Shown here: positions 1-64,000 of the stretch, piece by piece
How positions within the stretch are numbered: the stretch's first letter is position 1
Layout: every line of letters starts with the position of its first letter
From: Meloidogyne chitwoodi
Taxonomy: Eukaryota; Nematoda; Chromadorea; Rhabditida; Meloidogynidae
DNA length: 64,000 nucleotides
Reading direction: 5' to 3'
NCBI GenBank assembly: GCA_015183035.1
Contig: JACZZP010000007.1
Coordinates: forward strand, 2,108,001 to 2,172,000
Translations under genes and position numbers: made by a program
Notes under the pieces: generated by a model
The model's database searches: none
Told to the model about the DNA's origin: nothing
Seen by the model: the letters and a program-made list of their open reading frames with translations, nothing else

Positions 1-3
1 CCA

Positions 4-380
4 CCTCAAATAATCGCCGTGGCATAGTAAAAACATGTTTTTAGGGGTTTTCGAGGTCGTTGATCATGAATCTGATATCAGTTTTTTCTTATCACTAATT
101 TTTGAAATCATAGATTTTATCACGATTTTCGTCCATTTGCTGATTACATGATGGGAATAGTGGAGGTACAGACCTAAAATGTTACGTTGTTGTAAAAATT
201 GAATAGCAGATTCGTTTGTATTAATAAGTTGAGTAATTTGGAAAATATCCATGTTAAAATCTGTGATTTCTAAAATTAGTGATAAAATGATAAGGATTAG
301 TGATAAGATCAGATTCGTAATCAGCGACCTCGATAACCCCTAAAAACATGTTTTTACTATGTCACTGCGATTATTTGAGG
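4..380. mobile_element. MITE-like element with ~110-125 bp terminal inverted repeats
   Basis: The left end starts CCTCAAATAATCGC and the right end finishes with its near-complement. Both arms carry TAAAAACATGTTTTTAGGGG followed by matching GAGGTCG and TTATCACTAAT blocks, so the whole unit can fold back on itself. The interior has no convincing gene; a 62-codon minus-strand frame is probably chance. The right end abuts the first visible exon of the UPF1-like gene. Confidence 0.7.
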
Positions 381-2719
381 AGGCGCCCCCACTGTTGAAG
401 ATTGCCAATTTATGATATATAAAAAATATTTTAGACTCTTCTTTGGTGAATTGATACAAATTGAAGCAAAATATACTAAAAAAAATTTTATCATTGAATA
501 TACTTCGAAGTCTGCGTCGTTTGATAGGTTTATTATTATTTTTTAATATTTTTATGATTTTCATTTTTTAATTTAAAGAATGTTTGCTGCACTTGGACGT
601 TTGGAATCTATAGACAATTGTGTCTCCAACTACATCTATCACAAATTAATGGGACATTTTGTTTCCGATGTTTCGTTTATGGTTTTTAGTTTTTGTTTTC
701 TAATTATTTTTATTTTTAGCTTGTACTGCCAACACTGTTTTCGGCTCCAGGCTTGCCGGTATTGAACCTTGGTCAAATAGAAGCTGTTAAAGCTGCTTTG
801 CGACATCCATTATGTTTAATACAGGTTTTTAATTTAAATGTTAAAACTTTTTGGCCTTGTTATTGCGGTAATTTTCTGTTTGCAATAAATCTTTTCTCCT
901 TAACCTTAAATGGTCAATTGTACATAATGGTCAGAAATCAATTTTTACAAGTCCCTTTCGTTTTAAAATGCTTATAACTTCAATTTAATCCTTATTGATG
1001 ATAATTGTCTGCCATAATGTCTGTCGATCATTTGTAGGTGTAAGAGAAAAGTTGAAAGGATGCTTGGAGTTAACCAGAAATTACCATTATTTTTTTTAAT
1101 AATTTTTATAGGGTGCTGCAGGAACAGGCAAAACTATTACTTCTGCTACTATTGCCTATCATCTTTCACACCAAAAAACTGGCCAAATACTTGTCTGTGC
1201 ACCGTCGAATATTGCTGTAGATCAATTAGCAGACAATATACATAAAACTGGACTAAATGTTATTCGTTTTTATGCAAAAGCTCGTGAAACTATTGATAGT
1301 TCTGTTGCTTTTTTGTCTTTACATAATCAACTTAAAGCAATTCAATCCGGAAAATTATTTGAATTAATGAAATTGAAGGTTTTATTTTTAAATTTAAAAA
1401 GATTATTATTATTTTTTTAATTTAAAGGAAGAAAATGGAAAGCTATCTAAAGCAGATCAAAAGCGTTTTATGTCTCTCAAGCTTCAACAAGAACACGAAA
1501 TCTTATCGAAAGCTGATGTGATTTGTTGCACATGTATTACTGCTGGTGATGTACGCTTGGCTAAAAAGGAATTTCGGTTTACTTTTTATATTTTTTATGA
1601 GCTTTATAAAAATATATTCAGTTGTGTTCTAATCGACGACTGTACACAAGCTACCGAACCTGAAGCATTGGTTTCTGTTGTAAAAGGAGCTCAACAGCTT
1701 GTCTTGGTTGGAGACAATCGTCAACTTGGACCTGTAATTAACTGCAAAAAGGCTGAAAAATCTGGACTTGGACAATCACTTTTTGAACGTTTAGTAATTC
1801 TTGGAAATCGTCCTACATGTCTTCAATTCCAATATAGAATGCATCCTGTTTTGTCATCATTTTCCAACAATGTATTTTATGAAGGATCTTTGCAAAATGG
1901 AGTCACTGAAGGTTAAATATTTTCTTAAAAATTTACAAATTTATTTTTTAATTTAGATGAAAGAAGTCTTGATGTTACCTTTTCTTGGCAATTTCCAAAT
2001 CCTGAGAAACCAATGATCTTTTGGAATTGTAATGGACAAGAGGTATAAAATTTTAAAAATTTATTCAGCATTTAAATATTAATTTAAAGGAACTTGGCAC
2101 TTCTGGGACTTCTTATTTGAATAGATTTGAAGCTGTAAATGTTGAAAAATTTGTTACTCGATTGTTACAAGCTGGATTTTCTCCTGATCAACTTGGCATT
2201 ATTACACCTTATGAAGGTTTTGTTTTTGAGATTATTTTTTATATTTTAAAAATAGATCAACGAGCTTATGTTGTTCAATTTATGCAATGTGTTGGTTCAT
2301 TAAACAAAAAATTGTATTTGGATATTAAAGTTGGAATCGTTGATGCTTTTCAGGTTTATTTTTTAATTTTTTCTACTTTTTTTTTTTAAATTCTTTTTTA
2401 GGGATGTGAAAAAGACATTATAATTCTCACTTGTGTGAACTCAAACGAGGCAGGTGGTACTGGCTTTCTTAATGATCCACGTCGTTTAAACGTTGCCTTA
2501 ACGCGTGCTAAATATGGATTAATTATAATTGGAAACGCAAAGGTTTTAAGCCGACAATATTTATGGCATCATTTATTGGTCACCTTTAAAGAAAATGAAT
2601 GCCTTTTTGAAGGAACTTTAAACAATCTGAAGCATTTTACAATTAATTTTACCGATCAACAACAAAATATGATTAATCAAAACCTTCTTACCGGAACAGG
2701 AACGTTAGTTTATATTTAA
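380..2719 (+). CDS. UPF1/SMG-2-like RNA helicase, degenerate and 5'-incomplete
   Basis: UPF1 is the superfamily 1 helicase of nonsense-mediated decay. Exons read by eye: 380-527, 579-681, 720-824, 1112-1378, 1428-1576, 1622-1911, 1957-2042, 2090-2216, 2256-2353 and 2402 onward. Visible UPF1 signatures in order are [33 protein letters not shown] (Walker A, normally GPPGTGKT), [29 protein letters not shown] (Walker B, normally DE), [39 protein letters not shown] (normally QGREKD) and [10 protein letters not shown]. The cysteine-histidine domain is not visible. About 100 residues of domain 1B are missing between KYTKK and the SFDR block. An in-frame stop at 376 lies inside the flanking MITE, so upstream exons are cut off or outside the window. 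Translation can stop at 2719, or splice at 2703 to 2748 into the peptidase module. It may be a divergent paralogue or a decaying copy; a full smg-2 is expected elsewhere. Confidence 0.8.
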
Positions 2720-2747
2720 AAAATTAAAATTCAAAAAAATTTTTTAG

Positions 2748-3797
2748 TTCTTCTATGTTTTCTTCACTTGAACAAATTAATTTGCAAAATCCTGAACAAA
2801 TTAAAACATCGAACTACAAAAATATGGATGACATTCCTTTGTGTTGTCATTTAAAGGCCTATTCAAAAAAATATTATATTGCAGTTCATGAAAGCGGACA
2901 CGCAGTTTTTGCTTGGAAGCACGGGTTTAGGCTCGGAGAGGTTTTTAATACGATTTTTAATTAATTTTTGATTAAATTTGATAGATTACAATCATTCCGG
3001 ATGAAAAGAGAAAATTTGGTGGTAGAACCGATTGGTTCAAAAAAGAAGAAGATACGGAAGAAAAGGAAATGCGAGAACGGTTGGGACTTTTCCTAGCAGG
3101 TCCAATAAGTGAGGAAATCATCTGCAAACGAAGATCAGCGGGTGCCGGTTCTGATTTCGAAAATGTTCGAGACACTGGAAATTCTATGGTATAATTTGTC
3201 TTATTTGAATAGTTTTTATTTACATTTTGTAGGTCTACGTAAGCGGTGTGACGGATAAACGTGTACTCACTGTTCACCCTGGGGCTTCTCAAGAAACAAT
3301 GACAGAGATGGATAGAGAAGTCACCAAAATTTTGAAAAAGGCATGGGATGATACGGAAAAATTCGTAAACGACGAAATAAAATTAATCCTTAAAGTTAGT
3401 TTTAAATTTAAAAATAAATTTTTAAAATTTATTTTTTAGTTTGCAGATGAACTTTTCAATAGAGATAAAATTAATGGAGACGATGCTAATGCGTAAGTTT
3501 CATTATTTTTCTTAGGGTATTTTTAATTCCATGGAAACACTCTTGTTTTTTAGATGTTGTTTTGTGGGTTTTGGAGAAATTGTAAAAGATTTTTTGGGAA
3601 ATTTTATTTATTTTTTATTCTTAATTTTTTTAAGTATACTTACACGACTACAAAATGAATTGGAACTTGAGAAAGTTCGCCTGGACGAAGAAGAAAAAAA
3701 TAAAATGGATGTGAACGAACAACAACAACGAGATGAGGACTCAGAAAAAAGGAAAAATGAAAAGGAAGAAAAATTTCGAAGGGAAGAGCAAGTTTAA
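2748..3797 (+). CDS. M41 (FtsH)-type zinc metallopeptidase domain without AAA module, membrane-anchored
   Basis: Exons: 2748-2940, 2985-3188, 3233-3394, 3440-3492 and 3554-3797. The product carries VHESGHAVF (HExxH zinc motif), then ITIIPDEKRKFGG. A helical block LGLFLAGPISEEII follows, then AGAGSDFENV, where the Asp matches the third zinc ligand of the M41 family. Next comes an ADELFNRDKINGDD block typical of the M41 C-terminus. After that sits a hydrophobic stretch of about 17 residues (FLGNFIYFLFLIFLSIL) and a charged Glu/Lys/Gln coiled-coil tail. There is no AAA ATPase domain, and the membrane segment is C-terminal rather than N-terminal. The first possible ATG is at 2755. However, exon 2748 is in phase with the upstream helicase exon through a 44 bp intron, so this may be the C-terminal half of a fusion. 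A separate trans-spliced gene remains possible. Confidence 0.65.
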
Positions 3798-5040
3798 GAT
3801 ATGTATAATTATTATCAAAAAATATTAAAGAAATGTTTATTATTCGTTATTGTTGGAAAATAATTTTAATTGTGCATTTAGACACGCTGTTTTATAATTT
3901 TTAATCCAGGTAAAATATTTTTTGTTTTGTTTAAACATACATAACAGGAACAAAACCAAAAGTAAATTTCGGAGCGCATAGACTACATATTTTGATAAAA
4001 ACATTTTTAACGCTAATAATATAATAAAATGAAAATAAGGTAAAATTAGTAGTAATCAGAATTTATAAAATCAGAATATGTAATTAAAAAGTGTATTTAA
4101 AACAATCAGAATTTGTTAAAATTATTAAATCAGAATTTGAAAAATTAAAGTTTGTAAAAAATCAGAATTTGTAAAATTAAATTTTGTAAACAAGTTATTA
4201 CAATTCATATATTAAATTAGTAAAAACAGAATTGTAAAAATTAGAATTATTACTGTATAAACATAAAACGCAAATAACCCACATTTGTAATATCAGATTT
4301 TTTTATTAAATTACAATTTTGATTAATACAATATATTCTGAATTATTTATTAATAAACACCTGATCGGCCGCCACGGGAGAGTGAGTTCCTTCTAGATAA
4401 CGTCTGTTTATCTCTCTTTGATCTCTAGCTGACATCACTCGTCCTGTTTTTAATAAATTTTGAGTTTTTACAATATAAATATAAGAGAAGATTACAATCT
4501 TAAATTTTTAACTTTTTTTATTAAAAAAATATTGTATAATAGAAACTAAATCTAAAAAGAGGTTCAAAATATTTATTTTAGGATTATCTAGGTGATTCTT
4601 AGGTAACTTTATTTCTTTATAAATCTTTTTTTATTAAAAAAATATTGTATAATAGAAACTAAATCTAAAAAGATCTAATGTAAGTGTAAAAATGAGAAAT
4701 TTAGCCCTTATATCAACTGTTTCTTCTTAAATCTTATTTTATTAATATAAGTTTTTATAATAAAAATAAGTTGAATAAAAACTCATGTTTCTTTCCATAA
4801 AATCTTATATTTAGCTAGCTCTTATATCAATTCTGTTTCTTTCTAATTATATTAGGTGATTCTTAGGTAACTTTATTTATTTAAAATCTTTTCTTATTAA
4901 AAAAATTTTGTATAATAAAATATAAGTTCAAAAATATTTTCAAAATTCTTTTTTAGCTATTTCTTATTTATATTAATGTATCTGAATAATGCTTTCAACT
5001 AGAAAATAATCTCAAAAAGAGCTCCATTTTATTTTAATGG
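3798..5040. other. Intergenic region with simple and dispersed repeats
   Basis: No gene is seen. About 4050-4260 holds tandem variants of ATCAGAATTTGTAAAATTA. A block reading TTATTAAAAAAATATTGTAT and the 25 bases after it occurs near 4515 and again near 4628. A block containing GGTGATTCTTAGGTAACTTT occurs near 4590 and 4855. A short GC-richer patch at 4363-4445 contains a small hairpin (AGATAA...TTATCT); no RNA family is recognised. Confidence 0.5.
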
Positions 5041-5570
5041 GCCCTATTACACAATATACGTCCAATCGACTTTTATACGTCCAATCGACTTTTATACGTC
5101 CAATCAAAGTTTATACGTCCAATCAACAAATTCGAAAATATAAAAATAGTCTTATTTATTATAAAGCCTTGCTCAAGGACTAATAGAGCTTTATTAAAAA
5201 ATATTAATAGTTTAAAAGAGCACACAGGGAATTTAGGCTACCTGGGGAGCCCTTAAGACTAGCATCAGCCACCTTCATGGCACTAATAAAGATATTTTAC
5301 CTTCATATCTCTTTCAATATATGTTTTGGCGTTTCCACAATAACAAAAAAATCTTTCAACATATATTGGAAGAGATGCGAATCCAATTCCCTGTTTAATT
5401 TGTTAAAACATTTAAAATTAATTTTAATTAAATTATATAAAAATTTGATTGGACGCATAGAAATTCGTTTGGACGTATAATCTTTTATTGGACGTATAAA
5501 CTTTGATTGGACGTATAAAAGTCGATTGGACGCATAAAAGTCGATTGGACGTATATTGTGTAATAGAGCC
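5041..5570. mobile_element. Foldback element whose inverted ends are tandem ~20 bp repeats
   Basis: The left arm (5041-5130) has four direct copies of TATACGTCCAATCGACTTTT-like units. The right arm (5448-5570) has about five copies of the complement. The outermost bases match as ATTACACAATATACGTCC and its complement. A second hairpin lies inside at about 5306-5378: TCTCTTTCAATATATGTT faces AACATATATTGGAAGAGA. No transposase frame is visible. Confidence 0.65.
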
Positions 5571-5584
5571 TTTTAATGTCCAAC

Positions 5585-6030
5585 TATCTTTTTTCTTATT
5601 TATATTTGCAACTTGGCCTTTTATTATTATTAATTTTAGAATTATTTTCTCCTCCCGTTGTTCCATAAAAATGTTTAGGTTGTGTTTTACTAAAATAAAG
5701 AGAAGCTGGGACTGTTGCTAAGCTACTGCTACGCCTCCAATTGGCACTTTTTGCACTACCTTTATTTAAATTTAAAAAATGTTTTTCTAATTTATTTTTG
5801 GTATAATAAAATTTTATTAAAATAATTAATAGAATAAAATTAAATTTTATATTTCTTATATATGTATAATATTATAAATATTTTGTTATTTCTGTATTAT
5901 TTTTGACTTTACTGAAATTCATTAATATTCTATGGAATTATTTTAATAATAATTCCGGAACAGAATTTTGTTTTCTGAAATAAATTAAAAAATTTTGGTT
6001 TTCCGGAAAATCAGAATTCTGTTTTCTTGA
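5585..6030 (-). pseudogene. Duplicated GPCR exon fragment with flanking intron
   Basis: This segment closely matches 7740-8145 in the same orientation. It includes the exon for the third intracellular loop of the GPCR (residues such as ANWRRSSSLATVPAS on the minus strand) and the neighbouring intron block ATTCTATGGAATTATTTTAA. It lies beyond the 3' end of the intact gene and has no adjoining exons, so it is most likely a non-functional segmental duplicate. Confidence 0.7.
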
Positions 6031-6403
6031 ATAAATTAAATCAGAATTTTGTGTTTTCCGTAAAATCAGAATTTTGTTTTTATCAAAAAAATTTTCATTC
6101 AGGTTAAATAACAATGAAGAAGTACTATGTCATAAGAGTTTGAAAATAAAATAAAAATGTACATAAAAATTTGTGATATTTATTTTATTATTTAAATTCG
6201 AACTTGTGCAATTTTTAAACAAAAAACCCAAAATTAAGTTTTTTTTATAATTTTCTGATTTTTTTAAAAATTATTTATACTATTTTTCACATTTTTGTAC
6301 ATAATTTTTATTAAAAATTAAATTTAATAAAAATTAATTTAGAAAAATAAAATTTGATAATTTATTAAATAATAATTTTTAAATGAAGTAAAATTAGTAA
6401 TTT

Positions 6404-9400
6404 TTATTTATTATCACAAAAAATAGAAGACTTTTTTCTCTCATTTTCCTCCTCTTCCTCTTCTTCTTTAGAATCAACTTCCATTAAATCAAAATCTTCA
6501 TTATTTATATGTGGACGTCGTCTAGTAATAGATGTACATCGACCATTAGAAAATGAAGAAGTTGAAGTTATTGTTGTAGCAGTAGTATTAAGTGAGAAAG
6601 TACGGGATGTATCACTTTAATTTATTTTTTTTTTTGGAATTTTTAAATTTTTTACCAAAGTTTTGGTGCCTTTTGTTGTCCAGTTACTACTACACGGGTG
6701 GAACCCTTAGCCCCACTTATTGACTGTCTTTTTTGTCCATCTTCACACATCATTAAACCTTCTTTAACTCGAGATTCGCGTCTTATCATTGCTCTCCGTC
6801 TACTACTAAAAATATTTTTTTTTAATATTTAATTCACTGTCTGTATTTTATTAAATTCTGATTTTTGTATTTCTTTTTTTTTTGTATTTTTTCTGATTTT
6901 TTACCTTTCTGGTTTTTGTAATTTTCTGATATTTCTGTATTTTGCCTTATTATATAATAAGTTTATTATTTTAATGTATTTTTGATTTCTGATTTTTCAA
7001 GTTTTTAATTTTAATAATTTTATTACTCTCGTTGCCCAGGAGTAGTACCAAAAGGACTTCTTGAATGAGACACAGAGTCTTCCGTTGAATCTCCATGCCT
7101 AAGTAAACATCTTGCAGGGGCTGAACGAAATACTAAATATCTGAGTTGTTTACATTCATCTCGAATATTAAAAGAAAAATAGCCATACTATAAATTGATT
7201 TTTTTAATTAATAAAAAATTATACCAACCAAATAAGGTGAAATGGCAGAATTAAAACTTTAAAAAATAATATTTAAAAAAATTAATTAAAAAACTAACAC
7301 AGCAAAGGCATATAAAAATTTGCTGAGCAATGGAGAAATTGGTCGAGCCTCTGTTTGAACTCTAAGAAAGTGAATAAACATAGCAACAGTGTAAGGAGTC
7401 CAACAAAGCAAAAATGCTAATACCAAAACTAGAGTCATTTTAAGCTGAAAAAAGGAAATAAAAAAGAAATTATTTCTTTAATTTTTTTATTTTTTCTGAT
7501 TTCTGTATTTTTTCTGATTTCTGTATTTTTGTATTTCTTCTGAATTCATTAATTTTTTATTTTTTCTGATTCTTTAATTTTTGTATTTCTTCTGATTTTT
7601 TCAGTTTAATTTCCGTATTTTTATTTTTGTTTTTCATAATAAAAATAAAATTTAATTTTTAAAATATTCTAACAGTTTTGCTTTTTGCCCTTTCATAAGA
7701 ATCACCACCACCCGTGCGACGAAGACCATTATTATTAATATTAGCTGCAACACTTGGCCTTTTATTATTATTATTATTAATTTTAGAATTATTTTCTCCT
7801 CCCGTTGTTCCATAATAAAAATGTTTAGGTTGTGTTTTACTAAAATAAAGAGAAGCTGGGACTGTTGCTAAACTACTGCTACGCCTCCAATTGGCACTTT
7901 TTGCACTACCTTTATTTAAAAAATGTTTTCTTTTAATTAATTTTTAATATTTTGAAAAAAAATAAAATTTCATTTATTAAAATAATTAATAGAATTTTTT
8001 TTTGACATTATAATTATTTAAAATTCTTTCTTTATTATTATTTATTAATATTCTATGGAATTATTTTAATAATAATTCCGGAACAGGATTCTGTTTTCTG
8101 AAATAAATTAAATAAGAATTTTGTGTTTTCCGGAAAATCAGAAGAAAAAAAGTTTTATTGCAGCTTATAAAAATAAGCGTTTACAAACTAAGCGTTTAAA
8201 AAGCTCCTAGTTGGATTCTATTATTTTTAATTATTTTTTAAATTTTATAATATTCAACCAGCTGCTAGTTGTTGATGTATTTCATGTCCTCTTAATAATG
8301 CCAATTTTGTAATATTTTTTTGCTCTTTGGGAGGTTGTTCTGGTTCATTGGCTATTTTATTATCTTTACTTTTTAGTGAAATTGAAACAAGAATTGAACC
8401 ATAACAAAATAAAATAACAAATAAAGGGATAAAATAAACCTTAAAATTAATTTTTGAAATTAAATTAAAAAATTTACTTGAACAATATTTAAAATAGAAA
8501 ACCAATAAATAACATTAGGGGACAATAATCCAATAATATCAGCAGATACACATTGCTTAGGAAAATAAAATAATTTTTAAAAATTAGAAAAATTATTTTA
8601 TTTTAATTTGGTAGTAAAAAAAATAATTTTTATTTTCTAAAAAATTATTTTAATTTAATTTAAATAATTTAAATTACTGTAAATTCAGTAAAACATGGAT
8701 GCCTTGCTGTTCTAAATATATAAACTTGTGGAAGGCTGGAAAGAGCAGCTACTAACCTAAATAATTAAATTTTTTTATTTCTTTATAATTATTAATTAAA
8801 AAAAATTTTTAAATTAAATAAATTTGTTGGGACAGTTAAGCGCGACACAACCATGTGTGCTGAACTGTCCTTAAAATTTATTTAAAATTAAAAAATACCA
8901 AGCAACGGTGACCATTCTTTGTACACTTCTTTTTGCATTAATAACATAAAGTGGAAATAATATAGAATAAAATCTGTCAAGACTTAAACACACTAAAATA
9001 CCAGCAGACAAAGCAACTCCAAAAACATCTGAAAATAAGAATAAATTTGGGGTAAGTAACATTGCGCCAAAAATCATAACTCGATGAAAAATAAATGGAT
9101 TGAAAATTTTTTGATATCATTCGATAGAGTACAAAATAAGCTACAAAATAGATAAAAATAAAAAATTTTTGTTGATTAATTAAATAAGTTGTGATCAAAA
9201 AACTGACAAAAACTTTTTTTCTATACAATTATCAATTTTTTGACTAAACTTTTTTTATAAATTTTTTTAAAATTTTAATTTAAATTTTATTTTGTAGCTG
9301 AATGTTTTCTCTATCAAAAATATTAAGAAAAAAATAAATAATTTAATTTTATTATGAGTTATAGTCGTTGGCGTAAAGTTAGTTTAGTCTACTAATTAAT

Positions 9401-10935
9401 TGGTTATTTTTAATATAATATAAGTAGTATTTTGCTTTAAATAAATAAAACTTGACTTTTTTCAAGTTTGTATATTTTCAAGTTTTATATATTCAAGTTT
9501 TATATTTTCAAATTTGAATAATATATACTTATTCTTACAATTTTAAAATTAATTTTTTACCAAAAAATTTGCAAAGTCTGCAAAGTAAATCACCACCTAG
9601 CCATGCAATAGTTAAATTATGTACAATCTCTTTTGGTATATAAACCTATTTTATTTAAGTTTATTTAAATTTATTTTAATTAAAATACCAAAGTAACAAG
9701 CAATTGTGCAACTGTCATATGTAAAAGAAGTGAATGTACTCTCCTTCTTTTAACACATTGATTTCTTTTTTAAAAATTAATTAATTAAATAATTAATTAA
9801 AATTTATTTTTTTTATATTTAAATAAATTAAATATTTATTTATTTTTTAATTAAAAAAATTGATTAAATTAATTAATTTAAAAAATACCTGAATAAAATT
9901 AAAAACATACACCCATTTCCTATTAGAGACAGAACAAAAACAGCACTTAAAAAATAAAATTTTAAATTATTATAATAAAAAATATTTTTTAAAAATTCAA
10001 AATAATTTAAAAATTGATTAAAAAAAATAAAATTTTTTTTAATTTTTTTCTTCTTTTTTATTTCTCCACACAAAACACAAAAAATTATTTTTTTTTTAAT
10101 TTTTGCAAAAATGCCAGGAAGCTCTATTATTTTATTATAATATTTATTTGCAAAACAATGTAAAATGCAATTATTTAAATAATAAATATTTTAAAAATAA
10201 ATTTTAAAAAAATTATAAAAAAAAAAGTTTTTAACATGTGAAATAAAATGACGTAAAATATAAATATTTTATTAATTCTAAAAAATTAAAATAAATTATT
10301 TCTAAATTAAATTTAAAAAAAATAATTAAAAAATTAATTTTAAATTAAATTTTATACATTTTTAATTTAATAAAAAATTAAAAAAAATTAATTTGTCAGA
10401 AAGAACTCATTGGACGCAATGACCAACATTGCGCCAACTTTTATAATTCAACAAAAAATTAAAATAATTTTCATATTTTTTTATCAATCGATAGAGAATA
10501 AAATTAGCTACAAAAAACTTAAAATTAAAAATTTTTTAAAGTCGAGAAAAAAAGTTGTAGTAAAAAAAGTAAGAAAAGACAGCTATTTTAGTGAAAAACT
10601 TTAGTTTTTTGAACATAACTTTTTTTTCTGATAATCTAAAATTCTGATTTAACTTTTATTTTATAGAAAATTTTATTCTCTATCGAATGATACTAAAAAG
10701 GTAAAAATATGTTTATTTATTCTTAAGTTATAGAATTTAGAATGAACCTAACTATGTCGCTAATTTTAATTAAAAATATAAAAAAAATATAAAAAAAAAT
10801 AAAAAAAATTAAAAATACAAAAGAAAACACAAAAAACACTTACGAATAACAAATAGCAACAGAACCATTATGACTCCAACGGAAAAGCATATCAGGGGGA
10901 AGTTGTTGCTGCAAAAAACGAGTTGAACAATTCAT
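6404..10935 (-). CDS. GnRH-receptor-like seven-transmembrane GPCR
   Basis: About 14 small exons assemble into a rhodopsin-class receptor of roughly 560 residues. It starts at 10935 (MNCSTRFLQQQ). Features in order: TM1 with SLIGNGC; a TM2 loop with RRRVHSLLLHMT; the conserved TM3 cysteine in DLLCRLC; LSLDRFYSILFPLYVINAK at the end of TM3 (DRF in place of DRY); an extracellular cysteine in HPCFTEFTQC; TM5; a long Ser/Asn-rich third intracellular loop; CWTPY in TM6; and FNSAISPYLYGYFSF in TM7. The ILFPLxxINAKR and YGYFSF patterns resemble the GnRH/AKH receptor family (nematode gnrr group). Such receptors bind peptide hormones and signal through G proteins at the plasma membrane. The C-tail is long and acidic, ending in SSIFCDNK. 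The ligand and exact orthologue are not assignable. Its introns carry foldback elements at about 9048-9385 and 10409-10765. Confidence 0.8.
9048..9385. mobile_element. Foldback element, TATCGAATG family (family C), in a GPCR intron
   Basis: The left half contains TGATATCATTCGATAGAGTA and GCGCCAAAAATCATAACTC. The right half contains GTAGCTGAATGTTTTCTCTA and TGAGTTATAGTCGTTGGCG in inverted order, with its centre near 9210. Related copies lie at about 10409, 41488 and 45825. Confidence 0.45.
10409..10765. mobile_element. Foldback element, TATCGAATG family (family C), in a GPCR intron
   Basis: ATTGCGCCAACTTTTATAAT and ATCGATAGAGAATAAAATTA in the left half are mirrored by TTTTATTCTCTATCGAATGA and AAGTTATAG...GTCGCTAAT in the right half. 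It has the same design as the copy at about 9048. Confidence 0.45.
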
Positions 10936-13900
10936 TTTTAAATAATTTTAATAAAAATAATATTTATTTTTTAAAAATAATAATAATTTCATTTTGTAAA
11001 AATGGTATTTTTAATTAATTATTTAAATTTATTTTTTTCTAAAAATAGAAAAATAAATTAATAAAAATAGAATTATTTTTATTACGTTAGAAAAATAGGT
11101 AAATTTAGTGTTCTTGCAACAAAATTAATATTAAAAAAAAAATAAATTTAAAAAAAAAATTAAATTTTAAATTTAAAAATAATTAATAATATTTTTAATT
11201 TTTTTAAAAATATTTTTTAGTTTATTTATTTTTAATTAAAATAATTTAATAAAAATAGAATAAATTATAAGAGAGATTTTTAAATTTAAATTTTAATAAA
11301 ATAAATTAATTAATTTATTTAAAATTATTAAAAAAAAATAAATTTGAATTTAAAATTAATAATTAAATTAAATATTTTTTTACAGTCTATAATTTATTTA
11401 TTTATTTTAACAATTAAGTGTAGGGTGGTATTTATGAAAAAAATAAATAAAAATTTTTCCGCCCTTAAAATTATTTTAATAAAAATAAAATAAAAATACT
11501 AAATAGTGAAAGTAGTCGATAAAATAAAAATTAAAAAAAAAAAATTTTTTCATGCCTAAAAATATTTAAATAAATAAATAATTTATTTAATAAGAATAAA
11601 TAATTTATTTAATTTAATATTAAATCAAAAAAATTTATTTTTTTTATTCTTTTTATTTTAATATTTATGTCTTTTATTCTCACGCATTTTAATATTTTTT
11701 TTAAATAAAAATAGTATAATCTTTGAATTTATATAATTGTTGCTATAATTGGGAGGGAAGGCTCTCCAAAATTTATTTAAAAAAAAATTTTTTTTTAATT
11801 TTTAAAAAAGCGCTAAAAAACCTAAATATTATAACAAACTTAAAATAATAAAAAAATAAAATCTTTGAAAATTAAAAAAATAAAAAATTGTGGATATATT
11901 AGGCGCAATATCCTCCACTCTTCAAAAAATTGTTTTATAGAAAAATTAAATAGATAAAAATTTTAATGTTAATAATATTATTATATACACTTAATTAAAT
12001 TAAATAATTAAAATAAAAAAAAATTTTATTTTTTTTAACAGAGGCTATTGTTCCACTACCTCTACCCTTCCAGCCTTGTTAATCAAAAAAATAAAATAAA
12101 TATTAATTAATTTTTTTTTTAATTTTTAGAGTTTGTGGTCCTTTAATAAAGACTTTCCTTTTTCCTTATTAAATAACCTAAAAGTCTCAAAAAATTTTTT
12201 TATTTTTTTGCCTTTAAATAAATAAAAGTGGTATATTTAAAGGCTAATAACACTACTAAACATTAAATAAATAAACATATTTTTTTCCTTTTTTTCCAAT
12301 ATTTTTTTGAATAATTTGAGCATTTATTTTTGTGTGTTTCCCGAAATTTGAGCTCAAAAACTTTTTTTTTATTTTTATTCTTCTCATTTTTATGCCCTTT
12401 TTATTTTTTTTTAATATATTAAAAATGAGGAAAAAAAGGAAATATATTTTTTATGAATAAATAAAGAGAAAATAAAAAATAAATAAATTAGTAAAACAAA
12501 GTGTTTCCAATAAACAACGGAAAAAAAAGAAATATTTTTTTAAATTCAATAAATAGTTAAAAATGACCCTTATTAAAGAAAAAATAAATTTAAATAATTT
12601 AAAAAAAATTTTTTTTATTTTTATATATTTTTTAAGTCTCAAAATAATTAAAATTGAAAAAAAAATAATTTTTAATTTTTCTAAAAATTATTGATATTTT
12701 TAAAAATAAAATTGAGACTTTCCTTAACATAAAAATGAATTTAAAAAAATTTTTAAATAATAAAATTTATTTTTAAATAAAATTTGCTTCATAAACCCCT
12801 AAAGGAGGGCATTATCTGAGAGAATAAAAGCAAAAGAAAAATTAGAAAAAAAGAAAAAATAAAATAATGTTTTAAAGGACAATATATTTTACATTATTTA
12901 TTTATTTTATTTTTTTTAAAGTCATTTATTTCATCAAAAAAAATTTTTTTCATCCTTAATCTCTTAAAATGCCTGTAAATTTATTTAAGATTTTTGACTA
13001 AATTTTTTTTTATTTTATTTAAGCAGAAGAAAGAGAGAAAAATACTTGCCACATTTTGGGATATTATTTATTTTGTCTCATTTTTTATTAAAAAATAAAA
13101 TTAAATAAATAAATATTTTAACAAAAGAAGAGCTGAAAAATGGGATAATAAAATAGAAAAAAAATAAATAAAGCTTAATTTCTAATTATAATAAATTAGT
13201 TGCGTGAGATAAAAAAAATAATATTTTTTTAATTAAAAAAAATAATTTTAAATAAATTAAAAAAAAATAAATTTCTTTCAGTACAAAAATTAAATTTTAG
13301 TTTCTATTTTTAATTAACTAACTAATGTAGAATAAAATACAAAATACAATTTTAAGAGAAAGAGCAATAACTTCAAAAATAATGAAGTTTATAAACTTAA
13401 AATAAACTTTTTTTTAAAAAAAAAGTCTGACAGAGATAATAAGTCTATTATGGTTAAATAATAATAATTAATTAGGGTAGAGATATTTATGAGTAATCTT
13501 ATTTACAATTAAAACTTAGATTAGATTACAAATTAAAATTACAAATTAAGTTTACAAATTAAAATATATTAGTTTATTCTTTTTCTTTCAAGTTTACAAA
13601 TATAGGTATATATGTAAATATATTTAAGTTTGTAAATATTAAAAGAAAAAAGGTTCAAAAGATTCTTAAAAATGAGAATAAAAAATTTTTGTTTTTTTAA
13701 ACAACAAAAATGATAAAAGTGAATGAGGAAATGGATTATAAAAAATTTCAATGCTTTTTTGCCATTTTTGACTTTTTTTAAAAAAAAATATTTGAGGGGG
13801 CTCTTCTCTTATCCAAATTGGATTTGTTCTCCTTACGGGGAATTTTTCGAGGAAATGATGAAAAAAGAAAAATTGTTGAGAGAATAATATATGACATTTT

Positions 13901-14541
13901 AAGCTTTCTTTAATGAAAGAAAGAGGGATTTTTATTTTTAATATTTTATTAAATTTTTTAAAAGAAAATAGGTATATAATAATTCAAAGAAATACTTCCT
14001 TTTACTTTTACCTAACTAAATATTTATTTAAGTTGTTTTAATTTTGATAAATTTTTGTTGCTATTTATACAATTTATATTTAATAATGGAGATTGTAAAC
14101 TTGTTTGCAAATTTTATTCTTAAGTTTATAAGATTGTTGTAAATCTAAGTTTTTACAGACAAACTTGATTTTTTGTAAACCTAAACTTAAGAAAATTTAA
14201 TTTTCAAATTTAGGTTTATAAGTTTGTTTTTAAGTTTGTAAATCCGTTAGTAAATCCAAGATGTAAATCCGTTTTATTAATTTAGAACACATTGTGACAA
14301 TTAGTCTTAATTTTTAAAAGTTGACATTTTGATATTTGTATTATTTTCCAAAATGAAATTAATAAAAAGATTATAAAAAATATGAGAAGGAAGACGTTAG
14401 AGATTATTTTCATTGAACAAATGATGATTTTTGTGAAAAATTCTTTTATTTTATTAATCCTTTTAATTATTAATGTGATCAACATTTTTCTTTTAATTTT
14501 TTTAGTTTTAGTAATTTAATTTTAAATATATTGTTTCAATT
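10936..14541. other. AT-rich intergenic region between divergent genes
   Basis: Upstream DNA of both the GPCR (-) and RPN7 (+). It is nearly all A/T runs with no credible gene; short frames near 12451, 13569 and 14282 look like chance. Around 14090-14260 there are degenerate repeats of AAGTTTGTAAA. Both promoters presumably lie here, but no specific motif is defensible. Confidence 0.5.
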
Positions 14542-16251
14542 ATGGTCCAAAAAGAAGACAAAAAAGGAAAGAAACAAATTAACAAAGAAGATGAATTTGA
14601 TAAAGAGGTTATTAAAATTTATTTTTATTTAATTTTATTTTTTTAAGTTAATTTCAAAAAATCCAAATCTTGAAATTGCCAAACTTTTTTTTCTTATGGG
14701 ACAAAAGAATGATTCTTCTCATTGGATGGCTTTACTTGAGGTTTATTTTTATTTTTTCTTCAACAGAATTTATATTTTAAGCATGTAAAACGTGATGAAA
14801 TGGCACCTTTTTATGAATATATGTGTTGCTCTTTAAAAATACCCATTGATCAAGCTTTAATGCAAAAATTAAAGGAACAAAATGATAAACGTTTGGGAGA
14901 AATTAACAGTCAATTGGAAGATGCAGAGAAAAATTTAGGTATTCTTTAAAAATAGATCTTTTATTTAATTTAAAAGTTTTTTTTTATTTGAATTTTTTTT
15001 GAATTTTTATTTTAAATAAAAGTAAATTTATTTTTAAGGAGAAAGTGAGGTTCGTCAAGCATGGTTAGCCAAATCTGAATATTATTGTCAACTTGGTGAT
15101 AAAGAAAATTCTGTTGCTTCTTTTAACAAAACATTTGAAAAAACTGTTGGAGGTGGTTATCGAATTGATTTGATTTTTAATTTAATTCGTATTGGGTTTT
15201 TCTTTATGGATCATCAATTAATTACTGAAAATATTGAAAAAGCAAGTGAATTGATGGAAAAGGTTTTCTTATTTTTATTTGATAAAATTTATTTTTTAGG
15301 GCGGTGATTGGGACAGAAAGAATCGTTTAAAGTCATATAAAGGACTTTACTTTATGGCTATTAGAGATATGAAAGGAGCAGCAGAACTTTTTCTTGAAGT
15401 TGTCCCAACTTTTGGAGCTCATGAATTGATGACTTATGAAGAATTAATTTTTTATGCTGTTATAACTTCTGTTTGTGGTTGTTATTTTAATATTTAAATT
15501 AAAATTTAAATTATTTTTTTAAAGCTTTGGAGCGTCCAGACTTGAAAGAAAAGGTTGTGAATTGCAGTGAAATTCAGCAACAGGTTTAAACTTTTATTTT
15601 AATTATAATTTACGTTTAAAAATTTTTTATTTCAGTTAAATGCCGAAAAATCTAAAGAAAATACCAATCTTCCACTTGCTAAAGAATTACTTGAAACATT
15701 TTATAATTGTGATTACAGCAATTTTATGATTGCTCTTGCTAAATTGGAAAGAGATTTTCTTGTTAAAGATCGTTATTTAAATTTACATTGTCAATTTTTT
15801 ACTCGAACAATGCGTGTCAAGGCTTATCAACAATTTTTAACTCCATATAAAACGGTTTTTTTATTTTTTTAAATTATATATTTTTATGGGAAATGTGAGA
15901 ATTTATTGTCTAATAATTTTAAAAATAAGTTCTTCCTCTAATTTAAATTTTTCAAAAAGTTTAATAATTTTTTTAAGGTTAGTTTGGACGTTATGGCAAA
16001 AAGTTTTGGTGTTACCAAAGAATATTTGGATCAACAATTATTTAATTTTATTTCTTCTGGAAAATTAAGTTGTCGTATAGATGCTTGTAAAGGAATTATT
16101 GAAACTGCACAAACTGACCAAAAGAATTTATTTTACAAAAAAATTATTCAGTAAATTTTAAAAACAATTTTATTTATTTATATTTTATTTTTATAGTGAT
16201 GGGGATATATTGCTTAACAAAGTTCAGAAGCTTTCTCGAATTATTAATTAA
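14542..16251 (+). CDS. rpn-7: 26S proteasome regulatory subunit RPN7 (PSMD6)
   Basis: A non-ATPase subunit of the proteasome lid that helps assemble the 19S regulatory particle. It is encoded in about eight exons from ATG 14542 to TAA 16249-16251, for roughly 385 residues (human PSMD6 has 389). Diagnostic stretches are [76 protein letters not shown] (PCI winged-helix region) and the terminal [12 protein letters not shown]. The N-terminus is Lys-rich ([12 protein letters not shown]). It looks intact. Its 3' flank is repeated as a direct repeat on the far side of the palindrome downstream. Confidence 0.93.
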
Positions 16252-16315
16252 ATTTTGGAGACAAAAATATGTGTTTTAAAAATTATTTTGTTTTTTTTAA
16301 TATTTTTGTGAAACA
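16249..16315 (+). repeat. Direct repeat flanking the palindrome, left copy (RPN7 3' end)
   Basis: The block TAAATTTTGGAGACAAAAAT and the following 45 bases reappear in the same orientation at 17879-17948, beyond the palindrome. The left copy includes the RPN7 stop codon, so it looks like the original. Confidence 0.7.
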
Positions 16316-16343
16316 AATAAAATTAATTTACAAAATCCAGAAC

Positions 16344-17104
16344 TAATTAAAACATCAAATTACAAAAATATTGACGAAATTCATTTGTGCTGCAACTTAA
16401 AGTCCTTATAAGTGAAGAAATTATCTGCAAACGTAGATCTGCGGGTGCTGGTTCGGACTTCGAAAATGTTAAAGATCTTGGAAATTCAATGGTATAATTT
16501 GTCTTATTTGCATAGTTTTTATTTACATTTTGTAGGTCTACGTAAGTGGGCGTCACGGATAAAAGAGTACTCACTGTTCGCCCTGGGGCTTCTGAACAAA
16601 CAATGGCAGAGATGGACAAAGAAGTCACCAAAATTTTAAAAAAGGCATGGGATGAAACAGAACAATTTGTTAACGAGGAAATAAAATTAATCCTTAAAGT
16701 TAGTTTTAAATTTTAAAAATAAATTTTTAAGATTTATTTTTTAGTTTGCTGATGAACTATTTAATAGAGATAAAATTAATGGAGACGATGCTAATGCGTA
16801 AGTTTCATTATTTTGCATAGAGTATTTTTAATTCCACGGAAAACTTCCTTGTTTTTTAGCTGTTGTTTTGTGGGTTTGGGAGAAATTGTAAAATATTTTT
16901 TGGGAAATTTTATTTATTTTTTATTCTTAATTTTTTTAAGTATACTTACACGACTCCAAAATGAATTGGATATTGAGAAAGTTCGCCTGGACGAAGAAGA
17001 AAAACAACATAAAAGAGATATGAAGGAACAACAACAACGAGAAGTGGACGCAGAAAAAAGGCGAAAAGAAAAGGAAGAAAAATTTCAAAAGGAAGAGGAA
17101 GTTT
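16344..17104 (+). pseudogene. Broken copy of the M41 peptidase module, left palindrome arm
   Basis: Homologous to about 2790-3797, with intron positions retained. The exon carrying HESGH has been deleted: sequence jumps from the LCCNLKSL region to ISEEIICKRRSAGAGSDFENV. A one-base insertion near 16550 shifts the frame to a stop shortly after YVSG. The membrane segment and coiled coil remain readable (LGNFIYFLFLIFLSIL, then Glu/Lys-rich sequence ending at TGA 17104). Zinc binding cannot survive, so this is a pseudogene. Confidence 0.75.
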
Positions 17105-17119
17105 GAGATATAATAATTA

Positions 17120-17870
17120 TTATCCCTTTTGAAATTTTTCTTCCTTTTCTTTTCGCCTTTTTTCTGCGTCCACTTCTCGTTGTTGTTGTTCCTTCATATC
17201 TCTTTTATGTTGTTTTTCTTCTTCGTCCAGGCGAACTTTCTCAATATCCAATTCATTTTGGAGTCGTGTAAGTATACTTAAAAAAATTAAGAATAAAAAA
17301 TAAATAAAATTTCCCAAAAAATATTTTACAATTTCTCCCAAACCCACAAAACAACAGCTAAAAAACAAGGAAGTTTTCCGTGGAATTAAAAATACTCTAT
17401 GCAAAATAATGAAACTTACGCATTAGCATCGTCTCCATTAATTTTATCTCTATTAAATAGTTCATCAGCAAACTAAAAAATAAATCTTAAAAATTTATTT
17501 TTAAAATTTAAAACTAACTTTAAGGATTAATTTTATTTCCTCGTTAACAAATTGTTCTGTTTCATCCCATGCCTTTTTTAAAATTTTGGTGACTTCTTTG
17601 TCCATCTCTGCCATTGTTTGTTCAGAAGCCCCAGGGCGAACAGTGAGTACTCTTTTATCCGTGACGCCCACTTACGTAGACCTACAAAATGTAAATAAAA
17701 ACTATGCAAATAAGACAAATTATACCATTGAATTTCCAAGATCTTTAACATTTTCGAAGTCCGAACCAGCACCCGCAGATCTACGTTTGCAGATAATTTC
17801 TTCACTTATAAGGACTTTAAGTTGCAGCACAAAGGAATTTCGTCAATATTTTTGTAATTTGATGTTTTAA
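17120..17870 (-). pseudogene. Broken copy of the M41 peptidase module, right palindrome arm
   Basis: Inverted copy of the left arm, with the same loss of the HESGH exon and the same frameshift. It begins inside the coiled-coil tail (…KEEKFQKG on the minus strand) and ends at AATTTGATGTTTTAATT, where the arms stop matching. Confidence 0.75.
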
Positions 17871-17878
17871 TTGGTTTA

Positions 17879-17948
17879 TTTAAATTTTGGAGATAAAAAT
17901 ATGTTTTAAAAATTATTTTGTTTTTTTTTAATTTTTTTGTGAAAAGAT
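17879..17948 (+). repeat. Direct repeat flanking the palindrome, right copy
   Basis: Begins TAAATTTTGGAGATAAAAAT and follows the 16249-16315 copy with a few changes. It is in direct, not inverted, orientation, so it is not part of the palindrome arms. Confidence 0.7.
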
Positions 17949-18055
17949 TAAAAATTTATTTTTAATTTATTTTCTATTTATATTTGATTATGATTTTATA
18001 TTTGATTAATTTCATTATCCAAACATTTTTTAATTTGTTTAAAATCTTAAGTAAT

Positions 18056-21000
18056 ATGAGAAAAAAATTTCGTGACAGTGACGACGACGAACAAGTTATT
18101 TTATCAGAGCCTAAAAATAAAGATTTAATTGAACGCAAACGTCATCGAAAACAAGAGAATTTAAAAAGGAAGAATATTGGAAATTTAATTGAACAAATTA
18201 CAAGTAAATACAATTCTCTTAATTCTGTAAGTGTTTATTGGATAAAACTAAAAATTTATTTTTTTATTTTTAAGGAAAGTTTTGTCGCAAACAAGTTTTC
18301 CGATTTTCCTCTCTCGCCATTTACACTTAAAGGACTAAATGATTCAAATTTCACAACACCAACAGATATTCAACTTCTTTCTCTTAAACATTCAATTAAT
18401 GGAAAAGATGTTGTTGGAGCAGCTAAGACGGGAAGTGGAAAAACTTTGGCTTTGCTTATTCCGGTTTAATTAATTTTATTAGTTTTTTAAACAAATTTGA
18501 GTAGTTTTTGGATATCTTAAATTTTATTTTTTAAGTTACTTGAATGCCTATGGCGAAATAAATGGACTAAATTTGATGGTCTAGGTGCTATAGTGATTAC
18601 TCCAACAAGAGAATTAGCCTTTCAAATTTTCCAAGTTTTAAATAATATTGGCAGTCATCACGATTTTTCTGCTGCTCTACTTATTGGAGGTTTTGTATAT
18701 TTTTTAATTTTATTCCCTCTTTAATTTCTTTAATCTGTAAATGTTTATGATTTAAAGATTTTTTATTTTGGGATAAATTAATTAACGCTTTGCGAAAGCA
18801 CATTAGATCAGCTTTTATTTCATGGCTTTTTTGTCTAATGTGTTTTTAAAAGCGATACATTTTCTTTGTAAAATTTTACAATAATATTTAATTCAAAATA
18901 ATATAGGTACTGACGTTAATTTTGAACGAGAACGTTTAGCTGGTATTTCAATAGTAATTTGCACTCCTGGTCGTCTACTACAACATATGGACGAGAACGG
19001 TTATTTTTGCTTTGATCAGCTTCAAATGCTTGTGATTGATGAAGCTGACAGAATATTAGATATGGGCTTTAGACAACAGGTTTTTTATCCTATTTTTCTA
19101 ATTTTTAAGTTTTATTTATTAAAGATTGATGCTATTATCGAAAATTTGCCAAATGAAAGACAGACTCTTTTATTCTCTGCAACACAAACTAGGAGAGTTG
19201 AAGATTTGGTTCGTGTTTCGCTAAAAGATCCAGTTTTTGTGTCTGCACATGAAGATGCTAAAAATGCAACTCCTGATAATCTAACACAAGTAAATTTATA
19301 TTATTTTAATGTTTTTTTTAATGAGTTCAACTTTTACGCTATTTTTTGACATTTTTCTTAATTTTTTAAAACATTTTACTTGACTATTTATTTGATACTT
19401 TCTTGTTAAACGTTACTCTTATCTTTTCTTTTTTTTTCTCCTAATACCTACAAATGGTCAATGAGATATAATGGTCAGACAGTCATCAATAAGAATAAAT
19501 TAAGTGATATACAAATATTTATGAAAAATAGGACATTTAACAGGAAAGTACAATTTATTTGAATCTAATAAAAATCTAGGGACTTGAGAAAATTCGAATT
19601 TTTGTTTTTATGATTTATAATTTTTCAGTCGATTGTTATAAATTAAATTTTCGACTTTTTACGTTGTTTTTTATTTTATTAATTTTTTTTTTTAATTTTT
19701 GTTCATTTATTAGTCCTATCTTGTATGTGAAGAAGAAGATAAAATTAACATTGTTTGGTCTTTTTTAAAAAATCATCAAAGAAAAAAGACTCTAATATTT
19801 GTTACAAGTTGTAAACAGGTTTAATTTATTAAATAATATTTTTAAAATTAATTTAATTATTTTTTCTAAAGGCTCGTTTTCTGACTGAAGCAATAACACA
19901 TTTACGTCCCGGCCTTTATTTTACAGGTTTATGGGGAAATTTAAAGCAAGGAAAAAGAATGGAAAGATTTCAACGTTTTGATGAAAATACTAAAGGTGCT
20001 GCTATGATTTGTACAGATGTAGCTAGTAGAGGTTTAGATTTTGTTGGACTTGATTGGGTTTTACAAATGGACTGTCCTCCGTCTGTGGATGATTATATTC
20101 ATAGGTTTTTTGAAATATATTTAATTTTTAAAAAAAATATTTAAGAATTTGACTCCTCGGACAATTTATAAAAATTGTTTTTAATTAAAAGATTCTTTTT
20201 TCTTTAGAGAATTCTTTTCAGTGTGAAAAGTTATTTTTTAAAATATTTTTCCGCTGATATAAATGTTTCGTCATTTTGCTGATTTTTAGATTTTTTTTTC
20301 AAAATTTCCATACAATCTTTAAAATTGGAAATTTTTAAATAATTTTTAATTAAAAGAGTTGGAAGAACTGCCCGAATGAACAAAAGTGGTGAAGCAATGC
20401 TTATTTTAACAAATAGTCAAGAAGGTCCATTTATTGAAATGTTACAATCTAGACAAATTCCAATTAACAAAGTTGAGTTAGTTAAAATTATTTTTTTTTA
20501 CTTTTTAATTTTTATTTTCTTTAAAAAAGGGTTGAAAAGAATAAATTATTTTCAATACAAATAAAGTTGGCTAATTTAATGATACCATTTCCTGATTTAA
20601 AACAATTTGGACAGAGTGTATTTTTTTTATTTTAATTTTTTTTTAAATTTATTTTTAATTTAGGCTTTTGTTTCCTATGCAAGAGCTATTTATTTTGCAC
20701 AATTGAAGAAAGTTTTTAATGTTGATTCAATAAATTTTGAGGCTCTAGCAAAGTTAATTTTTTATGATTAAACAAATTTTTTGCTTTAGACCCACACCTC
20801 ATTTATTAGCAAAAAAAGTTTAGTCCTAAAATGGCTTGAAAATAAAATGTTTTCTTTTGCGATTAAATGGGGTGTGTATCTAAACTACACAATTTCTTAT
20901 TTCTTTATGTTGACTTTTTGTCTATTTTTTATTTTTTTAAAGATCTTATGGTTTAACACTTACACCAAGAATTCGTTTTCTTCGTAAGCGTGGTATTAAT

Positions 21001-21614
21001 ATTGAAGATTCTGATAAGAAAAATGCTTGTGAAAAAACAATTACTATAACTGATGAAATTAAACTTGGTGGAGATGAATTAAATAATGCTTTTGATATTG
21101 ATGAAGAAAAAGAGAAAGATGAGAAAGATACTGGAGAAGAATTTCTTAAAATTACACGTCGTGATGTTTTTAAAGATGTTGTGGAAGTTGATGTTGAGGT
21201 TTTAATTTTTTTTTAATATTAGATTTGGTTTAATTAATGTGTGTTCTGTTAGTTTTTAAGGCAAATGATGTTTTTTAACGAAGGGGAATTTTTAAATTTT
21301 ATTCAAATGATAAAAATTTTAATTTTCCTCATTTAATGGAGGTTTATTTGACACAATCCATTAGTTTTTTATTTTTAAGAATTTTTGGATTTTATTTTAT
21401 GTGTTGCCCTAAATTTTTCTTTCGTTTAAAAAATAATTTTTTATTTAACCAAAAAAAATATTTCATTTTTTAGGAAGAAATTCTTGCTCGGATTTCCTCT
21501 AAAAAACCAATAACAAAAACACTGATGGCATCAAAAATGCTTAGGAGATTGGGTAATACTGGCATTGCAAAACGAAAACGTTTTGCTGATTCAGATAATG
21601 ATGAGATTGATTAA
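18056..21614 (+). CDS. DDX10: DEAD-box RNA helicase DDX10/Dbp4
   Basis: A nucleolar ATP-dependent helicase needed for early 18S rRNA processing with the U3/U14 snoRNPs. About twelve exons give roughly 625 residues. Motifs in order: FSDFPLS; the Q-motif region [20 protein letters not shown] (I); PTRELA (Ia); [12 protein letters not shown] (Ib); DEAD (II) in [16 protein letters not shown] (III) in [22 protein letters not shown] (IV); DVASRGLDF (V); and HRVGRTAR (VI). [10 protein letters not shown] and [14 protein letters not shown] follow, as in the DDX10 C-terminal region, then an acidic tail. ATG 18056 is preferred to the in-frame 17984 because only AT-rich filler lies between. All catalytic motifs look intact. 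Introns contain hairpin repeats at 18787-18853 and 20790-20876. Confidence 0.92.
18787..18853. repeat. Short hairpin repeat in a DDX10 intron
   Basis: GCTTTGCGAAAGCACATTAG on the left faces CTAATGTGTTTTTAAAAGC on the right across a loop of about 25 bp. It is probably a small MITE remnant. Confidence 0.4.
20790..20876. mobile_element. ~88 bp hairpin element (CCCCATTTATTCGC family, family B), in a DDX10 intron
   Basis: CACACCTCATTTATTAGCAA on the left pairs with TTGCGATTAAATGGGGTGTG on the right, with AATGGCTTGAAAAT in the middle. It is one member of a family seen at least five times in this window. Confidence 0.65.
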
Positions 21615-21727
21615 ATTAATTTTAAAAGAAAATAAATATATATCTCAATTTTGTTATTTTTTGTTTGTAATAATTAAATTGGCTCCGAACATTTCTTTTT
21701 TTATAAATGGAAAAAAATTGAAATTTT

Positions 21728-21897
21728 TTTTAGTGTAATGATCTGTCCCGACATTTCGTCAACAGAAATTGCATGACATTTCGTCCCAACGGCAAAAAAT
21801 AGTGGAATCGGGTAAACGAAATGTATTTTTTTTTCGTAGTGGCGAAATGTCGTGCAATTTTGTTTGACGAAATGTACACGTCCCGAAATGATCGGAG
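21728..21897. mobile_element. ~170 bp MITE with CGACATTTCGTC inverted repeats
   Basis: The left end has GTCCCGACATTTCGTCAACA and TTGCATGACATTTCGTC. The right end has GCGAAATGTCGTGCAATTTT and GACGAAATGTACACGTCCCG. It lies between DDX10 and UTP15. A related fragment is at about 53955-54003. Confidence 0.65.
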
Positions 21898-22058
21898 CAT
21901 TCACACAAAAATTTATTTTTTTTTATTTTAACAATTTTGTTTAAAATTTTAATTAAAAAAATTTATTTTAATTTTAACACTTCTTTTTTTTTTGTTGTTT
22001 TTCTAGTTAACTATTTTTTAATTTATTTTATTTTTTTAATTAATCTTTAAAAGAAAAA

Positions 22059-25000
22059 ATGACTACACATTTTAAGCCTATCACTCCATTAAGAGGTTCA
22101 AATGTTGAAGATGGTGTTAGTGAAGAACAAAAATATTGGATGAGGATGGAGGTTTATTTATTTGATAATTTGTTAGGTTTTTGGTGGTTTTATGAAAATT
22201 TAATTTTAATATGAAATTGAGAGTGGTTTTTGAATTCCAAAATATATTTTCTGTCAAATCAACAATTTTTCTAAATTTTAGGAAGCAGCAGTTTTTGAAG
22301 AGTCTTGTTCTAGTTGTGATTTTAAACCTTGCGCTCCTTACTCTTTAGCTGTCGCTGGTGGAAGTAGAGTTAAACTTTTTATTTTATTTTCAAAAAATCT
22401 AAATGAAAATTTAAAAGGTTATTGTCTTTGACACGGCTACAACAGAACCTTCTGCAATTTATTCTCGTTTTAAAACTTCTTTATGTGCAGTTAAGTATAG
22501 GCATGATGGAGCATTATTAGGTTTTAATTTTTTAAAAAGATTTTTTTCATTCAAAAAAATTTTTTGATTTTTTTTGAGGGAAAGAAAATATTTTACTCCC
22601 TTAGGACGACTGGAATTATTAATACGTATCTTGCGAATAAATAAAGTAGAAATGTGTTCCGAAACTTCTTTCATTTTCGTTTTTTAACTTTTAATTTAAT
22701 CGGACGATTTATTCTGTTTACTTCAAATTTTTAAAGGTGTTTCAACAGATAACGGCTTTTTGCAATTTTTTGACACTCATAGCGAAAAACCTAGAAAACA
22801 AGGTTTACGTACTCCAATACGTACAATTAAAGCACATAAAAGCCAAATTTATTCTTTTCAATTTGATGCAAGTGGGTATAGAGTAGCTTCCTTTTCTGAT
22901 GATTGTTATACAAAATTGTTTGATTTGGCAACAGAAAATGCTTCTCCAATTTGGAGTTGTGGAGCACATACGGATTTTATACGAACGGGTGCTTTTGCTC
23001 CAAATAATGATTATTTATTAGCAACAGGTTTATTATATTTATTTTAAATTAAATTATGGCCTATTTTTGGTACTTTTCGGTAATGCATAAAAGTCCGCAA
23101 ATTTTGTCCGCAATTTATAATATTTATTTTCTCAAAAATGCAAAGAGAAATGAAATGATTATTTTGGAGGTATAAAATCAAAAATGTTTTCCAACATGCT
23201 TTTCATCCTCTCCTCAAAAGAAAAACACGCAGAAATAGCTGCCAATCATCCTCCTAAGTTCTTGCGGACTTTTGCGAGTGAATAACCGAAAAGTACCCTC
23301 ATCTTTTAATTTTAAAATTAAAATTTTTTAGGCTCGTATGACAACACAATTCGTTTGTGGGATACTAGACAAGATGGAAGCAGTTTTGTCCGTGAATTTA
23401 ATCACGGTTTACCTGTAGAAAAAGTTTTGTTTGTCTCTTCAAAAAATAATTTGTTTGCTTCTGCTGGTGGAACATTAATAAAATTTTGGGATTTAAATAG
23501 TGGACAAATAGTCAAAGAATTGAAACTTCATAAGAAAATGGTTTAAATTATTCGAATTTTTAAGCAAATAATAATTATTATAAAAAAATAATTATTATTT
23601 AGGTAACATCACTAAATTTATCAAAAGATGAAAAATTCTTAATTACTGGGTCAATTGATCGTCGAGTAAATATTGTTAATTTGAAAAACAATTTTGATTT
23701 GGTACATACTTGGCGTTTAGAATCACAAATTAAAACTTTGGCTATTGACCCTTTAAATAAACATTTTGCTTTTGGATTGGGGAACAATAATTTTGCTATT
23801 TGGAGAAGAAAAGAAGAAGAACAACAACAATTTGAAAAAAATAAAAAAACTGAAAAACTTGGTAAAAGAAAGAGACAAGAAGAAGAAATAAAAAATAATT
23901 TTTTAAATAAAAATAATATTGAAGAAAAAAATGAAGAAGAAAAACAAGTCGAGAAAAGGCCTAAAGGATTGGTTATTTTCAGAAAAGAAAGGGAAGGAGA
24001 ACAAGAACGTATTGAAATTGAACCTACTCAACGACAATTGGAACAGGTTTATTATTAAAATTTTTTTGAATTTTTTTTCGTTAAAAAAGGGGGATACTGA
24101 GGGATAATTTTAGGGCATTTTTAGATTTAAAAAAGAAAAATAGGTTAACAAAATGTTTCAGAATTATTTATTTTCTTTAAAAAAAGATGAAACTTGGTGA
24201 TTTTGATTATTTATTGCGTGAAGGACGTGTTCAAGAATTAATTTCCACTATACTTTTAAAAATCAAAGATTTCTCGCTTGAATATATTTTTGCTGTTTTT
24301 CATCAAATTCGCATTAGACAACAATTAAAACTTTCACTTTCTGACCTTGAAAGACGTCAACTTTTTATTCTTTTTGAATTTTTGAACAAAAATGTATCAA
24401 ATGTTCAATTTTTTGATATTTTATATGATGTAATAGATACAACATTAGGTTTATTTTTTTATTAAATAATTGAATTTGATGGCAAAAGAGTCGGCAAATT
24501 TTATTTAAATTTCTTTTTTTTCCTTTCTTTTTAAATTCTTTGGAACATTCCTCAACTCTTTTGCCATCTTTATATTTTAATTCCTATTATTTTTTCAATT
24601 AAAAAAAAAATATTTCAAACTTAATAATTAAGTCATTTAAAAATCTTTAAAATTTAAGAAGAGTTTTTATTATCTTTTTTATTTTTATTTTTCAGAAATA
24701 TATTTCCAAAAACCGTTAACTAATGATTTGCGTTCAGCTATAAAATTACTTCAAAAAACTTTAGCTGAACAAATTGAAAAACAAAAAGAACTATGCCGAA
24801 ATGTTGGATTATTTGAAATGTTAAAATATTCAAATAAAAATGTTAAAAAAACAACAAAAAATGATAATAATGAAGAAGAAGAAAATGAAGAAGATGAAGA
24901 ACAAAGTGAAGATGAAGAAGAAGAAGATAGTGATGAAGAAGAAATAAAAAATGTGAAGAAAGAAAAAAATGAGAAACTTGGCAACTTTTCTTTAATTAAT

Positions 25001-25111
25001 TCTAATAAATCTAAACAATTAAATGGAAAAATTAATAATAATATTATTAACGTAAAAGAAGAAGATATTAGTAGTGATGATGAAGATGATGACAGTGAAG
25101 ATGATAGATAA
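22059..25111 (+). CDS. UTP15: U3 snoRNP-associated WD40 protein UTP15
   Basis: A component of the t-UTP subcomplex of the small-subunit processome in the nucleolus, linking rDNA transcription to 18S pre-rRNA processing. Eight exons give roughly 630 residues. The N-terminus (MTTHFKPITPLRG) and YWMRMEEAAVFEE match the family opening. WD40 repeats follow, with signatures such as SFSDDCYTKLFDLA, TGSYDNTIRLWDTR, SAGGTLIKFWDLNSG and TGSIDRRVNIVNL. A helical C-terminal domain (KLGDFDYLLREGRVQELI and later SAIKLLQKTLAEQIEKQ) corresponds to the UTP15 C-terminal domain. It exceeds the human protein (518 residues) because of Lys/Glu-rich and strongly acidic insertions; the tail is mostly Glu/Asp/Ser. 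Introns hold MITEs at 23069-23297 and 24478-24568. Confidence 0.9.
23069..23297. mobile_element. ~230 bp MITE in a UTP15 intron
   Basis: Terminal inverted repeats of about 40 bp: GGTACTTTTCGGTAATGCAT followed by AAAAGTCCGCAA on the left, and TTGCGGACTTTTGCGAGTGA followed by ATAACCGAAAAGTACC on the right. There is no coding content. Confidence 0.75.
24478..24568. mobile_element. 91 bp miniature inverted-repeat element in a UTP15 intron
   Basis: GATGGCAAAAGAGT at the left end is exactly complemented by ACTCTTTTGCCATC at the right end. The interior is T-rich. Confidence 0.55.
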
Positions 25112-25306
25112 ATAATGATATGTTTAATATATATTATTTTAAAGCTCATTTTGTTGATTTTTGTTTGTTATTTTTTAGATTTTATTTTTTTAAAAACTAA
25201 TAATGAGAGATAATTTTAATTAATTAATTTTTTATATTTATTTAAAATAATTGTATATTTTTTAAACATTTTTTAAATTAATTAATTTATATTTTAATTG
25301 AAAGGT

Positions 25307-25743
25307 TTAGACAGCACAATTGCTACTGCTATTATTGTTCATAAACTCGCAGAGAGGCTTTAAGATTATTAACTTAAAAAGTTTTTCTCCTTCGTCTACA
25401 TTAGTCTCATTCAGCGGTATTAACTTAAATATTTAATAATATATTATTTTTTTGAATAAATTTAAAAAAATTAATTATAAATTCTATTAAAATTAAAGTA
25501 TTTTAAGCCTTCATATAAAGTATATAATTTTTATTTTATTATTTCAGTTTAATTTTTCAGTCAAATCTTTATATTTTTAAGACCTACATTTGTTGAATTA
25601 TCTAGTTCTTCATTTTTTGTATTTTCAATTTCTTCTAATTGTTCAGTTGTATTAAATTCTTTTAAACAAAATATAAAAATAAATAATAAAATTAAATAAT
25701 TTTTAGAAGAATATAAAAAATTGTTAAAATAACAACAACGCAT
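25307..25743 (-). CDS. Possible small membrane or secreted protein, two exons
   Basis: Not recognised. Exon 1 (25743-25588) encodes MRCCYFNNFLYSSK, then a hydrophobic segment NYLILLFIFIFC and a Glu/Asn-rich stretch ending in DNSTN. A GTAGGTC donor and a TTTAAG acceptor join it in phase to exon 2 (25423-25307), which reads LIPLNETNVDEGEKL and ends at TAA. The total is about 90 residues with one N-terminal signal anchor. It is divergent to the AP-1 mu gene, 40 bp away. The composition looks more protein-like than neighbouring chance frames, but there is no family evidence. Confidence 0.3.
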
Positions 25744-25783
25744 AATTTGGATTTATTTTCTGCCTGCAAAAATTGAATATAAA

Positions 25784-28700
25784 ATGGCTTGTTCAGCAAT
25801 TTTCTTTTTGGATATGAAGGGAAAGGTTAGTGAATTTATTTAACATTTTTTAATTAAAAATAAGTTTTAAATAATATAAACTTATATTTGTTGAAAATTT
25901 TAAGATCACAAACTTTAGTTTTATTAAAAACAAATTAAAGTTGTAAACTTGAGTTTACAAACTTAATTTTTAAGCTTAAACACATTTATGTTTTAATTAA
26001 ACTTGAATTTTTATTAAAACTTAAGATCAATCTTAAAACTTTAATTTATTTTAAAAATTTCAAGTTTAAACTTGAGTATATATAAAATAAATTGAAAATA
26101 AAGATAACTTATAATAATAAAGTTGAAAACTTAAGTTTACAAACTTTTAACTCATAAACTGAAGTTATTTAAAAACTTAAATAAATCGATATTTACTTAA
26201 AAACCACTTTCTACTTGAAAAGCAAAAAGGGAAAATAAAAAATAAAATTGAAGCTATTTTACTGTTTTTTTCTTCCCTCACACATTGGCGTTGCCTGTTA
26301 GTTTTTTTCGTAGTATTTTTTGTTGGCATAAATAAAAAAGTGGGTGGGCAACGCCAAATGCCATTAGTTTTGTTAATAATGATTTTGTGATTTTTTCTTC
26401 TGTTACATTATTTTTATAGAAGAAAAAATTGTGTCCCCTTCTAGCGACCTCTCTCATGTTTTTTTATTTCCGCTTTGTTTTTTTATTTTCTCCTTCCTGT
26501 GATGCAATCAATTTATTTTTTTTCTTCATGTGTTCGTCAACAATATTTTTTTAACTTTAAATTGTTAAAAGGGCAAATTTTTTTATTTTTTGATTTTTTT
26601 TTTTTGGACTTTTCATTGTTCAATTTTAATTTTTTATTTTAAATTAGTTCTTTTATTTTTTAAAAATTATTCAAAAAATATTTAAATGGATTTTGATCCT
26701 TTGGAATTTTCAAATCAACTATTTTTAACTCAACAACAACAACAAAACAATTCTCAATCTTTTACAAATTCCTTTTTTAATAATAATAATAATACCTCAG
26801 CTACAGCAATATCTCAAGGAATTTTAGCTTATTCAAATGCTTTTAGTTGTTTTGGAGAAAATAATAATAATAATATTTATCCAATAGATTCTTCATTAAA
26901 TATTTGGGAACAACAAACATCTAATAATTCTCCTTCTTTTAATATTAAAAATGAAGGTCATTTTTTGTTGTTGTTGAAAAATAAAAATTAATTATTGTTG
27001 GGAGATAATTATGACAATGATTTTTTACTTAGAGAAATAGAAGAAAATGGGAATTTTTTGACCAAATTTTTTTTAGTTATTTAATCGCTTGTATCCAAAA
27101 TATATTTTTTTCTTTTAAAAATCCGGCTTTTTGAAAATTAAATTAAAAAAAATATATTTAGTAATTTCAACCACTAATTTATCTTCTCAACAACATTTAT
27201 CTTCTTCTGCTAATAATTGTTGGGCAGCAATTTCAAATAATAATACAAATGAAAATTCAACACAAGAACCTCCCTTTTCTTGTGATTTTATAAGGTCTAA
27301 TAACAACAATAATTTAGGACAACAACAAATTAGAAATACACGTCAACCTTTTTCTTGTTTAACTAATAATCAAGGGGGGAATTCTTTAGAAAAATCAGTT
27401 GACGAACATTATTTAAATCAACAAATAGAAAATATCAGAAAATGTCCTTCACAATCTTCTACAACTTCATCTTCTAATAATAAAGAATTTAAAACAGAAA
27501 TGGAAATACTTAAATATCGGGAACGCCGTTCAAAAAATAATGAAGCAGCAAAACATTCGCGCACAAAACGTCGTGAACGAGAACAGTCTCTACAACAAAG
27601 GGTGGTGGAATTGGAAAGAGAAAATGAAAGATTGCGTGTAGAGTTAGAGGAAGAAAGAAGAAGAAAGTGTGTTAGAATGTAGTTAAATAAAAAATCCTTT
27701 TATTCTTGGACGTTTCGGTGTAACCTCGTGTTGAAATGGCTGTTTTTCCTTTTTACAAGTTTTTTTCAAAAAAATATTTTTCATCCCTATTATTATAAAT
27801 ACAATTTTTTTTAAATATTTATATGTTGTAAATAAAAATTTTTTTTCTTCTTCAGAATTTTTGTTTCGATTTTAATTTTTTTTATTTTTATTTTTTAATT
27901 GCTTTTCAAGTAGTGTTATTTTTAAAAATTTAAACATTTTTTTCTTTTATAAAATTTATATAAAGGTGTTAATATCTCGAAATTATCGCGGTAATGTTGA
28001 CTTGACAATTATTGATAAATTCATCCCTTTTCTTGTGGATATGGAAGAAGAAGGCAAATTAACACCTGTTGTTGATATATCAGACGCTATTTTTGTGTTT
28101 ATTAAATACAATAATGTTTACGGTTTTTTTTTACTAAAAATTAATATTTAATTTAATTAATTATTTTTTAAGTTGTTGCTGTTTCTGACCATAATGTTAA
28201 TGTATGTTTTTTGTTGTTATAATAGTTCTGGTGTTGAGATGTTTCGGCGCGCGCTTATAAAATTGCTATATAAAATTTTGAAATTTTGTATAATTTATCT
28301 TAAAAGTGAAATCTATTAATTCTTAAAATTTGAGAATTTTTGGTTCAATACTAGAGAAATTATAACTGAAAAAGTTGAGTATGTCGTCTCAACTTTTTTT
28401 GTTTCTTTCGTCGCTTAAATTTTTTTTTTTGAATTTTTGAACATTCTCCACTCATGTCAGCATTATTTCACTTTAAAAACATTAATTTATTTTTTTTTTT
28501 CCAGGTAGCTTTAATGCAAACATTTCTTTACAAACTTGTCAGTGTTTTTTCTGAATATTTTAAAGATGTTGAGGAAGAATCTGTTCGAGACAATTTTGTT
28601 ATTATTTATGAATTATTAGATGAAATGATGGATTTTGGATATCCCCAAGTTACTGAAGGAAGAATACTTAGAGAGTTTGTTTTTTTTTTAAAATTTCTTA

Positions 28701-30534
28701 GAAAAATATTTTTCTTGAGAAATTTTAGGTCACTAAAGTCTTCAAAATATTTTAACTTATTTTTTAAATTTTTATTTATTAGATATATAACACAAGAAGG
28801 ATATAAATTAGAAAAAAGTCAAATACGTCCTCCAATGGCTGTGACAAATGCTGTTTCTTGGCGTTCAGAAGGAATTAAACACAGAAAAAATGAAGTGTTT
28901 TTGGATGTTATAGAATCGTTAAATTTACTGGTTTATTTTTTTAAATTTATTTTAAGTCAACAACCTTTCCTTACTAAAATCAGAATTTATAAAATTTATT
29001 TTGATTTTTTTTTAATTTTAAGGCAAATGCTAATGGTGTAGTTTTACAAAGTGAAATAATTGGGTCAGTCAAAATGCGTGTATTTTTAACTGGAATGCCT
29101 GAACTTCGATTGGGATTAAATGATAAAGTTCAATTTGAAAATACTGGAAGTATTTTTATTATTATTTTTTTTTAATTAATTTTTATTTTTTTTTTGAGGA
29201 GGAAGAAGTAAAGCTGTTGAATTAGAAGATATTAGATTTCATCAATGTGTACGGCTATCAAGATTTGGTTCATTTTTTAATTAATTTAATTTTTATTTTT
29301 TAAAGAGAAATAAAAATTGGTATTTTATTTTATATGCGAAAAGGGGTTTTTACTTCCTTTTTGACAAAATGACATTTTTATTTCTTTGGGACCAATTGTC
29401 TCAACTTTTTATTTTTTTTTTATTAAAATAATTTTTATTTAATTTTAAGAAAATGATCGAACAATTAGTTTTGTTCCTCCAGACGGAGAATTTGAATTAA
29501 TGAGCTATCGATTAAGTACTGTTGTTAAACCTTTAATATGGATTGAGACTGTAATTTTATTTAAAAAAATTTAATTTTTTAAATAAAAATTAATTTTTAG
29601 GTAATTGAACGTTTTTCTCATTCACGTATTGAATATATGATAAAGGTTTTTTTTTAATTTTAAAATTTTTATTTTAATTAAAATTAAAAAGGCCAAATCC
29701 CAATTTAAACGTCGTTCAACAGCCAATAATGTTGAAATAATAATACCAGCACCACGTGATGTTGACTCTCCTCGCTTTAAAGCAGCAATTGGACATTGTA
29801 AATATATTCCGGAAGAGACTGCATTTATTTGGAATATTAAAAGCTTTCCGGGAGGAAAAGAATATTTAATGCGTGCACAGTTTAAATTACCCAGTGTAAT
29901 TAGTGAAGAAGCTGAGGGAAAGCCACCAGTTAAAATTAGATTTGAAATTCCTTATTTTACTACTTCTGGAATTCAGGTTTTTTTTTAAATTATTTTAATG
30001 AAATGTACAAGTCCTTTTGATTTGTTGGGACAATTATTACGTATGTGGACGTTTCGGTGCGGCCTTATAAAATTGTTAAATGAACACCTATTTTGGTAAA
30101 ATTTTGCAAAAATATTCTTTATTGTGTTGTCTATGTCCTCAAAAAATTTAAAAATTTTTTGTTTAATCTTTTCTTAATTAAATGTCAAATATAAGGGCAT
30201 TTAAAAATACATTAATGTCTCTACCCTTTATTTTATTATAAATTTTGTTTAAATAAACTTCAAATTTTGAAATTTTTTGAGAAAATAGACAACACTATAG
30301 ACAATGTTTTTGCAACTTTTTAAAATTTTAAAAGTTTTTTTTTGCTTGCTTTTTTTTAAGTCCGTACCGAAACGTTCGAATTTTTAAAAATTGCAAATTT
30401 TTGACTTTTTTAAATTTATTTAAATATTTTTAAAGGTTCGTTATCTAAAAATAATTGAAAAGAGTGGCTATCAGGCTCTTCCTTGGGTTCGCTATATCAC
30501 AACAAATGGAGATTATCAATTACGAATTCCATAA
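25784..30534 (+). CDS. AP1M1: AP-1 clathrin adaptor complex, mu subunit
   Basis: The medium chain of the AP-1 adaptor. It recognises YxxPhi sorting signals for clathrin transport between trans-Golgi and endosomes. Exon 1 (25784-25825) encodes MACSAIFFLDMKGK. A 2.1 kb intron follows, and exon 2 starts at 27966 with VLISRNYRGNVDL. Later blocks are EYFKDVEEESVRDNFVIIYE, DFGYPQVTEGRIL, YITQEGYKLE, TNAVSWRSEGIKHRKNEVF, MRVFLTGMPELRLGLND, FHQCVRLSRFENDRTISFV, KSQFKRRSTANNVE, KSFPGGKEYLMRAQF and the final GYQALPWVRYITTNGDYQL. The longin domain and mu homology domain are complete; length is about 425 residues. Nematodes have two such genes (unc-101 and apm-1); I cannot say which this is. Intron 1 contains a bZIP gene on the same strand. 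Other introns carry foldback elements. Confidence 0.93.
26285..26357. repeat. Short hairpin repeat upstream of the bZIP gene
   Basis: TTGGCGTTGCC and GGCAACGCCAA are perfect 11 bp inverted repeats about 50 bp apart. It lies in AP-1 mu intron 1, upstream of the nested bZIP gene. Confidence 0.4.
26686..27682 (+). CDS. bZIP transcription factor, nested in AP-1 mu intron 1
   Basis: A DNA-binding transcription factor with a C-terminal basic-leucine zipper. Exon 1 (26686 to about 26955) starts MDFDPLEFSNQLF and is rich in Gln and Asn. A short intron joins it in phase to ISTTNLSSQQHLSS (about 27163) onward; total is about 265 residues. The basic region reads YRERRSKNNEAAKHSRTKRR, with the NNxAAxxSR core. 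It is followed by a Leu/Val heptad zipper (LQQRVVELERENERLRVELE) ending soon after in KCVRM. The pattern is closest to PAR/CES-2-type bZIPs; the exact orthologue is unclear. It is on the same strand as the host gene, so host splicing must skip a whole gene with its own start and stop. Confidence 0.8.
28238..28400. mobile_element. Partial GACGTTTCGG-family element (family A) in an AP-1 mu intron
   Basis: Begins GATGTTTCGGCGCGCGCTTA, then TAAAATTG, and includes the typical AAATTTTGAAATTTT interior. The far end is diverged. Confidence 0.45.
30046..30378. mobile_element. ~330 bp foldback element, GACGTTTCGG family (family A), in an AP-1 mu intron
   Basis: The left end is GGACGTTTCGGTGCGGCCTT then ATAAAATTG. 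The right end is AAGTCCGTACCGAAACGTTC. The interior is also self-complementary (TGTTGTCTATG...CATAGACAACA-like blocks), so the whole element folds back. Confidence 0.65.
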
Positions 30535-30840
30535 AATACTTAGAGACTTGATAATTTATTTTTATTTATTTTTTAAAAAATAAATAAAAAATAAATTAAT
30601 TATATTTTTGAGACATTATTAATTTTCTTTAAATATTTTTTTAAATTTAATACTAACAAAAAATATTGACAGCTTTATTTTTTATTTAAATGATCTCTTT
30701 TTTTAATATTGTATTAAAAAAATAAATTAAAAAATGTTTTTTTAATTAATTAATTTTTATTTCTTATTATTTAAATATATTTTTAAAAATTTTGTTTTTA
30801 ATTTTTTTTAATTTTTTTTTAGATTTTTTAAAAAATAACA

Positions 30841-32829
30841 ATGAGGAAATATTTAATAAATTTTAAAAATTTAAAAATTTGTTCAAATTTATTTAATAAA
30901 AATTATAATATTTTTGAACATCAAACAATTAAATTTTTAAATACAAATTCAACAACAACAATAATTAATAATAATTCTGAATTAAATGAAAAAGCTACAG
31001 GATTGGTTAAATCAATAATTGAAGAATATAAAAATAAAGAAAAAATACTTGTATTACCTTGGGCAGATCAACAGGTTTTTTTTTAATTTTTTATATTTTT
31101 TGGGGGAAATTTATGAAAAAAATTTTAACGATTTTTTAAAATTTTGAGAGAAAAATGTGAATTTTTTTTATAATTTTTCAAATTGTTAAAACTAAAAAAT
31201 GGTCAAACTAAATAAATATTTAAAGTTTTCCAAGCATTTTTTAATAATTTATATTAATTTTTAAATTATTTAGGCAATTAATTCAGCACTTTTTCCTTTC
31301 AAAGAATTGTTAAAAATTGGTAAACTTTTTTTTTATTATTTAATGTCTTTCTATAAATATTTTTTTAATAAAAAAATATTTTTAATTATTTTTTAAGGTA
31401 TTCGCCCAGAATTTTTAGAAGATGCTTGTTCTCAATATGAACAGCTTTTTCGTTTAATGATTAAAAATGGACAGAAAATATATCAAATGCTTAATGTTAT
31501 TGTTGAGAATTTTCATATAAGTTTTGAAGATGCTATCAGAATATTTGCAAAGTAAATAAATATATTTTAAATATCAGAATTATTTGTTAAGAATTTTTAA
31601 AAATCAGAATTTTATCAGAATTTAAAAATCGGAATTATAAAACCGGAATTAAAATATCAGAACTTAAATTCAGAATTATTTATCAGAATTTAAAAATCAG
31701 AAATATTTAACAGAATAAAATATTAGGATTAAAAAATCAGAATTTAAAAACAAAAACAGAATTATTTACCAGAATAAGTACTTACATATAATTAAAAAAA
31801 TCAGAATTTTTATTTTTATTATTTTTCAGAATTTCTGATTTTATTGAAGATGAAACTCCTCAAACAATTCAAAGTCGTTTTAATTTATTTAGTAGCCGTG
31901 GAATTGCTACAGGAAGCAATTTAAGAAGATTATTTGAAAAATATCCTGAATTATTTTTTGCTTCTCAAGTTCAACAAATGGATAATTGTTTAGAACATAT
32001 TACTCAATTTTTTGATTCTGATAATGTTTTTTATTTTTTATTTAAATTTTAATTTTTTTTAATTAATTATTTTTTAGATAATTAAATTAAAATTAATTTA
32101 TTAAAATTTATTTATTTTTTTTTAAAGTTAAAATCTGTTGTTTTAATTGCTCCTCATATTTGTTTAATGGATCCGATTGAATTAGAAAAAAAATATGAGG
32201 TTTTCTTTTTAATTAATTAATTTAATTTTATTATTTTAAAGTATATTTATTTTCATTTTGGTTTTATATCAGAAGAATTAGCAAAAAGTAAAAATTGGAT
32301 GGATTTAGATCTTTTTTCAATTATTGATAGACATCAATTTCTTATTAAAACTGGAAAATATTTTTATCCAGATCCTAAAAGGCCTCAATTAAAAAAGGTT
32401 AGAATTTAATTAAATTTATTTAATATTATTATTTTTTAGGAAAATCCCTCAGCTTCATTAATTTTTGATACTCCAGAATTTAACTTTGCTACTTTAGTTG
32501 GTTGTGTTGAACATGGTAATTATTTAAATAAATTAATAATTAAATTTTAATTTTTAGAAGAATGGTTAATGTTTCGTGAATTATCTGAACAAAAACGTCT
32601 TTTAGAAGATTTAGATGAACCTTTTGAAAAGTAAAAAAATTAAAAATAATTTAAAAAAGAGGGAAATATATTAAAGGGATGGGGATATGTCCTTATAATT
32701 AGAATTTAATTTATTTGATTTTTTAATTATAAGAATTAATTTTATTTTTTCAGAATAAAACCAGCATTACGTAAAATGTATGAACGGCGTGCAAAAGAAG
32801 AAAGAGAATATCAAGAAGGAGAAATTTGA
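30841..32829 (+). CDS. MTERF4: Mitochondrial transcription termination factor family protein, MTERF4-like
   Basis: MTERF4 works with NSUN4 in mitochondrial large-ribosomal-subunit assembly. About nine exons give roughly 395 residues. The N-terminus (MRKYLINFKNLKICSNLF) is basic, as for a mitochondrial targeting sequence. mTERF helical repeats are recognisable in IRPEFLEDACSQYEQLFRLM, FNLFSSRGIATGSNLRRLF, EKYPELFFASQVQQM and VVLIAPHICLMDPIELEKKY. The YEYIYFHFGF, RHQFLIKTGKYFYPDPKRPQ and WLMFRELSEQKRLLEDLDEP blocks match the MTERF4 C-terminal region. The human acidic tail is replaced by a short basic one. Its intron near 31565-31830 is full of TCAGAATTTAAAAA repeats. Confidence 0.75.
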
Positions 32830-34112
32830 ATAAAAAAATATTTAAAATTTTTTTTTAATTTTAATAAAAAATGAAATATTTTTTATTTTATTAATTTAAT
32901 TAAAAAAAAAATTAATTTTTTTTTTAAATTTTATTTATCAATTAACAACTACTCTAAATTAATTAATTAATTTATTTATAAAAAGAGAAGAAAAAGAATA
33001 TTATTATTATTTTTAACAAATATAAACAACCCAAAAATTGAAGAAAAATTAAAATAATAATTTTTGTACATTTTAATCTTCAAAAGGCAACAAGGGGATC
33101 ACCCCTATTGATCGAATTTGCCAATTTGTCAAATCCCTTAAATGGTAAAGTAATAAAATATTCCCAATAGGTCCAAGTTTGAATGGGTCTAAAATTGTTT
33201 TTAAAAGATTTGACCGAATTGGCGATTGGACAAATTGGTTAAATTGATCTATAGGGTTTCGATCTAATGGGTGTATCCGGCAACAAGTGAGTGACACACT
33301 CTTTCTCTCTTTTAATATATTTTAACACTAAATAAATATTTTTAATTTTTAATTTTTTAAAAATTAAATTATTTCTTGAGAAACAACAACAACAACATTA
33401 AAAATGTAAAATAAATAATATTTAAAAAATAATAAATAAATACTTCATTAAATGGAAAAAAATAAAATAAAAAATATTTTTGAGCGATTTCGTTCTTCTC
33501 AACATTGTGAGTTGTTTATTAATTGCTTTAGAATAATACAGTACTTTTTAAAAATATTTTAAAATAATAATAAAGAAAATTAATATATATATATAAAAAC
33601 AAAGTTTAAATATTAAATTATATTTTATTTTGTCGAGACGGACGTTTCATCACAGCCTTATAAAATATTTCATTTTTTCACTTTTTATATATAATTTTGC
33701 TAAAATATTCTCTCAATAATATTAACTAGTTACTCTTAAAATTAATTTTAAAAAAAATTAATTTTCCTTAAGTTTATCCTTTTTTTATATAGGCTATTAA
33801 TAGGTATTTTCACATCTGTCTATTTTATAATTTTTTTTTACTTCCTTTTTTATTTAAAATGTATAGACAATCTTTTAATTTTATACACTCAATTATTAAT
33901 TAATACCTTTTAAATAATATAATTATTTAAATTCACTAGACGACGCTAATTTAAGCTTAGAGGGATGTTTGGGTGCTGGCGGACATTTGGGTACCCTAAA
34001 TAAAAAAATTTTTTTTTTATCATTTTTAGATTTGTGTAACATTCTTTTCTGAACTTAAAAAAAATTTGTATTTTAAGTATTACAAAAGTTATTGACAAAA
34101 GACTAGGCTAGA

Positions 34113-34429
34113 AGGATGTTTCGTCGCAGCCTTATAAAATATTCTATTTTTCACTTATTTTTCTAAAATTTTGCAAAATTGTTCTAAATAATATTATCTA
34201 GCATCAATAAAAATTTCAGAATTTTTGGTTTATTATTTAAAAAGTTATGCTTAAAAAATGCAACAAAATAGTCACTTTTAGACTTTTCGTCCAATAACTT
34301 CTGACTTACTGAACCAAAAATTCTGAAATTTTTAGAGAAATTAGTTTACATATTTGAGATTATTATTGCAAACTTTTACTTTTTTAGCTTTACTTTGCAC
34401 GAATTTATAAGTCTGCGTCAAAACGTCCT
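34113..34429. mobile_element. ~317 bp foldback element, GACGTTTCGG family (family A)
   Basis: The left end GGATGTTTCGTCGCAGCCTT then ATAAAAT is complemented by ATTTATAAGTCTGCGTCAAA then ACGTCC at the right end. The interior carries mirrored AAAATTTTGCAAAATTG and AATTTTTGG blocks. Confidence 0.6.
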
Positions 34430-34720
34430 CTCTGCTTATACAACGTCTAGTCTTTGTTCTTTTTTTTTAAATTATTTTTAATAGATACATACATAATTTA
34501 AGCAAACTACAAAATAATAAATTAAACACATTTCTTTTTTTCTTTTAATTTGAATTTTTTATTCTCACTCTTTTTTAATTTTTTTAATTATTAATATAAA
34601 TATAGACTTCAATTTTTATTTAATTATTTATTTTATTAAATTTATCTTTTTCTCACTTTTTTAAAAATTTTCTCAATTTTCTAAGCTTAAAATTATTAAA
34701 AAAAATTTTAAATTTTAGGT

Positions 34721-34808
34721 AAACATCCCATTTATTCGCAAAAATATTTTTTACACCAAAATGGCTTGAAAATAAATTTATTTTTTTTGCGAATAAATGG
34801 GGTGTATA
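34721..34808. mobile_element. ~88 bp hairpin element (CCCCATTTATTCGC family, family B)
   Basis: ACATCCCATTTATTCGCAAA pairs with TTTGCGAATAAATGGGGTGT. The centre reads CCAAAATGGCTTGAAAATAA, as in the DDX10 intron copy. Confidence 0.7.
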
Positions 34809-35304
34809 AAAAAAAATAAAAAATTAAATATTTAAATTTATTTCTTCCTTTAAATATTTAATATATTTTTTACAATTTATTTATATAAAATTTAATTTTT
34901 GAACATTTAATATATTTTTAAATAATTATATATATTTATTTATTTATTATTATTATTGTTTGTCTTTTTATTTATTTATTTTTTATTTATTTTTTGTTGC
35001 AAAAATTAAAGAAAAAACGGAAACAAAAATTATTATTTTTTCAACGTAAAAATTGACATTTACCTATTTTATTTATTTTTTAAATTAAAAAACAACAAAA
35101 AATTTTTTTGTTGTTTTTTAAAAAATGTTTTCCCTTATTTTCCCAATATAACCAAACATAATATGAATAAAAGAGTTTCTATTTTTATAATTTTTCAAAA
35201 ATATATTTATTTATTTATTAAAAATTGCAAAAAACAATTTACTTCCTTATTTTTTAATTTTTTTCTCTTTGTTTTTATTTAGTTTTTTGGTAAAGGTCTT
35301 TAGA

Positions 35305-35645
35305 GTGCCGTTTGAGTGTCTCCTTTTTTTAACCATAACTTTTTTAGATTTTAATTAAATTAATTAATTCTTTTTTTATTTTAAAGCCCTGAATTTACTG
35401 ATTATTTTTAATAAAAGAATTTATTTTATCTGACCATTTTAAAAAAAGTTATAAGCAAATAAACAATGTTATTATCACAGTTACTTTAATTATTCTTTAA
35501 AATAGGGTTAACATTTTTTTCAAATTATGGAAAAAATTTATTTTTTCTTGTTTTTGTAAATCTGAATGATGAATTTAAAAAAATTGGCACTCAACTTTCA
35601 GCACCAAAACTGAGACACTTAAAGTTCGCACTCAAACGACCCACC
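35305..35645. mobile_element. ~340 bp foldback element
   Basis: GTGCCGTTTGAGTGTCTCC at the left is mirrored by TGAGACAC and GCACTCAAACGACCCACC at the right. The interior has paired GTTATAAG/TAACTTTTTT blocks. No coding content. Confidence 0.4.
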
Positions 35646-36044
35646 ATTTATTTTTAAAATTAAAAAAAAATAAAATTAGTTTTTGCAAAAATATTTTTTT
35701 GTTCATCATTAAATTAAATTATCATTTTTAGATTTTAGTTTACCTAACAATTAACATTAAACAATTAAATTTATTTTATGCTTGAAAATAATTTTTAATT
35801 TTATAAGCAAAAAAATAATTTTGGGGTATAAAAATAATATTTAAATTTTTCAAAAAAAATAATTTATTTTTAAAATTATTTAAATTAAAAAAAATATAAA
35901 AAAATTTTTTTAACTTAATTTTTGTAAAAAAAAGTACGTTTTGTCGCCAACTTTTGTTTTGCTTAGGACATAAAAAATTTTTTTTTGAAGAACAAATTTA
36001 CTGTAAAATTATATTTATAATTTATTTATTTACTATTTTTAATA

Positions 36045-36093
36045 AATATTTCAAAAGCAGTTAGTAGTGAATACTAACTACTTTTGAAATATT
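36045..36093. repeat. Near-perfect short hairpin
   Basis: TTTCAAAAGCAGTTAGTA and TACTAACTACTTTTGAAA form a stem of about 18 bp with a 4-5 base loop. Confidence 0.55.
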
Positions 36094-36255
36094 TAATAAA
36101 ATTACTTTATTTATTTTTTAAATTAATCCTTCAAATCTGTTATTTTTTATATTTTTTGTAAACATATTTTTATAAAGAAAATATTTTTTTATAATTAATA
36201 ATAATTACGTAAATGTTATTTTTGCAAAAATATTAAAAAAAGTTTTAATTATTTA

Positions 36256-36325
36256 ATAATCCAACTTGAAGCTTTTTCAAAACTATCAGTGACTTTTAAA
36301 CTTTTTAAAAGCTTCAAGTTGGATT
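36256..36325. repeat. Long-stem hairpin
   Basis: AATCCAACTTGAAGCTTTTT and AAAAAGCTTCAAGTTGGATT are almost exact complements separated by about 30 bases, giving a stem of more than 18 bp. Confidence 0.55.
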
Positions 36326-37825
36326 TTCTTTTTTTTTTAATTTTTTAATCCTTGCAAAATTTAATTTTAATAAAAAAATATTTTTAATTAAATTTTTTAA
36401 TTAAAAGATTAAATTTTTTATTTTTTTTTTATTTTTTCCTTCCAAAAAAATTAAAACAAAAAAGGCTTATAGTAAATCTATGGCTTTTACGCGCATAAAA
36501 TTTTATCAAAAAATAAGTCTATTTTAAATATCTCTTTTTTGACATGTGATAATATTTTTTAAATATTTTTCTTAAATCTTTCCTTTTAATTTTTTAATTT
36601 TTAATGACTTGGACGTTTTGTCGCAGAGTTATGAATTATTGGGCGCAGTTTTTTATAAAATTGATAAATGGACTATTAGAGTCTTAAAATTTTTTAAAAT
36701 TATTTAAAAATGTTTTTCTAGTCCTATAAAATATTAAAAAAATTTATAACTATGCGCATTAACCCCTGCGACGAACTGTCCATTTTTATCTTATTTTATA
36801 ATTTCTCCGTTTTTTTTAATTTTTTTAAATTAAATTTGCTTCAAATTCTCACTCTTAACTCTATTTTATCTTTTCTTTAATTTTAAATCCTATAATCATT
36901 TAAAAATTTATTAAATAATTTTTTCATTTTTTGACGCAAAGCTATGGATTCTCTTTAATTTTTTTTTATTTATTTAATCCTCTTTAAACAAATTAAATAT
37001 ATATCTAAATTTATATTTCCATTTATCTTTACGGATATTGTTAATTAATAAAAAAAATAATTTTTCTCTTTTAATTTTTTAAATCCGTAAAGAAAATTAA
37101 ATAAATGAAAAGAGGGGGGTATTATCGAATAGGCTAAAAAGCCTAAAGGATTGGGAATTCCCTCCTTTTTAATTTTTTTGGCACAAATGTTAGATCTAAA
37201 ATTATTATTTTTTTCTTAAAAACCTTCAATCTTTTTTCTTCATTTTATAAAAATTAAAAAAAAAATTTTAATTTTTTTTAAATTTAATTTATAAAAATAT
37301 TTTATTAATTTGTGTTAACTAAAAAATGGACATTTTTAACATTTAAAAAAATAATTTAAATCTTTTAATTGCTTTTTAATTAAATATCTTCATTTTGTAA
37401 TTAAATCTTTTATTTAATAATTTTAGTTTTCTTTAAAATCTTGAAAAAAGGAAAGAGAAGACATTTCGGTGCGAGTTGTTATATTTGGGTATTTTTAGGT
37501 GAATTGTCTATGATAAAATTTTTTTATTTTTATTTTTTCATCATTTAATAAATCTTCTACTAAATATATAAACTTATAATATTTTTGTTATATTTTTGCA
37601 ATTTTACTTTATTTTTAAAGTGGACAACACAGCTGTTTTTTTTTTTAATTTTTCTTTCAAAATGCTGTCAACATTTAAATACTTTATATATTTTTTCTTT
37701 TACTTTTTTACTCATTTTTATTCGTCAAACTCTTCTAATCATTAAAAATAATATTTTTTTATTTTTTTAATAATTTATTGACTTATTTTCTTGCAACTAA
37801 TAAATTTATTTTATTTTAATTTAAA

Positions 37826-38148
37826 GGGACGTTTCGGTACGAGATTATAAAATTGCCAATTTTACACCTAAGATTCTGAAATTTTGTTCAAAAATACTTT
37901 ATAGAGTTGTCCAGCTTATATAAAAATTTCAAAATTTTTGAAAAAGTATTTCAAAAGTTATGCTCAAAAATAATTTGGACATATAAAATTTACCCATTTT
38001 CACCTTTTTATTTATAACTTTTTTTTATCTAACATAAAAATTTAAAATTTTTAGAAAAATTAGTTAACTATATTTTGAATATCTTCACAAAATTTCATCT
38101 TTCTATCTTTTAAATTGACTTCTTTATAAGCTCACACCGAAACGTCCT
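37826..38148. mobile_element. ~320 bp foldback element, GACGTTTCGG family (family A)
   Basis: The left end GGACGTTTCGGTACGAGATT then ATAAAATTG is complemented by TATAAGCTCACACCGAAACG then TCC at the right end. This is the cleanest copy of the family in the window. Confidence 0.7.
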
Positions 38149-38568
38149 TTTCGATATAAATGTCTATAAAGACTTAAATTAAAATTTTTTTATAAAAGAT
38201 TTTTGTTTTATTTTATTAATATAATTACTGTAATCTAGTAAAAACAGCACTCACATTCTTATTTAATAATTAAAAAAAAAATTTTATTTTTTTAAATCTA
38301 AATATATAATATAATTGCCTTACATACTATTAATAGCACATCAAAAAATAAAAATTAAATATATAAAAGCTTTAAATAATCGTATATATCAAGCAAAAAT
38401 CAATCAAATTTATCTCTCGGCCACAAAATTCTAATTTTTAAATTAAATTAAAATTGAGACTCTAATGTCAAAATAAAAAGATTTTTAATTTTTAAGTCTC
38501 AGACTCAAAAGGTTGAGAATAAAATTGTCAAACTCTAAGGGTCTTTTATATTTTTAGAATTTGTCTGA

Positions 38569-38658
38569 CATACCCCATTTATTCGCAAGAAAATATTTAA
38601 ATATTTTTCAATGAATTTTTTGATTTTAAAATATTTTTTTGCGAATAAATGGGGTGTG
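38569..38658. mobile_element. ~88 bp hairpin element (CCCCATTTATTCGC family, family B)
   Basis: CATACCCCATTTATTCGCAA pairs with TTGCGAATAAATGGGGTGTG. The loop is A/T-rich. Confidence 0.7.
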
Positions 38659-39678
38659 TATTTAAACTAGAAAAGTTTCTTTATTTTTATATTCTGATTC
38701 AAAAGATCAATTTTTAAAGACTCTAAAAATAGTGCCAAAAAAAAGTTTAGAGAAGAAAAAAATTTAAGGGTCATTTAACTAATCAATTAATTAAATAATA
38801 ATTAAAAATATATTTTCAACGATAACCCCCAAATGAATAAAATCTTCTACTATTTTTTCTCTACTCTATTTATATTAAATAAATAAATTTCTCTGCAAAG
38901 AGAGAGAAATTTTTCTTTTCCCCAACAAGTGCAGAGATTATCGATTTAATAAAAGAGAAGAGGGTGGCAGAAGGAGGAGAAATTGTTATATATAAAAGTA
39001 CTTTTCTCTCTACACTAAAAACTAATTCACTATTTTATTATATTTTTATTCCAAAAAAAAAAGTTTGATCAAAATCTGCAAATTTATGGCTGAGACTCTA
39101 TTGACCCAATTAAACACTAAATGCGATTAGTTAAATTATTTTTTATTTTGATGATTTTCCGTTTTAATTCCGCATATTTTATCAAAACTCACTAAAAATT
39201 TCAAAAATTAGCCAAATTGTGATTTGCGGACAAAACTTGCGGACTTTCACTTTTATTGAATAAAATATAATTTTGTTGATCTATTGATCTTTCCTAAAAG
39301 ACATTTCGGCCATTTGATTCTAAAAAGACTCTTCTTTTTTGTTAATTTTACTCTAATGTCCATTTAACGAATTTTCTTTTTTTTTACATTTTCCAGCCTT
39401 TTTTCCTTTTAATTTTTTTTTGACAATTTTTACCCTTTTTTATTAACTAGATCACCAACAAAAAGGTGAGACTCTAGTGACTACTCTACAAATTTTTTGA
39501 CATTATAAGAAAATTAAAGATTCCATGAAAAAGAAAAAGAGACATTTTTAGATATTAATAATTATTTAAAGAAATGTGCTCTGTCTGTCTGCTATTTGCA
39601 GGATACAGTAGAGAATATTTAGTAGTCTCTAACAGAAAGCTTTTTTGTACGCTATTTTTGATAAAATGGTAAAACGGG

Positions 39679-39812
39679 AAATTTTGGACAAAATGTCAGG
39701 TAGTGAAATTTTGGACAAAATGTCAGGAAGTGAAATTTTGGACAAAGTGTCAGTTATAAACTGAATTTTGTCCAATTTACTCTTGTTGGCATTTTGTCCA
39801 CTGACCATTTTT
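39679..39812. repeat. Three tandem ~30 bp repeats plus inverted copies
   Basis: Units of AAATTTTGGACAAAATGTCA with an AGGAAGTG-type linker occur three times at 39679-39752. Complementary pieces (GAATTTTGTCCAATTTAC and GGCATTTTGTCCACTGACC) follow. Confidence 0.55.
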
Positions 39813-40293
39813 ACATAATTTATTTTAGAATCTCTTCTAAATATTTTTTGTTTGTCGTCATCATCATTTCTTGCTATAATATATATTTCAATATAATATA
39901 CCACCACTCGCCTAATGCTGTCTTTTCTTTGCTCTTTGTGCTCTTTCAGTTTTCTTCTCATGAGCATTTTTGCTTCTTTTTTTTTAATATTTTATACTAC
40001 TTTAAAAATTTTTTTTTTTAATTTTAATATTTTTTTCTTAATTGCTTTTTACAAAAAATTTAAATAAATCCGGCTAGACGTGAAAGGATATATTTTTGTA
40101 AAAATATTCTGCTTTTTCCTTCCCTTTTTTGCTTATTAAATGTTAGCACCGCCCCTTTTTTAACTTGCATTTAATTAGAGCAAAAAAGAAGAAATTGAGA
40201 CCATATCTTATTTTTACTCCCTCGCGCAACCGGACATTGAATGTTGGTCTATGAATAATGCCTTTTTATATTTTTTTACTTTCAATAAAACTT

Positions 40294-40655
40294 GATGGGA
40301 CGTTTAGACGCAAAAATGTGATTGAGGTAATTTTGATCATTTTTTGTTTTATTTTACGAATGAATCCTAACAATTCTTATATCATTCGAAAGCCCTTTTT
40401 GTGGACATTCTTTTTTATGTTCAGGTCAATTTGATCAAAAATTTTTACAAAATGTTATAATCAAATATTTAAACTTAGCGCTCATCTTCTTTATCAGCCC
40501 ATAACTTTTTATTGAACAATCGTTTTAGAATGATCCTTTTAAGAAAAATAATCCTCACAATTAGATCTTTCGATTGATATATATTTTGTTTAAAAATATT
40601 CTAAAGTTATGGTGAAAAAAGACTGACACTGGCACGCGTCGAAACGTCTCTTCCA
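40294..40655. mobile_element. ~360 bp foldback element, diverged GACGTTTCGG family (family A)
   Basis: GATGGGACGTTTAGACGCAA at the left and GGCACGCGTCGAAACGTCTC at the right are inverted. The interior is more diverged than in other copies. Confidence 0.45.
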
Positions 40656-41487
40656 TAATGGATTTTCTAGTTTTGTTTTTAAATATTCCTCTTGCACTAT
40701 TTTATTTAGTCAATATTATATTCTCTTGTTTTTTTCCGTTTGCATTAAAAAAATTGCCAAAGCTCAATTTTTTTACTAAAAAAAGAAAAGTCTAAAGGCT
40801 AAAAAATAAATAAATACACATACTACATTTTTTATTTGGTAATTTTAATAAAATAAAAATAATTGAAAAAAATTATTTAAAATTATTATTTCACTCCAAA
40901 AAAGCTCTCAAAATGTTAAATTAAATTAAAAAAATTTTATTTAATTTTTTAAGACTTTTCCTTATTTAAAAAGGATTATTTTTGTTTTGATAGCCCAATT
41001 AGTCGCAGACTTAAATTTCTTTTATCTGTTAATTATTTTTTTATAATTTTATTCAGAGTTGAATTTTCTGCAAATTTTTTAAATATTTATCCTATCAAAC
41101 AAAAAAAAATTTTTTTTAACCCAAAAAATTGTATAGACAGCCGTTTCATCGCGGGACTTTTTAAAAATAATTTTTCTAATTATTTGTATTAAAAAAAGGA
41201 AGTATTTAACTATTTGACTATTTTAAGTAATTTTACCTTTTATGAGTATTTATTTAAATGACAGCTGAGTATACCTATATTTATTTAAAATTAAATATAA
41301 ATTTAATTTTTGTTCTTGCAAAAATTTTTTTTGTTGCTATGCATTTTTGGACATGTCTGGGAGTTTGCGTCATATTTTATTCATTTATCTTTTTTTTAAT
41401 AAATTTTATTTAAAAAAAGGATTAAAAAAGGATTTTTCTGCAAAAAATTTTTTTAACATTTAGTGACAGACAAAAACATGCCATTTG

Positions 41488-41815
41488 AGTCTTGACTCAT
41501 AACTCAACAACGGGTGGACTGTTTTTGATGTTTTTTATATGGTTGGATAGAGGATTAAATGTTTTATAAAATTTCAGAAAATCAGAATTTTTGAGAAATT
41601 TGAACAAAAGTTCTGGTCGAAAAACTGTCAAAAATAATGGTTTTTGACAGTTTTTCGTCCACTACTTTTTAAATTATTTTTCTAAAATTTTGATTTTTTG
41701 TAATTTTGTAGAAAATTAAATTCTTTATCGAATAACAACAAAAATATCAAAATTGGTTAATTCTTTGATGAGTTATAAAATAAAGACTCAACTATTGTCT
41801 TGTCTGACAAACAAC
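41488..41815. mobile_element. ~330 bp foldback element, TATCGAATG family (family C)
   Basis: The centre at about 41635 is a clear hairpin: GAAAAACTGTCAAAAATAAT faces GGTTTTTGACAGTTTTTCG. Outer parts mirror as GAGTCTTGACTCATAACTCA near the left and GATGAGTTATAAAATAAAGA with CTCAA near the right. Confidence 0.55.
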
Positions 41816-43355
41816 TTTGTTTTTAACTTTTAAAATTTATGACTAATTCTTGGATTAAATTTTTGAGGCATTTTTTATGTTATTAGATAGAGCAAAGAAT
41901 TTGCTTTAAAATAAAATTTATTAAAATTTTATATTTAATTTTTAAACATTTTTAATAAGCAAAAATAGTAAACAACTTTAACTGAATAGACAAGGATTAA
42001 ATAAAACTTTTTTTTTTTAATTTACAATTAAACAGTAAAAATAATTTTTACTAATAAAATATAAAAATTTTTGAATTAATAAAGCGCGATATTTAATTTT
42101 TTTTCTATATAAAAAATTAATTTAATTTTTTTTAAATTTCCAATTTTTCTACCTTCCTCTCTTAAAAATTGTTTGATATTTAAACTTTTTTTTAATTTTA
42201 TTTTTTTGTATTTTTGTGTGTGACAAAATGTCTGAAATTAGCTAATAATTTTTATTATTAGACATAATTGTTCTAAAATTTTTTTTAAAGTTATTTTTAC
42301 GTTTTTCTTTTTTAAAAAAATTACTATTTTTAGAATTTTTAATTTTTTCCCATTTTATATACAAATTTTAAACGAAATGCCATAATATAATTAATATAGG
42401 TATTTAATTAAAAAATAGGTAATTTTTATGTGTTCTTTTTCTCTTTTTTTTTAAAAATGAAATTAGAAAAAATAAAGAAAAATAATTTTTAAATAATTAA
42501 AATAAAATAATGGCACTGAACCGACCACTTGGGTGAAAACTATTTTACTAATTTAAAATTCCTTTATTTTTTCAAAAATATTTTTTTTTAATTTTATAAA
42601 ACTTTTTATGATTTTTAATCTCTTTTTTAATTAAAATTATTTTAAAACAATACAACTTTTTTTTAACAATTTAAAATGTTTAGTTTAAATGTCAAGGCGT
42701 GGATTTATTCAAAACGCACATGCTTATTATAAAATTATCTTTTGTTTTAACCTCTAAATTCATTAAATTTTATTTCTTATATTTTTTTCTAAAATTTTTA
42801 AGAATTTTTGGTTAATTTTATTTTTTATTGATAAAAATATTGGAGCGTCAAAGTCAGTTCATTTATTTTTTCACAACTTTTTTTAACAAAGACCTAGAGC
42901 TATGAAATTTTGCATTTATATTCTTAATAGTGTTAGCTATTTTTTCTAAAAATTTTAGAATTTTTGATTTAGTATAAGAGAAATTATTGTGAAAAATATA
43001 TGACCAATCTTTTTTAAAAATTCAAATAAATTGCTTTTTCGCCCATAACTTTTGTTATACTAAATCAAAAATTTTGAAATTTTTAGAGAATCTAGATAAC
43101 ACTATTAAACATATTTGTGCAAAATTTCAAGTCTCTATGTTTTCATTTGACTTTATTATAAGCTCCCGTCTAAACATAGATCAACCAATTTTTTGCTACT
43201 TTTAATTTAATTTTTTTTCTTTTTTAAGATTTTGATTTTTAAAAATCTTCAAATAAATTAATACGAGTAATTCAAAATTGCTCCAAAATTTATTAAAAAA
43301 TTTAAAAATATATTTTTCTTCTAAAACAAAAAAATAAATTTAAATTTTCTGGCAA

Positions 43356-46300
43356 ATGATGGCCTTGCAGCAACATCATCATCATTCCTCTTCTACAAAT
43401 TCACATTCTCAACAACAACAATCTCGTATTCTTCATTCTACAGGCTCAGCACAATCTATAAGTAGTAATGGAAGTGAACAACAAAATCAATTAGAAATGG
43501 GAGAAGAAAATAGAGCAAATGGAAGACAGGGTGTTGGAGGTTCAAATCAAGGTTCTACTTGTCAATCTCCTACAACATTGGTAATTTATATTTAAAAATA
43601 TAAATTAAGTTTTACAGAAATATATTCAACTTTCCGGAAATTAAAATATTTTACGGAAGTTTATATTCCTAAAATATTTAAATTTACGGAATATAATAAA
43701 CTTTCCGGAATATTATCTATTTTATAGAAAAAATGAACTTTCCGGATTATTTATTTTTAGAGAAAATAAACTTTCCGGAATATTATCTATTTTTAAGCTT
43801 TATGCAAAAAATTTCTAAGGCATACATATTATTTTTAATATTTTTTACCTTACCGAAATTCTTTTTTTAATAACTCTCATTAAAATTCAATCGTTTTTTT
43901 AATTCAATTCAAATATTACTCAAATATTTTAATATATTTTCTATAAATAAAAAAAAGTTTATTTAGCTTTTTTTTTAATTTTTTAAATCTTTGGATGCAA
44001 CGTGATGAGTGAAAATTATTCTTTTGTTATATTAACTGAAAAATTGAAATTTTTTATAAAATTTTTTTCAAATATTTTTAATTTTAAATGCTCATAAATA
44101 AATCCTTTTCATTAAAAAAAATTTTTTTCTATTTTTTCTTTAAAAGTTTTACCATTTAGATCGACCCCCACCCTTAAATATAAACATAATGTTGAATTTA
44201 TTTCCGGAAGCTTGAATTTTTCAAAGTATTTATATAAATTTCTGTAAATTTTTATATATTTCTGTAACTATAAATATACAATAAATTTTAAATTAAATAT
44301 TTTAATTTATTAGTATAATAATTTTATTTTTATAGCTCAATAATCTATTAGGAAGTAGGTCAATTCATCACCAACATCATCATCATAATAATACACATCA
44401 ACAGCACCAACAACAATTACAACAACAACAAATGCTTCTTCCTCCCCAACAACAATTATTGGATTTTGCTAATATGCAATCATTGGCTGCTAGTTATGCT
44501 GGAGGTAAATTAATTAATTTAAATTAATTAAAATATTTTTAAATATTTTATTTTTATAAAATTTTTTTTGTTTTTCTTTATTGGTTTTGAATCTTTCTTC
44601 TATTCTTGGTGTTTTCTTATAGGTTTTTATAAACTTTGCGTGACTATTAAACTTTTAAATTATTCTAAAAACATGTTAATAAATAAGCTGTTTTTATTTA
44701 CTTTTATTTAAATAAATTTATTTACTGTTTATAATTATTAAGTACAAGCTCTACTGTTTTCGTACTATAATATATGTGTATTTATTTTTAATATTTATTC
44801 TCCGGGAAGTTTTATATTTTCTGTAAAGTTTTCTATTTTCCGTAAAGTTTTATATTTTTCCGGAAAGTTTTATCTAGTTCCGAAAAGTTTTATATATTTC
44901 CGTAAAGTTTTATATTTTTCCGGAAAGTTTTATACATTTCTGTAATGTTTTATATATTCTGTAAGTTTTATATATTTCTGTAAAGTTTTATATATTTCCG
45001 TTAAGTTTTATATATTTCCGGAAAATTTTATACATTTCTGTAAAGTTTTATATTTCCGGAAGTTTTATATATTTCTGTAAAGTTTATTTATTTATAAAAC
45101 CTTATACATATTATTCCCTGTATTTTTAATTCCGGAAAGTCTATTTTTTATATTTACCGTATTTTGTGTTGTCAATTTATTTTGTCTATTTTCTTTGCTA
45201 GGTATTTTAAATAATTATTTAAGTGCTTTTACATAATACTGTGTTTAAATACTACCTAGGATTATTTTTTAGTCTGATATTTAATTAATGTTTTGGTACT
45301 ATTTATTTATAGTTTTTTTAATATTTTTTATTTAACTGACCGGAACGTATAAGGTTTTTCTAAAGCAGTAAACTTATTTTTAAATTAAAAAAATGATTCA
45401 CAAAAAAAAATTATTTTTTTACAATTTATTTATTTATTTTGAATTAATTTAATTTAATAAAAAATATTTTAAATTACTGCAACAATTTTTTTAATTTGAT
45501 TAACATTGTAAAAAAGAAAAAATAAATATTTTCAATTTTTTTGGTAAATAAATAAATAATTATAATGTTATTTAATTTCGTCTAATTTTTCAATCACTTT
45601 ACTAATATTTTTGGCCTCCATTATAATTTTTGGTCTTGTAACAAACATACAAAAATATTTCAAAATTAATTAATTAATGTTGCATTAGTTTGTGTTTTAA
45701 TTAATTATTTGATAGAAATGTCTAGCGCGTGTTTTAATTTTTTATTTAATTTTTAAACTTTAAATTAATTTTCTAGCTTTTTTTATTTAATTTTTAAACA
45801 AAAATAATCGTTGAATGCCTGACAGTTGAGTGCCACCTCTCCTAACTTTTTAATGGTTTATCATTTTTTAGTATTTTTGGTATCATTTGATAAAGAATTA
45901 AATTTGCTACAATTTGGCTGAAACAAAATTTTTGAAAAATTAAAAAATTGTGCCAAAAATCAACATTTTTGTGTATTGTTTTTAAGGTTTTTTGATTACA
46001 ACTTTTTTTATGTCTTTTCCAAATTTTTTATTTTTGGCCATTTGGTATCTAATATAATTCTTTATCGAATGGCACCAAGAATATCGGAAAAGGATCTCAT
46101 AAAAAAGTTATGAGAGATGGCGCTAAACTTGTTTGTCGATCTACACAAATTAAATTGAAATTATCTTTTTTATTGAAAAAAATTTATTTTTTAGCCCACT
46201 TCCCAGACGAAATGAATAATTTATTTGGTTGTTCTAGTGCAGCAGCAGCTGCTTCATTTGCCTTTCCATCAAATACTCGTTCCCAAACACATCTACAACA

Positions 46301-47986
46301 ACAACAATTAACACCTGCTTCTGATCAAACTTCTCATTCATTATTTTCTACTTATCAACAACAAATTAGACCACATACTAATGGAACTAACAATGAAAAT
46401 TCAAATAGAATATGTAGAAGTGGGCAAAGACGACAATCTTTGGGAACGTCTACTACAATTTCTTCTGCCTGCAACAGAAGAGTTAGTAAATTAAAAATAA
46501 TGCTTCAAGTTTATTTTTTGTTAGTTTAAGTTTATTTTTTCCGGAACTCAAAATTATTATAAACTTGAATTAATTTAAATAAACTTTAATTAATTTAAAT
46601 AAACTTTATATTATTTAAGCGCTCAGGAATTGATTATGTAAAATGTTCTTTTTGTCCGAAAAAGTTACCTGGACAAGCTGCTGTAAGTTTATTTAAATTA
46701 TTATCAGGCGGAATTTAATTATTAAATTTAATAAGCTAACTAAATAATAACAATTTTACTAAATTTGTATTTTTTTTTAATAAATTATTTTAGCTTCAAT
46801 TGCATCTTGAAGACTGCCGAATGGTTCGTGTACATGAGTGTGATCTTTGCGGCAAACGTTTCAAAGCTCGCGGAGGTTTGCAACAACACAATCGCATTCA
46901 TGTTAATGACCGACCCTATATGTGCCAGTATGTTATTAATTAATTAAATTAATTTATTAATTATGAAACTGTGCATAAAAAGGCGTAATTTATTTGAGTT
47001 ATAGAGCAGAATTTTAGTTAATTTTTTAGATTTTAAATTTATTTAAATTTAGTTATTGTCCAAAGCGTTTCACACAAAAAAGCCACGTCGACCAGCATGA
47101 ACGTATTCATACAAATTCTAAACCGTTTGCTTGTCAGTTTTGTGGCCGACAGTTTCGTCAACGATCTCAACAACTTGGACATGAAGCAACCCATTTAACT
47201 AGAGGAGATCAACGTACAGCGACAATTGAAGTAGATTTTAATTTTTAAATAATAATTATTTTAAAGCGAACGCAACAACAAAATTCTTCAATTGGTGGAA
47301 ATTCTAATTTTGGTCCAATAGTTATGAATGGAGCAAATAGTAGTGCTGCTTCTGATATACATAATTCTTTATCTTCAGAACAGGTTTATTTTTAATTTAA
47401 TTTAAAATTGCATTTTTGAAGCAAGCGAAATTTAACTGTATATTAGCAAGTGTAGTAAATAAGCAGGCGGAATTTTATAGACTAGGCGGAATTAAATTTG
47501 AAGCAGGCAGAATTATAGTCTAGCCAGGCGGATTTAAATATTATGAAAAATAAATTTTTTTAGAAATTTAAAACACAGAGTTCACCTCTTTCTCCTTCTG
47601 CTGAACATTTAGCTGCTGCTGCAGCACATTTGCAACATTTATCAACACAACAACAAGTTAACCATCATCCTCCAACATCTTCAAATTCTTCTCCCTCAAC
47701 ATCTTCATCAATTGCAATTTCTGCAGCACAACAACAAATGGCTTCATCATTTAATGGTTTACTTAGAGCTGCTGTAGAAGATAATAATAATGGATTAGGG
47801 GTGTATCATCATAATCAACAAATGGAAAGGTAAGAAGGTAATTAATTAATTAACAGGCTAAATTTAATTTTTAATTTTAGAAGTGCAGCAGTTGACAGTT
47901 TATTAGCAATGTCTAAACAACAACAACAACAATTTCAACAGCAACACTTGGATGAACAATTACGTTTAATGAGTGGGGGAAGATGA
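43356..47986 (+). CDS. C2H2 zinc-finger transcription factor with Gln/His-rich arms
   Basis: A nuclear DNA-binding protein of unknown orthology, with about eight exons and roughly 520 residues. It starts MMALQQHHHHSSSTNSHSQQ and is dominated by Gln, His and Ser. A second exon (44338-44505) is also Gln/His-rich. After a 1.7 kb intron comes an exon starting AHFPDEMNNLFGCSSAAAAA. The finger block starts at 46620: C2HC CSFCPKKL...HLEDC, then CDLCGKRFKARGGLQQHNRI-H, HYCPKRFTQKSHVDQHERI-H and QFCGRQFRQRSQQLGHEAT-H. Linkers such as NSKPFA are close to TGEKPY. The C-terminal third is low complexity and ends AAVDSLLAMSKQQQQQF...MSGGR. It may activate or repress; nothing in the sequence decides. Introns carry minisatellites and a foldback element. 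Confidence 0.82.
44810..45090. repeat. Minisatellite TTTCCGGAAAGTTTTATATA, ~15 units, in a zinc-finger gene intron
   Basis: About fifteen degenerate units of 18-20 bp built on CCGGAAAGTTTTATATATTT. Inverted units (AAACTTTCCGGAATATT) occur around 43614-43790 in the preceding intron. Confidence 0.7.
45825..46135. mobile_element. ~310 bp foldback element, TATCGAATG family (family C), in a zinc-finger gene intron
   Basis: The left half reads GAGTGCCACCTCTCCTAACT, then TTTTTGGTATCATTTGATAA. The right half mirrors it: TTCTTTATCGAATGGCACCA, then AAAAGTTATGAGAGATGGCG. The centre is near 45960. It ends about 55 bp before the acceptor of the next exon. Confidence 0.55.
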
Positions 47987-48225
47987 CAATAAATTATTAT
48001 ATATTTTGAGCGAAAAATGACAAAAAAGAAATTAAATTTATATTTTAACTATATTTATATTAGGGATGCTAGAGATATTCTGTAGCAGGCGGAATTTAAT
48101 AAAACTTGGACAGGCGTCATTTTTTAATTTTACGATTAATTAAAAAATAAAGCAAGCGGAATAACAAGGTTTACACAGTATGCAGCAGGCTGAATTTAAT
48201 AAAAATTAGCAGGCGGATTTCTCAA
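46704..48225. repeat. Dispersed motif AGCAGGCGGAATTTAAT, ~10 copies
   Basis: Copies or variants lie near 46707, 47464, 47484, 47500, 47523, 48082, 48107, 48152, 48181 and 48206. All are in introns or just 3' of the zinc-finger gene. GC-rich cores (AGGCGG) stand out from the A/T background. Confidence 0.55.
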
Positions 48226-49006
48226 GTTCGCATCCCTAATATTCATTTACATTATATACTTAAGTTTATTTAACTAGCCACAGTCCAGTCAACAACAAAT
48301 CAATTAATTCTCTCTATATTTTATTCTCACATAATTCTCAGGGTTGTTGTGTTGTGATTCATTGATATTCATATATTTTTTAAATAATTTTACTGATTTA
48401 TTTTTAAAAAATTTTTTCTTTATAAAAAATATAAAATAAAACATTTATTTTTTTTATTAAAAAAAAAGATTAGCAAAAATATTAAATTTTAAAAAAGAAA
48501 GATTAAGCAGAAGCCCAAAATTGGTTTATCAATAATTCTATATATTCGTTGAATTTAAAATTAAAAAAAAATATAGAAGAAATTAACAACAAAGCCTAAC
48601 TTAAGTTTTTTTATTTATAAGAACACTTGTATCTCAAGTTATATTCATTTAATTTGATTTATTCATAACAAGTTTTATTCAAGTTTTATTTACAATATTT
48701 TAACTAATTTTCTTTCAAATGATGCTAAAATAAATAATTTTCAAAAAATTGAAGTTTTTTATTATTACAATCAATATAAAATAAAAATAAAATTATGGCT
48801 AGATCGAAAGACCTTTTCAAAAAATATCAAAAAATCAATAAACTTTTTTTTGGCACCGAATTGGCCGTGTTATATAACTGCCGAAAATATTTATTTTTAT
48901 TGTTTTTTTGGCATTTTTTTAATGTAGAGAAATAAATATACAATCATTTTAAATAAATCAAATACTATTCTACTATAAAAGAAAAGAAAAAAATAAATTA
49001 AATTAT
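47987..49006. other. Intergenic region between convergent genes
   Basis: Contains the last AGGCGG motif copies (48082-48225). Further on is AT-rich DNA with no gene. Near 48858 a TTTTTTTTGGCACCGAATTG block resembles sequences in the first-exon-side intron of the next gene (49290-49350). Confidence 0.4.
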
Positions 49007-50599
49007 TCAGTTAAGCCTTGTTTGTACTGCCTTAGCAAATTTTTCCAAATTTTCGGTGACGCGTTTTAACATTTGCATTTTCTTTGGTAAATCAGTCCGA
49101 TAATGAACATCACTTTAAAAAAATTAAAAAAAAATTTTTTTTTTTTGAATTTTATTTTTATGAAAATTATTTATGAGAAAAAGGTAAAATTTTTCACCCT
49201 TGATTTTTAAATGTATTAAAACAATTTTAAAGTATTTCCTTTCTGAAACTTCTCAAAAACCTTAGAGAATTAAAATTTTCCAACGAAAAAAAAATGGCAC
49301 CGAAATGGCCAATAGGGAAAAATTAAAACTTTGGCACCGAACCGGCAGGTAGAGGAATACGTCATAACAGAAAATTTTTAATTGAAAAGTTTTCAGTAAA
49401 GTTGTTAATTATTAATAAGAAAATAAAAAAACAAACATTTCTCTAGCAAGCTGAACCTGTTCAGATATATTTTGATATAAAATAGATACTTTATTGTTAT
49501 TATTAATAATTTGATTATTAATAATTTCATTATTATTATTAATTTCATTGTTGTTGTTTCCATTAGTATTTGGTCGAATTATTTGTTGTTGATGAGCAGA
49601 TGAATGAGAAGTTTGTTCAGACATTAATTGTTGTTGTTGTTGTAGCTGTGCTTGAGAACGAGTATTTGATGAAAATGAAGAAGCAGCACTAGAACAACCA
49701 AATAAATTGCTATTATTATTTATTTGTTGAGAAGAAGTAATTATTCGTTTTGGCGGTTGTTTTTGTTGTTGTCTTGATTGTCTTGGTGTTGACAAAGAAC
49801 TAATTGCTGGTCTTACTGCCAGTATTGGTGGATGCTAAACTATTTTTTTAAAGAAAATTGAGAGTAAACTAAACCAGTTAATATTTATTTATTTAAATTG
49901 TCAGGATTTTGAGGAAAAAAATAATAAAAAAACCGTTATTTTAGTCTCCTTCAAAGAAACGCCAGCTGAAAAACTGCTGTCAAATGCATTGATTTTTGAT
50001 TTGGTTTTATTCATCTGAAAAATAAGTTTTTTTTCTTTTTTTTTAGAAATTATTTAATTAATTGACTTAACAAAAATACCCAAGTTGGTTCAGAATATTC
50101 CCCCTTAAGCTAAATATTCCCAAAACAAAAGCTAAAATACCCAATTTTTTGGTGTCCCTTTTTCATTTTTTTACAAATTTCTTCATTATTTAAATTAAAA
50201 AGGTAATTAATTATGGATAAAAAATGTGCTTAATTGAATTAAAATGTTCTGTTAACCTTAATTCTAATAATTGCTTTATAAATCCAAAATTAATAATTTT
50301 TATTTCCACAAAAAGAGGAAATTTTGTGAGAAATTTTAAAAAAAAATAAATAAATAAACCTTGATTTTAACAAAAAAAACCTTCCAAAACTCTCTTCTAC
50401 ACCCACACAATTTTAAATAAATTAAGAAACTAACGTTGAGTCTTTGTTGACTATTCAATGGCGGCATAGGTTTAAAAGTCTGAACATGTAACCCTTCTTT
50501 AGCTGAAATTCAAAAAAAAAATAAAAATTTAATTCTAAATATTCCCCAAATACCATTTCCATGTGGTCGAGAACGAGAACGAGATCGACGCGGATACAT
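49007..50599 (-). CDS. Unknown RS/Gln/Asn-rich protein sharing a module with the zinc-finger gene
   Basis: Not recognised. Four exons join in phase to about 210 residues. The first (50599-50551) is MYPRRSRSRSRPHGNG. Next comes AKEGLHVQTFKPMPPLNSQQ-RLN (about 50503-50434). A large exon (about 49840-49435) follows, starting HPPILAVRPAISSLSTPRQS and becoming Gln/Asn-rich. The last exon (about 49110-49007) encodes IDVHYRTDLPKKMQMLKRV then TENLEKFAKAVQTRLN. The middle exon contains NLFGCSSAASSFSSNTRSQ and QTSHSSAHQQQIIRPNTNG. These are close to an exon of the zinc-finger gene on the opposite strand, at DNA level as well. The last exon looks helical and conserved and may be the functional core. Confidence 0.55.
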
Positions 50600-52035
50600 T
50601 TATTATTAATTGTAAAATTAAATATAGATTTAATTTGAAATAAGTAAACTGAAAAATATATTTAAAAAAAATTTAATTGTTGCGAATTGAGAAAATTAGA
50701 GGTTTTTTAATTTAATTTGTGATAAGAAATGCTTTGACATCATGGTCCTAATATTATACGAAATATTTTATCAAGGCTTTCTGAGCTTTTGGAATTTAAT
50801 GCACAACTAAAAATAAATAAATACCTATTGCGAATATTTGCAAAAATCTGCAAAAAAAAGAAATGGCCGAGTAGTCGCGAGCCACTTAATCGCAAAGCTA
50901 AATAAAAGAGATATTTCGACTAGAGTTAGGAATTTTGTAAAAAACTGAATCGGGAATAAAAATTGAACGATCGGGAGGGACACGGACCTGGAAAATCGGG
51001 AATTTCCGCTTTTTTCCAGTTCCAAAAATCACCGGGTCCCGACCGGGAAAACCGGGAAACCGGGAAAAATGACCGGGAATTGGAAATTTAATGACCGGCC
51101 GGGACCCGAACCGGGAAAACCGGGTATTCCCGATCCCGTTTTCATCCCGGTTTCTCAAAAAAACCGGGAAAAGGGATCGGGAAAACGGGATCGGGACCTG
51201 ATCCCGTTTCTAACTCTAATTTCTACTTTTTTCCATTGAATAATGCGAATTATTTTACCAAAAATTTTAAGGTTTTTTACAAAAGGATAATTTTGGAGTG
51301 AAAAAAACAACTCTTTTATATAGGATAATAACTCGTGACTAGGCGTTGCTAGTACAATAGACTGCCGCACAAACGAACTTTAATAACAATAAATAAATAA
51401 AACTAAGACATCAAAAACTAGATTTAATTTTACCAACATAAATGTTAACAAACATAAATAAATAAAAAACAAAATAAATTATATAAAAACGCAAAGCCCA
51501 ACTAAAAACCAGCAATTTAAGCTTCACAAAGCAAAGCAATTCCAAAATTTCATTCACCACTTTTCAGGGCAGAAACACCAAGTACCTAAAACACTTGGGT
51601 ATAAACCGAGTAAAGACACTTTTGCTAAATTTATAATAAAATAAATACAATAAATTTTAGTTGAGAAATAAAAAGAAGAACATTTTCTGATTAACAGAAG
51701 AAAAAAAATGTCTACCTACAACAACATTTATTAATTTTTCTTTCTCTAATTCTTCAAAGAAAAAAATGATATAAGAAAAGTTAATTTTCGATTTGGTAAC
51801 TTTTATTAAAACAAATAGTGAAAAATATTTCAAAATATCAAATAATTTCTACTCTTTTCTTCTCTGCTCTCTCTTGACTTTTAGTAGTCCTTCACTTTTA
51901 AAACTTCTCTCTATAAGCAATCAATATGTTAGAAAAAATTTAAAAAAGCTTTAACAGTTTTATAAAAAAGGGTGAAAATAAAGAAAAATATAAAAAAGAA
52001 AAACTAAATAATTATTAAAAAATAAAATTTATTCA
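50600..52035. other. Intergenic region with a CCGGGA-rich block
   Basis: No gene is seen; minus-strand frames at 50825-51370 are translations of the CCGGGA repeat and its flanks. The remainder (51230-52035) is AT-rich and unremarkable. Confidence 0.5.
50949..51215. repeat. GC-rich CCGGGAAA/GATCGGGA repeat block
   Basis: Roughly twenty occurrences of CGGGA or its complement in about 270 bp, for example ACCGGGAAAACCGGGTATTC and AAGGGATCGGGAAAACGGGA. It is a sharp GC island in AT-rich DNA. Confidence 0.65.
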
Positions 52036-53709
52036 TCATTCAGCTCCTTGAGGTTCAGGATTGAGAATATTTGATAAAACCTGCAAAATTAAAATTTATA
52101 AGAAATTTTTTTTATCAAAAAATCAATCTTTAAATTAAAATTAATTTACAAAATAAGCCCAAAAATGGTATATAAAAATTGTCCAAATTTATTTATACAT
52201 GCAAAAATAATCCAATTTTAAAGCAAAATTTGAGAAAAAAAGTCTAGAAAATATGTGTCACGTGAGAATTTTATAAGTGAAAAATATGGGTATACAAAAC
52301 ACAGGTAATTAATATATTAGAGTTCGGCCTTTCCACACACAAAAATTGAAATTTCAAATGAACCTTCTCCTCAACTTTAATTAACTCTGTAACGGTAAAT
52401 ATATATACCCACGAGAAAATCTAAAGAGGAATTTGCGAGGAAAAATTCAAAAGTGGTGACACAAGGTTATGGAAAAGGTAACCTTCTCCACAACGCCTCA
52501 AAAAAAAAATTAATTTATTTTAAAAGGAAAACTCTTATAGAGGCACTGGTTGCAGAGAAGATTTAGGCCGAACCCAAAATATATCAAAAAAAATTCTTAA
52601 AATTCAAACATTTCATTATCACCCACTACAAAGGCATTTTCTATTAAATCTTCATTAATTTGTATTAAATTTAAATAAAATCGAAAAAGTAACAAAATAC
52701 TACAACAAACCATAAATACGATGACTGGAACAAAATAAATCCAATATTTTTGTAAAAAGCTTCGATTGTCTTGTGTGGCACCCTGTTGACGTGCACGCTT
52801 TTCTTCTTCTACTCTTTTTAAATATGTAGCTGTGTCAGGGCTATTTTTAAAAGAAAAAATTAATAAAAAATATTTTAGAGAAATTTTTAGGTTGGAAAAA
52901 AGAGAAAAAACTTTAAAATTCCATGGATTTTCCAATGAAATTAATCTCTAAAATTCCCGAAAATCGAAAAATAAAATACCCCGAATTAAAAAATAAATTA
53001 AAAAAACCCTGGAAGATCAACAATTCCTTGAATTCTAAAAAACAAAAGTGGAGACTTTTCTTTCATCATTTTTTCCTTTGTAATATTGTTTAACAAGCTC
53101 AAAGGAGCAGGAAAGTGTGTCAAAGAGTGAATTTGTTGCTTGTCCAGATCTGCTGTGATTACCAATAAATGAGCATATTTTGATTGAACATAGCCTTCCT
53201 TTACAATTAAAAAGAAATTCACAAAATCTTTGCGTAATTTCTCACCTCTAGTGTCAAATTGCGTAATAAAACACCCAAAATTAGATTCCCCAAAAATGAA
53301 AAACAACCATTTATATACCTCCCAATTAATTAAAAAAACATACTACTGAATTACTGCTAAATATTTGACCACTTTTCATTTTATAGTCTTTTACTGAATG
53401 ATTTTCTTCCAAAGTTTTGCCCCATTGAATCATTGCATCTGCTGAAATTGGAGTAAATTCTGCTGTTGCGGGAGGAATGTCTTCTTCTATATTGAAGCTT
53501 TTAGCAACAAAAGGTTTAATTCGTATTTGACCAAGTTGAGAATAACTGTCTGGAAATTGGAATTTTTTGAAAAAAAAGTTTTTTGAAATTTTTGAAAAAA
53601 AAATTTGAAAAATTAAATTAAAACCTCCTATTGAATATTCCAATGGTGCCGTAAATTCTTGAAAAGCACTTGAAAAGTGTAGAAAAAATAAAAGAAAAAT
53701 AAGAAGCAT
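52036..53709 (-). CDS. EMC10: ER membrane protein complex subunit 10 (EMC10)
   Basis: A subunit of the ER insertase that places tail-anchored and multipass proteins in the membrane. The N-terminus MLLIFLLFFLHFSSAFQ is a signal peptide. Later blocks are DSYSQLGQIRIKPF, DAMIQWGKTLEEN, GYVQSKYAHLLVITADLD and PGPDTATYLKRVEEEKRARQ. The family signature NRSFLQKYWIYFVPVIVFM, a single membrane span, follows. A donor after VFM (about 52711) joins an exon at 52083-52036 reading VLSNILNPEPQGAE, a plausible canonical C-terminus. Without that splice, translation continues to a stop at about 52597 with a hydrophobic, acidic extension. One junction near 53305-53345 needs an intron of only 25-28 bp and is uncertain. 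About 230 residues. Confidence 0.78.
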
Positions 53710-54295
53710 TTTTAATTAAAATATTACTTAAAAATTTCAAAATTATTTTTAAGGTCAATTAGAGTCTCAAGTCAAAAAAAGTATTTTTCCCAAATTTTTG
53801 AAATTCGGTCTTTGGTATCCCTTTGGAGATTACCCATTATTATAAAATTAATCTCCTTCCTTTCTTTAAAAAAGAATATTTATAAAAATAATTTTAGACA
53901 AACACCCCATTTATTCGCGAAAAAAATTTTTATTTTTCAAGTAAATTTGAGGGGAAATGTATACATTTCGCCGAACAAAATTGCACGACAGTTCGCCTCT
54001 CTTTAAAGTAAAGTTTTATTAAGAAAAAATATTTTTACAAAATTAGGTTTATTTAAACCTTTAGAATTTAAAAAAAATTAATAAATTAAATATATATTTT
54101 TATTTTTTATCTTTTGTGCATTAATCTTAAATATATTTGTTAAAAAAATTAAATATATAAATTCTCTGTCGATTATGCACACACAAAAAAAATTAAATAA
54201 ACGAAAAAAAAACAATAGATAAATTTTGAAAAAAATTTTTAAAGAGAGATTTGTAATTAAAATAAGAGTATTTGAGGATTTTATTGTGTTAAAAA
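53710..54295. other. Intergenic region with MITE fragments
   Basis: 53899-53951 is half of a family B hairpin element (AACACCCCATTTATTCGCGA). At 53955-54003 is a fragment of the MITE seen at 21728 (ACATTTCGCCGAACAAAATT then GCACGACA). The rest is AT-rich with no gene. Confidence 0.5.
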
Positions 54296-55512
54296 TAGAA
54301 TCTTTTTTTAAACCACTACCAAGTAATTAAAGAAAATATTATATTAATATTACCGAAAAATGTACGGATGGTAGAGTGCGCCTTAATTGCGGATACGGAA
54401 CCGTAAGAAAGTTTACACCCCATAAAATGACATTTTTGGAGGGAGAATTTATTAATAATTAAATTGGATGATTTCCTTAACCATTTTTTAGTAATATCCC
54501 ACATTTTGAGAATACTTGCATCAACAATGTCATCAATCTTTGATTGAGATGATTGAGACAGACATGGCTCAACACCTGTTGGCCCTCGGATTGAATTCAT
54601 GCCTCATTTAAGCTTAAATAATTAAATTTAAAAAAATTAACAATGTCATGTGAAATCTGCTTGGCCTCTTGAAGATCATAAGAATTGTCCATCGAAGCGT
54701 CTTAAACACGTTGTGACGCAGCACCGAGCCAAACAATAATGCGCTCTTTCATTTCCGTTTTGTTTGTCGTAGCTGACAACTTATAAAGCCAATAAGTTAT
54801 TCCAGAATTGACTCCTTCAATTGTTACCTGATTAATAAAATTAAAAATTGAATTAAAAATACTATTATAACCTTCGTAACCCTGAATCCCAAAAGAAAGG
54901 CGATTATGGTGTGAGAACTTTCGTGTAGTGCCACCATATCGCGTTAATCATCTTTAATATTCGATTTAAGGTACGAAGGTTATAATAGTATTTTTAATTC
55001 AATTTTTAATTTTATTAATCAGGTAACAATTGAAGGAGTCAATTCTGGAATAACTTATTGGCTTTATAAGTTGTCAGCTACGACAAACAAAACGGAAATG
55101 AAAGAGCGCATTATTGTTTGGCTCGGTGCTGCGTCACAACGTGTTTAAGACGCTTCGATGGACAATTCTTATGATCTTCAAGAGGCCAAGCAGATTTCAC
55201 ATGACATTGTTAATTTTTTTAAATTTAATTATTTAAGCTTAAATGAGGCATGAATTCAATCCGAGGGCCAACAGGTGTTGAGCCATGTCTGTCTCAATCA
55301 TCTCAATCAAAGATTGATGACATTGTTGATGCAAGTATTCTCAAAATGTGGGATATTACTAAAAAATGGTTAAGGAAATCATCCAATTTAATTAATAATA
55401 AATTCTTCCAGTAAAAATTTCTTTCTCCAAAAATGTCATTTTATGGGGTGTAAATTTTTTAAGGTTTTCCTGTTCTAACAATTAAAGGTAGTGGCTTAAG
55501 AAATAGATTCTA
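54296..55512. repeat. Large palindrome (~550-590 bp arms, ~85 bp loop)
   Basis: The left arm (54296 to about 54885) and right arm (about 54970-55512) are inverted copies. From about 54430 to 54880 they appear base-identical. Outer ends match as TAGAATCT...CCACTACC and its complement, with a small insertion in the right arm near 55418. The arms carry exon-like sequence. After an acceptor (TTAATCAG) one frame reads VTIEGVNSGITYWLYKLSA to AASQRV-stop. Another starts MNSIRGPTGVEPCLSQSSQ and continues with IVDASILKMWDITKKWL. Neither is recognised. Confidence 0.8.
54316..54600 (-). pseudogene. Unrecognised coding-like fragment in the left palindrome arm
   Basis: A 94-codon frame starting MNSIRGPTGVEPCLSQSSQS and including DDIVDASILKMWDITKKWL and KCHFMGCKLSYGSVSAIKAH. 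The right arm repeats its first ~65 codons, then is disrupted near 55418. It may be the remains of a captured host exon or an uncharacterised transposon protein; no family is recognised. Confidence 0.35.
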
Positions 55513-55621
55513 AATTAAAAAAAGACTGGATATTTTAATAAAATTTTAAAATTTTTTTTAAATTACCCAGTCCTTTTTTCAACTCACAAATGGCACAAAT
55601 AAAATTAAAAAAAAACTTTTT

Positions 55622-58600
55622 TTATTTTTTTCCTTCCTTAAAAGCACCAATATTAGTATCACTTGTTTTATTAGTAGTTGTTGTTACTGGAATTGAAGGA
55701 GATAAATTTATTGAAGATGATGAAACGGGTGATGTATTTTGACCCAAAATTAATGTACAATCTTTTCCTCCATAACTTGAATGAAGTGAATCTGATGAGC
55801 TCAGAATTATTTGTTGTTGATTAGATGTACTTATTAAACCTGAAGGTGGACTTGTTGTCGTTGTTGTAATACTACTTTCACTATTTAATAATGTTTGAGG
55901 ATGTGTTGTTGTTGTTGAAGTTGAAGGAACAGCACAAGAAGGTGTTGACCCTCCTTCTACTACAAAATCTACACCAACACTACTTCTACTCATTTTGTGA
56001 TGATAATGTTGTTGTTGTTGTTTTTGTTGGGTTGGTGTTCTTTTAGTACTGACAACACTGACATTACTCAACTCTTTTATAACGTCAAAGATACGTTTTT
56101 TTCCTAAAAGAAAGAAAAAAATTTAATTAAAAGTTTAATTTTTTTTATTATTTTTCAAGTACTAGAATGGAAAGAAATATTTACTTTAAAAAATAAGAAT
56201 AACCAAAAACATATTAAAAAAATAATATTAAATTATTTAATTCAACACCCCATTTAATCGCAAGAAAATATTTTATCTTTTCAAGTCATTTTTTGTTCTA
56301 ATATCTTTTTGCGAATAAATGGGGTGTTTAAATAAATTCCAAATATAATCTAAATAAAACAACAAGGAAGAACAGAAAAATTTATAATTTTTATATTAAA
56401 ATTATTAATTTTTTTAAATTAAAAACCTTTAGCCTTTGCAGCGTCTAAAACACCTTTATATATAGGTGAGCGAAGAAAACTTTAATTTAAAAAAATTAAA
56501 TTTTAATTAAAAAAATCAAAAAAAAACCGTGGATAAGAATCTTTACTCATTAAAGTAAATACATGCTCTTCAGATAATGAAAATGCAAATCGTCTAGCTG
56601 TATGAGATTCATTTACACAACGCAGTGTTTCATCAAGAGTACGAGAGTCTACGTTTACCTAAACTTTTTTTTTTAATTTTTTTAAATAAATTAAAATAAG
56701 AAAAGTTGTTCTCCCTGTCCAATTGAAAAAAGGGACGGTTTTTATTATTTTTTCAGTAATAAATTTTCTACAATTTTTAAATTTATTATAAAAAATTTTT
56801 TAATCCCTATCCAAAATGAGCTGATTGAATTTTTTATTTTATCAAAACTATAAAAAACCTGACAAGGGGCACCAGCAGCCAAATATTCATCCAAAATTAA
56901 TTGTGCCTTTGATTCAATTTGAGAATTTGCTGAATATTTCAGCTCTTGGATGGACATCCAAAAACGAAGATTTTCAGAAGAAAATTCAGAATCAAGAAAT
57001 GACTCTAGCACCTACAAAAAAATTAATTAAATTTCTATTAAAAAGATCTTTTTTAAACAATATTTTATTTTAAACAATTCCGTTCTTTCCCAAATTTTAA
57101 AAATTTAGATTCAAAAATATTAAAAAAATTCCCCTTTTATTCGCAAGAGGAAATATTTTATCTTCAAGTCTTTGGGTGTAAAATATTTTCTTTTGTTCAC
57201 AGAAATAAACCACCCCAAAAATAATTTAAAAATAATAAACCTGTCTTCCAATTGGATCTCTAACTAATTCAATTACATTTAATCCCCAACGTTTAACTCT
57301 CCTTTCGGTAGGCACTTCAACGCTAAAAAATAATTTAAATTATTAATTTATAAAAATAAAAAAATACTTGTCAGCATTTAAAACCCAAAGTGCTGGATCA
57401 TCAGAAATCCAAGGATTAGAAGGCTGTGGAGAAGAAAGAAAAGGGTCATATTCAATTAATTGTTCTGTCCAAATAGTCATTCTAAAAATTATATAATTAT
57501 TTTAAGAAAATAATATGGAAAGATAAAGATAAATTTTATAGGAGATAAATAAATAAATCTAGATAAATAAAAGTTGAAATTATTTTTTAGTATTAAAGAT
57601 TATTTTAAGAAAATAAGATTGAAGAAGAAACAGAATTTCGGGAAGACCGGGGTAAATAAGATTTAGAAGTAAAATTTAGTTTTTATTCAACTTCTTTTTA
57701 TTATAAAAACTTATATTAATGAAATAAGATTGAAGAAGAAACAGAATTTCGGGAAGACCGGGGTAAATAAGATTTTGCAAGAAAGAATTATTAGTATTAT
57801 TATGGAGAAAGAATGATATATTTAAATTATTTTTATTCGGAAAGATTATTTTTAGAAATTAAGATTGGATAAGAAACATAAATGAGTGAGAAATAGCTAA
57901 ATTTTAATTCTAAATTTTAAGTAAAAACTAACGTTTCACTAGCTTTGAGCATTTTTAACCAAGGCTTTGTTTTTAAGGCTAAACGTAACCGTTCAATTGT
58001 TGTGTGAAGCTAAAATAAATTTAATTAATTTAAAAAAAATAAAAAAATACGTGATTAATTGTGGGTCGTCGAATTTTGCGATCTAAATAAAAAAAACAAT
58101 TTTTGATGAAAAAAAATAAATACCAATCTTTTGCAAGCTTTCTTCAAATACCATGTTTGAATAACCTAAAAATAGATAAATATAATTTAAAAATATAAGA
58201 GTGGATTTTTCAATCGAATTGACAGTTTTTTTGATAGAGTATTATATATAAAAAATTCTGAAAAATTTTAAAAAACCTTTTTTCCAAAAATATATTTAAC
58301 CTGGTCTCCTTGTTCTCCAAAAAGCTCTTTCTTCCGTGTCAAAAACAACTTTATCCGCTTTTTTACGTTCTTTCAAAGCTTTAAGTTGAAGTTCAGCTTG
58401 AGCAGAAATAAAAGTCCACATATGACTTAAAAGTTCAAAAGACCGATTGTAAGCATCTGCTTCTTCTTCATCTAAGCCATGTTTTTGTTCGTTACGCAAA
58501 AGGCGTTTCGACAGATAAATTGCTGTTTAAAATAAATAAATAATAAGAATTATAAAAATACCATATTCAACATTATCAACTTGTTGAGAATGTGATGGCC

Positions 58601-59441
58601 AAAAATATGGAAGTTGTATCCTATATAGAGTTCCGTCTTCCTATAAAACGTAAAAATTGATAAATTTGGGAGAGTTCAATCGTCTAATTGCCCAGTTTTT
58701 GACAACTAAAAACCTTCTAATTTTTAAGAAGAACAATTTTTAATGTTTTCCAATAAGTTAAAGAGAACCATCTAAAAATTATTCATACCTTGACATTCTG
58801 TGCATGCACATCTATAACAGGAAAGATATAACCATACTGCAAAAGCATTGTTGCAAAATGAAGAGCTTCGCCAACATCATCAGGTGTCATTGGAGCAGAT
58901 GGAGGAGATTGATTTGAAGAGGAAGGAGACAAAGAATAGAAAGCATTGTGTATATTTTGAACCAAAACTTGGCCGGTAATTGCTTGAGGCACTGAAACGC
59001 GAAAGTATTTGTGGGTTTTGAGGTGTGCAGAGTTGAGAATCCGTAGGAGAACAGCGTCCAGCTAAAAAAGGAGGAAATTAGTGAAATTAAAATATTTAAA
59101 AATTATTTAAAAAAAAAATTTTTTAAGAATAGATTTCAAATCTCAGTTAAAAAAACAAATTTAGATAAAAGAAAAGGTTATTCGTCAAGGATTCGAACCA
59201 GCACCTAATAGTTAAAAACTAAAACGTTTCACCACTACACCATAAATTGTTCTTCAAGAAAATGCTACCAAATCTTTTTATAAATCACTAAACATCGGTT
59301 TTCATTTTCAAAATTTTTTTTTTAAATTTTTGAAATTTTTTGCGTCAAAAAATAAAATTAAAAAAAAACCTTTTGCAGAATATTACTTTTTGTTTCAGGC
59401 ACAAAAGGCGCCGCTGTGCTTGATGAAGGCAGTGATGTCAT
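55622..59441 (-). CDS. R7-family RGS protein (DEP-DHEX-GGL-RGS), EAT-16/EGL-10-like
   Basis: A GTPase-activating protein for Galpha subunits that partners with Gbeta5 through its GGL domain and tunes neuronal G-protein signalling. About 13 exons give roughly 590 residues. It starts MTSLPSSSTAAPFVPETK. A divergent DEP region follows (LLRILNSAHLKTHKYFRVSV, then GEALHFATMLLQYGYIFPV). The R7 helical domain has EDGTLYRIQLPYFWPSH and YAIYLSKRLL, and ends EERAFWRTRRPG. The GGL domain has TIERLRLALKTKPWLKM, then EQLIEYDPFLSSPQPSNPWI. The RGS domain runs from VKRWGLNVIELVRDPIGRQ through FLDSEFSSENLRFWMSIQEL and AAGAPCQVNVDSRTLDETL to FTLMSKDSYPRFLRSPIYKG. A Ser/Thr/Gln-rich tail of about 150 residues ends the protein. 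The weak DEP and helical domain favour EAT-16 over EGL-10, but the assignment is not secure. Confidence 0.85.
56243..56330. mobile_element. ~88 bp hairpin element (CCCCATTTATTCGC family, family B), in an RGS intron
   Basis: AACACCCCATTTAATCGCAA pairs with TTGCGAATAAATGGGGTGTT. TTTTCAAGTCATTTTTTG lies in the middle. A decayed copy is at about 57131-57216 in another intron. Confidence 0.7.
57617..57775. repeat. Two direct copies of a ~50 bp repeat in an RGS intron
   Basis: AAATAAGATTGAAGAAGAAA followed by CAGAATTTCGGGAAGACCGG occurs at about 57617-57662 and again at 57722-57772, almost identically. Confidence 0.6.
59175..59250 (-). pseudogene. tRNA-like pseudogene with Pol III A and B boxes, in an RGS intron
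   Basis: On the minus strand, TGGTGTAGTGG (59242-59232) fits an A box and GGTTCGAATCC (59199-59189) is a textbook B box. The spacing is right, and a CTTTTC run at the 3' end resembles a Pol III terminator. A hairpin around TAGTT-TTT-AACTA sits in the anticodon region. Acceptor and D stems do not pair, so I read it as a decayed tRNA or tRNA-derived SINE head. Confidence 0.45.
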
Positions 59442-60335
59442 TATGTGAATATCGAAAAGTTGTGTTAATAAAAAATTATTGAAAACATTAAAATGTTAAA
59501 AATCCTAAAAAATAAACTTTTGAAAAAGGATTTTTAGATTCTTATTTTATTATTTAGTAGTGCCATAAATATACACAATATTTTTTTCTTTTGGTAGTAA
59601 AACATTTTTAGTCTTGCCAATATTTTACCGACTCCGACGACTGGAGAGACTTGGCAATTTAAGGGAAAAAGGGGGTAAACGAGAAAGTGTAAAGGAGAAC
59701 AGCAACAATAGGGGAAATATGCAAGAGCAGCAAAATCGATTATTAGGATGGTCCCCAACAAAAAAAAAGTGCCTCAACCTTCTCTTTGTGCTTATTTCTT
59801 CTCATATCTTTACAATTTGCAGAAAAGAAAAGAATTAAAGGAAGACGGAACGAGACTGATAAGACACTAGAGTATTTTATTATTTTTTATAAATTTTAAG
59901 AGAATAAACGGGCGAAAAAACATAATATAAAGGGAAATTAAACACGGACTAAAATTGAGTTTAATGATTAAAAGGAGCTAAAGTTAATTAAAATTTACAA
60001 ATTTAAAATCAAATTATTGAGAAAAATAGGATAAAAATATATACATATGCAAAAAATTAAAGTGATTTCAAAAATTATTTAAATTTCCTCTTTTTTTGTG
60101 GCATTTTGTTTATTATATTTCTTTTTAATTTGTATAATTTCATAATCTCAAAAAGTTGTTTCTTTCTCTGTTAATTGGTTAAAAGCTTGAATTTTTTAAA
60201 TCTTTCAAAACATTTTTTGTGGTTTTGTTAGCTTAATGTTTTCAGAACATTTAAATAGACCCTAGAAGGTCTTTAAAATTTATTGTTGGCTTAACTTTTA
60301 TTTTCATAACTAATTTAGTAAAATATATTTAAAAT
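59442..60335. other. Divergent intergenic region between the RGS gene and NDUFS4
   Basis: Presumed promoters and 5' UTRs of both genes. 59625-59770 is less AT-rich than its surroundings and purine-rich (for example AAGGGAAAAAGGGGGTAAAC is typical of the composition), possibly RGS 5' UTR or promoter. No specific regulatory motif is claimed. Confidence 0.4.
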
Positions 60336-61140
60336 ATGCTTTCTGCTGTCTCCTTTATTGCACGTAGAAGTCCTAAATCATTAATTTTCTCAACTCGAAC
60401 ACATACTGAGATTGGACCTGCAGATGCTACTCCTTTGAATTCTCCTAGTGAGGTTTATTATTTTTTAATTTATGGGGGAATTTAATTTTGAATTTTATTG
60501 AGTCTTGTGTAAAATTTTCTTTAACACTTTTTATAACAAAAAATATTTAGGGACAAGCGAAATACCTGAAAACGCCTGCAATCGTTCCAAATGTGGAGTC
60601 TAGCGCCAAAGAAGTTGTTGATCTTCTTGGTGATAGGCATAAATTACCAACTGTTATTCAAGTTGAAGCAGACTCGAATAAAGAAGTTATGGATATCGGT
60701 GGAGTGCCTGAAGAGCACAGAGAGGTTAATAATTTTCAATTATTTTTAAAACTAAAATCTTCAATAAAAGGGAAGACGCGCTGTTATCTACAGACCAGCC
60801 AGGAATGCAATGCAGTCAGGTTGGAATAATGTTGTTGCATGGAAAATTGAATTGGACAATCGAGAACGTTGGGAAAATCCAACTATTGGATGGTGTAGTA
60901 GGTTTGTGAAATTTTAGAGATTTTTTTAAATTTTCTTAATTTTTTTTTAATTTTAGCGGAGATCCTCTGAGTAATATAAGCAATCAATTATCATTTGCCT
61001 CAAAGGATGATGCAATCAATTTTTGTGAGAAAAATCGTTGGACTTATGAAGTAGAAGAACCTCAAGAGAGGAAAATTACATCAAAAGCTTATGGATCTAA
61101 TTTTCATTGGAATAAGCGAACACGGGTTTCTACAAAATAA
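60336..61140 (+). CDS. NDUFS4: NADH dehydrogenase iron-sulfur protein 4 (complex I NDUFS4)
   Basis: The 18 kDa accessory subunit of mitochondrial complex I, needed for late assembly and stability of the NADH-oxidising module. Four exons give about 190 residues. The start [20 protein letters not shown] is a typical mitochondrial presequence. [20 protein letters not shown] and [20 protein letters not shown] then RWENPTIGW match the family. So do [13 protein letters not shown] and [20 protein letters not shown], and the C-terminal [16 protein letters not shown] is almost identical to other animals. Intact. The C. elegans orthologue is lpd-5. Confidence 0.94.
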
Positions 61141-61442
61141 ATTTTTTTTATAAAATGTAGGAATTTTGCAGAGGTGTAATAATGACATTTTAAATGTTAA
61201 AAAGAATGAAAAAATTTTAAATTGTTTTTAATCCTTTTAATGCTTCGACCAAAGCATTGTAAAATGATATATTCTCTAATTCTGTATAAATTCAATTATT
61301 TTTTATTTTATTTAAATATTTGTTTGTTTTAATTAACAAAATATTTTTTAAAATTTTTATTTTAACTTATTTTTTTTTATTTAAAAGATTTTTTAGATTA
61401 ATTTTAAAACTTTAATTTACTAAATATTTTTATTACTAAAAA

Positions 61443-62975
61443 ATGTCAACAGAAAATACTCCTCCAGAAGTTGTAAATAATATTGGATCAGATCATCCAA
61501 ATGTAAAGAATTTATTAATTGAAAATGGTCAACTTATTGAGTCAGCAGCTACTTGTCAAAGAATGGGACGTTTTGAGGTTTTATTTTAATTAAAAGACCC
61601 AATTCGCTTTTTTAACAATTAAAATATTTTTGAATAATTTTTAGGAGTCCTTAAAATGCCAAGAATTGCTTCGCAAAAATTTAATACTTTTAGCCAAGTT
61701 GGCTGAACCTTATTATTGTGCACAAATTTTGCAGGTTTTTATTTTAATTTTAACTCATTTTTGGTTAAACCCGAATTTTTTGCGAATTTTTTTTGAAATT
61801 TTTTATCTTTTCTGTAATATTAAGAAAGCCAAAAGTTAGTAAAAATTTCTTGTAAAATTTTTAAAATAATTTATTAATTTTAAAAAAAAGGAAATTGCTC
61901 CTACTCAACAACAACAAATATCAGCAACTTTGAATGGATCTTGTCAACAACCAACTATTAATAATAATTTTATTCCTCCACCATCTACTAATGAAAATTT
62001 ATCTTCTTCTTTAGCAACACAAAATGAGAGAATAACAACAACTACAACAAATTCATCAGCTTCTTCCTCAAATTTTAATAATAATAATACAACAAATATT
62101 TCTCCAAATCAACAACAACAAATGACACAAAATTTAAATAATCAAATAAACCAGCAACAATTATTACAACCACCACCCCAACAACAACAACAACTTTTTA
62201 TTAATGCACAACAAACAAATCAACAACAGCAACAACATTTTTCAGTAATTTTTTTCATTTTAATTTAATAATTGTGTGGTTTAGTCGGGAAAGCTTTAAA
62301 CTCGTGTAAGGGTAGAGAGTAAAATAGAACAAATTTCGAATCCATCTATAGAAAAAAAGTTTTTTAAAGCCAAAAACGTTGAAAAAATTAATTTTCGTAC
62401 TTTTTAAGAAAGAAAACGTGTATATTTATTTTTATAAAACATAAAAAAATAACAATAATTTAATTTTTAGCCTTCTCAACGTCATCAATTACCACCACCG
62501 CCACAACCAAATCCTGTTTCCCCTCAACAACAACAACAATATCTTCAACAACAAAGACTACCTATTCCTTATGGCATTGTTTCACCTCATGTTTATGGTG
62601 CACCACAACAACAACAACAGCATTTACATAATCAACAACAAGCTTCTTTAATGGCTGCTCCGTATGGATTTTCTGGTATTATTTTTTAAGAAAAATAGGT
62701 TAGGTAAAGGAAGAGGCTCCTAGTGAGGAATTTCAATATAAAATCTTACTATCGGTTTATTTAAAAATTTTTTAGGTCAACCCAGCGGACATTATGGAAT
62801 GCAACCGCCAACAGCACAACCACCTTTATTCAATCATCAATCTTCAGTACAAGCACAAATGTATCATCACCATATGATGCAACAACAACAAAATCATTAT
62901 CAACCTCAAATAGTAACACCTTCTCAAAATTCTAATACTCAACAAAATAGTGGTGGAATGCAACATCAAAGATAA
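61443..62975 (+). CDS. SS18: SS18-like BAF chromatin-remodelling subunit
   Basis: SS18 family proteins join SWI/SNF (BAF) complexes through an N-terminal SNH domain and carry a low-complexity Gln-rich activating tail. Five exons give about 325 residues. The SNH block reads VKNLLIENGQLIESAATCQR and MGRFEESLKCQELLRKNL, then ILLAKLAEP. It matches the family spacing of a leucine-rich helix, a conserved Gln/Cys helix and an LA motif. The rest is Gln, Asn, Pro and Ser rich with HYGMQPP and MYHHHMMQQQQ stretches, comparable in style to the QPGY domain but with few Tyr. It is tandem with NDUFS4, about 300 bp downstream. Confidence 0.8.
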
Positions 62976-63394
62976 AAATTATTTAATTTTTTAAAAAACA
63001 CAATTTTTATTTTTTTTGTGTGTCGACCAAGTTCATAACAATATTTTTATCATTTCAAAATATTTTATATTGTGATAAAACTCAAAAAAATTTTCCTTCT
63101 ACACCGACTAGCGCTAAGAGTTTTTGATGCTTGGATTTTAAATTCTAAAAAATATAAAGTTTATATTAAATTTTATATTTTTAAGAACAGTTTGAATAAA
63201 AAATATGGATATTATAATGTCTAATCAAATTAAAAGTGAATATATAATATTAAGGGCATTATATGAAAAAGGATAAATTTTCCCTATTTTGTCACATTTT
63301 TTTAATATAATGTCATTTTAAGTGCAATATAATCTAATCTTTATATTCTGTCAAAACTGTTCATTTTCTACTTCTTGTCAATTAAGCATCTCTT
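62976..63394. other. Convergent 3' intergenic region
   Basis: AT-rich DNA between the SS18-like stop and the aldolase stop, presumably the two 3' UTRs. Nothing else is seen. Confidence 0.4.
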
Positions 63395-63991
63395 CTAATA
63401 GGCGTGTTTGGCCACAAACAAAGATTCAGCAGCAGAGGCTGCTCCTTCTTCTCCAGTGTATTTGCCCATTTGTGCGTCTCCATTAGCCTTTAAAAATGAG
63501 ATATACATAATTACTAGTTTAATTAAAAAGGAGAGGGGAGAATTACTCGAATTTTTAAACCTTGGCACGATGAAGTAGAACTTTTTGCGCCTCAGCAATA
63601 TTAGCATCTGAGCCCTTCCAACTTTTAAGAACTGAAGATTGCAACGCGCGACCATAAGAAAATGTGAGTGTCCATGGGCGAGGTCCTGGGACATTGTTTA
63701 TTGCATTCAAATTTTGAGTGGCTTCAATTTCTGATTGACCTCCAGACAAGAAAACGACACCTAAAAAGTAAAAATTATAAAGTTAATTTTTGCCCATATT
63801 TTACCAGGAACAGCAATTGGAACTCCACGACGCAGTGCCGTAACAGTGGCCAAACCAATCTCTTCAGGCGTAGCCTTCTTTGCATGTGATTGTCCAGGAG
63901 TCACCATATTGGGTTTAAGCAGAGTTCCCTCAAGATAAATGTGATGATCAGCCAAAGCTTTGTAGACGTAAGCGAGTGTAAGTTCGGTGAC
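63395..63991 (-). CDS. Class I fructose-bisphosphate aldolase, 3' part
   Basis: A cytosolic glycolytic enzyme that cleaves fructose 1,6-bisphosphate. Three 3' exons lie in the window, and the gene continues beyond position 64000. The most upstream exon (63991 to about 63805) starts [20 protein letters not shown]. It contains [15 protein letters not shown], whose Lys forms the Schiff base. [19 protein letters not shown] and [20 protein letters not shown] follow. The last exon reads [20 protein letters not shown] and ends SLFVAKHAY, with the C-terminal Tyr needed for full activity. The visible part is intact. Confidence 0.95.
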
Positions 63992-64000
63992 CTAAATTGA

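Follow-up and report, generated by a model that had tools for sequence, protein, structure and literature searches.

Between an RPN7/PSMD6 gene and a DEAD-box helicase gene of Meloidogyne chitwoodi lies a near-perfect inverted repeat, and the locus is probably an arm-converted palindrome that arose out of a captured gene fragment and is flanked by a duplication of unusual length. The window, i.e., the whole 64,000-nucleotide stretch that was analysed, corresponds to G000:C28:2108001-2172000 of a 47.5-Mb, 30-contig genome. The inverted arms, 16341-17092 and 17125-17876, were found by blastn to be identical at 750 of 752 positions without gaps, and this length and identity exclude chance. The features are as follows (window coordinates).

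2774..3816, plus strand: parent sequence, the M41-peptidase end of a predicted UPF1-like helicase-M41 gene (blastn; Pfam; genome search for the 3105-3791 part)
2861..3104, plus strand: parent stretch missing from both arms, 244 bp including the HESGH codons (gap between blastn pieces; tblastn)
14542..16251, plus strand: RPN7/PSMD6 gene, exons by eye, stop TAA at 16249-16251 (PF10602, E 1.9e-62; PDB PSMD6, E 1.2e-111)
16248..16313, plus strand: first (left-hand) copy of the flanking repeat, made of RPN7 3'UTR (alignment)
16314..16340, plus strand: left-only outer end of the M41 copy, missing from the right arm (parent homology from 16320, blastn)
16341..17092, plus strand: left palindrome arm, sense to the parent, introns kept, one-base frameshift near 16549 (blastn, repeat search)
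17093..17124, no strand: central spacer, 32 nt, parent-homologous, being left-arm sequence without a right-arm partner (self-blast, 3105-3816 against 16408-17124)
17125..17876, minus strand: right palindrome arm, its plus strand antisense to the parent (blastn, repeat search)
17880..17944, plus strand: second (right-hand) copy of the flanking repeat, separated from the right arm by 3 nt (alignment)
18056..18694, plus strand: first part of the DEAD-box helicase gene, ATG at 18056 (PF00270, E 4.3e-19 on 172 residues)
54399..55466, no strand: second near-perfect palindrome of the window, clean core of 423 columns, weak similarity to M41, ends marked by a dispersed repeat

The preliminary description had reported a near-perfect palindrome of M41 sequence with arms of ~755 bp lying ~15 bp apart. 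The palindrome is present as claimed, and the M41 label holds, the copy scoring above the PF01434 cut-off. The near-identity of the arms likewise stood, at a length of 752 bp, but the spacing did not, the spacer measuring 32 nt in the repeat search with the same arm bounds as blastn. This 32-nt centre and the outermost ~21 nt on the left have homology to the parent but no counterpart in the right arm, and since both occur in the left unit only, the right arm is contained within the left. The two mismatches between the arms, at 16344 (left T, right C, in arm orientation) and 16383 (left A, right C), are both confined to the outermost 43 bp of the 752-bp arms. At 16383, the parent's base has been kept by the right arm and the left arm is derived; at 16344, the left arm, the right arm, and the parent all differ. 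The palindrome is bracketed by a direct repeat of ~66 bp, 16248-16313 and 17880-17944, which is 92.5% identical (62/67 columns, E 3.7e-20), its copies differing by two substitutions and two indels over 67 columns. A direct repeat of ~65 bp from the RPN7 3' end had been proposed; its orientation and length were borne out, but as it begins at the stop codon TAA (16249-16251), it represents the RPN7 3'UTR rather than the coding 3' end. Microhomology at the junctions was slight, about TGAA at the left and none clear at the centre, as judged by eye.

The M41 end of the parent sits 13 kb upstream of the palindrome and is ~90% identical to it. Homology to the copy falls into two blastn pieces, 2774-2860 (84%) and 3105-3816 (90%), and the arms are without the parent's HExxH codons. 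The predicted parent protein matched PF01434 with an E value of 7.4e-19, and the upstream exons of the parent, joined by eye, correspond to a UPF1-type helicase (PDB UPF1, E 3.6e-180). Over 580-3797 of the window, a predicted UPF1/SMG-2-like helicase core and a C-terminal M41 peptidase domain share one reading frame as judged by eye, giving a putative fusion with a putative start. Another UPF1-like copy is located 13 kb past the window end (G000:C28:2185402-2186870), with 67-89% identity depending on the matched piece, and the M41 query detected no M41 part there. The introns kept in the arms of the palindrome indicate that the copy was made from DNA, and the one-base frameshift near 16549 together with the missing HESGH motif identify it as a pseudogene fragment.

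Differences between parent and copy were counted at 52/465 exon sites and 12/228 intron sites, with bounds set by eye. The synonymous divergence (dS 0.31) is far above the intron divergence, and dN/dS is 0.26; going by this low ratio, the copy may once have been under constraint. At sites involving G or C, exons and introns differed equally (36/175 and 10/48), but A-T changes were still unequal (12/257 in exons vs 2/181 in introns), so that the AT-biased composition accounts for much, though not all, of the exon-intron gap. The search for homologous proteins of the M41 end returned 472 candidates, none at E <= 0.001, and so gave no basis for dating by relatives.

The flanking repeat and the traceable parent provide internal clocks against which the identity of the arms can be set. 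Divergence is about 3-5% in the flanking repeat and the parent-copy introns, the former imprecise as an estimate owing to the shortness of the repeat, and 0.27% between the arms. Substitution rates of the two clocks are alike (2/64 vs 12/228, p 0.74), and both date the insertion, not necessarily the inverted copy. The intronic parts of the arms showed no difference over ~230 positions, which differs from the parent-copy introns with p 0.0002 and from the flanking repeat with p 0.002 when indels are included and p 0.047 for substitutions alone. The preliminary description had left it open whether the event was recent or the arms were being converted; as the arms have diverged less than either the flanking repeat or the parent-copy introns, conversion fits better, and the clean cores with diverged edges seen in other palindromes point the same way.

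The positions of the differences were evaluated as the chance of so long a clean run, with arms only and uniform placement. The palindrome at 16341-17876 gave p 0.0097, a value based on two mismatches in all, one of which, at 16344, may reflect where homology ends and not a mutation. Corresponding values were 7.5e-5 for the palindrome at 54399-55466, 0.003 for L018, whose arm is cut by the start of the locus, and 0.10 and 0.19 for L052 and L025, which are non-significant alone. Combined over these five, p was 7e-7; the spacing test covered seven repeats, and the lower-identity L051 (p 0.135) and L053 (p 0.008), the latter with differences clustering towards the inner end, stand outside the combination. 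The clean-run p values are optimistic because alignment ends can gather chance mismatches.

The explanation that we prefer, and regard as moderately probable, is an old template-switch or break-repair insertion whose arms have since been homogenised by arm-to-arm gene conversion. One event near the RPN7 stop, either a replication template switch or the repair of a staggered break, would have copied the M41 fragment in, produced the inverted copy by folding back, and re-entered ~66 bp upstream of where it had left. Later, minor asymmetric losses, of 32 nt at the centre and also at the outer end, would have helped to stabilise the palindrome, and gene conversion between the arms would have preserved the identity of the cores as edges and flanking repeat diverged. 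Capture of a fragment with a long duplication by break repair or template switching had been suggested beforehand; it fits the anatomy, but the anatomy does not diagnose it. Points against the preferred explanation are the slight microhomology at the junctions and the absence of a significant flanking direct repeat at the two other palindromes examined for one. That no more than 3 nt separate the right arm from the second UTR copy is explained by a single event and suggests a joint origin of insertion and palindrome, and if the two arose together, the arms must have been homogenised. The main rival is a recent inverted duplication of an old insert, in which the M41 insert and the UTR duplication decayed singly before the inverted copy was made and no conversion is needed, since recency suffices for the identity of the arms if the inverted copy is a later event. 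The complete left unit, of which the right arm is a subset, and the 2/752 differences, as in a young copy, would be expected from it; it requires, however, that the inverted copy landed exactly between the insert end at 17124 and the second UTR copy, and it leaves the edge-located differences, seen here and significantly in 54399-55466 and L018, to be accounted for. We consider this two-step origin possible but the less plausible of the two.

Two further explanations appear improbable to different degrees. Fold-back chimeras are a known class of artefact, and a chimeric or hairpin-adapter read could have made the inverted arm during library preparation or assembly; we regard this as quite unlikely, as the right arm runs into an independently diverged UTR copy and not into mirrored RPN7, two sites differ between the arms with the parental base at 16383 in the right one, and diverged edges occur in other palindromes of the assembly. 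Slightly less likely again is a transposed foldback or Pack-type element carrying a captured gene fragment. Long inverted arms with a gene fragment and a flanking duplication do look like such elements, and Tm1 Mutator/Foldback elements occur in root-knot nematodes (PMC3169594). Against this stand arm ends made of ordinary parent-gene sequence, a flanking repeat of ~66 bp compared with 9 bp, and the scarcity of copies: apart from the parent, both arms and the flanking repeat, the genome search, whose counts are lower bounds, listed one AT-rich match of 47 bp, on C27. No other genomic copy with the ends of the palindrome was found among the three candidates scored, nor were dispersed copies with common termini seen among the matches listed (again lower bounds). 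The foldback-transposon reading was thus dropped on copy number and flanking-repeat length. The same search, which the preliminary description had called for, gives no support to its suggestion that the fragment moved as a palindromic unit, and neither does the left arm, which holds the whole right arm and both extra ends.

Close precedents are found in Caenorhabditis. Long near-identical inverted repeats were reported there by Zhao et al. (2007), who discuss gene conversion and stabilisation by central asymmetry (PMC1803023); long near-perfect palindromes are otherwise expected to suffer rapid deletion or breakage (PMC1803023). The near-identical arms and short spacer of the present palindrome (750/752; 32 nt) are those of a Caenorhabditis-type arm-converted palindrome, and the two cases also share a nematode host, gene conversion as one proposed mechanism and, here if the inverted copy is as old as the insertion, arms far more alike than age predicts (PMC1803023). 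However, the Caenorhabditis repeats, as described there, lie between or within intact paralogous gene pairs and the case for them rests on a comparison of three species, whereas the present arms are a decayed gene fragment and the case rests on one genome. Tm1 elements likewise have long inverted repeats in a nematode genome, but their target duplications are mostly 9 bp, unlike the ~66-bp repeat found here, and they have defined terminal motifs (A-D) and dispersed copies, the latter not seen for the present palindrome among the matches listed (PMC3169594). The anatomy resembles ODIRA or inverted triplication in that template switching gives palindromic junctions with flanking direct duplications that are later rearranged; ODIRA amplifies a local segment, whereas the present fragment came from 13 kb away, and short inverted repeats at both switch points were not among the features observed here (PMC10766186). 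A survey of parthenogenetic animals gave one palindrome in M. incognita and three in M. arenaria (PMC7953838); these counts were based on annotated collinear genes, and the method would probably miss palindromes of the present scale. Literature searches on palindromes and inverted repeats, on gene conversion, and on hairpin RNA listed no title or abstract opening that reports a comparable gene-fragment palindrome. Through its internal clocks, the locus offers a test of arm-to-arm gene conversion in DNA that seems to be without function.

The structure fits a candidate hairpin-RNA (hpRNA) locus aimed at its parent gene, in that the palindrome is a long inverted repeat homologous to a protein-coding gene, with ~90% identity between arms and parent. 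Within 3105-3816, the palindrome and the parent have six exact stretches of >=21 nt in common (233 nt in total), three of which include 21 or more exonic nt under the exon bounds applied. The predicted RNA fold of the palindrome reached -1267.5 kcal/mol over 1536 nt. It is nevertheless rather unlikely that the locus is one of many gene-fragment palindromes kept genome-wide by conversion, whose ~750-bp double-stranded stem would be transcribed from the interval between RPN7 and the DEAD-box gene and be diced into siRNAs silencing the parental helicase-M41 gene; if it were, gene conversion would sustain an RNAi-based regulatory layer in a nematode. For hpRNA loci of Drosophila, the proposal is that they typically arise from their own targets, and hp-ODox1 includes ~200 bp of exon sequence from its parental gene (PMC10317233). 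As in those loci, the arms of the present inverted repeat derive from a protein-coding gene, there the target; unlike in them, introns lie inside the arms (PMC10317233).

Other palindromes were also observed. At 54399-55466, six differences fall in the outer 73 columns and the centre is diverged. Its M41-like content is weak (tblastn E 0.026): the joined piece matched Pfam M41 with E 0.0011, which is under the cut-off and ranks lower than a match to M50B, and no Pfam match remained when the HESSH exon was left out of the piece. In a 130-kb sample, one of 13 stretches of 10 kb held a palindrome qualifying by arms >200 bp, >=95% identity, and a spacer <150 bp, namely L052:3088-4124 (C9); several others hold inverted repeats of lower identity or longer spacer. 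The ~500-bp arms of L052:3088-4124 appear by eye to be a decayed gene fragment with introns; its pieces had no Pfam match, and the genome search listed, its own arms aside, two short matches on C30. Diverged edges around a clean core recur at 54399-55466 and, less clearly, at L052, and neither palindrome has a significant flanking direct repeat. In a non-random set of 18 loci of ~3 kb each, the arms of L018 are 379 bp long at 98.4% identity and enclose a spacer of 315 bp, and those of L025 are 175 bp long (98.9%) around a spacer of 227 bp. The L018 inverted repeat (L018:1-1070, C6), one arm of which is cut by the locus start, adjoins SL1 leader sequence. No near-perfect palindrome was found at the other M41 loci L006, L007, L009, L010, L012, and L017 (~3 kb each), L007 having weak palindromes of 70-81%. 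Extrapolation from one in 130 kb gives ~365 palindromes per genome (95% interval 9-2035). If they are as common as this small sample hints, the genome would be a good one for studying palindrome formation, persistence, and links to RNA interference.

The DEAD-box helicase gene that begins at 18056 is, by similarity, presumably DDX10-like. By arithmetic, its ATG would lie about 170 bp from the RPN7 stop without the insert, a spacing compatible with a putative operon. The 22-nt nematode SL1 leader had seven exact matches in the window and its reversed control had none, which identifies the host as a nematode. The G+C content is 23.9% in the window and 22.6% across the 130 kb sampled elsewhere. 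Rfam at gathering thresholds gave no matches over the whole window, and a bacterial-type scan returned 7 promoter-like sites vs 9.9 expected and no terminators, these models not being meaningful for a eukaryote. An inverted repeat of 95% identity, built of tandem ATACGTCCAATC-like units, is also present at 5034-5126 and 5484-5576 of the window.
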